A stretch of DNA of 39,918 bases. It comes from Burkholderiales bacterium. Its GTDB lineage: Bacteria > Pseudomonadota > Gammaproteobacteria > Burkholderiales > Burkholderiaceae_C. Of the stretch, positions 1-39,918 are shown piece after piece. The stretch covers positions 1-39,918 of the forward strand of contig JAFLDE010000030.1 of NCBI GenBank assembly GCA_017302655.1. Direction: 5' to 3'. Positions within the stretch are counted from its first letter, which is position 1. Every line of letters starts with the position of its first letter. The notes under the pieces are model-generated. The model did no database searches, was not told where the DNA came from, and was given only the letters and a program-made list of their open reading frames with translations. The translations under genes were made by a program, and so were the position numbers.

Positions 1-331
1 GGCCCATGGGCAGCGGGTTGCCGTCGTCGTCAAAGAGCTTGCGGATGTCGAAGAAGGCGATGCGGCTCAGGTGCGTGATGACCTTCGCGTCGTGCAGGTC
101 CAACTCGTCGCCAAGGCGCGCATTGCGTTCTGTGCGGCGCTCGCGCAGGGCGGCAGCTACGCCGGGGTTCCTCAGAAGCTTCTCGCCGGTCTGGCGCGAT
201 CCATTGGCGCTGTAGCCGGCCGCCTCGGCCGCCTTCGCGGCGTTCAGTGCCGCGGGGCCGCTCAGGTAGTGAACGACAAACAGGGCCTGCTTCTCGGTCA
301 AGCCGTTGCCGGTCAGCTTCTTGCCGCTCAT
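1..331 (-). CDS. Phage terminase small subunit (partial, runs off the left edge)
   Basis: About 110 N-terminal residues are visible; the 3' end is outside the window. The protein opens with MSGKKLTGNGLTEKQALFVV, then a stretch rich in Asn/Ala/Lys (LNAAKAAEAAGYS) and LRNPGVAAALRERR. This is the usual N-terminal pattern of the Terminase_2 small-subunit family, whose helix-turn-helix recognises phage DNA for packaging. The start ATG overlaps the TGA of the preceding polyvalent gene by four bases (ATGA), implying translational coupling. It is the only packaging gene visible and marks the element as phage-derived. Identity is by recognition of the family pattern. Whether a large terminase subunit follows cannot be seen. 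Confidence 0.8.
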   Translation of the reverse strand, partial: MSGKKLTGNGLTEKQALFVVHYLSGPAALNAAKAAEAAGYSANGSRQTGEKLLRNPGVAAALRERRTERNARLGDELDLHDAKVITHLSRIAFFDIRKLFDDDGNPLPMG

Positions 332-2283
332 TGGGGGGTCTCCTTGGTCTTGGCGTGGTCGCGCATGAAGATGTCGAAGGTTTCGTTCCAGGCGTTCAGC
401 ACGTCGCGGACCTGAATGCGGATCCAGGTCAGGTTGGCTAGCTTCGGGCTGCTGTTCTTGATCTCCTCGCCGAAGTCCTCCACCTGGGTGCCGACTCGGC
501 CCCAGTAGCGCTCCTCGGCGGTGTAGAAGTCGTTCGCCTCGGTGATGGCGCCGCCCTGCTCGCGCACCGCATCCACCGCCTGCTTCCAGCGGTTGTAGCG
601 GTCCTGCATGTTCTGCTGGACCCTGCGCATGTTGGTGAACTCGGGCAGCTCAAACCCTTGGTTTGAGGAGCGAGAGAACCGGGGCATGTCCTGGCCTGGC
701 CCGGTGTAGTTGGAGGCGATGAAGTTGATGAGGTCGCCATACCCAAGTACACTCCGGTTGTTGATGGCCCGCTGGATGTTCGTCATCAACAACGTGAACT
801 TGTCCGAAGGCGGTCGGGCAATGCGGGGGCCAGTGTTCAGCCGGCCATCTGCCCCGCCCGGGGAAACCTGGGGGCTCAGATTGGCGTCGAGTGTGCGTGC
901 CAAATCCCCGAAGTGAACGGCAAGCGGATCGGTAATGCTCGGCCCAGTCGAGACAGCCCGGTCGCCCAACGGGAGCGAACCAGCCCCGCCCTGCGAAAGC
1001 TCGGCGGGGTTTTTCTTGCCCATCACGGACTCCATGAGCCCGAGGTCCGCATAGAGCAGGCGACCATTGCGGCTTGCCGCCACTGCCGATGGCAGCTCGG
1101 CCAGCAGCTTTCCGTCACCGTATGACGACTTGATGGCCGTGCTCTTGATTTTCCCGCTCTCGGCGTCGGTGATGAAGGCCATCATCAGCGGCTGCCCCGT
1201 CTGCTTCGACAGCAGCGGCAACAGCACCTCAAACTCACCTTTGACATTGCCGCGCATCACCACCATCGGGCGGTAGATCGAGGCAATGAAGTCCTCTGGC
1301 GAAACGCCGACGAACTCGTTGGCGTGCTTGCCGTCGCGCTCGTCTTGGTTCGCCAGCGATGCCGTCTTCCCTCGGTCGAGCAGCACCTTGCGCAAGATGC
1401 TTGTGTTGATCTGCAGCGCCTGCATGGGTGCGCCGAGCATGTGCAAGACGTGCGGCTGAGGACCGATGGGCAGTGGCAGGTTCTTGGCCAGCTCCGTAGG
1501 CGGCAGGTCAGACCAGGCCCTGATGACCTTTGCCGCTCGCCCGGTCATTGCTGCCACCGCGGAGGCCGGGTTGACCTTCTTCAGCGAACGATTGATGGCC
1601 TGCAGCTCGGACTCAAGGGCCGGCAAGCTGTAGCGGATGTCTGGGTTCTCGGGGTCGAACTGGCCGTTGTTGCCGATGGCGGACTTGATCTGCTCGGGCT
1701 TGAAAGGAATCGCCCACAAAGTGACCCCGCCGCGTCGAGCGACCACGCCGTCATACCCCCGGGCGGCAAGCTCCTCCGCGTAGCCCTCGTCGATCTCGGT
1801 CAGCTCCGAGCGGCTCTCCTCGTCAATCTCGTCGCTTGCCTCGTAGGGTCGCTTGATGGTGATGTAGACGGGCTGGACAGGCCCACGACCAGCGTAATCG
1901 CTGGCCTCTTGCGGGTCTTCAGTGAAGTAGGCGGCCGGCGCAAATGCGTCCACAACGCCGCGCTTTGCTCCGTGGTACATAACCAGCGGCTTGCCCTGGG
2001 CGTCCACCACCTTGGAGTCGCCGAACCAGCGCTTGAAGGCTGGCGTCTCAGTCTGGTCAACGACGCGCCTCGTCGCACCCAGAAACAGGTCCGGGTGCTG
2101 CTCGCGGATCAGCTGCTCCATCTCCGCGGTTTCGGCCAGCGCCTCGTCGTAGAGCGCCTGCGCAGCGGACTCGCGTGCGGCCTGCTGGTCGGAGCCCATG
2201 CGCATGAGGCGCTCGATGCGCGCCAGCAGGGCATCCTCGGTCGCATCAGGCAGTTTGAGGATGGATTCGATGCTTTGGGTCAT
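328..2283 (-). CDS. Phage-type polyvalent protein: ADP-ribosyltransferase-like and MuF-C-like domains
   Basis: 651 aa from the ATG at 2283, which has GAGGAA a few bases upstream. The open frame extends 58 codons further, but that part is proline/arginine-rich and lies over another gene. Residues about 60-215 look like the ART-PolyVal domain of phage polyvalent proteins: FKRWFGDSKVVDAQGKPLVM, then YHGAKRG, AYFTEDPQEASDYAG and, at the end, NGQFDPENPDIRYSL. Residues about 245-410 (PLPIGPQPHVLHMLGAP, then QINTSILRKVL) resemble the MuF-C/PBECR group. The C-terminal region (residues about 510-620) resembles a large-polyvalent-protein-associated domain such as LPD38. Such proteins are thought to enter the host with phage or element DNA and modify host targets; this is family knowledge, not shown here. 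It is short for the class, which often exceeds 1000 aa, and may be a reduced version. It overlaps the genes on both sides. Confidence 0.72.
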   Translation of the reverse strand: MTQSIESILKLPDATEDALLARIERLMRMGSDQQAARESAAQALYDEALAETAEMEQLIREQHPDLFLGATRRVVDQTETPAFKRWFGDSKVVDAQGKPLVMYHGAKRGVVDAFAPAAYFTEDPQEASDYAGRGPVQPVYITIKRPYEASDEIDEESRSELTEIDEGYAEELAARGYDGVVARRGGVTLWAIPFKPEQIKSAIGNNGQFDPENPDIRYSLPALESELQAINRSLKKVNPASAVAAMTGRAAKVIRAWSDLPPTELAKNLPLPIGPQPHVLHMLGAPMQALQINTSILRKVLLDRGKTASLANQDERDGKHANEFVGVSPEDFIASIYRPMVVMRGNVKGEFEVLLPLLSKQTGQPLMMAFITDAESGKIKSTAIKSSYGDGKLLAELPSAVAASRNGRLLYADLGLMESVMGKKNPAELSQGGAGSLPLGDRAVSTGPSITDPLAVHFGDLARTLDANLSPQVSPGGADGRLNTGPRIARPPSDKFTLLMTNIQRAINNRSVLGYGDLINFIASNYTGPGQDMPRFSRSSNQGFELPEFTNMRRVQQNMQDRYNRWKQAVDAVREQGGAITEANDFYTAEERYWGRVGTQVEDFGEEIKNSSPKLANLTWIRIQVRDVLNAWNETFDIFMRDHAKTKETPQ

Positions 2284-2467
2284 GGGGTTCCTCGTGGGGG
2301 TGCGGTGCGTGCCAGGGCCAGCGGATGGGCTCGGGCGGCGCGGTGTCTTTGGGGTGGCTCTGGGCCTGCTGCCAGTCGGCGACGGCGCGGGCGAGGCAGC
2401 GGCGCCAGAGGTGGCAGGCGGATGGGGTGTCGCAGCCCTGGCAGGTCGCCGGCTCAATGCGGACCAT
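2246..2467 (-). CDS. Small Cys-motif protein, 73 aa
   Basis: The start ATG at 2467 (MVRIEPATCQGCDTPSAC) has GAGG seven bases upstream. An in-frame ATG at 2479 lacks this. The gene overlaps the end of the replication-like gene by 14 bp and the start of the polyvalent gene by 38 bp, a packed phage arrangement. The only recognisable signature is C-x2-C-x-TPSAC-x5-C near the N-terminus, suggestive of a small metal-binding knuckle. The C-terminal half is proline/histidine-rich. The same CxxCxTPxAC pattern occurs in the 66-aa protein at 3533-3733. Function unknown. Its reality rests on the RBS, the packing and the shared motif. Confidence 0.55.
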   Translation of the reverse strand: MVRIEPATCQGCDTPSACHLWRRCLARAVADWQQAQSHPKDTAPPEPIRWPWHAPHPHEEPHDPKHRIHPQTA

Positions 2468-3149
2468 GCCGTACCTCACTGGCGATCCGCCTTCGCTCCT
2501 CGCGTTTTTCGTTTCTGTTGCGCCAGGCCAGCTGTGCGTCAGTGAACTGCGCCACCTCGACGGCGGTGGCGACGGAAACCGGCACAGCAGATGGCTTCTC
2601 TAGATGGTGTCCGCCTGGCGGAACAGGCAAGGGGTCAAAAGCGGTCCGGATAGGTCCGCCAGACGGAACAGGACGCACGGTCCTTGTTCCGCCACACGGG
2701 CCAATGGGCTTGCCTTCTGTTCCGCCAGGCGGATTAAGCGATGCGTTTTTCTTGAGCCGGTATGCGCCTCGCACAAAGGCTTCGCTGACTCCTGGGTCAA
2801 AGCGTGGATGAGGGTCGAGCCGCCGCCAGGTCACCGCATACCAGCCGGCCTTGTTCGGTCGATGGCCCTTCACGGTCTCGAAGATGAGTTCGGCTTCCAG
2901 CAGCTCATGCTTCGCGCGGTTGATCACGTCCGCCGACTTCCAACCGCGCTTGGCCAGGTAGGCGCGACTAGCGAGCAACTGCCCGTTGTTATCCCTAACA
3001 AACTGCCGAGCGATCTCCCACAGCAGGGAGCGAGCAGGATGGCTCAGCGACTGGTACGCCGCACAGTCGAGCACGGGCCAGGGCATGGCAACGAAGCTTT
3101 CACCGTCGCGTCCCTCGTCCTTGCCACGGCGCGCACGTTCACGGCCCAT
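2454..3149 (-). CDS. Phage replication-like protein with winged-helix N-terminus (lambda O-like organisation)
   Basis: 231 aa. The ATG at 3149 has a strong GGAGGG five bases upstream. Residues about 18-110 begin SFVAMPWPVLDCAAYQSLS, followed by a helix-rich region (LLWEIARQFVRDNNGQLLAS, then AYLAKRGWKSADVINRAKHE) and GWYAVTWRRLD. This is the pattern of the winged-helix proteins often annotated as phage or island replication proteins. Residues about 135-185 form a Pro/Gly linker with four P-x-G-G units, encoded by four palindromic DNA repeats at 2610-2733. The C-terminus is charged (RNRNEKREERRR). By analogy with lambda O, the N-terminal domain could bind the repeats inside its own gene. That role is inference; a transcriptional regulator is the alternative. 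Confidence 0.6.
   Translation of the reverse strand: MGRERARRGKDEGRDGESFVAMPWPVLDCAAYQSLSHPARSLLWEIARQFVRDNNGQLLASRAYLAKRGWKSADVINRAKHELLEAELIFETVKGHRPNKAGWYAVTWRRLDPHPRFDPGVSEAFVRGAYRLKKNASLNPPGGTEGKPIGPCGGTRTVRPVPSGGPIRTAFDPLPVPPGGHHLEKPSAVPVSVATAVEVAQFTDAQLAWRNRNEKREERRRIASEVRHGPH
2610..2733. repeat. Four 18-bp palindromic repeats (candidate replication iterons)
   Basis: Copies lie at 2610-2627 (TCCGCCTGGCGGAACAGG), 2655-2672 (two mismatches), and inverted at 2683-2700 (four mismatches) and 2716-2733 (one mismatch). Each holds a hyphenated dyad TCCGCC-N-GGCGGA, perfect in the first and last copies. Dyad centres are 45, 33 and 33 bp apart. They sit inside the replication-like gene, all in the same reading frame, so each also encodes Pro-x-Gly-Gly. 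A slightly AT-richer stretch follows at about 2733-2755. Could be origin iterons, an operator cluster, or merely a repetitive protein linker. Confidence 0.6.
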
Positions 3150-3179
3150 GACGCCCTCCGTCGGGCTGCGGACTGGCGT

Positions 3180-3479
3180 TCATGCGACGTCCTGCTCCTG
3201 GCCCAAGGTGTAAATCACGGTTGGGCGCGCGAAACCTCGGGCATCGAGATACCTGCATGGCTCGCTATGGACGATCACCCCGGCCTGCCTCAGCTCGAAA
3301 ACCACGGCCGCAGCGTTGCGCATGCCCAGGTGCTGCTCGGCTTCGGCCGGCGTGATGGACCCGAGGGCCGCAAGCGCGTCCAGGATCAGTTGCTGCTGGT
3401 GGTGCATCGCAAAGCCTGGGCACTTCGCATAGATGGCGGCCAGCTGCTCAAGTTGATGGGCCAACAGCGGCTCTCGCAT
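3180..3479 (-). CDS. Small winged helix-turn-helix protein (HTH_39-like)
   Basis: 99 aa from the ATG at 3479 (MREPLLAHQLEQLAAIYAKC). The frame is open to 3644, but the extra N-terminus is Arg/Ser-rich and overlaps the upstream gene. Residues about 32-70 read LDALAALGSITPAEAEQHLG, then AAAVVFELRQAGVIV, a compact winged-helix resembling the HTH_39 family common in prophages and islands. The C-terminus (PTVIYTLGQEQ) fits the wing. It lies 53 bp after the small Cys protein and 30 bp before the replication-like gene. It may be an operon regulator or an accessory DNA-binding factor; its target is unknown. Confidence 0.65.
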   Translation of the reverse strand: MREPLLAHQLEQLAAIYAKCPGFAMHHQQQLILDALAALGSITPAEAEQHLGMRNAAAVVFELRQAGVIVHSEPCRYLDARGFARPTVIYTLGQEQDVA

Positions 3480-3532
3480 TGGCGGCTCACGCCTAGCCCT
3501 GGCAGCAGCGACGGTGCGGCTGTCGGGGCCGC

Positions 3533-3733
3533 TCACAGCAGACCCCCTTGAGCGCGCGCCGTGGGGACTGCGGACAGCCTGGGATGACGTGCCGGCGTGG
3601 TCGGCTTGTCGCACTCGGCGATGGGTCGCCAGCCCTCGGCGCACTCGGCATCGGAGGCGTTCTGCTGGGCATGCCAGCAGGCGGCCGGCGTGATGCAGTC
3701 AGGGCACCCGGTGAAGGCGATGCGGGGTTCCAT
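3533..3733 (-). CDS. Small Cys-motif protein, 66 aa
   Basis: The start ATG (MEPRIAFTGCPDC) overlaps the alpA stop by one base (TGATG). GGAGG lies inside the end of alpA seven bases upstream, so it is almost certainly coupled to alpA. The motif C-x2-C-ITPAAC-W at residues about 10-20, plus a later Cys, matches the motif of the 73-aa protein at 2246-2467. The tail is rich in Pro/Ala/Arg. No named family recognised. The Cys spacing suggests a small metal-binding fold. Function unknown. Confidence 0.6.
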   Translation of the reverse strand: MEPRIAFTGCPDCITPAACWHAQQNASDAECAEGWRPIAECDKPTTPARHPRLSAVPTARAQGGLL

Positions 3734-3951
3734 CACTTGGCCTCCGCTGCTTTGGCGTCGGCCCATGCCTTCACATCCGCAGCGCGCCAGGCTGTGAGGC
3801 GCGGCCCCAGCTTCACAGGCGAAGGAAACTCCCGAGCCGACACCATGCGCCACAGCTCGGCCGGGCTGATCGGCAGCAGGCCCTGACGCTTGGGGCCCTT
3901 TCGACGGCCCGTGCTGGTGATGTCGGCCAGCCGGTAGTAAAGGGGTTGCAC
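3733..3951 (-). CDS. alpA: AlpA-family phage/island transcriptional regulator
   Basis: 72 aa, GTG start at 3951 with GGAG about seven bases upstream. It begins VQPLYYRLADITSTGRRKGP, followed by LLPISPAELWRMVSAREFPSP, VKLGPRLTAWRAADVKAWAD and a short Ala/Lys tail. This is the compact MerR-like winged helix of the AlpA/excisionase group. In P4-like elements and Gram-negative phage-inducible islands such proteins activate excision or the island's genes. It is the first gene of the packed leftward series (alpA to terminase), separated from the 165-aa gene by 73 bp. That gap contains the palindrome CTCAG-CGT-CTGAG (3978-3990) and is a reasonable place for the promoter. Confidence 0.85.
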   Translation of the reverse strand: MQPLYYRLADITSTGRRKGPKRQGLLPISPAELWRMVSAREFPSPVKLGPRLTAWRAADVKAWADAKAAEAK

Positions 3952-3977
3952 TCGTTTCTCCTCGAACCGCTGAACCT

Positions 3978-3990
3978 CTCAGCGTCTGAG
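3978..3990. promoter_or_regulatory. Short palindrome upstream of alpA (candidate operator)
   Basis: CTCAGCGTCTGAG is a 5-bp inverted repeat around a 3-bp centre, in the only noncoding gap (3952-4024) upstream of the packed alpA operon. The position fits an operator for AlpA or another island regulator. No clear -35/-10 pair could be assigned. Short palindromes occur by chance, so confidence is low. Confidence 0.3.
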
Positions 3991-4024
3991 GATGAATTCC
4001 GCAACGAAGAAAACGGATAGCGAG

Positions 4025-4522
4025 TTACTTTCGCGATGCCGCCTTGGCCGCCAGCTTGGCATCAATGGCGGCAAACGTGCGTCGGTCCTTCTCGTAACTC
4101 GCGCGGGCCTTTCTGTACTGCCTGACAAGGGCTTCGGCCGGGCTCACCGCGGCGTCTGCCCAGCTGGCCACGCGCTGGCTCCACTCAGGGGCTCGGACCA
4201 GCGCCCGGGCTGCGTCAATCTGACTGCTCACGCCGCCCGCAAGCTGCTTCTCCATTGCTTGCCGAAGCTCATTCAACAGCGGAGGAGTCCAGGTCTTCGG
4301 ACGGTGTGCCGTCCTAGCGTCCATCAGCTCTGGAACGTGCATGCGTGCGAGCCGCACGGCAACAAAGAGCCAGCGTTGCTCGCCTGCCGGCGCTCCGAGC
4401 GAGTCCGCCAACAGCTCCATGCGACGGAGCACTTCCTGAGTGCGCTCTTGCTCGCCGACCTCTCGCGTGAACACCGAGTCTGTCGGCAACGGCGCAATGC
4501 CCTTGCCTTTGGTCTTGGCCAT
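4025..4522 (-). CDS. Hypothetical island protein, 165 aa
   Basis: The ATG at 4522 has GAGGGAG six bases upstream. The sequence (MAKTKGKGIAPLPTDSVFTR at the start) is mostly helical and charged. Residues about 25-70 hold VGEQERTQEVLRRMELLADS and WLFVAVRLARMHVPEL; a basic Lys/Ala-rich C-terminus (AIDAKLAAKAASRK) follows. There is no signal peptide, membrane segment or recognisable catalytic motif. It sits between int and alpA on the same strand, the place where small recombination-control or unknown cargo genes are often found. Not recognised; no function assigned. Confidence 0.6.
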   Translation of the reverse strand: MAKTKGKGIAPLPTDSVFTREVGEQERTQEVLRRMELLADSLGAPAGEQRWLFVAVRLARMHVPELMDARTAHRPKTWTPPLLNELRQAMEKQLAGGVSSQIDAARALVRAPEWSQRVASWADAAVSPAEALVRQYRKARASYEKDRRTFAAIDAKLAAKAASRK

Positions 4523-4616
4523 GCGCTCCCTCGCGCCCCCCTGAAGGAGAAGCCGCGCCAGCCTGCCAGGGCTGCAGGCGTTCGGGAGCTACCCTAGGCG
4601 CGGCCTGTTCAGTGAA

Positions 4617-5834
4617 TCAGGCGGTGCGAGCAATGGGGACCACGTTCCCGCCGCTTTCCATCTCAGCCACCATGGCACCCCATGCATCCATCATTCGGCG
4701 TCGCTCGGCCAGGTGCTCGCTGCGGGCATAGGCGGCCACGACCTTGTTGCGCTCGGCGTGGTCGAGCTGTCGCTCCATCGCGGCCACTGTCCATTCGCCG
4801 CCCTCGCTCAGGATGGAGCGCGCACTGGCCCGGAAGCCGTGCAGGGTCTGCCGGCCTTTGTAGCCCAGGCGCCAGAGCATGCGGCCCATGGTGTTCTCGC
4901 TCATGAAGTCCTTCTCCCCGGTGACGTTGGGGAACAGGAAGGGCGAATGGCCGGTGAGTTGCTGCAGCTCGCTCAGGGCATCCAGCGCTTGAGCTGAAAG
5001 GGGCACGATGTGCGCCTGGCTGAGGCCCTTGCCGGCCTTCATCCGACCGGCTGGGATGCGCCATTCCCGGGCCTCGAAATCAATCTCGCTCCACAGGCCA
5101 AGGCGCAACTCCTGGGACCGAACAAAGGTTAGGAGCGCAAGCCGCGTCGCCAACAGGGTGATGCGGTCAGCGCTCTTGAAGTCGCGCAGGTCGCAAAGGA
5201 ACGCACCAAACTCGCGCCGCGAAGTGAGTGCAGGACGATGCTGTACGGCCGGGACTGAGAGCGCATCGCGCAGGTCTCTGGTCGGGTCGCTCTCCAGCTT
5301 TCCCTCTTGGATGCCGAACCTGAACACCTGGCCGGCCACTTCTCGCATCCTGGTGGCTGTGTAGGCCACTGGAATGGCGCGCAGCGCTTTCAGCAACTCG
5401 GGGGGCTTGATGCTGGCTGCGGGGCGGACACCGAGCTTCGGGAACAGGTGCTGCTCCAACTGCCGCAGGGTCTTGGTCGCCGTGCTTTCGCTCCAGGTCT
5501 TGGCCTTGTGGGCGTGCCACGCCAGGGCAAGAGCCTTGAAGCTGTTGGCAGCGTCGCCCAACGCCTTGGCTTTCTGCTCTGCGCGCTGTTCGCCGGGGTC
5601 CACCCCATCCCGCAGCGCCTTGCGGGCCGCTGCATGCGCCAACCTTGCCTCGGCGAGCGACACCTCAGGAAAGACCCCCAGCGCCAGGGTCTTGCGCTTG
5701 CCCAGGTGGCGGTAGTCGAACCGCCAATACTTTCCCGACTCTTTCACCAGCAGGTACATGCCGCCGCTGTCAGCGAGCTTGTAGGGCGCCTCTTTGGCGG
5801 TGGCCTTGGTGCAGTTGATGGCGGTGAGCGGCAC
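4617..5834 (-). CDS. int: P4-type tyrosine integrase (DUF4102 arm-binding domain plus catalytic domain)
   Basis: 405 aa using the GTG at 5834, which has AAGGAG seven bases upstream and begins PLTAINCTKATAKEAPYKLA, the standard opening of P4-type integrases. An ATG at 5951 would add 39 unrelated residues. Residues about 1-90 are the arm-binding DUF4102-like domain (ADSGGMYLLV, YRHLGKRKTLALGVFPEVSL). The middle is the SAM-like core-binding domain. The C-terminal half holds the catalytic set: R in FVRSQELRLG, the HGFR motif, H in QLDHAERN and the nucleophile Y in AAYARSEH. It lies just inside the tRNA-Thr junction and is transcribed away from the tRNA, the typical placement for integrating at a tRNA 3' end. 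Confidence 0.95.
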   Translation of the reverse strand: MPLTAINCTKATAKEAPYKLADSGGMYLLVKESGKYWRFDYRHLGKRKTLALGVFPEVSLAEARLAHAAARKALRDGVDPGEQRAEQKAKALGDAANSFKALALAWHAHKAKTWSESTATKTLRQLEQHLFPKLGVRPAASIKPPELLKALRAIPVAYTATRMREVAGQVFRFGIQEGKLESDPTRDLRDALSVPAVQHRPALTSRREFGAFLCDLRDFKSADRITLLATRLALLTFVRSQELRLGLWSEIDFEAREWRIPAGRMKAGKGLSQAHIVPLSAQALDALSELQQLTGHSPFLFPNVTGEKDFMSENTMGRMLWRLGYKGRQTLHGFRASARSILSEGGEWTVAAMERQLDHAERNKVVAAYARSEHLAERRRMMDAWGAMVAEMESGGNVVPIARTA

Positions 5835-5845
5835 GGGAGACTCCT

Positions 5846-5909
5846 TGACGGTACGCGGGGCCAGGTGGGCGGCGCATACCGTCACCCGTACCGCCAGCGC
5901 TGACGGTAT
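5846..5909. promoter_or_regulatory. Three TGACGGTA-type motifs upstream of int
   Basis: TGACGGTA occurs at 5846-5853 and extended to TGACGGTAT at 5901-5909, with the inverted copy ATACCGTCA at 5876-5884. The last two form a 9-bp inverted repeat with 16 bases between arms. They lie immediately upstream of the chosen int start. They may be integrase arm sites, AlpA/excisionase sites or an operator controlling int. Confidence 0.45.
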
Positions 5910-5952
5910 TTCATGATACGCAGTGATGCCTCGGGAGTCTAAAGCGGCCATG

Positions 5953-5988
5953 AAAAAGGCCCCAAGCCGTTGATTTGCCTGGAGCCTT
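5953..5988 (-). terminator. Possible intrinsic terminator after tRNA-Thr
   Basis: Read on the minus strand, AGGCTCCA and TGGGGCCT can form an 8-bp stem with one G-U pair and a loop of about 15 bases, followed by TTTTT. It lies 33 bases after the tRNA CCA end and before int. The long loop makes it only moderately convincing. If the element is inserted here, this sequence belongs to the element rather than the host. Confidence 0.4.
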
Positions 5989-6020
5989 GAAGCCGCTTGA
6001 TGCGGTGTGATGCGAGGATG

Positions 6021-6096
6021 TGGTGCCGGCTATCCGAATCGAACGGATGACCTACCGCTTACAAGGCGGTTGCTCTACCAACTGAGCTAAGCCGGC
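6021..6096 (-). tRNA. tRNA-Thr (anticodon TGT), probable element attachment site
   Basis: A complete cloverleaf on the minus strand. The acceptor GCCGGCT pairs with AGCCGGC, followed by the encoded ACCA end. The D-arm is AGCTCAGTTGGTAGAGC. The anticodon stem ACCGC/GCGGT encloses loop CTTGTAA, giving anticodon TGT (Thr). The T-arm contains GTTCGATTC. The 3' end points toward the integrase, so the element's attachment site is expected in the 3' part of this gene, which remains intact. The gene starts only eight bases after the sspB stop, so it may be co-transcribed with sspA-sspB and processed out. Confidence 0.97.
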
Positions 6097-6104
6097 GGCT
6101 TGCT

Positions 6105-6539
6105 TTACTTCACCCGCTTCAAGGCTGGGCGGGGTGCAGGATCATCGGGCGGTGTGGGACTGTCTTGCGCCTCGGATTCTGGCGTGGCCAGACGAAGCGC
6201 AGGTTCAGCCGGTGGCGCTTCTTCGACCGGGAATGCCAGGCCGTGGTTGTTCTCGCGGGCGAAGATGGCGATCACCTGCCCAACCGGCACCACCACTTCG
6301 CGCGGGACGCCACCAAAGCGCGCCTTGAACTCGATCCACTCATTGCCCAGCTTCAATCCTTGGGTCGCATCGAAGCCGATGTTCAGGGTGATCTGCCCGT
6401 CGCGTACAAACTCCATCGGCACCTGCACGCCCTGCCCGACAAAAACCGTCAGGTAGGGCGTGAAGCCATGATCCGCGCACCACTCGTGCAAGGCCCTGAT
6501 GAAGTAGGGCCGCGTGGAGGGCAGTGCCGCTTCGGTCAT
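6105..6539 (-). CDS. sspB: SspB, ClpXP substrate-delivery adaptor
   Basis: 144 aa. SspB binds ssrA-tagged proteins and tethers them to ClpX for degradation. The folded domain occupies residues about 8-110: RPYFIRALHEWCADHGFTPY, MEFVRDGQITLNIGFDATQG, GGVPREVVVPVGQVIAIFAR. It is followed by a flexible acidic/proline linker and the ClpX-binding tail RPALKRVK at the extreme C-terminus, as in enterobacterial SspB. It overlaps the sspA stop by one base (TGATG), so the two are translationally coupled. Its stop lies eight bases before the tRNA-Thr gene. Confidence 0.95.
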   Translation of the reverse strand: MTEAALPSTRPYFIRALHEWCADHGFTPYLTVFVGQGVQVPMEFVRDGQITLNIGFDATQGLKLGNEWIEFKARFGGVPREVVVPVGQVIAIFARENNHGLAFPVEEAPPAEPALRLATPESEAQDSPTPPDDPAPRPALKRVK

Positions 6540-7156
6540 CAGCGGCGCATCACCTTTTCAGACGGCGTCAACGCTTCGATGAAGGCTGGCCGGCTGAAGA
6601 TGCGTTCGGCGTACTTCAGCAGCGGCGCCGCGTTCTTGCTCATGTCGATGCCGTAGTAGTCCAAGCGCCAAAGCAGCGGGGCGATCGCCACATCAAGCAT
6701 GCTGAAGTCGTCGCCCAACATGAACTTGTTCTTCAGGAAGATCGGCGCCAGTTGCGTGAGGCGATCGCGGATCTGGTTGCGCGCCTTCTCCAGCAGCTTG
6801 TCGGCAGGCTTGGGGCCGCCGGCGCGGTTCTCCAGCACATTCACGTAGGCGAACAGTTCCTTTTCGAAGTTCAGCAGGAACAGGCGCACCCGGGCTCGCG
6901 CCAGCGGATCACCAGGCATCAGTTGCGGGTGCGGGAAACGCTCGTCGATGTACTCGTTGATGATGTTGCTCTCGTACAGGATGAGGTCGCGCTCCACCAG
7001 GATGGGCACGTCGTTGTACGGGTTCATCAGCGCGATGTCCTCGGGTTTGGCGAAGACATCCACATCGCGAATTTCGAAGTCCATGCCCTTCTCGAACAGA
7101 ACGAAGCGGCAGCGGTGCGAATAGGGGCAGGTGGTGCCCGAGTAGAGAACCATCAT
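6539..7156 (-). CDS. sspA: SspA, stringent starvation protein A
   Basis: 205 aa with a glutathione-S-transferase fold lacking obvious enzymatic function. In E. coli SspA binds RNA polymerase and contributes to stationary-phase and acid-stress responses. The thioredoxin-like N-terminal domain starts MMVLYSGTTCPYSHRCRFVL and has NPYNDVPILVERDLILYES with the cis-proline. The helical C-terminal domain (FLLNFEKELFAYVNVLE, LGDDFSMLDVAIAPLLWRLD) follows. The first ATG is used because GGAG lies eight bases upstream. It sits downstream of petABC, from which it is separated by an intrinsic terminator, and forms a pair with sspB. Confidence 0.95.
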   Translation of the reverse strand: MMVLYSGTTCPYSHRCRFVLFEKGMDFEIRDVDVFAKPEDIALMNPYNDVPILVERDLILYESNIINEYIDERFPHPQLMPGDPLARARVRLFLLNFEKELFAYVNVLENRAGGPKPADKLLEKARNQIRDRLTQLAPIFLKNKFMLGDDFSMLDVAIAPLLWRLDYYGIDMSKNAAPLLKYAERIFSRPAFIEALTPSEKVMRR

Positions 7157-7182
7157 GGGGTGGACTCCGGATCAGTCGATCG

Positions 7183-7222
7183 ACAACAAAAAACAAAAGC
7201 GCAGTGCGGGCTCGCACTGCGC
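7183..7222 (-). terminator. Intrinsic terminator of petABC
   Basis: On the minus strand, a perfect 10-bp stem GCGCAGTGCG/CGCACTGCGC (7199-7208 with 7213-7222) encloses a 4-base loop, followed by TTTTGTTTTTTGTTG. It lies 21 bases after the petC stop and before the sspA start, so it should end petABC transcription and separate it from sspAB. Confidence 0.9.
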
Positions 7223-7243
7223 GGTAGCGAAGGGCCGTGAGGC

Positions 7244-8005
7244 TTACTTCACATCTTTCCAGTACGCGGCATTCAGGCGCCAGGCGAACACGGTCATGAC
7301 TGCCAGGAAGAGCAGCACCCAGACGCCAAGCCGGTAGCGCTGGGCGGCCACAGGCTCGCCCATCCAGGTCAGGAAGGCGACCAGGTTGCCCACCGTTTCG
7401 TCGTACTGCGCAGGCGTCAACTGACCGGGTGTGACCTGCTCCCAGCCCTTGAGCACCTGCACCTCGTGCCCGTGATCCATCACGGTATCGAAGATCGGAC
7501 GGCGCTCACCCTGAAGCTGCCACAGCGCATGGGGCATGCCGATCGAAGGGAAGGCCAAGTTGTTCCAGCCGGTGGCCTTGGTCTCGTCGCGATAGTAGGT
7601 GCGCCACAGCGTGTACAAGTAGTCCGAGCCGCTGCCCATGCCAACCGCCGAGCGCGAACGCGCGATCAAGGTCAGATCAGGCGGCGTGGCACCGAACCAG
7701 TCCTTGGCCTGCTTCGGGTCCATGCTGATCCTCATCGTCTCGCCAACCTTGTCGGTGGCGAACAGCAGGTTGTCCTTGATCTGCTGCTCGGTCAGGCCGA
7801 TGTCGCGCAAACGGTTGTAGCGCTGGAAGGCTGCCGCGTGACAGTTCAGGCAGTAGTTCACGAAGGTCTTGGCGCCCGATTGCAGGGCGGCCATGTCGCT
7901 CATCTTCTCTTTCGGGAAGCGATCCCAGGCGATGCCGCCGCCGGCGGCAAAGGACGCTCCTGACAGAACCAGCAGCAGCGAGGCGAGGATTTTTTTCATC
8001 GTCAT
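7244..8005 (-). CDS. petC: Cytochrome c1 subunit of the bc1 complex
   Basis: 253 aa from the ATG at 8005 (AGGAG upstream); the ATG at 7999 is an alternative. The signal peptide is MTMKKILASLLLVLSGASFA. The heme c motif CLNCH lies around residue 50. The axial-Met region GMPHALWQLQGE and an acidic hinge region follow. A C-terminal membrane anchor (LGVWVLLFLAVMTVFAW) ends near the C-terminus with YWKDVK. Cytochrome c1 passes electrons from the Rieske protein to soluble cytochrome c at the periplasmic face. It is the last gene of petABC, 20 bp after petB, and is followed by a clear terminator. The sequence is somewhat short in loops, as in other betaproteobacteria. Confidence 0.95.
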   Translation of the reverse strand: MTMKKILASLLLVLSGASFAAGGGIAWDRFPKEKMSDMAALQSGAKTFVNYCLNCHAAAFQRYNRLRDIGLTEQQIKDNLLFATDKVGETMRISMDPKQAKDWFGATPPDLTLIARSRSAVGMGSGSDYLYTLWRTYYRDETKATGWNNLAFPSIGMPHALWQLQGERRPIFDTVMDHGHEVQVLKGWEQVTPGQLTPAQYDETVGNLVAFLTWMGEPVAAQRYRLGVWVLLFLAVMTVFAWRLNAAYWKDVK

Positions 8006-8025
8006 GTTCTTGCGGCTCCTGGCGA

Positions 8026-9483
8026 TCAATGAGCGTGGAAGGTCACGCGATCGGGCGGCGTCTTGAATTCGCCCAATTGGCTCCACCAGGGCATCAGCAG
8101 GAAGAAGCCCAGGTAGAACAGCGTCCCCACCTGCGACACATAGGTGCCGGCGGTGCTCGGAGGCAGGATGCCCAAATAACCGAGGATGACAAAGAAGATC
8201 ACGAAAACCGTGTAGAGCCAAACGTTCCAGGTCGGGCGGTAGCGGATCGACTTCACCGGGCTCTTGTCCAGCCAGGGCAGGAAGAAGAGGATGACCACTG
8301 CGCCACCCATCACCACCACGCCCCAGAACTTGGCGTCAAAGCCCTGCAGCATCTGCGGCAGTTCGATGCCCATCCAGCCCAGGACGATGCCGTGCACGTT
8401 GAACAGGAAAAGCAGCGCGGCCATCAGGCCCCAGTAGCCCACCTTGAACGCCGCCGGCAAGCCAGAGGAACGCACCGAGATGAATCCGACCACCACGAAG
8501 AACAGCCAGAAAAAGGGCATGAACTCCGAGGTCGTGGCGCGCAGCATCGAATAGAAGGGTGTGAAGTACCAGACCGGCGCGATGTGCGCTGGGGTCTTCA
8601 GCGGGTCGGCCGGGATGAAGTTGTTGAACTCCAGGAAATAACCGCCCATTTCCGGCGCGAAGAACACGATGGCGCTGAACACCAGCAGGAACAGGCACAC
8701 CGCGTAGATGTCATGCACCGTGTAGTACGGGTGGAAGGGAATGCCATCCAGCGGTTTGCCCGACGCGTCCTTGTGCTTCTTGATCTCCACGCCGTCGGGG
8801 TTGTTCGAACCCACATCGTGCAGCGCCAGCAAGTGCGCTACCACCAAGCCGATCAGTACCAGCGGGATGGCGATGACGTGGAAACTGAAGAAGCGGTTCA
8901 GCGTGGCGTCGCTCACCACGTAGTCGCCGCGGATCATGATCGACAGTTCTTCGCCGATGAAGGGCACAGCGGCGAACAGGTTCACGATCACCTGCGCGCC
9001 CCAGTAGCTCATCTGGCCCCAGGGGAGCAGGTAGCCGAAGAAGGCCTCGGCCATCAGGCACAGGAAGATGGCGCAGCCAAAAATCCAGACCAGCTCACGC
9101 GGTTTCCGATACGAGCCATAGAGCAGGCCGCGGAACATGTGCAGGTAGACCACGACGAAGAAGGCCGAGGCGCCCGTGCTGTGCATGTAGCGCACCAGCC
9201 AGCCCCAGGGCACGTCGCGCATGATGTACTCGACCGAGCCGAACGCGAGGCCCGCGTCGGGCTTGTAGTGCATCACCAGGAAGATGCCGGTAACGATCTG
9301 GATCACCAGCACCAACAGCGCCAGAGAACCGAAGATGTACCACCAGTTGAAATTCTTCGGCGCGTAGTACTCAGCCATGTGCACCCGGTAGGCGTCGAAC
9401 GCGGTCGGGAACCGGTTCTCCAGCCAGGTCATGGTCTGCACGCCAACGCCCGCACCTGCCGGGGCTTCTTTGAATTCGGCCAT
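8026..9483 (-). CDS. petB: Cytochrome b subunit of the bc1 complex
   Basis: 485 aa, the full-length bacterial fused cytochrome b. It carries the two bis-heme binding helices (STGASAFFVVVYLHMFRGL and FHVIAIPLVLIGLVVAHLLA, each with paired histidines) and the Qo-site region with PVWY in place of PEWY. Eight transmembrane helices are expected, and two further helices near the C-terminus (LYTVFVIFFVILGYLGIL, VGTLFYLGFFLLMPWW) are visible. It oxidises ubiquinol and moves protons across the inner membrane. It follows petA by 11 bp. The PVWY variant is, to my knowledge, seen in related bacteria and is not a defect. Confidence 0.96.
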   Translation of the reverse strand: MAEFKEAPAGAGVGVQTMTWLENRFPTAFDAYRVHMAEYYAPKNFNWWYIFGSLALLVLVIQIVTGIFLVMHYKPDAGLAFGSVEYIMRDVPWGWLVRYMHSTGASAFFVVVYLHMFRGLLYGSYRKPRELVWIFGCAIFLCLMAEAFFGYLLPWGQMSYWGAQVIVNLFAAVPFIGEELSIMIRGDYVVSDATLNRFFSFHVIAIPLVLIGLVVAHLLALHDVGSNNPDGVEIKKHKDASGKPLDGIPFHPYYTVHDIYAVCLFLLVFSAIVFFAPEMGGYFLEFNNFIPADPLKTPAHIAPVWYFTPFYSMLRATTSEFMPFFWLFFVVVGFISVRSSGLPAAFKVGYWGLMAALLFLFNVHGIVLGWMGIELPQMLQGFDAKFWGVVVMGGAVVILFFLPWLDKSPVKSIRYRPTWNVWLYTVFVIFFVILGYLGILPPSTAGTYVSQVGTLFYLGFFLLMPWWSQLGEFKTPPDRVTFHAH

Positions 9484-9494
9484 GGGCTGTTCCT

Positions 9495-10091
9495 TTATGC
9501 CTTGGAGTCGTCGCCGATCAACAGCATGGCGTCACTCAGATACTTGTGCGGCGGCACCTCGAGGTTATCGGGTGCGGGCTTGTTCTTGAACACGCGGCCG
9601 GCCATATCGAAGGTCGAACCGTGGCAGGGGCAGAGGAAGCCGCCCGTCCAATCCTCGGGCAGCGAGGGCTGGGCGCCGGTTTGAAATTTCGCCGTGGGAG
9701 AACAACCCAGGTGCGAGCAAATGCCCACCGCCACAAACAATTCAGGCTTGATCGAGCGGTGGGTGTTCTTTGCGTACTCGGGGGTCGGGTACGCCGTGCG
9801 CTTGGACTCAGGGTCTGCCATCTGCGGCGTCAGCTTGTCCAGGGAAGCCAGTTGCTCAGGCGTGCGGCGAATGATCCACACCGGCTTGCCACGCCATTCC
9901 ACCGTGGCCATCTCGCCCGGCTTGAGGTTGGAAACATCCACTTCCACCGAAGCGCCAGCGGCCTTGGCGCGCTCCGAAGGCGCAAAGGTGCTGACGAAAG
10001 GCACGGCGGTGGCGACGCCACCCACTGCGCCGGCGCAGCCCGTGGCGATGAGCCAGGTGCGCTTGCTGTTGTCCACTGGGGCGTCACTCAT
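9495..10091 (-). CDS. petA: Rieske iron-sulfur subunit of the bc1 complex
   Basis: 198 aa starting at the second ATG (10091), which has GAGG six bases upstream; the first ATG overlaps that GAGG. Tat-type N-terminus: SKRTWLIATGCAGAVGG, a single uncleaved anchor. The 2Fe-2S cluster motifs CSHLGC and CPCHGS are intact, and PAPDNLEVPPHKY is the conserved C-terminal turn. It is the first gene of petABC. Rieske proteins are folded in the cytoplasm and exported by Tat, and the tatABC genes are in this window. The 160-bp gap to the divergent mscL should hold both promoters; no convincing -35/-10 was seen. Confidence 0.95.
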   Translation of the reverse strand: MSDAPVDNSKRTWLIATGCAGAVGGVATAVPFVSTFAPSERAKAAGASVEVDVSNLKPGEMATVEWRGKPVWIIRRTPEQLASLDKLTPQMADPESKRTAYPTPEYAKNTHRSIKPELFVAVGICSHLGCSPTAKFQTGAQPSLPEDWTGGFLCPCHGSTFDMAGRVFKNKPAPDNLEVPPHKYLSDAMLLIGDDSKA

Positions 10092-10251
10092 GGGCATCCT
10101 CGGTCATTCTTCTGGGAATTTGAAGCGGGCGGCATTCTAGCGGCTGCCCTTCAGCGTCGCGTCCTGAGCTGCCGATTCGGGTAAGCCGCGAGCTTCACCA
10201 AGCGCGCTCGCTCCCAGAATGCGCCCGGCAACCACAAGCAAGGATCGCTGC

Positions 10252-10674
10252 ATGAGCTTCTTCTCTGAGTTCAAGGAATTCGCCGTCAAGGGCAACGTCA
10301 TGGACCTCGCCGTCGGCGTGATCATCGGCGGCGCCTTCGGCAAGATCGTCGACTCTCTGGTCGGCGACGTGGTCATGCCAGTGATCGGCAAGATCGTCGG
10401 CGGGCTGGACTTCAGCAACTATTTCATCCCATTGGCGGGCCAGACAGCGACCACCTTGGCGGATGCCAAGAAGGCCGGGGCGGTGCTGGCTTACGGCAGC
10501 TTTCTCACAGTGGCGCTGAACTTCGTCATCCTGGCCTTCGTGATCTTCCTGATGATCAAGCAGATCAACCGGCTCAAGCGCGAAACGCCGCCAGCCTCGC
10601 CTGCTGCCCCGGCGCCGACGCCTGAGGATGTGGTGCTGCTGCGCGAGATCCGGGACAGCCTGAAACAGCGCTGA
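10252..10674 (+). CDS. mscL: Large-conductance mechanosensitive channel
   Basis: 140 aa from the ATG at 10252 ([20 protein letters not shown]), preceded by AGGA; an upstream in-frame start adds 11 unrelated residues. The first helix carries the family signature ([19 protein letters not shown]) forming the pore, then the periplasmic loop and the second helix ([20 protein letters not shown]). The cytoplasmic helix ends with [14 protein letters not shown]. MscL opens under membrane tension to release solutes during osmotic downshock. It is a single-gene unit, divergent from petABC, and ends 40 bp before a strong intrinsic terminator. Confidence 0.97.
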
Positions 10675-10680
10675 ACTCGG

Positions 10681-10696
10681 CGGACCCTTGGGTCCG
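10681..10696. other. Small hairpin after mscL
   Basis: CGGACCC-TT-GGGTCCG is a perfect 7-bp inverted repeat beginning four bases after the mscL stop. No T-tract follows, so by itself it is not a terminator; a stronger one lies 20 bases downstream. It may protect the mRNA 3' end. Confidence 0.45.
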
Positions 10697-10714
10697 TTGC
10701 CACTCAGGCATCAT

Positions 10715-10750
10715 GCGGCGTCGCCCGGTGCGACGCCGCTTTGTTTTTTC
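10715..10750 (+). terminator. Intrinsic terminator of mscL
   Basis: A perfect 10-bp stem GCGGCGTCGC/GCGACGCCGC (10715-10724 with 10730-10739), a 5-base loop and then TTTGTTTTTTC. It should terminate mscL. It ends only five bases before the ATG chosen for the next gene, which leaves no room for a promoter between them. Confidence 0.92.
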
Positions 10751-10755
10751 CTCCC

Positions 10756-13089
10756 ATGGCCGCCCTCGATCCCCTCCTTCAGCACTGCCAGCAGCAGCTC
10801 TCGCTGGCCTTTGACGCTGCCATTGCCAAGACCATCGAGGCCAGTGGCCAACTGGCCATGTCGGCCCTGAAGGCAGCACGGCGAGACGAACTGCTGCTCA
10901 CGCAGGGCCTGCTGCGGCAGCAACAAGCGAACAGCGTGCAGCACTTCGCCGCCGCCCTTCAGAGGGAGTGGGCCCGCCAGCACGACAAGAGCCCCCAGCC
11001 GCGCACCACCGACTGGGGAGAGTTGTCCCTGATGGAAGACTCCGCCGTCGATGCCATCGTGGTCTCCGACCGCATCGGCAAGGCGCTAGGCCATGGCAGC
11101 GAGTGGGAACTGCGCGACATGGAGGCCTACACCGGCGCCCTGCTGAACGACGAGTCGGCCGGACCCGATCGCAATCCGCTGCGCCCTGAGGTCGTGGCAC
11201 GCGCACTTCTCGCTGCGGTCGACGCCTTGACCGACCAAGCCAATCTGCGCCAAACCCTCAGTGAGGAATTGACCCGGGCCCTCGCGCCCTTCATGCCGGC
11301 GTTTTACGCCGACACCAGCGAATTCCTTCGCCACCGCGGCCTGCAAGCCGCACCGCTTCGCCCTGTGTCGGCCGAAGCGGCGTCTCGTCCGAACGCCTCC
11401 GGCGCAGCCCCAAGCCCCAACACCGCTGGTGCCGGCACCCCATCCATGGGCGGCGGCGCCAGCGCGGCGGCTGGCTCAGGTGGCTTGGGGGGCACCACTG
11501 GAAGCGCTTCCGGAAGTTACGGCGGCTCCGGCATGCGCGGCGGCGCCGGCTTCTTCGGCCAAGTCGATGCCGGCATGATGAATCTGCTGCGCCAGCTCAG
11601 CGTCACCAGCGCTCCGGCGCCCGGCAGCTCGCTGGTACAGGAACTGGCCGCGGAGGCCGCCGGAGCATCGCTGGCGTTGCCGGGCAACGTCATCAGCCTG
11701 CACCGCGAACAGTTGCGCGAGGCAACGCAAACGCCGCTGGACCACATGGTCATCGACGTGGTGGCTGGTCTGTTCGACGCCATCCTGGCCGACCCCAAGG
11801 TGCCGCCGCAGATGGCACGCCTGCTCGCCCGTCTGCAACTGCCGGTGCTGCGTGCGGCGCTGGGCGACACCAGCTTTTTCGCCAAGCGAAAGCACCCGGT
11901 TCGCCGCTTCGTGAACCGCCTGGCCTCGCTGGCCTGTGCCTTCGACGACTTCAGCCACGACCCTGGCCTTGCCTTCCTGCGGCGCGTGGCCGAGCTGGTC
12001 GAGGAGATCGCGAGCGGCGACTTCGAGAAGGTCAAGCTCTACGACGAGAAGCTCGACGCGCTCGAGCGCGTCGTTCAGGAACAGCAGCAGGCCCAGTTGG
12101 CCGCAGCCAGCCAGGCGGGACAGGACGGCGCGCAAGCCGTGGCCATGCTCGAGCGCAAGGAACTGCTCGCCCGCCAGCAACATGTCTACGGCCAGCAGTT
12201 GGAGAAGTCCCTGGCCGACCTGCCCTTGCCCGAGTTCCTGCGCCGCTTCCTGTGGCGAGATTGGGCGGCCGTGGTGGTGCAGTCGCAGCAGCAGCAGGGC
12301 GACCTGCTGGCGCTGCAGATGAAGCGCATCGGGCGCGACCTGGCGCTCTCCGTGCTGCCCAAGGGCGGCTCGCCGGCACGGCGCGAGTTCCTCAGCCAGC
12401 TGCCGGTGCTGGTGCGCTCCGTCAACCAGGGTTTGGACAAAGTTGGCAGCCCGGAGCCCATCCGCAAGCAGCTCTTTGCCGACCTGCTCCCGGTTCACGC
12501 CGAGAGCCTGAAGACACCCGCGCTCTCGCCGCTAGACCACAACCTCCTCGTCAAGCGCATCGAAGCGGCCTTCGGGCTTGCGGTGCCCGACGAAGCCACC
12601 GCACAACGCGCCACTGCCGCGTTGGACATCGACCTGGAGCAGGTGTTCGCCCCGGCCGAGGCGCAGGGCGTCGGCCTGATGGCCGAGGCGGCGGTGGCCT
12701 GGAGCGGCGAAGTCGATATCGCGCTCGACGCCGAGGAAGCCCCGCTGGCGGCGGTGGACATCGCCATCGAGGGCCTGCCCGCTCCGGAGGCCCCAGCGCC
12801 CACCAGCGGTGGCGCCCTGTTCGACCACCTCGAAATCGGCTGCGCCTACCGCTTGAACACCGAGAACGTCTGGCGCAAGGTGCGCCTGTCACACATCAGC
12901 GCGCAGCGCAGCTTCTTCATCTTCACCGAAGGCGATACGCACCCCAAGACGGTGACGATGACGGCACGCATGCTGCGCCGCCTGTGCGAAAGCGAGCGCC
13001 TGCGCGCCTTCGAAAGTGCGCACCTCCTCGAGCGCGCCACCGCCAGGGCTCGCTCTCAGCTGGCTGCGCTATTGCCTGAAAAGTCCTGA
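10756..13089 (+). CDS. DUF1631 family protein
   Basis: 777 aa from ATG 10756. The protein is largely helical. Residues about 1-190 are N-terminal helices (MAALDPLLQHCQQQLSLAFD). Residues about 195-265 are a low-complexity Ala/Gly/Ser/Pro linker. The conserved core spans about 270-620: TPLDHMVIDVVAGLFDAILA, LPVLRAALGDTSFFAKRKHP and RRFVNRLASLACAFDDF are typical of DUF1631. The C-terminal ~90 residues (FDHLEIGCAYRL, FFIFTEGDTHPKTVTMTARM) form a beta-rich PilZ-like end often seen in this family. The function is unknown. The start has no visible Shine-Dalgarno and directly follows the mscL terminator, so the promoter is either upstream of that terminator or the message is nearly leaderless. It overlaps convergent pdxA by 34 bp. 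Confidence 0.88.
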   Translation: MAALDPLLQHCQQQLSLAFDAAIAKTIEASGQLAMSALKAARRDELLLTQGLLRQQQANSVQHFAAALQREWARQHDKSPQPRTTDWGELSLMEDSAVDAIVVSDRIGKALGHGSEWELRDMEAYTGALLNDESAGPDRNPLRPEVVARALLAAVDALTDQANLRQTLSEELTRALAPFMPAFYADTSEFLRHRGLQAAPLRPVSAEAASRPNASGAAPSPNTAGAGTPSMGGGASAAAGSGGLGGTTGSASGSYGGSGMRGGAGFFGQVDAGMMNLLRQLSVTSAPAPGSSLVQELAAEAAGASLALPGNVISLHREQLREATQTPLDHMVIDVVAGLFDAILADPKVPPQMARLLARLQLPVLRAALGDTSFFAKRKHPVRRFVNRLASLACAFDDFSHDPGLAFLRRVAELVEEIASGDFEKVKLYDEKLDALERVVQEQQQAQLAAASQAGQDGAQAVAMLERKELLARQQHVYGQQLEKSLADLPLPEFLRRFLWRDWAAVVVQSQQQQGDLLALQMKRIGRDLALSVLPKGGSPARREFLSQLPVLVRSVNQGLDKVGSPEPIRKQLFADLLPVHAESLKTPALSPLDHNLLVKRIEAAFGLAVPDEATAQRATAALDIDLEQVFAPAEAQGVGLMAEAAVAWSGEVDIALDAEEAPLAAVDIAIEGLPAPEAPAPTSGGALFDHLEIGCAYRLNTENVWRKVRLSHISAQRSFFIFTEGDTHPKTVTMTARMLRRLCESERLRAFESAHLLERATARARSQLAALLPEKS

Positions 13090-14039
13090 GCCATCCTCCA
13101 GGCCGCGAGCAGGCTGGCCTCACTCGCCCGGCCCTGACCGGCGATGTCGAAGGCTGTGCCGTGATCCGGACTCGTGCGCACAAACGGAAGCCCCAGGGTC
13201 ACGTTCACCCCTTCGTCCAAGCCCAGGTACTTGACCGGAATCAGGCCCTGGTCGTGGGTCATGGCAATCACCGCATCGAAGGCGCCCTGACGGGCACGCA
13301 TGAACACGGTGTCAGGTGCGAACGGTCCGCTGGCGTCGATACCCTGTTGCCTCGCCTCAAGCACCGCCGGGGCAATCTGTTCGATCTCCTCGCGGCCGAA
13401 CAGCCCGCCCTCCCCGGCGTGCGGGTTCAGGCCCGCCACCGCAAGGCGCGGTGACATCAGACCCAGGCGCCGCAGCGAGGCGTCGGCGATCTGCAGGGTC
13501 TGCAGCACGCGCTCGCGGCGCACGAGGTCGATGGCTTCGCGCAGCGCCACGTGGACGGTGACCAGCACCACACGCAGCTCGGTGTTGGCCAGCATCATGC
13601 GCACCGGCGCACCGCCCGAAAGGGCCTGCAGCATCTCGGTATGGCCCGGGAATGGGCTGCCCGCCAGGTGCAGTGCTTCCTTGTGGATGGGCGCCGTCAC
13701 CAGCGCGGCGCCTTGCCCCTGCTGAATCGCCGAGACCGCCGCCTCGATGCAGCACGCCGCCGCCGCGCCACAGGCGGCGCTCACCTGCCCTTGCGGCAGC
13801 TCCAGCAGGCCATCGGGCAGGCCCGGCGGCTGCCAGACGGCCACAGCGCCCGGCGGGGCGGGCTCATCCAGGGTATCGAGCACGGCCATCGGGCGCTGCA
13901 GGCCGCACTGGTGCAGCGCGCGGCGCAGCACGGCCGCATCGCCCACCAACACCCCGCCTTCGCGTGCGCAAGCCGCCTTGACACAGATCTCGGGGCCGAT
14001 GCCGGCGGCATCGCCCATGGTCAGCAGCACGGGCTTCAT
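13056..14039 (-). CDS. pdxA: 4-hydroxythreonine-4-phosphate dehydrogenase (vitamin B6 synthesis)
   Basis: 327 aa, normal length. PdxA oxidises 4-phosphohydroxy-L-threonine with NAD in DXP-dependent pyridoxal-phosphate synthesis. The start is MKPVLLTMGDAAGIGPEICV. GHTEMLQALSGG carries a metal-ligand His. GLNPHAGEGGLFGREE and MTHDQGLIPVKYLG carry the other ligand and substrate-binding histidines; LPFVRTSPDHGTAFDIAG is the C-terminal signature. The ATG overlaps the stop of the upstream Nif3-like gene (ATGA), so the two are coupled. The gene ends inside the 3' end of the convergent DUF1631 gene. Confidence 0.96.
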   Translation of the reverse strand: MKPVLLTMGDAAGIGPEICVKAACAREGGVLVGDAAVLRRALHQCGLQRPMAVLDTLDEPAPPGAVAVWQPPGLPDGLLELPQGQVSAACGAAAACCIEAAVSAIQQGQGAALVTAPIHKEALHLAGSPFPGHTEMLQALSGGAPVRMMLANTELRVVLVTVHVALREAIDLVRRERVLQTLQIADASLRRLGLMSPRLAVAGLNPHAGEGGLFGREEIEQIAPAVLEARQQGIDASGPFAPDTVFMRARQGAFDAVIAMTHDQGLIPVKYLGLDEGVNVTLGLPFVRTSPDHGTAFDIAGQGRASEASLLAAWRMAQDFSGNSAAS

Positions 14040-14785
14040 GCCGGGTTGTCCAAGTCGATGAACTGGTGCTCCAGCCCAAAGCGCTCGGCCAGGTGCGCAC
14101 CCAGTCGCTGCACCCCGTAGCGCTCAGTGGCATGGTGGCCGGCGGCGACAAAAGCCACGCCGCTCTCGCGCGCCAGATGCCACTGCGGCTCGCTGATCTC
14201 CCCCGTCACAAAGGCATCGGCACCGGACGCGATGGCCGCCTCGAAGTAACTTTGCGCACCACCCGTGCACCACGCCACGCGGCGCAGCGGCCGGCCGTCG
14301 CCAGGGCATAGCGTCACCTCGCGACCCAGTCGCTCTCGCAGCAAGGCTTGCAGCCCCGCCTCGTTGATTTCAAGGGTCAGCGGTGCACTGAAGCCCAGTT
14401 GCTGCTCGGCAAAGCGGCGATCGGCCTGCCAGCCGAGCAATGCCCCCAGGGCCGCGTTGTTGCCCCACTCGGGGTGCGCATCCAGCGGCAGGTGGTAGGC
14501 CAGAAGATTGGCATCCGCGGCGAACAAGGGCGCCAAGCGCCGACGCAACCAGCCGGTGAGCCGCCCGTCCTGGCCGCGCCAGAACAGGCCGTGATGCACC
14601 AGCAGCAGGTCGGCGCCTGCGGCCAGCGCAGCTTCGATGAAGGCCAGACTGGCCGTCACCCCGCTGACCAGGCGCTTCACGTCGGGGCGCCCCTCGACCT
14701 GCAGACCATTGGGGCCGTAATCCTTGAAGCTGTCCACGGACAGGGCTTCGCTGAGGTAGCGTTCGATCTCGGCCGTCTTGGCCAT
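14036..14785 (-). CDS. Nif3-like dinuclear metal-binding protein
   Basis: 249 aa, typical for the short bacterial Nif3/YbgI family. It starts MAKTAEIERYLSEALSVDSF, then DYGPNGLQVEGRPDVKRLVS and LLLVHHGLFWRGQDGRLTGW (the HHG metal-binding motif). Near the C-terminus are DAFVTGEISEPQWHLARESG and FVAAGHHATERYGVQRLG (GHHATE metal ligands). The biochemical role of this family is unsettled; it has been linked to GTP cyclohydrolase-like folds. AAGGA lies seven bases upstream of the ATG. It is separated by only 17 bases from the divergent protease gene, so the promoters must overlap the two 5' coding ends. Confidence 0.92.
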   Translation of the reverse strand: MAKTAEIERYLSEALSVDSFKDYGPNGLQVEGRPDVKRLVSGVTASLAFIEAALAAGADLLLVHHGLFWRGQDGRLTGWLRRRLAPLFAADANLLAYHLPLDAHPEWGNNAALGALLGWQADRRFAEQQLGFSAPLTLEINEAGLQALLRERLGREVTLCPGDGRPLRRVAWCTGGAQSYFEAAIASGADAFVTGEISEPQWHLARESGVAFVAAGHHATERYGVQRLGAHLAERFGLEHQFIDLDNPA

Positions 14786-14802
14786 GCTGGGATCCTTTAT
14801 TC

Positions 14803-15963
14803 ATGCTGCGCACGCTGTGGTTGATTTTTGCCCAGGCCTGTACCGTGGCCTTGGCGCTGCTCTTTGTGGTGCAGACCCTGAGGCCGCAGTGGCTGCCTGA
14901 TGAGTGGGCGATGCGGCGAGCGCCCGCCGCGCGCGAGCAAGCGGTTCCGGCCGTGCCGCAAGTGGCAACGCGCGCCGCGGCGCAAGCGGCCAGCCACGTG
15001 CAGGGCTCACTGGCAGAGGCTGCGGCCCGCGCGGCGCCCGCCGTGGTGAGCATTGCCACCAGCGGCGGCGCCCGTCCGCAGCGCCTGTGGCCCTTCGGTG
15101 GGGATGGCCAAGGCGGCAGCCGTCGCGGCGTGGGCTCCGGCGTCATCGTGGAGAGTGGCCCGGAGGGCGGGTACGTCCTAACCAACCACCACGTCATCGA
15201 GGGCGCTCAGCGCATCGACCTGCAACTCTCGGACGGCCGCGAGACGGTGGCCGAGTTGGTCGGCACCGACCCGGAGACCGATCTGGCACTCCTCAAGGTG
15301 GAACTTCCGCGTCTGCCCGCCATCAGCACCGGCGCCTCCAAGGCGCTGCAGGTGGGCGAGGCCGTGCTCGCCATCGGCAACCCCTTCGGCGTGGGTCAGA
15401 CGGTGACGGCGGGCATCGTCTCGGCGCTTCAGCGCCAAGCCGGCATCAACACCTTCGAGTCCTTCATCCAGACCGACGCGGCCATCAACCCCGGCAACTC
15501 GGGCGGAGCCTTGGTGGATGCGCAGGGACGGCTGGTGGGTATCAACTCGGCCATCTACTCACGAAGCGGCGGCAGCGTCGGCCTCGGGTTCGCCATTCCG
15601 ATCGAGCTCGCCCAGGAGGTGATGGAAGCCCTGCGCAGCGAGGGGCGGGTGTCGCGAGGCTGGATGGGCGTGACCAGCCGCGAACTCAGCAGCGAGCTGA
15701 TGGAGGCCCTGCGCCTGCCAGCCGACTTGCAAGGCGTGCTGGTGAGCGGTGTGCAGCAGGGTTCACCGGCGGAGCGGGCCGGTGTGCGTCCGGGCGATGT
15801 GATCGTGCAGGTCGGCACGAGCAGCGTCGCCAATCCGGAGCAGTTGCTCAATGCCGTAGCGAGGCTCAAGCCCGGCAGTGAGGTGGAATTGCGCGTCCAG
15901 CGCGGGGGGCAGGCGCTCGGACTGAACGCGCGGGTCGGTCAGCGGCCGGTGCCTACGCGCTAG
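14803..15963 (+). CDS. DegS/DegQ-like periplasmic serine protease with one PDZ domain
   Basis: 386 aa. An N-terminal hydrophobic segment (residues about 3-25) is probably an uncleaved anchor, as in DegS. The trypsin-like domain spans about 70-275. The triad is His130 (TNHHVIEGA), Asp160 (DPETDLALLKV) and Ser233 (NPGNSGGALVDA). One PDZ domain covers about 285-380 (LQGVLVSGVQQGSPAERAGV, RPGDVIVQVG). A single PDZ and an anchor favour a DegS-like role in envelope stress signalling, but a DegQ-like quality-control role cannot be excluded. The last 11 bases overlap convergent tatC. No RseA-like partner is in view. Confidence 0.93.
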   Translation: MLRTLWLIFAQACTVALALLFVVQTLRPQWLPDEWAMRRAPAAREQAVPAVPQVATRAAAQAASHVQGSLAEAAARAAPAVVSIATSGGARPQRLWPFGGDGQGGSRRGVGSGVIVESGPEGGYVLTNHHVIEGAQRIDLQLSDGRETVAELVGTDPETDLALLKVELPRLPAISTGASKALQVGEAVLAIGNPFGVGQTVTAGIVSALQRQAGINTFESFIQTDAAINPGNSGGALVDAQGRLVGINSAIYSRSGGSVGLGFAIPIELAQEVMEALRSEGRVSRGWMGVTSRELSSELMEALRLPADLQGVLVSGVQQGSPAERAGVRPGDVIVQVGTSSVANPEQLLNAVARLKPGSEVELRVQRGGQALGLNARVGQRPVPTR

Positions 15964-16720
15964 GGTCGGCCGGGCGGCTTCGTTTCAAGATCACCGCCGC
16001 CCAGATGCCGATCTCATAAAGAATCACCATCGGTATGGCCAGAGAAAGCTGCGAGATCACGTCGGGCGGCGTCACCACGGCCGCAATGACGAAGGCCAGC
16101 ACGATGAAGTAGCCGCGCCATTCGCGCAACTTCTCGATGGAGATGATGTTCAGCAGCGCCAGCACCACGACCGCAATCGGCACCTCGAAGGCGATGCCGA
16201 AGACCAGGAACAGAGTCAACACGGTGCCGAAGTACTGCTCGATGTCCGGCGCCACCTGGATGGAAGTGGGAGACACCGCCACCAGGAACTTGGACAGGGC
16301 CGGCATGACGAGGAAGTAGCAGAAGGCCACACCGACGAAGAAGAGCAGCGTGCTGCTCACCACCAGCGGCAGCACGTAGCGCTTCTCGTGCGAGTAGAGC
16401 CCAGGCGCCACAAAGGACCAGACCTGGTACAGCACGTAGGGCAAAGCCAGCAGGAAGCCGGCCATCAGCGTGATCTTGAGCGGCACCATGAAGGGTGCGA
16501 AGGTGCCGACGGCGATCAACTTGGTGCCGCCGGGCAGCGCGTTCTGCATGGGCGCGGCGATCAGGTCGTAGAGCCCGCCTGGGCCCGGCCAGACGCAGAG
16601 GACGGCGAAACAGGCGCCCACGGCAATCAGCGCGCGGATCAGGCGATCACGCAACTCGATCAGGTGCTCGACAAAGGGTTGCTCGGTGCCGGCCAGTTCG
16701 TCTTCGGGATTCGGATTCAT
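15953..16720 (-). CDS. tatC: TatC, Tat translocase receptor subunit
   Basis: 255 aa, six transmembrane helices. Signatures: PFVEHLIELRDRLIRALIAV at the N-terminus (the conserved F-x-x-H-L-x-E-L-R), FMVPLKITLMAGFLLALPYV, and VFGIAFEVPIAVVVLALLNI with the conserved FE pair. TatC recognises twin-arginine signal peptides and organises the pore with TatA and TatB. It follows tatB with a four-base ATGA overlap. A natural client, the Rieske protein, is encoded about 6 kb away. It ends inside the end of the convergent protease gene. Confidence 0.97.
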   Translation of the reverse strand: MNPNPEDELAGTEQPFVEHLIELRDRLIRALIAVGACFAVLCVWPGPGGLYDLIAAPMQNALPGGTKLIAVGTFAPFMVPLKITLMAGFLLALPYVLYQVWSFVAPGLYSHEKRYVLPLVVSSTLLFFVGVAFCYFLVMPALSKFLVAVSPTSIQVAPDIEQYFGTVLTLFLVFGIAFEVPIAVVVLALLNIISIEKLREWRGYFIVLAFVIAAVVTPPDVISQLSLAIPMVILYEIGIWAAVILKRSRPADPSA

Positions 16721-17163
16721 CGGCGATGGCGCTTCACGCGCGCGGCGCCCGACTGCACATGCTGGCGCACGCCGGTGCTATGTTTGAACCACTGCGGCGT
16801 GCGGCTGCGCTTGATGCGCCAGTTTTTGCGCAGGGGCTTGGGCTCGCTCAAGGGGGCGGCAAGCGGCTCGTTCCAGGCATCAGCGTCGAAGGGTTCGCTG
16901 ACCCCCTGGGCCGCCGTGCTGAAGGTTTCGCCCACGCTGGAGCTGACCTCCTGCGCCGCGTCCTCGAACTGCTTGCGGGCTTTATTCAGTTCCTCGAGCT
17001 CGATGGAGCGGTTGACCTCGGCCTTGACGTCGGCCACGTAGCGCCGCGCCTTGCCCATCATGTGGCCGACGGTGCGGGCCACCTTGGGCAGCTTCTCGGG
17101 GCCGATGACGATCAGCGCCACCGCGCCAATCAGCGCGAGCTTGTCCAGTCCCAGGTCCAGCAT
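16717..17163 (-). CDS. tatB: TatB, Tat translocase subunit
   Basis: 148 aa. The start MLDLGLDKLALIGAVALIVI is a single transmembrane helix, then the hinge GPEKLPKVARTVG and an amphipathic helix (GKARRYVADVKAEVNRSIEL). A variable, positively charged C-terminal tail of about 70 residues follows. TatB pairs with TatC in the substrate-receptor complex. It lies 30 bp after tatA and overlaps tatC by four bases. Confidence 0.95.
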   Translation of the reverse strand: MLDLGLDKLALIGAVALIVIGPEKLPKVARTVGHMMGKARRYVADVKAEVNRSIELEELNKARKQFEDAAQEVSSSVGETFSTAAQGVSEPFDADAWNEPLAAPLSEPKPLRKNWRIKRSRTPQWFKHSTGVRQHVQSGAARVKRHRR

Positions 17164-17193
17164 GGGCGCGCGCTCAGGGTTCGGGGTGCAGGA

Positions 17194-17433
17194 TCAGGAA
17201 CTCGTCGTCTTCTTCTCGGTGGCCTGCACGTCGACGGTCTCGCCGCCCTGGTGCGCCACGCGCTGATTGGGGTCGTTGGGTTGCGGATCCGCGCCGCCGT
17301 CCTTCATGCCGTCCTTGAAGCCCTTCACCGCCGAACCCAGGTCGGATCCGATGTTCTTGAGCTTCTTCGTGCCGAAGACCAGCACCACCACCAACAGCAC
17401 GATCAGCCAGTGCCAAATGCTCAAACCGCCCAT
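17194..17433 (-). CDS. tatA: TatA, Tat translocase pore-forming subunit
   Basis: 79 aa. It starts [20 protein letters not shown], followed by the [20 protein letters not shown] hinge and amphipathic helix, typical of TatA. The tail is acidic/polar ([24 protein letters not shown]). TatA oligomers form the protein-conducting element during transport of folded proteins. It is first in tatABC, 46 bp after hinT, in the same leftward run as hisIE. Confidence 0.96.
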
Positions 17434-17479
17434 CAGAGACTCCGAGAGATGAAGGCCGCGATTGTAGGAGCCGGTTCTT

Positions 17480-17818
17480 TCAGCCCTTTGACCAGGGTCT
17501 GGGGCCGCCCATCACGTGCATGTGCAGGTGCATCACCTCCTGCCCACCATCGCGACCGGTGTTGATGACCGTGCGAAAGCCCCCACTCACGCCCAGCTGC
17601 TTCATCAGTTGGGGCGCCAGCACCATCATGCGGCCAGCCAACTGGGCATGGGCGTCGGTCAGATCGGCGTGGCTCTCGATGTGCGCCTTGGGCACGATCA
17701 GCACATGCACCGGCGCCCAGGGGTGGATGTCGTGGAAGGCGAGCAGTTCCTCGTCCTCGTAGACCTTCTTGCACGGGATCTGGCCCGCAACGATCTTGCA
17801 GAAAATGCAATCAGTCAT
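17480..17818 (-). CDS. HIT-family nucleoside-phosphoramidase-like protein (HinT)
   Basis: 112 aa, the standard size of bacterial Hin[21 protein letters not shown] opens the fold and contains a Cys-x-x-Cys pair. [19 protein letters not shown] is the conserved middle, and the catalytic histidine triad is [11 protein letters not shown] near the C-terminus. HinT hydrolyses adenosine phosphoramidates and acyl-adenylates. It sits in the Burkholderiales-type order hisI-hisE-membrane protein-hinT-tatABC. A repeat element lies just upstream in the gap to the DUF4870-like gene. No good Shine-Dalgarno is visible. Confidence 0.93.
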
Positions 17819-17834
17819 GTCAGTGCCGCCCGGC

Positions 17835-17901
17835 CGCCCGAAGGCACTGAGCGCCCCCTCGGGGGGTGGCGAGCGATCGCGAGATTGGGGGCAGTTTCAT
17901 T
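17835..17901. repeat. Intergenic repeat, copy A
   Basis: Contains GCCCGAAGG, a CCCCC-TC-GGGGGG hairpin, TGGCGA and a terminal GGGGGCAGTTTCATTT. The same blocks in the same order occur at 20267-20341. It lies directly after the stop of the DUF4870-like gene. Probably one of the small GC-rich intergenic elements scattered in this lineage. Confidence 0.6.
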
Positions 17902-18285
17902 TCAAGCCTCGATGGCGCGACGGGCGGAAAGCGCGCTCCAGCCTTTGACGATGCGGTAGAGCAGCCACAGGCCGATCAGGAACCAGGCGATCTTGCCCGG
18001 CACATAAAGCAGAAGGAACAGCGGCGCCGTGAGCAACATGGCGACGCCAGCGTAGAGCACCGAGCGCAGCCGGTAGTTGAAATGAGAAGCCTGCCAGCTG
18101 CCGCGCGCGTCGTCCTTCTTGACCATGTCGATGATCACGGCAACGACCAGCAGCAGCACGCCGGGTTCGAAGCCCGGCACCACGGCGCCGGCGGCAACGA
18201 TGGCGTGCAGGATGTAGCTGATGGTGCCGACGGTGTAGAGAATGCCTTCCTGCTCGGCGCTCAGCACGACCTGGGGTTCACTCAT
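17902..18285 (-). CDS. Small inner-membrane protein, DUF4870-like
   Basis: 127 aa. The N-terminus ([20 protein letters not shown]) leads into three hydrophobic segments: [38 protein letters not shown], and [20 protein letters not shown] joined with [20 protein letters not shown]. The pattern [19 protein letters not shown] between helices 2 and 3 is characteristic of DUF4870-type proteins. Function unknown. Its start overlaps the hisE stop by four bases (ATGA), so it is translated with hisE. Genes of this type are found between hisE and hinT in related bacteria, from memory. Confidence 0.8.
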
Positions 18286-18608
18286 GACGGATCCTTTCTA
18301 GCGGCGAATTCTGCAAGCCCGCTCAATCCCTCGCGCCGCGCCAGCTCGGCCAGCACCGCCTCGGGGCGCACGCCCAATTCGGCCAGGGCCAGCAGGCTGT
18401 GGAACCAGAGGTCGGCGGCCTCGTAGGTGAGCTTGCCGGGGTCGCCATCCTTGGCCGCCATCACGAACTCCGTCGCTTCTTCACCAACTTTCTTCAGCAT
18501 CGCGTCCAGACCCTTGGCCTTGAGCTTGGCCACGTAGCTCGAAGCCGGGTCGGCCGCGCGCCGCAGGGCGATGGTGTCCGCCAGCCGGGCCAGCACGTCG
18601 TCGCTCAC
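18282..18608 (-). CDS. hisE: Phosphoribosyl-ATP pyrophosphatase (histidine step 2)
   Basis: 108 aa, GTG start ([20 protein letters not shown]). The GTGA overlap with the preceding stop couples it to the HisI part. Family signatures: [34 protein letters not shown] (metal-binding acidic residues) and [20 protein letters not shown]. It removes pyrophosphate from phosphoribosyl-ATP, making the substrate for HisI. No GTG or ATG nearer to the conserved region fits better. Confidence 0.95.
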
Positions 18609-19438
18609 TTGTAAATCCTCTCCATGTCGCACAGCACCGGCTCGACGGTCTGCCATTCTTCTCCGTCCAGTTGCAGGAAGAAGCAGGAGTGCCGGCCGGT
18701 GTGACAGGCCACGCCCACGCCGCCATGGCCATGTTGCGTGACCTTGAGCAGGACCACGTCCTGGTCGCAGTCCAGGCGGATGTCGTGCACGGTCTGCACA
18801 TGGCCGCTCTCCTCGCCCTTGTGCCAAAGCCGGCTGCGGCTGCGGCTCCAATAGACGGCTTGGCCTCGGCGCCAGGTTTCGAGCAGGGCCTCGCGGTTCA
18901 TCCAGGCCATCATCAGCACATCGTTGCTGCCCACTTCCTGGGCAATGGCGGGCACCAGGCCGCGGTCGTCCCAGGCCACACGGTCCAGCCAGGCCGGCGG
19001 TTCAGGGGGCTGTTCGCGGTGTGTGGCGCCCTCGAAGCCCTGTTCCTCGGCCAACCAGCGCAGCACCGGCACCGTGCCCGGCAGCACAGGCCACACGCTG
19101 GCCGGCAGGCGCTGCCAGGCCAAGCGTTGACCTTCCTGGCCTTTCAACTCACCCTGCCAATCGCGAACGGCGAGGAAGTGCAGGCGCACGGTGCCGTGCG
19201 GGTATTGCATGGTCTCGACCCGCCACGGCGTGGTGGCACCGATGGTGATGCCCAATTCCTCTTGCAACTCGCGGCGCAGCGCAGCTTCGGCGTCTTCGCC
19301 GGGCTCGAACTTGCCGCCCGGGAACTCCCAGTGCCCGGGGTAGACCTTGCCCGGTGGACGGCTGGTGAGCAGAAACTCGTCACGCCCTTGACGCAACACG
19401 CCCACGGCGACATCAGTGACAGCGGTGATCTCGCTCAT
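18605..19438 (-). CDS. hisI: Fusion protein: Nudix (MutT-like) hydrolase + phosphoribosyl-AMP cyclohydrolase (HisI)
   Basis: 277 aa from ATG 19438 ([20 protein letters not shown]). Residues 1-130 are a Nudix domain with an exact Nudix box at 42-64 (G-x5-E-x7-RELQEELGI), most like MutT, which destroys 8-oxo-dGTP. Residues 130-149 are a Pro/Glu linker. Residues 150-277 are a complete HisI domain: [19 protein letters not shown], metal-binding DCDQD at 223-227 and zinc ligands Cys224, Cys245 and Cys252. HisI opens the adenine ring of phosphoribosyl-AMP in histidine synthesis. There is no in-frame start near residue 150, so HisI depends on the fusion. Its ATG overlaps the stop of the DUF815 gene (ATGA), and its stop overlaps hisE (GTGA). 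Confidence 0.93.
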
Positions 19439-20262
19439 GCCTGCCCAGCCTGATGGCGTGCGAACTGCTGGGCCACCCGGCCGGAGCGAGAGCCCCGCTC
19501 CAGCGCCCAGACCAGCGCCTCGGCGCGCATGCGGTCGTCCATCGTCAATCCATGTTGCGCCAGCCAGGTGGCGGCGATCGCCAGGTACTCGTCCTGGCTG
19601 AAGGGGTAGAAGCTGATCCACAGCCCGAACCGCTCGGACAGCGAGATCTTCTCTTCGATGGCCTCGCCAGGATGGATCTCACCGCCATGCTTGGCCGTCT
19701 CCAGGTTGTCCTTGATGGGCTCAGGCATCAGGTGGCGGCGGTTGCTCGTGGCCACGATCAGCATGTTGTCGGCCGGCGTGGCGGCACTGCCATCCAGCAC
19801 GCTCTTGAGCGCCTGGTAGCCCACCTCCTCGCTGCTGAAGCTCAAGTCATCGCAGAAGACGAGGAAGCGCTCCGGTCGGCTGGCCAACAGTTCGGAGAGC
19901 CGGTTCAGCTCACCCAGATCCGTCTTCGCCAGCTCGATCAGGCGCAATTCCGGCCACTCGTTCAAAGCCGCTTTCACCAGCGAGCTCTTGCCCGTGCCAC
20001 GCGAGCCGCTGAGCAGCACGTGGTTGGCTGGCTTGCCCTGCACGAAGGCCGAGAGGTTGGCGCGGAAGCGCGCCTTCTGCGGCTCGATCTCCTTCAGGCC
20101 ATCGAAGCCCAGCGAGCTCAGGTGCCGGATCGCCTCCAGGCGCAAGGGCTGCGGGCGCAGGCGCCAGGCGCGGGCCAGCGACCAATCGGGCGCGTGCAGG
20201 GTGGGGGGCTCGGTGAGCTTCTCCAGCAGCCGCGCAATGCGTTCGAGAACGAGGTCCATCAT
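19435..20262 (-). CDS. DUF815-family AAA ATPase
   Basis: 275 aa from ATG 20262 ([20 protein letters not shown]); a longer frame to 20319 would need TTG and runs into a repeat element. Walker A is [16 protein letters not shown] at residues about 80-95. Walker B is [20 protein letters not shown]. Sensor-type [12 protein letters not shown] is present, and [10 protein letters not shown]-like [11 protein letters not shown] marks the lid (as written: [20 protein letters not shown]). The cellular role of DUF815 ATPases is not known to me. In related Burkholderiales this gene is next to a stand-alone mutT; here the MutT domain is fused to HisI. The start codon lacks a good RBS. Confidence 0.88.
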
Positions 20263-20266
20263 CGAC

Positions 20267-20341
20267 GCCCGAAGGGCCGCCCCAAGGGCGTCGGCGCCGC
20301 CGCGGGGGATGGCGACCAAAGGGAGACTGGGGGTTTCATTT
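20267..20341. repeat. Intergenic repeat, copy B
   Basis: Shares with copy A (17835-17901) the blocks GCCCGAAGG, GGGGG-ATGGCGA and GACTGGGGGTTTCATTT in order. It abuts the argB stop: the TCA read as TGA lies inside the TTTCATTT block. The internal CGACGCCC...GGGCGTCG segment (20273-20293 approx.) can fold back. Confidence 0.6.
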
Positions 20342-21232
20342 GCTTCGGATCATGGTGCCGTAGGCCTGGTCCGAAAGCACTTCCAGCAAGAGCGCATGCG
20401 GCACGCGGCCGTCGATGATGTGCACGGCGCGCACGCCGGCGCGTGCGGCATCCAGCGCCGAGGCGATCTTGGGCAGCATGCCGCCGGATAGTGTGCCGTC
20501 CTCGAACATGGCGTCGATCTGCCGCGCACTCAGGTCGGTGAGCAGCTTGCCTTCCTTGTCGAGCACACCCGGCGTGTTGGTCAGCATCACCAGCTTCTCG
20601 GCCTTCAGCACCTCGGCCAGCTTGCCCGCCACCACGTCGGCGTTGATGTTGTAGCTCTCGTTCTCCTTGCCGAAGCCCAGTGGCGAGATGACCGGGATGA
20701 AGGCGTCGTCCTGCAGCGCCTTGACCACACTGGGGTCGATGGACTCGATGTCGCCGACCTGACCCACGTCGTGCTCGATGGACGGATCCTTGTTGTCCAC
20801 CATCTTGAGCTTCCTGGCGCGGATCATGGCGCCGTCCTTGCCCGTCAGGCCCACGGCCTTGCCGCCCGCCTTGTTGATGAGGCCGACGATCTCCTGCTGC
20901 ACCTCGCCGGCCAGCACCCATTCGACGATGCCCATGGTCTCGGCGTCAGTCACGCGCATGCCCTGGATGAAGGTGCCCTGCTTGCCCAGGCGCTTCAAGG
21001 CGTTCTCGATCTGCGGCCCGCCGCCATGCACCACCACCGGATTCAGGCCCACGAGCTTGAGCAGCACCACGTCCTCGGCAAAGTCCTGCTGCAGGGCCGG
21101 GTCGGTCATGGCATTGCCGCCGTACTTCACGACGATGGTCTTGCCGTGGAAGCGCTGGATGTAGGGCAGCGCCTGGCTGAGGATCTCGGCCTTCTCGCGC
21201 GGCTGGATGTGGGCGATGTCGGGGGCTTGCAC
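20336..21232 (-). CDS. argB: N-acetylglutamate kinase (arginine synthesis)
   Basis: 298 aa using the GTG at 21232 ([20 protein letters not shown]), which has AGGAG about five bases upstream; the ATG at 21268 adds 12 unlikely residues. The first nucleotide-binding motif is [19 protein letters not shown] (residues about 70) binds substrate. The C-terminal signature is [20 protein letters not shown]. ArgB phosphorylates N-acetylglutamate in the second step of arginine synthesis. The usual arginine-feedback N-terminal helix is present in the first 25 residues. It precedes the DUF815 gene by 73 bp that hold a repeat element. Confidence 0.95.
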
Positions 21233-21287
21233 GGGGGCTCCTGGAAATTGGCCGCGCGATTCTCGCAAGCGGCCGTGCCGCCCAGGC

Positions 21288-22112
21288 TCAACGCTTCTCT
21301 GGCAGGGCCGAGCCGGCGGCGCCTAGCTGCCGAGCGGCGCGTTGGTAGGCGGGAAAGCGAGCCGCCGCGTCGAATGCGGCCCACAGTGCCGGCAGTTCCG
21401 CCCCATGATCCTTCGCGAAGCGTGCCGAGAACACGACGAAATACGGACGCTGGCGCAATGGCGGCTGGGCGCGCACCAGCGCCTGAATGGCAGGCAGGCG
21501 CTCGCGCAGCGAATCGACATGCGAGGTCTGCAGCGCCGCCACCGAAATCTCGCCATGCAAGAGCCGGTGCAAGGCGTACTCGGTACTGCGTCCCTGTTCC
21601 CGAACCGGTACGCCGAGTGCGCGGAGGTCGTCGGCCACCGAGTGACCTTGCAAGGTCTCGACCACTTCGCCGGGGGCCAGTCGCAGCAACTTGCCATCCC
21701 ATTGCACCGGGGCGTTGGCGCGGTGATACAGGCTGTAGCTGTCCCAGCGCAGCACCCGGTTCATGTCCAGTTGCCCGTCGCGCATCGGGTAGCGCAGGTA
21801 GGCTGCCCTGGCGGCGCTGTGGCTCAGCCCCACCGTCGCATCCGCCCGCCCCTGCTCCAACTCCACCAGGCAGCGGCGGCCCGAAACCACCTGCGTCTTC
21901 ACCTGCCAGCCCGAGCGCTGAGCCAAGCGAGACAGCAGCTCGTAGTCCAGCCCCTGCGGGGGACCGCCCGGTGCGCCGGCAGACCGCCAAGGCTCATGCG
22001 GGGTGTCCGTCATGCAAATCCTCAGCACCGGAGCAGCCAGCAGCGGCGCAGCCGCCAAAAGAAGCGTGAGCAGGCAGGGGACAGCGCAAAGGATCGAACG
22101 ACGAAACGACAT
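21288..22112 (-). CDS. Periplasmic solute-binding protein (family 3-like)
   Basis: 274 aa from ATG 22112. The signal peptide [20 protein letters not shown] continues [11 protein letters not shown]. The mature part resembles family-3 extracellular solute-binding proteins: [58 protein letters not shown] late lobe includes SDAA-type [16 protein letters not shown]. No partner ABC permease is adjacent; it stands alone between argB and the divergent cation-efflux gene. Some such orphan proteins are receptors for signalling or belong to remote transporters. Ligand unknown. The promoter lies in the 54 bp before the neighbouring gene's start. Confidence 0.72.
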
Positions 22113-22166
22113 GGACAACGAAAGGGTGATGCGGGCCGCATTCTGAACGCCATTGAGAATGGCGCG

Positions 22167-23057
22167 ATGCAGGCTCCTACCTATTTGAAGCTGTCCGTTG
22201 GGGTGGCACTGCTCACCATCGCCTTGAAAACGGGCGCCTGGTGGTTGACCGGATCGGTGAGCCTGCTCTCCGACGCGCTGGAGTCGCTGGTCAATCTGGC
22301 CGGTGCCCTGTTCGCGCTGACCATGGTGCTCTGGGCCGCTGCGCCACCCGATGAGGAGCACCCCTACGGCCACCACAAGGCCGAGTACTTCAGCGGCGGC
22401 TTCGAGGGTCTGCTGATCTTGGGCGCGGCTGTGGCCATCGGCATCGCCGCCGTGCAGCGCTTCTTTGCACCTCAGCCGCTGGAGGCTTTGGGCCTCGGCC
22501 TCGGGCTGAGCCTGCTCAGTTCAGCCCTCAACGGCGGACTGGCCTGGGCCCTGTTGCGCGCCGCCCGCCGCCATCGTTCCATGGCGCTGGAGGGCAACGG
22601 CCGCCACCTGTTGACCGACGTCTGGACCTCGGCCGGCGTGGTCGGCGCACTGATCGCCGTGCACCTCACCGGCTGGCTCTGGTTGGACCCCGCCGTGGCG
22701 CTGCTGATGGCCGCCAACATCGGCCGCGAAGGCGTACGCCTCGTGCAGGCCGCGGCCGACGGGCTGATGGATCGGGCGCTCGACCCCGAGACCCTGGCGC
22801 AGATCGATGCCGTGCTGGCGGACTTTGCGCACGCCACCATCCGCTTCGACCACCTGCACACCCGGCGCGCCGGCAGCCGCCGCTACGTGGACCTGCACAT
22901 GCACATGCCGGCCGGCTGGAGCTTGGGGCGCGCCGCGGCACTGCGAACCTCCGTCGAACAGGCGCTGATGGCCGCCGTGCCCGGCCTGCGCGCCAGCATC
23001 CAGCTGCTGCCCAGCGACGTCGAAGCCCATTTCGATGACCCGAAGGACCTGCGATGA
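22167..23057 (+). CDS. Cation diffusion facilitator (CDF) efflux protein
   Basis: 296 aa from ATG 22167 (MQAPTYLKLSVGVALLTIAL). The frame is open 275 codons further upstream but that is antisense to the solute-binding gene. Six transmembrane helices; the zinc/iron/manganese-type site is in helix 2 (SLLSDALESLVNLAGALFAL) and helix 5 (HLLTDVWTSAGVVGALIAVH). The characteristic EEHPYGHHKAEYFSGGFEGL follows helix 2. The cytoplasmic C-terminal domain has DHLHTRRAGSRRYVDLHMHM. It exports divalent metal ions by proton antiport. The metal cannot be fixed from sequence; the DxxxS/TD-type pattern fits Fe/Zn/Mn. Its stop overlaps the start of dtd by four bases. Confidence 0.9.
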   Translation: MQAPTYLKLSVGVALLTIALKTGAWWLTGSVSLLSDALESLVNLAGALFALTMVLWAAAPPDEEHPYGHHKAEYFSGGFEGLLILGAAVAIGIAAVQRFFAPQPLEALGLGLGLSLLSSALNGGLAWALLRAARRHRSMALEGNGRHLLTDVWTSAGVVGALIAVHLTGWLWLDPAVALLMAANIGREGVRLVQAAADGLMDRALDPETLAQIDAVLADFAHATIRFDHLHTRRAGSRRYVDLHMHMPAGWSLGRAAALRTSVEQALMAAVPGLRASIQLLPSDVEAHFDDPKDLR

Positions 23058-23491
23058 AAGCGATCGTGCAGCGCGTGCGGCAGGCCTCGGTCACGGTGGA
23101 GGGAGCCTGCGTCGGCGCCATCGGTGCCGGTCTGCTGGTGCTGGTGTGCGCTGAACCGCAAGACGACGCGGCCACCGGTCGCGCACTGCTCGCCAAGCTG
23201 CTTCGCCTGCGCATCTTTGGCGACGAAGCCGGCAAGATGAACCGCAGCCTGCAGGACGTGCAAGGCGGCCTCTTGCTCGTCAGCCAATTCACCTTGGCCG
23301 CTGATACCCGCGGCGGCAATCGCCCGAGCTTCAGCGCCGCCGCCCCGCCGGAGCAGGCGCGCGCGCTCTACGAGCAACTGCTGCAGGACGCCCGCGCCCT
23401 GCACCCGGAGGTGGCGGCCGGCGTGTTCGGCGCGGACATGCAGGTCAGCCTGGTGAACGACGGGCCGGTGACGATTCCGCTGGGGTTCTGA
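23054..23491 (+). CDS. dtd: D-aminoacyl-tRNA deacylase
   Basis: 145 aa. The family motifs are present: the SQFTLAADTRGG loop (catalytic Thr region), NRPSFSAAAPP and the C-terminal NDGPVTIPLGF. Dtd removes D-amino acids mischarged to tRNA. The ATG overlaps the stop of the cation-efflux gene (ATGA), indicating co-translation. It ends at a run of palindromic repeats (23513-23725) that may act as a 3' boundary. Confidence 0.96.
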   Translation: MKAIVQRVRQASVTVEGACVGAIGAGLLVLVCAEPQDDAATGRALLAKLLRLRIFGDEAGKMNRSLQDVQGGLLLVSQFTLAADTRGGNRPSFSAAAPPEQARALYEQLLQDARALHPEVAAGVFGADMQVSLVNDGPVTIPLGF

Positions 23492-23512
23492 GCGGACTCC
23501 ACCTGAGTCCTT

Positions 23513-23725
23513 GCAAGCTCTGCAGGGATCTCGCTCGGTGCTCAATCCCCGTGCAGGGCGCACGCGTCACGCGGGACGTGACGGGTTCCTCTTGAGCCGT
23601 CGCAAGGTCCGCAGGGACCTTGCTCGGTGCTCAATCCCCTTGCAGGGCGCACCCGTCACGCGAGACGTGACGGGTTCCTCTTGAGCCGTCGCAAGGTCCG
23701 CAGGGACCTTGCTCGGTGCTCAATC
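23513..23725. repeat. 89-bp tandem repeats with two palindromes per unit
   Basis: Two full units and part of a third; GCTCGGTG recurs at 23533, 23622 and 23711, giving an 89-bp period. Units hold the perfect hairpins GCAAGGTCC/GGACCTTGC (23602-23610 with 23615-23623, and again in the next copy) and CCCGTCACG/CGTGACGGG (23652-23660 with 23666-23674), plus an outer TTGAGC/GCTCAA. The first copy has diverged more. It fills the gap between convergent dtd and tctC, and the tctC stop codon lies in the third partial copy. Confidence 0.9.
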
Positions 23726-24703
23726 AGCGTATTGCCCCGCAGCGCGGATGACGGGGGTCCATTTGGCGATTTCGGCTTCCACGAACTTGCGGTGCTCGGC
23801 CGGCTGGGTGCGCGCGTCGGTCACCACCACGGCGCCGAGGGCTTCCTGGCGCTTGACGAACTCTGCGTCGGCCAGCGCCACCTTCAGCGCGGCCTGCACC
23901 TTGTCCAGCACCGCCTTGGACGTGCCCTTGGGGGCATACACGCCGTGCCAGATGCTGACGTTGAAGCCCTTGAGCCCCAGTTCGTCCAGCGTCGGCAGCT
24001 TGGCCAGCGCGGGGGTGCCCAGGCGCTTGCTACTCGTCACTGCATAGGCCTTGACGGCGCCACCGGCAATCTGCGAGCTGGTGTTCGTCGTCTGGTCGCA
24101 CATCACATCCACCTGGTTGCCCAAGAGCGCCTGCATGGCCGGGCCGGTGCCTTGGTAGGGAATGGTCACCAGGTCGGTCTTGATGGCCTGCATGAAAAGC
24201 AGCCCGCAGAGGTGTGAGGCCGAACCCAGGCCGGCGTTGGCCAGATTGGCCTTGTCCTTGTTGGCCTGCAGCCAGGCCACCAGCTCGCCATAGTTGCTCG
24301 CGGCCATCTGCGGCTTGGCAATCAAGGTCATCGGTACATCGTTGACCATGCCCAGGAACTCGAAGTCGTCCGGCACCTTGTAGGGCATGGTGCGGTAGAG
24401 CGCCTGCGCGGTACTCATGCCGATGTGATGCAGCAGCAGGGTGTAGCCATCGGGCGCGGCCTTGGCCACCTTGGCCGCACCGCGTGTGCCGCCGGCGCCG
24501 CCAACGTTGTCCACCACCACCGTCTGCCCGAGCGGCTTCCTCAGCGCCTCGGCCAAGTCGCGCGCCACCTTGTCGGTGGGGCCGCCGGCGGCGAAGGGCA
24601 CAACCAAGGTGACCTGCGTGGCAGGGTAATCCTGGGCCGTGGCGATGGGAGCAGCCAGCAGGCCGAGAACGGCAAGACAGGCGCGGTGAATGAACTGGTG
24701 CAT
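23720..24703 (-). CDS. Bug-family tripartite-tricarboxylate-type solute receptor (TctC-like)
   Basis: 327 aa from ATG 24703, with AGGAG upstream. The signal peptide is MHQFIHRACLAVLGLLAAPI with TAQDYP after it. The mature protein has the Bug signatures: VTLVVPFAAGGPTDKVARDL, LGQTVVVDNVGGAGGTRGAA, SHLCGLLFMQAI and WHGVYAPKGTSKAVLDKVQA. These proteins are expanded in Burkholderiales and bind organic acids in the periplasm. No TctA/TctB permease genes are adjacent, so it is an orphan receptor. The stop codon falls within the palindromic repeat block, and the C-terminal residues match the family, so the end is not obviously truncated. Confidence 0.93.
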   Translation of the reverse strand: MHQFIHRACLAVLGLLAAPIATAQDYPATQVTLVVPFAAGGPTDKVARDLAEALRKPLGQTVVVDNVGGAGGTRGAAKVAKAAPDGYTLLLHHIGMSTAQALYRTMPYKVPDDFEFLGMVNDVPMTLIAKPQMAASNYGELVAWLQANKDKANLANAGLGSASHLCGLLFMQAIKTDLVTIPYQGTGPAMQALLGNQVDVMCDQTTNTSSQIAGGAVKAYAVTSSKRLGTPALAKLPTLDELGLKGFNVSIWHGVYAPKGTSKAVLDKVQAALKVALADAEFVKRQEALGAVVVTDARTQPAEHRKFVEAEIAKWTPVIRAAGQYAD

Positions 24704-24806
24704 GGGGCTCTCCTGGTTGGACGGGGAGGCCAGTATTTCAACGCCGAGCCCCCCGCGTGTTGGTGGGGGCAAGCCCGTGGGCCGAGCGGGCTTGCGACAC
24801 TGGGCC

Positions 24807-26708
24807 ATGCCGAACCCGCACCCCTCGCAACCAGCCGGATCGCTCGCCCGCAGCGCCATGGCCGGCTTGCTGGCCGTGCTGCTGCCCCTGCTGGTGCTGG
24901 CCTGGGTGCAGCATCTGGGGTCCGAGGCCGATGCGCAGGCCCGAGAACTGCGCATCAAGGAGGCGCGCGTCTTGGCGTCAAACGCCGAACGGCCGCCTGC
25001 CGAGCTTGCCAGCGCCACGCAGCGCCCGCTGCCCCTGCATCGCGCGGCCGGAGAGTCAGGCGCCCTGTGGGTGGAGCTTGCCCTTCCCCCGCACGCCGAA
25101 GCCTGGCGACTGGCTCTCAGCTACCGGCCCGCGCTGGCCGTGTTCATCGACGGCCTGCCCCTGGTTCGCGATGACGAGGACGGCGAGCGCTTGGTGCTCG
25201 GCAGCCGGCGGTTGAGCCTGCCCATTTCGCCCCTCACGCCGTCGACGTCCCTTGGCGGCCTGTCAGTGGAACCGAAGCGCCGCCTGCAACTGCGCCTCGC
25301 CGCTCCCGGCCCCAGCGGTGCCGGGCTGGATGCGCCGCTGTTCGGTCCGCCCGACGTCGTGGACCGCCTCGACGCCCACCGCCGTCACTGGCAGCTGCTG
25401 CGTGCCGCCACGCTGGCCGGCGGCCTTCTGGTGGCGCTGTTTCTCGGGCTGGTGGCGCGCGTGCGGCGCGAAGAGCCTTTGTTCGCCATGGCCGCCGCCC
25501 ATGTGGCGCTGTTGGCTCTGCTGCTCAGCCCCTACGTGCTGGCCGAACAACCTCTGCCCTCCCCTTGGTGGCGAGCGCTGTTGGATGCGGCCGACCTGGC
25601 CGCCAAACTGCTGCTGGTGGCCGTTGCGGCCCGATTGGCCGGGGCTTGGAGTCCCCGCCTGCAGCGCTCGCTCTTGCTGCTCGGCGCCATCGCCCTTCCC
25701 ATCGACGTGCTGGCCGCCGTGCAAGCCTGGAGCTGGGGGCAGTTCGCGCACCCTTGGCCCTGGTGGGCGCTGGGGCTGCGCAGCGCCTTGTTGCTGGCTG
25801 CCTGGGCCTACGCATTGCGCGCGCTGTCGCGCCGCCCGGCGTCCGAGACGCTGGGCACCGCCATGCTGGTCGGCTTCTCGGCGCTGACCTGGGCCTGGGT
25901 CAGCTTCGGCGTGCTGGTGTTCGAGCGCCCGGTCATCGACAGCAATGCCTTGGCGCACGCGGGCTGGGTGATGTGGGTGGCCGCGCAGCTCCAAGCCCTG
26001 TTCGTGCGCAGCGCGAGGCAGGATGCCGAGTTGCGCCGCGAGCTGGCCGAGGACCTCGAGCGACGCAGCGCGGCCCTGCAGGTCGCCTACGCCGCGCAAG
26101 CCCAGGCCGAGCGCCGCGAAGCTGCCGCGGATCAGCGCCGCCGCCTGCTGCAGGACCTGCATGACGGCCTGGGCGCGCGCCTGCTGCAGCTTCGCCTCAC
26201 CGCCCCGCAACTGCAGGCCCATGAGCTGGCGGAGGCCGTGGACGCCTGCCTGTTGGAGATGCGCCTTTCCGTCGACAGCCTCAGCGAAAGCGAGGGCGAG
26301 CTGGCCGTCTTGCTCGGCAGTTGGCGCCAGCGCGTCGAACCCTTGCTGGAAGCGGCGGGCGTGCAGATGCACTGGCAGGTGCATCACAGCGAGGCCCTGG
26401 CATGCTTGCGTGGTGGCGGAGCGCTGGAACTGGTGCGCTGGCTGCAGGAGGCGCTCAGCAATACCTTGCGGCATGCACGGGCGCGCACCCTCACCGTGGC
26501 CACTGAGGCGACGGTCGGCGGCATCACGCTTTGGTTCGTCGACGACGGCTGCGGCCTGCCCTCGCAGGCTGGCGACGGTCAGGGCCGGCGGAATCTGCGC
26601 GCGCGTGCCGCGCGGCTCGGGGCCGCGCTCCACTGGCACAGTCCGGCGCCCCGTGCTTTCGTCCCCGAAGGCGTGGGCACGGCCCTGGAGCTGCAGCTCA
26701 AGGGATGA
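24807..26708 (+). CDS. Histidine kinase, 7TMR-DISM-like sensor with HisKA_3-type core
   Basis: 633 aa from ATG 24807 (MPNPHPSQPAGSLARSAMAG), no strong RBS; an ATG at about 24858 is the alternative. Layout: N-terminal membrane segment (LLAVLLPLLVLAWVQHLG); extracytoplasmic beta-rich domain about 40-180 (WVELALPPHAEAWRLALSYR); seven transmembrane helices about 190-410; coiled coil about 415-450; dimerisation/phosphorylation region LLQDLHDGLGARLLQLRLT with the phosphoacceptor His; ATPase domain with QEALSNTLRHARA and FVDDGCGLP. This 1+7 membrane layout matches 7TMR-DISM sensors. Its partner is presumably the LuxR-type regulator, which converges with it and overlaps the last 11 bp. Confidence 0.87.
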   Translation: MPNPHPSQPAGSLARSAMAGLLAVLLPLLVLAWVQHLGSEADAQARELRIKEARVLASNAERPPAELASATQRPLPLHRAAGESGALWVELALPPHAEAWRLALSYRPALAVFIDGLPLVRDDEDGERLVLGSRRLSLPISPLTPSTSLGGLSVEPKRRLQLRLAAPGPSGAGLDAPLFGPPDVVDRLDAHRRHWQLLRAATLAGGLLVALFLGLVARVRREEPLFAMAAAHVALLALLLSPYVLAEQPLPSPWWRALLDAADLAAKLLLVAVAARLAGAWSPRLQRSLLLLGAIALPIDVLAAVQAWSWGQFAHPWPWWALGLRSALLLAAWAYALRALSRRPASETLGTAMLVGFSALTWAWVSFGVLVFERPVIDSNALAHAGWVMWVAAQLQALFVRSARQDAELRRELAEDLERRSAALQVAYAAQAQAERREAAADQRRRLLQDLHDGLGARLLQLRLTAPQLQAHELAEAVDACLLEMRLSVDSLSESEGELAVLLGSWRQRVEPLLEAAGVQMHWQVHHSEALACLRGGGALELVRWLQEALSNTLRHARARTLTVATEATVGGITLWFVDDGCGLPSQAGDGQGRRNLRARAARLGAALHWHSPAPRAFVPEGVGTALELQLKG

Positions 26709-27348
26709 GCCCGAGCTGGCGCCCTCTGGCGATGGCCTGGGCCTTCGAGTGCACCTGCAGCTTGCGATAGCAGCGCTTCACGTAGGTGGCCACGGTGTGC
26801 GCAGTCACCCCCAGCTGGGAAGCGATTTCCTCGTAGCGGTAGCCCAGCGCCGCCCCCTGGAGCACGGCGCTTTCCTGCTCGGACAGCAGGCAGTCCTCGG
26901 CGGTCGGGCTGGACGGAAGCACCGACAGCGTGCGAATGAGGCGGCGCGCCAGCACAGGTGACAGCGGGCTGCCGCCCTCGCGCAGGCTGCGCAGCTGCTC
27001 GACCAATTGCACGGCGCTGCCCTGCTTGAGCAGGTAGCCGCTGGCGCCGGCGGCGAGCGCACCGAAGACCGACTCGTCGTCCCCCAAGGTGCTGACGACG
27101 ACCACCTCCGCCGCAGGCAGCAGCCGGCTGGCGGCAGCGATGAGCTCGCGACCATGACCGCTGGGCAACTGCAGATCCACCAGCAGCAGTTGAGGGCGCT
27201 GGCGCTCCATGAGTCGAAGGCCCTCAGGCAGATCGGCCGCTGCGCCCACGAACTGCAGACCTGGCGACTGCATCACGGCGGATGCCAGGGCCGCGCGAAA
27301 GGCGGGATCGTCCTCAACCAAGGCGGTGCGCAACGGCAGAGCATTCAT
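26698..27348 (-). CDS. NarL/LuxR-family response regulator
   Basis: 216 aa from ATG 27348 (MNALPLRTALVEDDPAFRAA); the longer frame is noncoding-looking and overlaps hairpins. The receiver domain (about 1-125) has acidic pocket EDD, phosphoacceptor Asp in LLLVDLQLPSGHG and the invariant Lys in GYLLKQG. The C-terminal LuxR helix-turn-helix covers about 150-210 (LSEQESAVLQGAALGYRYEE, VTAHTVATYVKRCYRKLQ). It is expected to receive phosphate from the convergent kinase at 24807-26708, with which it shares the gene end. Its upstream gap is shared with a divergent PEP-CTERM gene, a candidate target. Confidence 0.94.
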   Translation of the reverse strand: MNALPLRTALVEDDPAFRAALASAVMQSPGLQFVGAAADLPEGLRLMERQRPQLLLVDLQLPSGHGRELIAAASRLLPAAEVVVVSTLGDDESVFGALAAGASGYLLKQGSAVQLVEQLRSLREGGSPLSPVLARRLIRTLSVLPSSPTAEDCLLSEQESAVLQGAALGYRYEEIASQLGVTAHTVATYVKRCYRKLQVHSKAQAIARGRQLGLIP

Positions 27349-27370
27349 GGCGGCATTGGAACGCCGACTA

Positions 27371-27415
27371 GGCCCCCATGCCCTTGGGGGTTTGTCCCGC
27401 GAACGGGGGACAAAC
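27371..27415. promoter_or_regulatory. Two inverted repeats between the regulator and PEP-CTERM genes
   Basis: GGCCCCCATGCCCTTGGGGG contains a CCCCC/GGGGG hairpin at 27373-27390. GTTTGTCCC/GGGACAAAC forms a 9-bp inverted repeat (27390-27398 with 27407-27415). They lie in the divergent gap 27349-27510 and could be operators for the response regulator or copies of a lineage-specific hairpin element. Confidence 0.4.
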
Positions 27416-27510
27416 GCCTGGAAGGGCAGCGCCAGCGCGCATGCAATGCGGTGTGCGGCCCTGGCGCGCCCCGGCACCATCGCCGCACACACCTGCCCGT
27501 GAGGTCATCC

Positions 27511-28179
27511 ATGCCGCTCTTCTCCACCGCCTATCGCCCGCTGTTCGCTGCTGCCGCACTTGCCCTGGCCGGCTCTGCCCACGCCACGCTGCTGAACTTC
27601 GACACCTGGAGCAACGCCAACCGACTCAGCTATGGCGACCGCGTGAGCGTGTTCGGCCCAGGGTACGGGAACTCAGGTGGCGCCACGCCCAATGTGATGC
27701 TTGAGTTCGTGGACATGCGCGCGGGCTTCGGGACGCCGGAGTCGTCCTTCTTCTCGCTCTGGGGCAGCGGCTACGGCAGCCTGCAAAACGCGCTGGGTCA
27801 CGGGAACTACAACGTGCCCGCGCAGATCCGACTCCAGGCCGACCCTGGCTTCTTGATCACCCTGCAAAGCTTTCAGGTTGGCGCCTGGTCGTCCAGCAGC
27901 TACCCGGACAGCCGCATCTGGATCACCGACGACCAGGGCCAAGTGCTGTTCGACACGGGTACCCAGACCTTCGGCAACAACCAGACCCTGCTTTACCAGC
28001 CCATGGCCAGCAGCCAGGGCACGCTGACGCTTCACATCAACGACCTGGGCGACCTCGGCCTGGACAACGTAGTGTTCATGCAGTCACCCGTGCCCGAACC
28101 GGGCACCTGGCTGCTGCTGGGCGGTGGCCTGCTGGCCTTGGGCGGCCGCCGGCTCAAACGACACGCCGGTCCTCGATGA
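27511..28179 (+). CDS. PEP-CTERM sorting-domain secreted protein
   Basis: 222 aa from ATG 27511, with GAGG nearby upstream (GAGGTCATCC). The signal peptide is MPLFSTAYRPLFAAAALALA with GSAHA at the end. The mature part is beta-rich with Ser/Asn/Gly (LNFDTWSNANRLSYGDRVSV, LGLDNVVFMQS). The C-terminus has the full PEP-CTERM tripartite signal: PVPEPGTW, a hydrophobic helix LLLGGGLLALG and basic RRLKRH. Such proteins are processed by exosortase (not in this window) and are often linked to extracellular matrix. The sequence is not similar to any enzyme I recognise. The last 26 bp overlap the convergent ligase gene. Confidence 0.93.
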   Translation: MPLFSTAYRPLFAAAALALAGSAHATLLNFDTWSNANRLSYGDRVSVFGPGYGNSGGATPNVMLEFVDMRAGFGTPESSFFSLWGSGYGSLQNALGHGNYNVPAQIRLQADPGFLITLQSFQVGAWSSSSYPDSRIWITDDQGQVLFDTGTQTFGNNQTLLYQPMASSQGTLTLHINDLGDLGLDNVVFMQSPVPEPGTWLLLGGGLLALGGRRLKRHAGPR

Positions 28180-29383
28180 CGCGGCCGTCTGCCGGCAGCT
28201 GAGTGACGAAGCGTGCCTCGGCACGCAGCTTGGTCAGTTCGCGGGTGGCATCCTGCAGTTGCGTGGCCAAGCCTTCGTCGGGCGCGCCTTCCACCTCGAC
28301 CGTGAAGCGGTCGTTGGCCATCTCGCCCTCGACCACCCAGCGCAGCTTGAGCCCGGGGAAGCGCATGCGCAGCTGGTTGAACTGCGCCTCGTGGACGAAC
28401 AGACCGCGCACCTTGGCGGATTGGTCGGCACGACCCAGCCAGCCTCTCAGGCGCTGATTCGTACGACCGCAGGGGCTGGCGCCGGGCAACGCCGCCGAAA
28501 GATCGCCTGTGGCGTAGCGCAGCAGCGGGTAGGCGGAGTCCAGGCGGGTCACCACGACTTCGCCGACCTCGCCTTCGGCCACCGGCGTGCCGGTGCCGGG
28601 CTGCACGAGCTCGACGATGACGCCTTCATCGACCACCAGGCCTTCGCGCGCTTCGGTCTCGTAGGCGATGAGCCCGCAATCGGCCGTGGCATAGGCCTGG
28701 TAGGCGAGCACACCCTGCTCGAAACACCAATCGCGCAAGGCGACCGGGAAGGCCTCGCCGCTCACCAAGGCCTTCTTGAAACTGCTGGCGCCCTTTTCCA
28801 GCAGGATGCGCAGGAAGCTCGGCGTGCCGCAGTAGGCGGCGGGTTGCAGATCATGGATGGCCTGCAGTTGCTGCTCGGTGGCGCCCACGCCGGCCGGCAG
28901 CACCGTGCAGCCCAGCGCCAAGCAGCCGCTTTCCATCATGGAGCCGGCCGGCGTGAGGTGGTAGCTGAAGCTGTTGTGCACCAGGTCGCCGGCGCGAAAG
29001 CGTGCCGCCCACAAGGCTCGGGCGATGCGCCAGGGGTCCGGCGTGGCCGCCTCGGGTTCATAGATGGGGCCGGGCGACTGGAAGACCTTGGCGGCGCGCG
29101 CGCCATTGGGCGCGATGGCGCCCCAGCCCACCGCGGCCAGACCGCCCAGCGGATCGCTGGCACGGGACGCGGCCTGCCGCGCGGCGATGTCGCGCTTGCG
29201 CAGCAGGGGCAGGCGGGCCAGATCGGCGCGCCCGTGCACGCTGCGCGTGTCCAGCCCGGCCAGTTGCTCGGCGCCGTAGCGCGTGTGCGCCTGCAAATGG
29301 CGCAGCTGCACTTGCAGCTGCTCGAACTGCGCGGTTTCGCGAACCGCAGGATCGCGGGTCTCCAGGGCGTCGAAGTGCTTCAT
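28154..29383 (-). CDS. PaaK-like (phenylacetate-CoA-ligase-related) AMP-forming ligase
   Basis: 409 aa from ATG 29383 (MKHFDALETRDPAVRETAQF). The sequence fits the phenylacetate-CoA-ligase-like subfamily: RYGAEQLAGLD, LARLPLLRKRDIAARQAAS, the Pro/Ala-rich VGWGAIAPNGARAAKVFQSP, AYATADCGLIAYETEA with the adenylate-binding Thr/Ala loop, and the late YPLLRYATGDLSA before the C-terminal lid. These enzymes make aryl- or acyl-CoA through an AMP intermediate. It is about 30 aa shorter than classical PaaK. The ATG overlaps the YjbR-like stop (ATGA). Substrate is unknown; co-location with the transporter suggests an imported organic acid. Confidence 0.8.
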   Translation of the reverse strand: MKHFDALETRDPAVRETAQFEQLQVQLRHLQAHTRYGAEQLAGLDTRSVHGRADLARLPLLRKRDIAARQAASRASDPLGGLAAVGWGAIAPNGARAAKVFQSPGPIYEPEAATPDPWRIARALWAARFRAGDLVHNSFSYHLTPAGSMMESGCLALGCTVLPAGVGATEQQLQAIHDLQPAAYCGTPSFLRILLEKGASSFKKALVSGEAFPVALRDWCFEQGVLAYQAYATADCGLIAYETEAREGLVVDEGVIVELVQPGTGTPVAEGEVGEVVVTRLDSAYPLLRYATGDLSAALPGASPCGRTNQRLRGWLGRADQSAKVRGLFVHEAQFNQLRMRFPGLKLRWVVEGEMANDRFTVEVEGAPDEGLATQLQDATRELTKLRAEARFVTQLPADGRVIEDRRVV

Positions 29384-29763
29384 GGTGTGAGACCCAGTTC
29401 GGTGCGCAGCTTTCGGGTCAGCTTGGCGGCGATGAGTGCGTGCGAGCGCGTGAGCAGCGCCCGAAGCTCGGAAAGGGGCAGCGCGTCGTGGTGCTCGAAC
29501 CAGACCCAATGCGCGCGTGCCAGATAGGGGGCCGGGTGCACGCCGCTCAGGCCAGTCAGTTCGAGGAAGCGGCTGTCGTCCACCTTCAGCGCCACCCCGC
29601 GCGGCTGACCGCTTTCGTCGAGGCGGAACACGGCGAACATCTTGTCCGCGACGAGATGGCAGCGGTCATGGCCCCACTTGATGTCGACGCGCGTGCCGGC
29701 CAAGGTCTGCGCGTGGGCATCCAGCGCGTCCCAGACTTTCTTCGCCGCGCGCCCGGCGCTCAC
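29380..29763 (-). CDS. MmcQ/YjbR-family DNA-binding-like protein
   Basis: 127 aa. It begins MSAGRAAKKVWDALDAHAQT and contains ADKMFAVFRLDESGQPRGVA, ALKVDDSRFLELTGLSGVHP, APYLARAHWVWFEHHDALPL and LTRSHALIAAKLTRKLR. This is the MmcQ/YjbR cyclic pattern of an alpha/beta double-wing; the family's function is not established. The ATG overlaps the stop of the 98-aa gene by four bases. It is part of the ligase/transporter run. Confidence 0.82.
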   Translation of the reverse strand: MSAGRAAKKVWDALDAHAQTLAGTRVDIKWGHDRCHLVADKMFAVFRLDESGQPRGVALKVDDSRFLELTGLSGVHPAPYLARAHWVWFEHHDALPLSELRALLTRSHALIAAKLTRKLRTELGLTP

Positions 29764-30056
29764 TCCTCATCCTTCCAGCGGGACAGGCGCTTCTTCACCT
29801 CGTCGAGCAGCTTGCGCTGGTCGGCGCCGCTGCGGATCGTGAACGCGTCGAACTCGGGCGTGCGGATGAGGCGCTTGGCCAAGCGGACCTGGATGGCGCC
29901 CTCCTTCAGTTCGAACTCGAGCGCCCGCTTGGCCTCGAATTCGAAGCCGCCGCTGCGCTCGCTCATCTGCAGGGCGCGCAGCGCGCGCTTGAGCTCCACC
30001 AGAGCGTTCTCGGCGTTGAACGGAGGCGGGGCCATGCCCCAGGCTTCATCGGTCAT
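29760..30056 (-). CDS. Conserved small hypothetical protein, 98 aa
   Basis: The ATG at 30056 has GGAG about eight bases upstream; an ATG at 30092 would give 110 aa. Sequence features: ENALVELKRALRALQMSERS, GGFEFEAKRALEFELKEGAI, QVRLAKRLIRTPEFDAFTIR and a charged end. It looks like a soluble helical-plus-strand protein with no membrane segment. It lies between livF and the YjbR-like gene in the transporter operon. No family recognised; a role in this pathway is inferred only from linkage. Confidence 0.65.
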   Translation of the reverse strand: MTDEAWGMAPPPFNAENALVELKRALRALQMSERSGGFEFEAKRALEFELKEGAIQVRLAKRLIRTPEFDAFTIRSGADQRKLLDEVKKRLSRWKDEE

Positions 30057-30128
30057 GGTGGGCGGCTCCGCGAACGAAAGGCCGCTGCCCATCAAGCGAC
30101 CGCCGTGGAACCGGCTTTGCCGGGCCAC

Positions 30129-30176
30129 CAGCGGTGCCCCCTGAGGGGGAGGCGCGCAGCGCCTCGGGGGGGAGCA
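30129..30176. repeat. GC-rich intergenic hairpin
   Basis: GGTGCCCCCTGAGGGGG and CCTCGGGGGGGAGCAC flank a GAGGCGC-GCA-GCGCCTC hairpin. It lies between livF and the 98-aa gene in the middle of the operon. It resembles GC-rich repeats I associate with Burkholderiales intergenic spaces. Without a T-tract it is not a typical terminator. Confidence 0.55.
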
Positions 30177-30182
30177 CGTCCG

Positions 30183-30989
30183 TCATGCCAGCCAGCGCTT
30201 GCGACGCTTGTAGGACTTCACGTCGCGGAAGCTCTTGCGGTCGCCGCCGCCCATGCCGAGGTAGAACTCCTTCACGTCCTCGTTGCTGGAGAGCTCCGCC
30301 GCCGTGCCTTCCATGACGACGCGGCCGTTCTCCAGGATGTAGCCGTCGTCGGCGTAGCGCAGCGCCATGGTGGTGTTCTGCTCGGCCAGCAGGAAGGTGA
30401 CCTTCTCGCGTTGGTTGAGGTCGCGCACGATCTCGAACACTTCCTCGACGATCTGCGGCGCCAGGCCCATGCTGGGTTCGTCGAGCAACACCATCTTCGG
30501 ATTGGCCATCAACGCGCGGCCGATGGCGCACATCTGCTGCTCGCCGCCCGAGGTGTAGGCGGCCTGGCTGCTGCGGCGCGTCTTCAGGCGCGGGAAGTAG
30601 GCGTAGACCTTGTCCAGCGAATCGCGCACCGCGGCCTTGCCGTCCTTGCGGCTGAAGGCACCGGTGAGCAGGTTCTCTTCGATCGTCAGGTGGGCAAAGC
30701 AGTGCCGTCCTTCCATGACCTGCACCACGCCGCGCTGCACCATCTGCGCAGGGCTGAGCTTCTCGATGCGCTCGCCGCCCAGCAGGATCTGCCCCTTCGT
30801 GACTTCCCCCCGCTCACCTTCGAGCAGGTTGGAGACGGCGCGCAAGGTGGTCGTCTTGCCGGCACCGTTGCCACCGAGCAGCGCCACGATCTTGCCCTCA
30901 TGCACCTGAAGGGACACGCCCTTGAGCACGAGGATGACGTGGTTGTAGATGACTTCGATGCCGTTGACATCGAGGAGGGGGGCGCTCAT
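30183..30989 (-). CDS. livF: LivF-type ABC transporter ATP-binding protein
   Basis: 268 aa. The start ATG has AGGAG eight bases upstream. Walker A is GGNGAGKTTTL at residues about 35-45; the signature is YTSGGEQQM, followed by CAIGRALMANPKMVLLDEPS (Walker B). The C-terminus is longer than E. coli LivF by a basic tail (FRDVKSYKRRKRWLA). It pairs with LivG to power import by LivH/LivM. It is separated from the solute-binding gene by the large palindrome at 31041-31598, so it may need a separate promoter or readthrough. Confidence 0.93.
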   Translation of the reverse strand: MSAPLLDVNGIEVIYNHVILVLKGVSLQVHEGKIVALLGGNGAGKTTTLRAVSNLLEGERGEVTKGQILLGGERIEKLSPAQMVQRGVVQVMEGRHCFAHLTIEENLLTGAFSRKDGKAAVRDSLDKVYAYFPRLKTRRSSQAAYTSGGEQQMCAIGRALMANPKMVLLDEPSMGLAPQIVEEVFEIVRDLNQREKVTFLLAEQNTTMALRYADDGYILENGRVVMEGTAAELSSNEDVKEFYLGMGGGDRKSFRDVKSYKRRKRWLA

Positions 30990-31040
30990 GAATGGCTCCT
31001 GCGCGCTGGGTGAGTCGGCTTGGGGCCTTCAGCCCCAAAC

Positions 31041-31598
31041 CCCGACCCCCTTTTCTTTGCTTCGCCAAAGAAAAGGGGGGAAAAGAAAGGCGACCCTGTT
31101 GCGCTCGCCCGCTTGGCCTGCGGCCAAACGGGTGCCCTGCGCTGCTCAGAACCCGGGGGTCGCGCAGAACTCACTGCGCTCGCCTGCGGCTCGCTCCGCT
31201 CAAACAAGCTGCGCGAAGCCAGAACACGACGCGCGCTGCGCGCGCCCCCCGGGTTCCTGCGCTGCTCGGCGGCGCAAAAGGGGGGCTCCCAACAGCCAGC
31301 TATCCGCTCGCTGCCTGCAGTCCACAAGCCTAGGTTCGGCTGTTGGCTGTTGGCTGCTGCTCGCCGTCTGCGCCGCCGAGCAGCGCAGACAAGGGGCCTG
31401 CGTGCCGAAGGCACGCTTGCCATCTGACTCGCGCAGCCTGTCTGAGCGGAGTGAGCGCAGCGAACGCAAGCGAGTTCTGCGCGGGGCCCCTTGGCGAGCA
31501 GCGCAGGGAACCCCTCGCCTACGGCGAGGGGCGAGCGCAGCAGGCCCGCCTTTCTTTTCCCCCCTTTTCTTTGGCGGAGCAAAGAAAAGGGGGTCGGG
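31041..31598. repeat. Large imperfect palindrome (about 560 bp), noncoding
   Basis: Left and right halves are reverse complements around about 31320. Outer ends are CCCGACCCCCTTTTCTTTG (31041) and its complement ending at 31598. The inner arms CTGCGCTGCTCGGCGGCGCA (31257-31276) and its exact complement (31369-31388) match. Each half has a further 14-bp hairpin CCCCCTTTTCTTTG/CAAAGAAAAGGGGG (at 31046-31079 and about 31560-31594). The mirrored positions 31113-31127 and 31511-31531 keep a hairpin although the sequences differ. Open frames on both strands are by-products of the palindrome. The gap 30990-31705 holds no gene. Confidence 0.92.
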
Positions 31599-31613
31599 TG
31601 CAGGGGCGAAGCT

Positions 31614-31667
31614 CCTGCTGGGGGGCCGGGGGGCAAAGCCCCTGCTGAGGGGCCGGGGGGCAAAGCC
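31614..31667. repeat. 27-bp direct repeat, two copies
   Basis: CCTGCTGGGGGGCCGGGG and following bases, then the same unit with one change (copies 31614-31640 and 31641-31667). It flanks the palindrome on the side nearest the solute-binding gene. Both copies end in the sequence GGGGGGCAAAGCC. Confidence 0.8.
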
Positions 31668-31705
31668 CCCCAAGGGCTCTCACGCAAACGCATCACACAC
31701 CAAGC

Positions 31706-33016
31706 TCAGCTCTGGCAATCCGCCGGCGTCCGCCGCGTCAGCTTCTTCTCGGCCGCGTACTTGTCGGCCGCCTGCTTGACCATCGGCTTGATGATGGACT
31801 CGTCGGCCTGCAGCCAGTCCGAGCTGAAGTTCCACTTCGCGCCGTCCCAGGTGTGCACACGCGCCCAGGCCGAGCCCATGTGGTCGGCACAGCTCGTGCT
31901 GACCGGGCGCATCACGCCGGCAAAGCCCATGCTGTCCAGGCGCTTCTGGTCCAGCGCCAGGTTCTCCAGGCCCCAGCGCGTCTGCTCGCCGGTCATCACC
32001 TTGCCCTTGCCGAAGCGCTCCTGCGCGCGGCGCACGCCTTCCACCGCCAGCATGCTGGAGATGAGGCCGCGCATGTAGAGCACCTGGCCCACTTCATCCT
32101 TGGGCCCGGTGCCCTGGCCCTTGGCATGCACCTGGGCCAGGATGTCCTTCACGACCTTCGCATCCGGGTGCACGCCATGCTGCATGGTCAGCGCGTTGTA
32201 GCCCTTGGCGCCTTCGGCGACGTCCTTCACATCGGGTTCGGCACCGGCCCACCACACGCCGTACATCTTGTCGCGCGGGAAACCGGTGGCCTGCGCTTCC
32301 TTCAGCGAGGTGGTGTTCATCACCCCCCAGCCCCACAGCAGCACGTAGTCCGGGCGGTTCTGGCGGATCTGCAACCAGGCCGACTTCTGCTCCACGCCCG
32401 GGTGCGGCACGGGAATCAGGTTCAGGTCGAAGCCGTGCATCTTGCTGCGCTCCTGCAGCATGGGAATGGGCTCCTTGCCGTAGGGGCTGTCGTGGTAGAT
32501 CAGCGTGAACTTCTTGCCCTTGATCTTGTCCCAGCCGCCTTCCTTCTTGGCAATCTGCTGCAGGATGGTGTCGGCCGCCACCCAGTAGGTGCCGATGAGC
32601 GGGAAGTTCCACTTGAACACGCCGCCGTCCTGGCTTTCGCTACGGCCGTAGCCGGCGGTGATGAGCGGGATCTTGTCAGCCGGTGCCTTTTCGGTCAGCG
32701 CGAAGGTCACGCCGGTGCTGAGTGGCTGGAACACGGTCGCGCCGCCGTTCTTGCCCTTCAGACGCTCATAGCACTCGACCCCCCGGTCGGTGGCGTAGCC
32801 GAACTCGCATTCCTCGAAGCTGATCTTCACGCCGTTGATGCCGCCCTGCGCGTTGATCAGCTTCAGGTAGTCCACATAGCCATTGGCCCAGGGCGCGCCA
32901 TTGGGCCCGTAGGCACCGGTGCGATACACCAGCACCGGGAAGAACTGCTCCTTGGCCTGGGCCAGGGCGCCGGCCGCCAGGGTTGCGGCCACGGCCGCGG
33001 CAATCAGCTTTTTCAT
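31706..33016 (-). CDS. ABC transporter substrate-binding protein (family 5/LivK-like)
   Basis: 436 aa from ATG 33016, with GGAG upstream. The signal peptide is MKKLIAAAVAATLAAGALAQ. The mature protein has the periplasmic-binding-protein-type-I fold: YRTGAYGPNGAPWANGYVDY, INAQGGINGVKISFEECEFG, ATVFQPLSTGVTFALTEKAP, LIYHDSPYGKEPIPMLQERS and VLLWGWGVMNTTSLKEAQAT. It is longer than LivK of E. coli and resembles receptors clustered with CoA ligases in Burkholderiales. The ligand could be a branched-chain amino acid, a short-chain or aromatic acid; it cannot be told from sequence. It is 14 bp before livM. Confidence 0.88.
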   Translation of the reverse strand: MKKLIAAAVAATLAAGALAQAKEQFFPVLVYRTGAYGPNGAPWANGYVDYLKLINAQGGINGVKISFEECEFGYATDRGVECYERLKGKNGGATVFQPLSTGVTFALTEKAPADKIPLITAGYGRSESQDGGVFKWNFPLIGTYWVAADTILQQIAKKEGGWDKIKGKKFTLIYHDSPYGKEPIPMLQERSKMHGFDLNLIPVPHPGVEQKSAWLQIRQNRPDYVLLWGWGVMNTTSLKEAQATGFPRDKMYGVWWAGAEPDVKDVAEGAKGYNALTMQHGVHPDAKVVKDILAQVHAKGQGTGPKDEVGQVLYMRGLISSMLAVEGVRRAQERFGKGKVMTGEQTRWGLENLALDQKRLDSMGFAGVMRPVSTSCADHMGSAWARVHTWDGAKWNFSSDWLQADESIIKPMVKQAADKYAAEKKLTRRTPADCQS

Positions 33017-33030
33017 GTCTCAGTCTCCAG

Positions 33031-34107
33031 TCAGTGAGGGAAGGGCCACAGGCGCAGTTTTTCTTTTGCCGTGCTCCACAGCCGCGCCAGGCCGTGGGGC
33101 TCCTTGATGAGGAAGAACACGATGAGCGCACCGAACACCATGTATTCGACATGGCTGACCAGGGCGGTGTCCACCTGCCAGCCGAACAAGGCACCCAGCT
33201 CGGGCAGCAGGATGTTCAGCGCGATGGGCAGCACGACGATGAAGGCCGCGCCCAGGAAGGCGCCGAGGATGCTGCCCAGGCCGCCGATGATGATGATGAA
33301 GAGCAGCTGGAAGCTGCGGTCGATGCTGAAGGCCGCCGGCTCCCAGGCACCCAGGTGCACGAAGCCCCAGAGCGCCCCGGCCACGCCGACGATGAAGCTG
33401 CTCACCGCGAAGGCGCTGAGCTTGGCGTGCATGGGGCGGATGCCGATCACGCTGGCGGCCACGTCCATGTCGCGCATCGCCATCCAGGAACGGCCGATGT
33501 GCCCTCGCACCAGGTTCTTGGCCAGCAGGGCGAACAGCACCACCAGGGTCAGCACGAACAGGTACTTCTGGATCGGCGTCTGCACCGGCAGACCGAACAC
33601 CGTCAGGCCGCTGACGCTCACCGAGCCCGAGGCGTTGTCCAGCGTGAACCACTTGATGCGCAGGAAGGTCCAGTCGGCGAAGAACTGCGCGGCCAGCGTG
33701 GCCACGGCCAGGTAGAGCCCACGGATGCGCAGCGAAGGCAGGCCGAAGAACATGCCCACCACCGTGGCGCACAGCCCGCCCAGCACCAGGCTGAGCAGCA
33801 GCGGCAGTTCCGGCACGCGCATGTGGAAGTTGTAGGCCGCATAGGCCCCCACCGCCATGAAGGCACCGGTGCCCAGCGAGATTTGCCCGCAGTAGCCCAC
33901 CAGGATGTTCAGCCCGATCGCCGCCAGGCTGAGGATGAGGAAGGGCAGCAGGATGGCGCGCAGCAGGTACTCGCTGGAAGCCAAGGGCACCAGCACGAAG
34001 GCGAACAGCAAGATGAGCAGCAGCCCGATGCGGTCCTGCCGGATCGGCAGGATCTGCTGGTCCTGCGCGTACGAGGTCTTGAACTGGCCGTTCTCGCGGT
34101 AGAGCAT
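33031..34107 (-). CDS. livM: LivM-type ABC transporter permease
   Basis: 358 aa. The N-terminal cytoplasmic part (MLYRENGQFKTSYAQDQQIL) precedes about ten membrane helices. The EAA-like region is GIRPMHAKLSAFAVSSFIVG and the LivM signature is LVGYCGQISLGTGAFMAVGA. SIDRSFQLLFIIIIGGLGSI is the conserved late helix. The start lies two bases after the livH stop. With LivH it forms the membrane channel. Confidence 0.93.
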   Translation of the reverse strand: MLYRENGQFKTSYAQDQQILPIRQDRIGLLLILLFAFVLVPLASSEYLLRAILLPFLILSLAAIGLNILVGYCGQISLGTGAFMAVGAYAAYNFHMRVPELPLLLSLVLGGLCATVVGMFFGLPSLRIRGLYLAVATLAAQFFADWTFLRIKWFTLDNASGSVSVSGLTVFGLPVQTPIQKYLFVLTLVVLFALLAKNLVRGHIGRSWMAMRDMDVAASVIGIRPMHAKLSAFAVSSFIVGVAGALWGFVHLGAWEPAAFSIDRSFQLLFIIIIGGLGSILGAFLGAAFIVVLPIALNILLPELGALFGWQVDTALVSHVEYMVFGALIVFFLIKEPHGLARLWSTAKEKLRLWPFPH

Positions 34108-34109
34108 GG

Positions 34110-35039
34110 TCAGACCCGGTCAATGATCTTCTCCCCAAACAAGCCTTGGGGTCGAATCAGTAGAAAGACGAGCGCCAGCACGTAGGCGAACCAGATCTCG
34201 ATGCCACCGCCGAGCATGGGGCCGATGTAGATCTCGGACAGCTTCTCGCCCACGCCGATGATGAGCCCGCCGACGATGGCGCCGGGCACGCTGGTGAGCC
34301 CGCCCAGAATCACCACCGGCAAGGCCTTCAGCGCCACCAGCGACAGCGAGAACTGCACGCCCAGCTTGCTGCCCCAGACCACGCCGGCCACCAGCGCCAC
34401 GAAGCCGGCCACCGCCCAGACGATGACCCAGATGCGGCCCAGCGGAATGCCAATGCTCTGCGCCGCCTGGTGGTCGTCGGCCACCGCGCGCAGCGCGCGC
34501 CCGGTGGCGGTGTACTGGAAGAACAGCGCCAGCAAGGCCACCAGCGCAGCCGCGATGCCGGCCGCGTACAGGTCTTCCAGGTTGATCAGCACGCCGCCGG
34601 GGAAGATCTGCTCGAAGAGGAAGATCGGATCCTTGGGCATGCCGACGTCGATCTTGTAGATGTCGGAGCCGAACACCGTCTGGCCGAAGCCGTCGAGGAA
34701 GTAGGCGATGCCCAGCGTGGCCATGAGCAGCGCGATCGGCTCCTGGTTCACCAGCTTGGACAGCACCCAGCGCTGCACGACCCAGGCAAAGACCACCATG
34801 CAGGCAAAGGCCACGCCGAAGGCCAGCACGTTGACGAGCAGCTTGCCCTCCAGGCCGAGCCAGCGCGGAATCCACTCCGAGAAACGCGCCATGGCCAGCG
34901 CCGCGAACAGCACCATCGCGCCCTGCGCAAAGTTGAAGACGCCGCTGGCCTTGAAGATCAGCACGAACCCGAGCGCGATCAGCGCGTAGAGCATGCCGGC
35001 CATCAGGCCGCCGAACAGGGTTTCGAGAAAGAAGGCCAT
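34110..35039 (-). CDS. livH: LivH-type ABC transporter permease
   Basis: 309 aa, eight or so membrane helices. It has the LivH signatures ETLFGGLMAGMLYALIALGF, VLIFKASGVFNFAQGAMVLF and the cytoplasmic EAA region IGIPLGRIWVIVWAVAGFVA, followed by VILGGLTSVPGAIVGGLIIG. The periplasmic loop around residues 120-150 (FGQTVFGSDIYKIDVGMPKD) is longer than in E. coli, as in other Burkholderiales versions. It is 15 bp after livG. Confidence 0.94.
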   Translation of the reverse strand: MAFFLETLFGGLMAGMLYALIALGFVLIFKASGVFNFAQGAMVLFAALAMARFSEWIPRWLGLEGKLLVNVLAFGVAFACMVVFAWVVQRWVLSKLVNQEPIALLMATLGIAYFLDGFGQTVFGSDIYKIDVGMPKDPIFLFEQIFPGGVLINLEDLYAAGIAAALVALLALFFQYTATGRALRAVADDHQAAQSIGIPLGRIWVIVWAVAGFVALVAGVVWGSKLGVQFSLSLVALKALPVVILGGLTSVPGAIVGGLIIGVGEKLSEIYIGPMLGGGIEIWFAYVLALVFLLIRPQGLFGEKIIDRV

Positions 35040-35054
35040 CGTGGTTTCAGTCCT

Positions 35055-35840
35055 TCAATGCCCGGTACCGAGGTACGCGCGGATCACGTCCTCGTTGTTG
35101 CGAACTTCGTCCGGTGTGCCGTCGCCGATCTTCTTGCCGTAGTCCAGCACCACCACGCGGTCGCACAGGTCCATCACCACCCCCATGTCGTGCTCGATGA
35201 GCACGATGGTGGTGCCGAACTCGTCGTTCACGTCCAGGATGAAACGGCTCATGTCCTGCTTTTCCTCGACGTTCATGCCGGCCATCGGCTCGTCGAGCAG
35301 CAGCAGCTTGGGCTCCATGGCCAGGGCGCGGCCCAGGTCCACACGCTTTTGCAGACCATAGGGCAGGCGGCCCACCGGGGTCTTGCGCCAGGCCTGGATC
35401 TCCAGGAAGTCGATGATCTGCTCGACCTTCTCGCGCTGGGCAATTTCCTCTTGCCTGGCCGGCCCGAGGTGGAAGGCCTGGGCCAGCAGCCCGGTCTTCA
35501 TGCGCAGATTGCGCCCGGTCATGATGTTGTCCAGCACGCTCATGCCCTTGAAGAGCGCAAGGTTCTGGAAGGTGCGCGCGATGCCCATCTCGGCCACCTG
35601 GCGCGGGTTCATGTGCTTGAAGCTCTGGCCCTGCAGCGTGATGGTGCCCTGCTGCGGCGTGTAGACGCCGTTGATGCAGTTCAGCATCGAGCTCTTGCCC
35701 GCGCCGTTGGGGCCGATGATGCCGCGCACCTCGCCCTGGCGGACATTGAAGCTGATGTCGGTGAGCGCCTTCACGCCGCCGAAGCTCAGCGAGATGTTCT
35801 GCACCTCAAGGGTGACCTCGCCGATCTGGTCTCGGCTCAT
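35055..35840 (-). CDS. livG: LivG-type ABC transporter ATP-binding protein
   Basis: 261 aa. Walker A GPNGAGKSSMLNCINGVYTP is at residues about 43-62. The signature motif reads LPYGLQKR instead of LSGG, which is known in LivG-type proteins. Walker B is PKLLLLDEPMAGMN, and the switch His is in VLIEHDMGVVMDL. The extra C-terminal region (GKKIGDGTPDEVRNNEDVIR) is typical of LivG. It pairs with LivF. It is 58 bp after the acyl-CoA ligase stop. Confidence 0.93.
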   Translation of the reverse strand: MSRDQIGEVTLEVQNISLSFGGVKALTDISFNVRQGEVRGIIGPNGAGKSSMLNCINGVYTPQQGTITLQGQSFKHMNPRQVAEMGIARTFQNLALFKGMSVLDNIMTGRNLRMKTGLLAQAFHLGPARQEEIAQREKVEQIIDFLEIQAWRKTPVGRLPYGLQKRVDLGRALAMEPKLLLLDEPMAGMNVEEKQDMSRFILDVNDEFGTTIVLIEHDMGVVMDLCDRVVVLDYGKKIGDGTPDEVRNNEDVIRAYLGTGH

Positions 35841-35898
35841 TGGACGACCCTCCGCGCACAGCGCTCCGGGATTCGCACTTGGGAACGGCCCGGCGTGC

Positions 35899-37833
35899 TC
35901 ATGCAGCCTCCTTCGCGGCCACGGCCACCCGCTGGGCGTCGACGATCTTCAAGGTCGCGCTGACCGAACCGGTGCGACCGTCCTCGAAGCGCACCCGTGT
36001 CTCGATGAACTGCTCCTGCCGGCCGCCGTACAGGGCATCGAGCAGCACGCCGTACTTCTCGGCGATGTAGCCGCGCCGCACCTTGCGCGTGCGGGTGAGT
36101 TCCTCGTCGTCGGCGTCCAGTTCCTTGTGCAGCACCAGGAAGCGGGCGATCTGGCAGCCCGCCAGCATCGGGTCGGCCGCCAGATCGGCATTGACCTGCT
36201 CGACGCAGCCGCGCATCAGCTCCAGCACCTCCGGCTTGCCCGCCAGGTCCACGTAGCCGGCATAGGGCAGGCCACGGCGCTCGGCCCAGTTGCCCACCGC
36301 CTCCAGGTCGATGTTGAGCATGGCGCAGACCTGCTCGCGCCCGTCGCCAAAGGCCACCGCCTCCTTGATGAAGGGGAAGAACTTCAGCTTGTTCTCGACG
36401 TACTTGGGCGCGAACAGCGCACCGCTTTGCATGCGGCCGACATCCTTGGCGCGGTCGATGATCTTCAGGTGCCCGCCCGCGTCCAGGAAGCCGGCGTCGC
36501 CGGTGCGGTACCAGCCCTCGGCAGTGAGCACCTCGGCCGTCGCCTCGGGGTTCTTGTAGTAGCCCTTGAGCAAACCTGGCGAACGCACCCAGATCTCGCC
36601 GCCCTCCACCACCTGGATCTCCACGCCCTCGATGGGCACGCCCACCGTGTCGGCCTTCACCTCATGGTCGGGCTGCAGGCAGACGAACACCGCCGTCTCG
36701 GTGCTGCCGTAGAGCTGCTTGAGGTTGACGCCGATGGCGCGGAAGAAGGTGAAGAGGTCGGGCCCGATCGCCTCGCCCGCCGTGTAGGCCACGCGCACCC
36801 GCGACAGGCCCAGCGCATTGCGCAGCGGCGCGTACACCAGCAGGTCACCCAGGCGGTAGCGCAGGGTCTCGCCGAAGGACAGCGCCTGCCCCGCCATGCG
36901 CTTGGGGCCGATGGCCTTGGCCCAGTCCATGCAACGCGCGTACAGCCAGCGCTTCGGGGCTGAGGCGTCCTCCATGCGGATGGTGACGCTCGTCAGCAGG
37001 CCCTCAAACACGCGCGGCGGCGCGAAGTAGTAGGTCGGCCCAATTTCCTTCAGGTCGATGGCCACGGTGCTGGGCGACTCCGGGCAGTTCACCACGTAGC
37101 CCACCACCAGCCATTGCGCGAAGGAGAAGATGTTCTGGCCGATCCAGGCCGGCGGCAGGTAGGCCAGCACCTCGTCCTCGCAGTGCAGGCGGTCGAAACG
37201 CTGCCCGGCCTGCGCGCGGTCGGCCAGCGTGGCGTGGGTGTGCACCACGCCCTTGGGCTTGCCGGTGGTGCCACTGGTGAAGAAAAGCGCCGCCGTCTCT
37301 TCCGGGCTGCGCTCGTTGACCAGACCGGCCAGGCACAGCGGGTTGGCGTCGTAGTCCGCCAGGCCGCGCTGCAACAGGGTGTCGAGCAGCTCCAGGCCCG
37401 GCTCGCTGTAATGGCGCAGGCCGCGCGGGTCGTCCACCCACAGGTGCGTGAGCAGCGGGCACTCGCCGCGCACTTCCATCAGCTTGTCGAGCTGCTCCTG
37501 ATCCTCGACCACCGCATGCGTCACCTCGGCCAGCTGAAGGGGCCAGACGAACTCGGCCGCCACCGCGTCCTGGTACAGCGGCACCGGCACGGCACCGAGC
37601 GCCTGGGCGGCAAGCATGGCGGCGTACAGCCGCGGTCGGTTCTCGCCCACCACCAGCATGTGCTGCCCGGCCCGCAGCCCGGCCGCCTCGAACCCCAAGG
37701 TCAGCGCGCCGACCATGCGCTGCAGTTCGAGCCAGGTGGTGGTCTGCCAGATGCCAAAGGCCTTCTCTCGCAACGCCGGCGCGTGGGGGCGCTCACCGGC
37801 GTGGTGCATCAGCCATTGCGGAAAGGTGCGCAT
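35899..37833 (-). CDS. AMP-forming acyl-CoA ligase (long-chain fatty-acid ligase-like)
   Basis: 644 aa from ATG 37833 (MRTFPQWLMHHAGERPHAPA). The nucleotide-binding loop is ALFFTSGTTGKPKGVVHTHA at residues about 195-215. LKQLYGSTETAVFVCLQPDH is the next core motif, and GWYRTGDAGFLDAGGHLKII carries the catalytic-hinge Asp. The late region contains the lysine-containing motif of AMP-binding enzymes. It is larger than fatty-acyl ligases of the FadD type and resembles the ligases that Burkholderiales couple to liv-type transporters. It activates a carboxylic acid to its CoA ester. It is the first gene of the leftward operon and faces the Crp/Fnr gene. Confidence 0.9.
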   Translation of the reverse strand: MRTFPQWLMHHAGERPHAPALREKAFGIWQTTTWLELQRMVGALTLGFEAAGLRAGQHMLVVGENRPRLYAAMLAAQALGAVPVPLYQDAVAAEFVWPLQLAEVTHAVVEDQEQLDKLMEVRGECPLLTHLWVDDPRGLRHYSEPGLELLDTLLQRGLADYDANPLCLAGLVNERSPEETAALFFTSGTTGKPKGVVHTHATLADRAQAGQRFDRLHCEDEVLAYLPPAWIGQNIFSFAQWLVVGYVVNCPESPSTVAIDLKEIGPTYYFAPPRVFEGLLTSVTIRMEDASAPKRWLYARCMDWAKAIGPKRMAGQALSFGETLRYRLGDLLVYAPLRNALGLSRVRVAYTAGEAIGPDLFTFFRAIGVNLKQLYGSTETAVFVCLQPDHEVKADTVGVPIEGVEIQVVEGGEIWVRSPGLLKGYYKNPEATAEVLTAEGWYRTGDAGFLDAGGHLKIIDRAKDVGRMQSGALFAPKYVENKLKFFPFIKEAVAFGDGREQVCAMLNIDLEAVGNWAERRGLPYAGYVDLAGKPEVLELMRGCVEQVNADLAADPMLAGCQIARFLVLHKELDADDEELTRTRKVRRGYIAEKYGVLLDALYGGRQEQFIETRVRFEDGRTGSVSATLKIVDAQRVAVAAKEAA

Positions 37834-37861
37834 GGCCCCATCTTGGCGAATCGATTGACGC

Positions 37862-37882
37862 CATGTTGTCGCTTGGATGACA
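37862..37882. promoter_or_regulatory. Candidate operator in the ligase/Crp intergenic gap
   Basis: TGTTGTCGCTTGGATGACAA contains TTGTC and GACAA arms eight bases apart, in the 81-bp divergent gap (37834-37914). TTGACG nearby at about 37855 may be a -35 element for the crp-side promoter. A dimeric Crp/Fnr regulator would bind such a dyad. It is a suggestive, not proven, site. Confidence 0.4.
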
Positions 37883-37914
37883 AAGTACGGGTTCGCATGC
37901 ACAGGACTTACCCG

Positions 37915-38628
37915 ATGAGCCCGCCCCGCCTCCAAGAACGCGCCCGCCCCGCCACGGTCGAGGAACTGATCTGCGTGCCCTGGTGGCGGCTGCTGGACGA
38001 GCCCTCCCAGCGCCAGGTGGCTGAACACCTGCACGTCGCCGTGGCCGAGCCGGGCGAGCGCATCTGCCGCATCGGCGCTCCGGCCACCTACTGGTTCGGC
38101 GTGCTCGACGGCCTGCTGAAGATGAGCAACGACGAAGCCAGCGGCGGCCCGCAAATCACCTTCACCGGCGTGCCCCCGGGCGGCTGGTTCGGCGAGGGCA
38201 CCCTGCTCAAGCGCGAGAGCTACCGCTACAACATCCAGGCCCTGCGCCGCTCGCGCGTGGCCGGCCTGCCGCTGCCGCAGTTCGAATCGCTGCTCGCGCA
38301 GTCCATCGCGCTCAACCGCTTCGTGCTCAACCAGCTGAACGAGCGCCTGGGCCAGTTCATCGCCGCGCGCGAGACCGATCGCTCCAGCGACCCCGACTTC
38401 CGCGTCGCCCGCAACCTGGCGGCCCTATTCCACCCGCAGCTCTACCCGGGCGTCGGCTCGTTGCTGCGCATCACCCAGCAGGAACTGGCCTACCTGGTCG
38501 GCCTGAGCCGCCAGCGCGTCAATCTGGCGCTGCAGCGCCTGGCCGACGCCGGGCTGATCCGCGTCGAATACGGCGGCCTGCGCGTGCTCGACCTGCCCGG
38601 CCTGCGCGGCTTTCACGCCAGCGCCTGA
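37915..38628 (+). CDS. Crp/Fnr-family transcriptional regulator
   Basis: 237 aa from ATG 37915, with AGGA eight bases upstream; an ATG at 37897 is in frame. The cyclic-nucleotide-binding-like domain (about 25-125) has the PGERICRIGAPATYWFGVLD and GGWFGEGTLLKRES turns. The usual cAMP-contacting RxS pattern is not evident. There are no N-terminal Fnr cysteines. The Crp-type DNA-binding helix-turn-helix is at about 185-215: ITQQELAYLVGLSRQRVNLA and LQRLADAGLIRVEYGGLRVL. It faces the acyl-CoA-ligase/transporter operon across 81 bp, and probably regulates it. Confidence 0.92.
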   Translation: MSPPRLQERARPATVEELICVPWWRLLDEPSQRQVAEHLHVAVAEPGERICRIGAPATYWFGVLDGLLKMSNDEASGGPQITFTGVPPGGWFGEGTLLKRESYRYNIQALRRSRVAGLPLPQFESLLAQSIALNRFVLNQLNERLGQFIAARETDRSSDPDFRVARNLAALFHPQLYPGVGSLLRITQQELAYLVGLSRQRVNLALQRLADAGLIRVEYGGLRVLDLPGLRGFHASA

Positions 38629-38669
38629 AGCGACTGCATCCGGCCGTGCGCAGCCGGCGTACACCCGCC

Positions 38670-39089
38670 ATGCGCCCACTCATCACCTCGCTCTTCCTGC
38701 TGCTGCCCATCCTGGCAAGCGGCAGCGCTCGCGCCGACGACAGCCTCTACCAGGCCTGGGGCGGCAAGCCCGGCATCCGCGCCGTCATGGACGACTTCGT
38801 GCCGCGCCTCAAGGCCGATCCCCGCATCCGGAGCTTCTTCGCCCAAACCAATGCACGCCACCTCGCCGAACAGCTCACCGAGCAGCTCTGCGAGCTCTCC
38901 GGCGGGCCCTGCCGCTACGAAGGCCCGGACATGAAGACCGCGCACGAGGGCATGCAGGTGCGCCGCAGCGACTTCAACGCCCTGGTCGAGCAACTCCAGG
39001 CCGCCATGGCCGCCCGCGGCATCCCGTTCAGCGCGCAGAACCGCATGCTGGCGCGGCTGGCGCCCATGCACCGCGACATCGTCGAATAG
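38670..39089 (+). CDS. Exported group I truncated hemoglobin
   Basis: 139 aa from ATG 38670. The signal peptide is MRPLITSLFLLLPILASGSA with RADD following. The globin domain starts LYQAWGGKPGIRAVMDDFVP, has the F-F pair in RIRSFFAQTNARHLAEQLTE, and the proximal His in MKTAHEGMQVRRSDFNALVE. Truncated globins bind O2 or NO; a periplasmic one is unusual compared with the cytoplasmic family. A Cys pair at LCELSGGPCRYEG could be a disulfide in the periplasm. It lies 7 bp before the sigma-factor gene on the same strand and may share its promoter. Confidence 0.86.
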   Translation: MRPLITSLFLLLPILASGSARADDSLYQAWGGKPGIRAVMDDFVPRLKADPRIRSFFAQTNARHLAEQLTEQLCELSGGPCRYEGPDMKTAHEGMQVRRSDFNALVEQLQAAMAARGIPFSAQNRMLARLAPMHRDIVE

Positions 39090-39096
39090 GCGATCC

Positions 39097-39789
39097 GTGC
39101 ACACTGCCGTCCTCAGCCCCGTTTTCGGCCTTCCTTTGGTGGGCCGCTTGCGCATGGACGACGACGACACGCCGGCCGTGGCGGCTCCACCGCCACGCCC
39201 GCACACCGCTTTGCCGCTGCAGGACTGGCTGCTGGCCGTGGCCGAGCGCCAGGACGAACACGCCTTCGAACGCCTCTACCAGGCCCTGGCACCGCGCGTG
39301 CTGCTGCTGGCGCGGCGCATCCTGCGCGACGCCGCCAGCGCCGAGGAAGTCGTCGAGGACTGCTTCTGGCAGGTCTGGCGCCAGGCCCTGCGCTTCGACC
39401 CCGAGCGCGGCTGCGCCGAAGCCTGGGTGATGACCCTTGCACGCAGCCGCGCGCTGGACGCCTGGCGCGCCCGCGAGCGCGCCCAGGGCGAGTGGGTCTC
39501 GCTCGACGCACTGCAGGAAGACGGCCACACCCTGCCCGAGGCCGCCGATGACGGCCCCGACGCCGCAGAGCTGCTCGAAGCCGGCCGCCACCACGAAGGC
39601 CTGCACCGCGCCTTGCAGCAACTCAAGCCCCTGCCGCGCCAGCTGCTCGCCCTGGCCTTCTTCCGCGGCCTCACGCACGACGAGATCGCCGAGCAGACCG
39701 GCCTCGCGCTGGGCACCGTCAAATCGCACATCCGCCGCGCGCTGGCCGGCTTGCAGCAGGTGCTCGCGGCCGAAGGCGGTGCGCCATGA
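39097..39789 (+). CDS. ECF-like RNA polymerase sigma factor
   Basis: 230 aa with GTG 39097; ATG 39154 (MDDDDTPAVAAPPPRPHTAL) gives 211 aa and is an alternative. Sigma-70 region 2 is about residues 45-110 (HAFERLYQALAPRVLLLARR, SAEEVVEDCFWQVWRQALRF). Region 4 is about 165-220 (LPRQLLALAFFRGLTHDEIA, EQTGLALGTVKSHIRRALAG). The linker between them is acidic and Ala/Asp-rich. It belongs to the ECF-like (SigK-type) group. The stop overlaps the next gene start by four bases, typical of sigma/anti-sigma pairs. Confidence 0.9.
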   Translation: MHTAVLSPVFGLPLVGRLRMDDDDTPAVAAPPPRPHTALPLQDWLLAVAERQDEHAFERLYQALAPRVLLLARRILRDAASAEEVVEDCFWQVWRQALRFDPERGCAEAWVMTLARSRALDAWRARERAQGEWVSLDALQEDGHTLPEAADDGPDAAELLEAGRHHEGLHRALQQLKPLPRQLLALAFFRGLTHDEIAEQTGLALGTVKSHIRRALAGLQQVLAAEGGAP

Positions 39790-39918
39790 AGCCCCCGATG
39801 CAAGACGCCCTGAACGAATCCCTGCCACCGGCCCATGCCCGTGCGCCCGAGCCCGGCGACGCGGCGGCGCTGGTGCGCGCGCTCAGCCAGGACGGCATTG
39901 CCCCGCCAGCGCAGCTGG
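39786..39918 (+). CDS. Probable anti-sigma factor (partial, runs off the right edge)
   Basis: The first 44 residues are visible (MKPPMQDALNESLPPAHARA, then EPGDAAALVRALSQDGIAPP). The ATG overlaps the sigma-factor stop by four bases (ATGA). The visible part is low in diagnostic motifs and has no membrane segment yet. The assignment as anti-sigma factor rests only on the operon position and overlap. Confidence 0.55.
   Translation, partial: MKPPMQDALNESLPPAHARAPEPGDAAALVRALSQDGIAPPAQL

Follow-up and report, generated by a model that had tools for sequence, protein, structure and literature searches.

We have analysed four palindromic repeats that lie inside rep, a putative replication gene of a Burkholderiales bacterium, in a window of 39,918 nucleotides (the whole stretch of DNA under study). 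The repeats are best read as the iterons of an origin from which an integrated phage-satellite-like element would replicate, with the origin located inside the gene of the very initiator that would bind it, and we put the probability of this reading at about 0.85. Comparison between homologous loci shows that the array is kept at the DNA level, independently of coding, and also that its half-sites change together with the recognition region of the Rep protein.

The array and its host element

The features discussed below are the following.

2..331, minus strand: terminase small subunit, cut by the contig end (PF03592, E=3e-17)
328-2457, minus strand: protein with a polyvalent-type ADP-ribosyltransferase domain (ART-PolyVal, E=2.7e-18), immediately downstream of rep
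2454..3149, minus strand: rep, a 231-residue initiator-like protein with an N-terminal winged-helix-like domain and a linker that spells the sites
2589..2609, minus strand: CACCATCTAGAGAAGCCATCT box after site 4 (the conserved CATCTAGA box), with a CTA triplet at +13..+15 in 29/31 loci
2610..2622, minus strand: site 4, inverted, a perfect dyad within the 17-nt unit 2610-2626
2636..2641, minus strand: T-tract (CTTTTG) between sites 3 and 4, with TTTT there in 21/31 loci
2655..2667, minus strand: site 3, inverted
2688..2700, minus strand: site 2, oriented as site 1, its outer half degenerate
2721..2733, minus strand: site 1, the first in coding order, a perfect dyad within the 17-nt unit 2717-2733
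2743..2750, minus strand: AAAAACGC block before site 1, with AAAACGC in 21/31 template-fitting loci and AAAAACGC in 15
2898..2972, minus strand: codons of residues 60-84, the helix-turn-helix region, which covaries with the half-sites (coordinates converted by hand)
3180..3644, minus strand: second winged-helix protein (HTH_39, E=3.2e-7), upstream of rep
3733..3951, minus strand: AlpA-type regulator/excisionase (PF05930, E=8.4e-7)
4539..4604, minus strand: int-alpA RNA (RF02996) between the integrase and AlpA genes, 51.2 bits against a gathering score of 35.8
4617..5951, minus strand: tyrosine integrase of the element
6021..6096, minus strand: tRNA-Thr, the probable attachment gene, adjoining the integrase start

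The initial annotation had placed four repeats here, two direct and two inverted, with centre spacings of 45, 33 and 33 bp, and the core coordinates confirm this. The site centres are at 2616, 2661, 2694 and 2727, the segments 2610-2626 and 2717-2733 form a perfect 17-nt inverted repeat, and at fixed spacing the array scores 53, compared to 44 for the best position elsewhere in the window (mean 31.0, sd 2.8). The TCCGCC-N-GGCGGA dyad that had been ascribed to each copy is perfect in two of the four, while the copy at 2655 has one mismatch and that at 2688 has three. The feature is also larger than had been described, as there are conserved blocks before, between and after the sites.

The window repeats are one instance of a conserved DNA element of ca 165 bp, in which two sites in one orientation and two inverted ones, with their centres 33/33/45 bp apart, are followed by the CATCTAGA box. 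After site 4, the template-fitting loci have CTAGA (30/31) and then CCATCT (29/31). The DNA pattern of the CACCATCTAGAGAAGCCATCT box matched six viral contigs, five of them with the Rep domain alongside. AGATGG occurs twice within the CATCTAGA box of the window (2589-2609, minus strand). On the viral contig L148, positions 4825-4945 hold about three sites and the CATCTAGA box, with no Rep domain detectable in the 5.3 kb covered; this array could be what a deletion left behind, or else an origin supplied in trans. In the genome to which the window belongs, a search allowing at most one mismatch gave seven iteron matches, three of which belong to the array itself; the reversed control pattern gave 15, and nothing beyond the array thus stands out in this genome.

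Judged by its genes, the element is equipped like a phage satellite, either a PICI or a capsid-forming PICI. Integrase, AlpA, rep and the terminase small subunit, which make up the gene set of a PICI or capsid-forming satellite, are all present. In the relative L033, genes for capsid, protease, portal, HNH and large terminase lie downstream of rep. We identified neither a primase nor a helicase loader among the window proteins that were scanned, and the element is cut off at the contig end. A second copy of the 3' 27 nt of tRNA-Thr was not found in the same genome at up to three mismatches. The phrase "int-alpA RNA" was not found in the open-access literature searched. The genome also holds a second, divergent Rep homologue (L145, G000:C118:15719-15967), for which the array score is 46, with a maximum of 42 in eight shuffles.

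The description of Rep as a winged-helix protein is based on family hits that are weak (HTH_36 in 4 of 40 members) and on reading of the sequence, and the window Rep itself has no Pfam or NCBIfam match. There is a weak similarity between the window Rep and phrog_270, "replication initiation protein" (E=1.6e-4), a group that is matched by 13 of the 35 aligned members. The "O-like" PHROGs are matched by only three and one of the 35.

Homologous arrays and the Rep recognition region

Rep matches were found in 46 of the 399 genomes searched in the family, that of the window included, and in 26 of 398 genomes across the phylum. An array is present in 39 of the 42 homologue loci, in 31 by the fixed template, in six by flexible spacing and in two by other evidence. 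The fixed template is 33/33/45 in coding order, and the criterion is that the rep region be the top-scoring place of its locus, as it is in 31/42. Flexible spacing adds L062, L065, L066, L067, L070 and L071, each scoring above its own null maximum. In L062, L066 and L067 the spacing is 32/33/44, not all multiples of three, and the arrays lie mostly past the stop.

L061 has kept its rep homologue and has no array at all, and the arrays of L068 (45 against a null maximum of 45) and L069 (44 against 46) fail the flexible scan; each of these two loci encodes a single PNGG peptide. L051 has two rep pieces, near 6946 and 9494, of which the truncated one is without an array and the other has one; it is the same record range as L124 (Comamonas testosteroni CP044131), and L119 is the place of L034. 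L031 passes neither the fixed nor the flexible scan. It does have four GGTACAGAAACTGTACC-type sites, whose palindrome is a different one; counted from the start of the ORF they are at 416, 438, 492 and 527, on both sides of the stop at 465. The L031 record (PP003913.1, a 16-kb Pseudomonas phage record) names an integrase, cox, replication protein O and a primase, but no gene in it is named for capsid, portal, terminase or tail; L031 is perhaps a satellite.

We have also considered viral and more distant sequences. A viral scan with the single window protein gave no relative, and the viral relatives came from an alignment query. In IMG/VR, the array is the best place of its locus in 17 of 19 loci; among these 17, the arrays of L078 and L081 are those of L045 and L048 again, and L087/L088 score weakly (44 against 41). 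The set of further loci had 47 scored, with three more lacking a domain hit. Ten of the 47 are accounted for by four loci already known from IMG/VR and by six relatives found with the L034 protein, which come from Hydrogenophaga, Duganella, Comamonas and an uncultured beta proteobacterium. This leaves 37 order- and phylum-level rows, in which the genomes of L094 and L096 occur again as L136 and L141; six of the 37 score 50 or more, the highest value from shuffling any locus being 45. In L099 and L135 one site each is unconvincing. There was no match in the plasmid collection. In the open-access literature searched, we found no description of this array.

For the half-sites, we used 46 loci: 31 with a rep-region score of at least 42 (L031 and L065 left out of this set by hand), together with L062, L065, L066, L067, L071 and ten IMG/VR loci. 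The set does not contain L070, L031 and L051, the redundant IMG/VR loci L072, L078 and L081, the out-of-register L082 and L085, or L087-L090, whose array is weak or missing. Within the sites, the sequence beside the central CCG...CGG varies between genomes but does so in concert over the sites. Left-right pairing of half-sites at d=4-8 is 443, compared to a permuted mean of 360.6 and a maximum of 404 (5000 permutations), and the agreement between sites is 2730, compared to 2138 when permuted (1000 permutations). Within a genome, the agreement among the four inner half-sites is 0.835-0.909, as against 0.564 between genomes (site 1).

The distance between half-sites follows the distance between Rep residues 60-84, with a partial Mantel r of 0.312 that was reached in 0/5000 permutations, while for the rest of the Rep domain r is -0.189. 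Both values are for 42 of the 46 loci, without L046, L058 and L059, which are truncated, and L080, which is gapped. A mutual-information ranking was exploratory and uncorrected. The pair L033 and L043 provides a natural example. Over the first 135 residues their Rep proteins differ at eight positions, none in 1-60, seven in 61-90, none in 91-120 and one in 121-135. The inner half-sites have switched as well, in all four cases from CGGTGTA to CGTAGTA. Of the outer half-sites, that of site 4 is switched, those of sites 2 and 3 are not, and that of site 1 has changed otherwise. The linker has changed along with the sites, as it must, and the overall identity is 166/193 residues.

The origin proposal and its rivals

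The initial annotation had itself named an alternative, in which selection for a Pro-x-Gly-Gly linker in the protein makes the DNA repeats. All four sites do lie before the stop in 30 of the 46 loci, mostly with P-x-x-G-like peptides. Yet in 23 of 24 loci no synonymous shuffle that keeps the protein attains the observed score, and in the remaining locus one in 1000 does. The window is among the 23, with 1000 shuffles that average 43.1 and do not exceed 49, against 53 observed; as a yardstick, the annotated lambda iterons give a repeat score of 64, with a maximum of 57 in 2000 synonymous-type shuffles. The frame stops before the last site in 16/46 loci, with the sites still present, and before the first site in 4/46, one of which (L080) is probably a frame artefact. 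Since the sites are kept where the gene ends before them, it is the DNA itself, and not the encoded stretch of protein, that seems to matter. Some of the early stops may be recent, because the sites in L039-L042 and L060 keep the gene's frame beyond the stop; those in L047 and L055 do not. The linker peptides also vary widely across homologues (PPGG, PSHG, PSPG, PPDG, PMVG, PSEA or unrelated residues) while array and spacing stay, which is the outcome that had been suggested as favouring an origin, namely varying codons with a preserved DNA pattern. Likewise, CTA accounts for 4.3% of the Leu codons in long ORFs, yet it stands at one fixed place after the last site in 29/31 loci. A Pro-x-Gly-Gly linker repeat without DNA palindromes was noticed in none of the loci read, in an unsystematic look. 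On account of the shuffles, the arrays past stops and the varied linkers we reject the explanation by a protein repeat, and consider its probability negligible.

There are two further rivals. In the first, which is very unlikely, the array would work as an RNA or single-strand structure, in which the inverted sites of the transcript pair, site 1 with 4 and site 2 with 3. The strand does fold strongly (MFE -73.7 compared to a shuffled mean of -52.0, z -5.26), and the site pairs are in inverted order. However, a nested fold needs 1=4 and 2=3 and not 1=2, and the direct pairs agree equally well (0.909 and 0.852, compared to 0.870 and 0.848 for the nested ones); the half-sites track the DNA-binding region of Rep, in L070 the order of direct and inverted sites is retained with little palindromy, and no Rfam family reaches its gathering score over the array. 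Somewhat less improbable, although still unlikely, is a Rep-bound regulatory array, i.e. an operator or partition-like site that controls downstream transcription or handles the excised circle. The evidence for binding fits this equally, and a clear AT-rich unwinding region was not found: the lowest 40-bp GC near the arrays averages 0.399, against 0.424 elsewhere, and the only AT dip is one of 20 bp at 0.46 GC (locus mean 0.63) just after site 4. On the other hand, the sites lie in the 3' part of the gene or beyond it and not at its start, no promoter of the sigma-70-like type is found in 2300-3300, and the relatives among the PHROGs carry the name of replication initiators. For PICIs, lambda and pSK41, moreover, it is established that the origin lies within the initiator gene or just 3' of it (PMC6092414, PMC4488673, PMC5703833).

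An iteron array presumably bound by Rep at the 3' part of the initiator gene is best read as an origin. The origin-type, lambda O-like interpretation of the initial annotation is supported, with the half-sites also tracking the helix-turn-helix region; binding and origin activity are inferred. In the proposed mechanism, the element would first be excised. Rep, probably as dimers, would then bind the four sites by its helix-turn-helix, the sites being two per orientation and about three and four helical turns apart. The bound Rep would build a nucleoprotein complex, which would recruit replication proteins of the host or of a helper phage. The Pro-x-Gly-Gly linker would be a by-product of coding through the origin, and the frames that stop before the array suggest that it may be dispensable.

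On the best tree, which is weakly resolved (9/39 inner branches starred, and only two and one usable pairs in the independent-pair tests), there are at least 25 changes of half-site type, and at least 10 changes in whether all sites are in frame. The frame appears to come and go over a lasting array. A broader proposal, which we offer tentatively and at somewhat less than even odds, is that these loci form an undescribed class of proteobacterial phage-satellite replicons, with a constant four-site scaffold, an address code swapped repeatedly together with the recognition helix of the initiator, and a frame that grows and retreats over the origin. The driving force of this rapid switching would be incompatibility, or anti-satellite nucleases that target the origin, such as have been reported for PLE and Odn.

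With the origin reading, a widespread initiator family would gain a concrete origin candidate with a readable protein-to-DNA code, and with L033/L043 as a natural pair, the specificity of the initiator can be tested directly in vitro. An origin-like array that outlasts the overlapping frame would also offer a simple route to the puzzling lambda-like layout with the origin inside the initiator gene.

Comparison with known systems

Among satellites, the closest parallels are those of PLE and the PICIs. In the PLE satellites of Vibrio, the DNA-binding domain of RepA covaries with the iterons, with proven function (PMC8263062, PMC7145576). This resembles the present case of a satellite initiator that covaries with its iterons, but the PLE ori is intergenic and has three semi-palindromic iterons of ~30 bp. 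The word "iteron" is absent from the accessible part of a paper on Vibrio satellites (PMC10803314). For Gram-negative PICIs, the origin is placed just 3' of rep (PMC6092414). EcCICFT073 shares the order of AlpA, integrase and rep followed by iterons; there, however, two iteron sets flank an AT-rich region, while here one four-site array is present with no clear region of this kind.

The layout itself recalls lambda and pSK41. In lambda, four iterons within the O gene are bound by the amino-terminal half of the protein (PMC4488673), and here too there are four imperfect palindromic iterons inside an initiator gene. The lambda iterons are direct repeats with starts 20-24 bp apart and an AT-rich stretch beside them, whereas the present sites are spaced 33/33/45 bp, two facing two, and a clear AT-rich stretch was not found; no sequence relation of Rep to O is detectable (hhalign probability 0.9% for the Rep profile, against lambda O alone). 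In pSK41 there are four Rep boxes centrally within rep, the encoded linker being dispensable (PMC5703833). The location of the sites within the gene, seen here in 30/46 loci, may be a likeness. The Rep domain profile has one weak match to solved structures, 4pta, a replication initiator (E=0.016), which is grouped with the staphylococcal RepA_N proteins in PMC7145576. Against this, Pfam RepA_N matches none of the 40 Rep members at E<=0.1, and the present elements are integrated and Gram-negative. By analogy, Rep would so work like lambda O and pSK41 Rep, yet it is filed in neither family.
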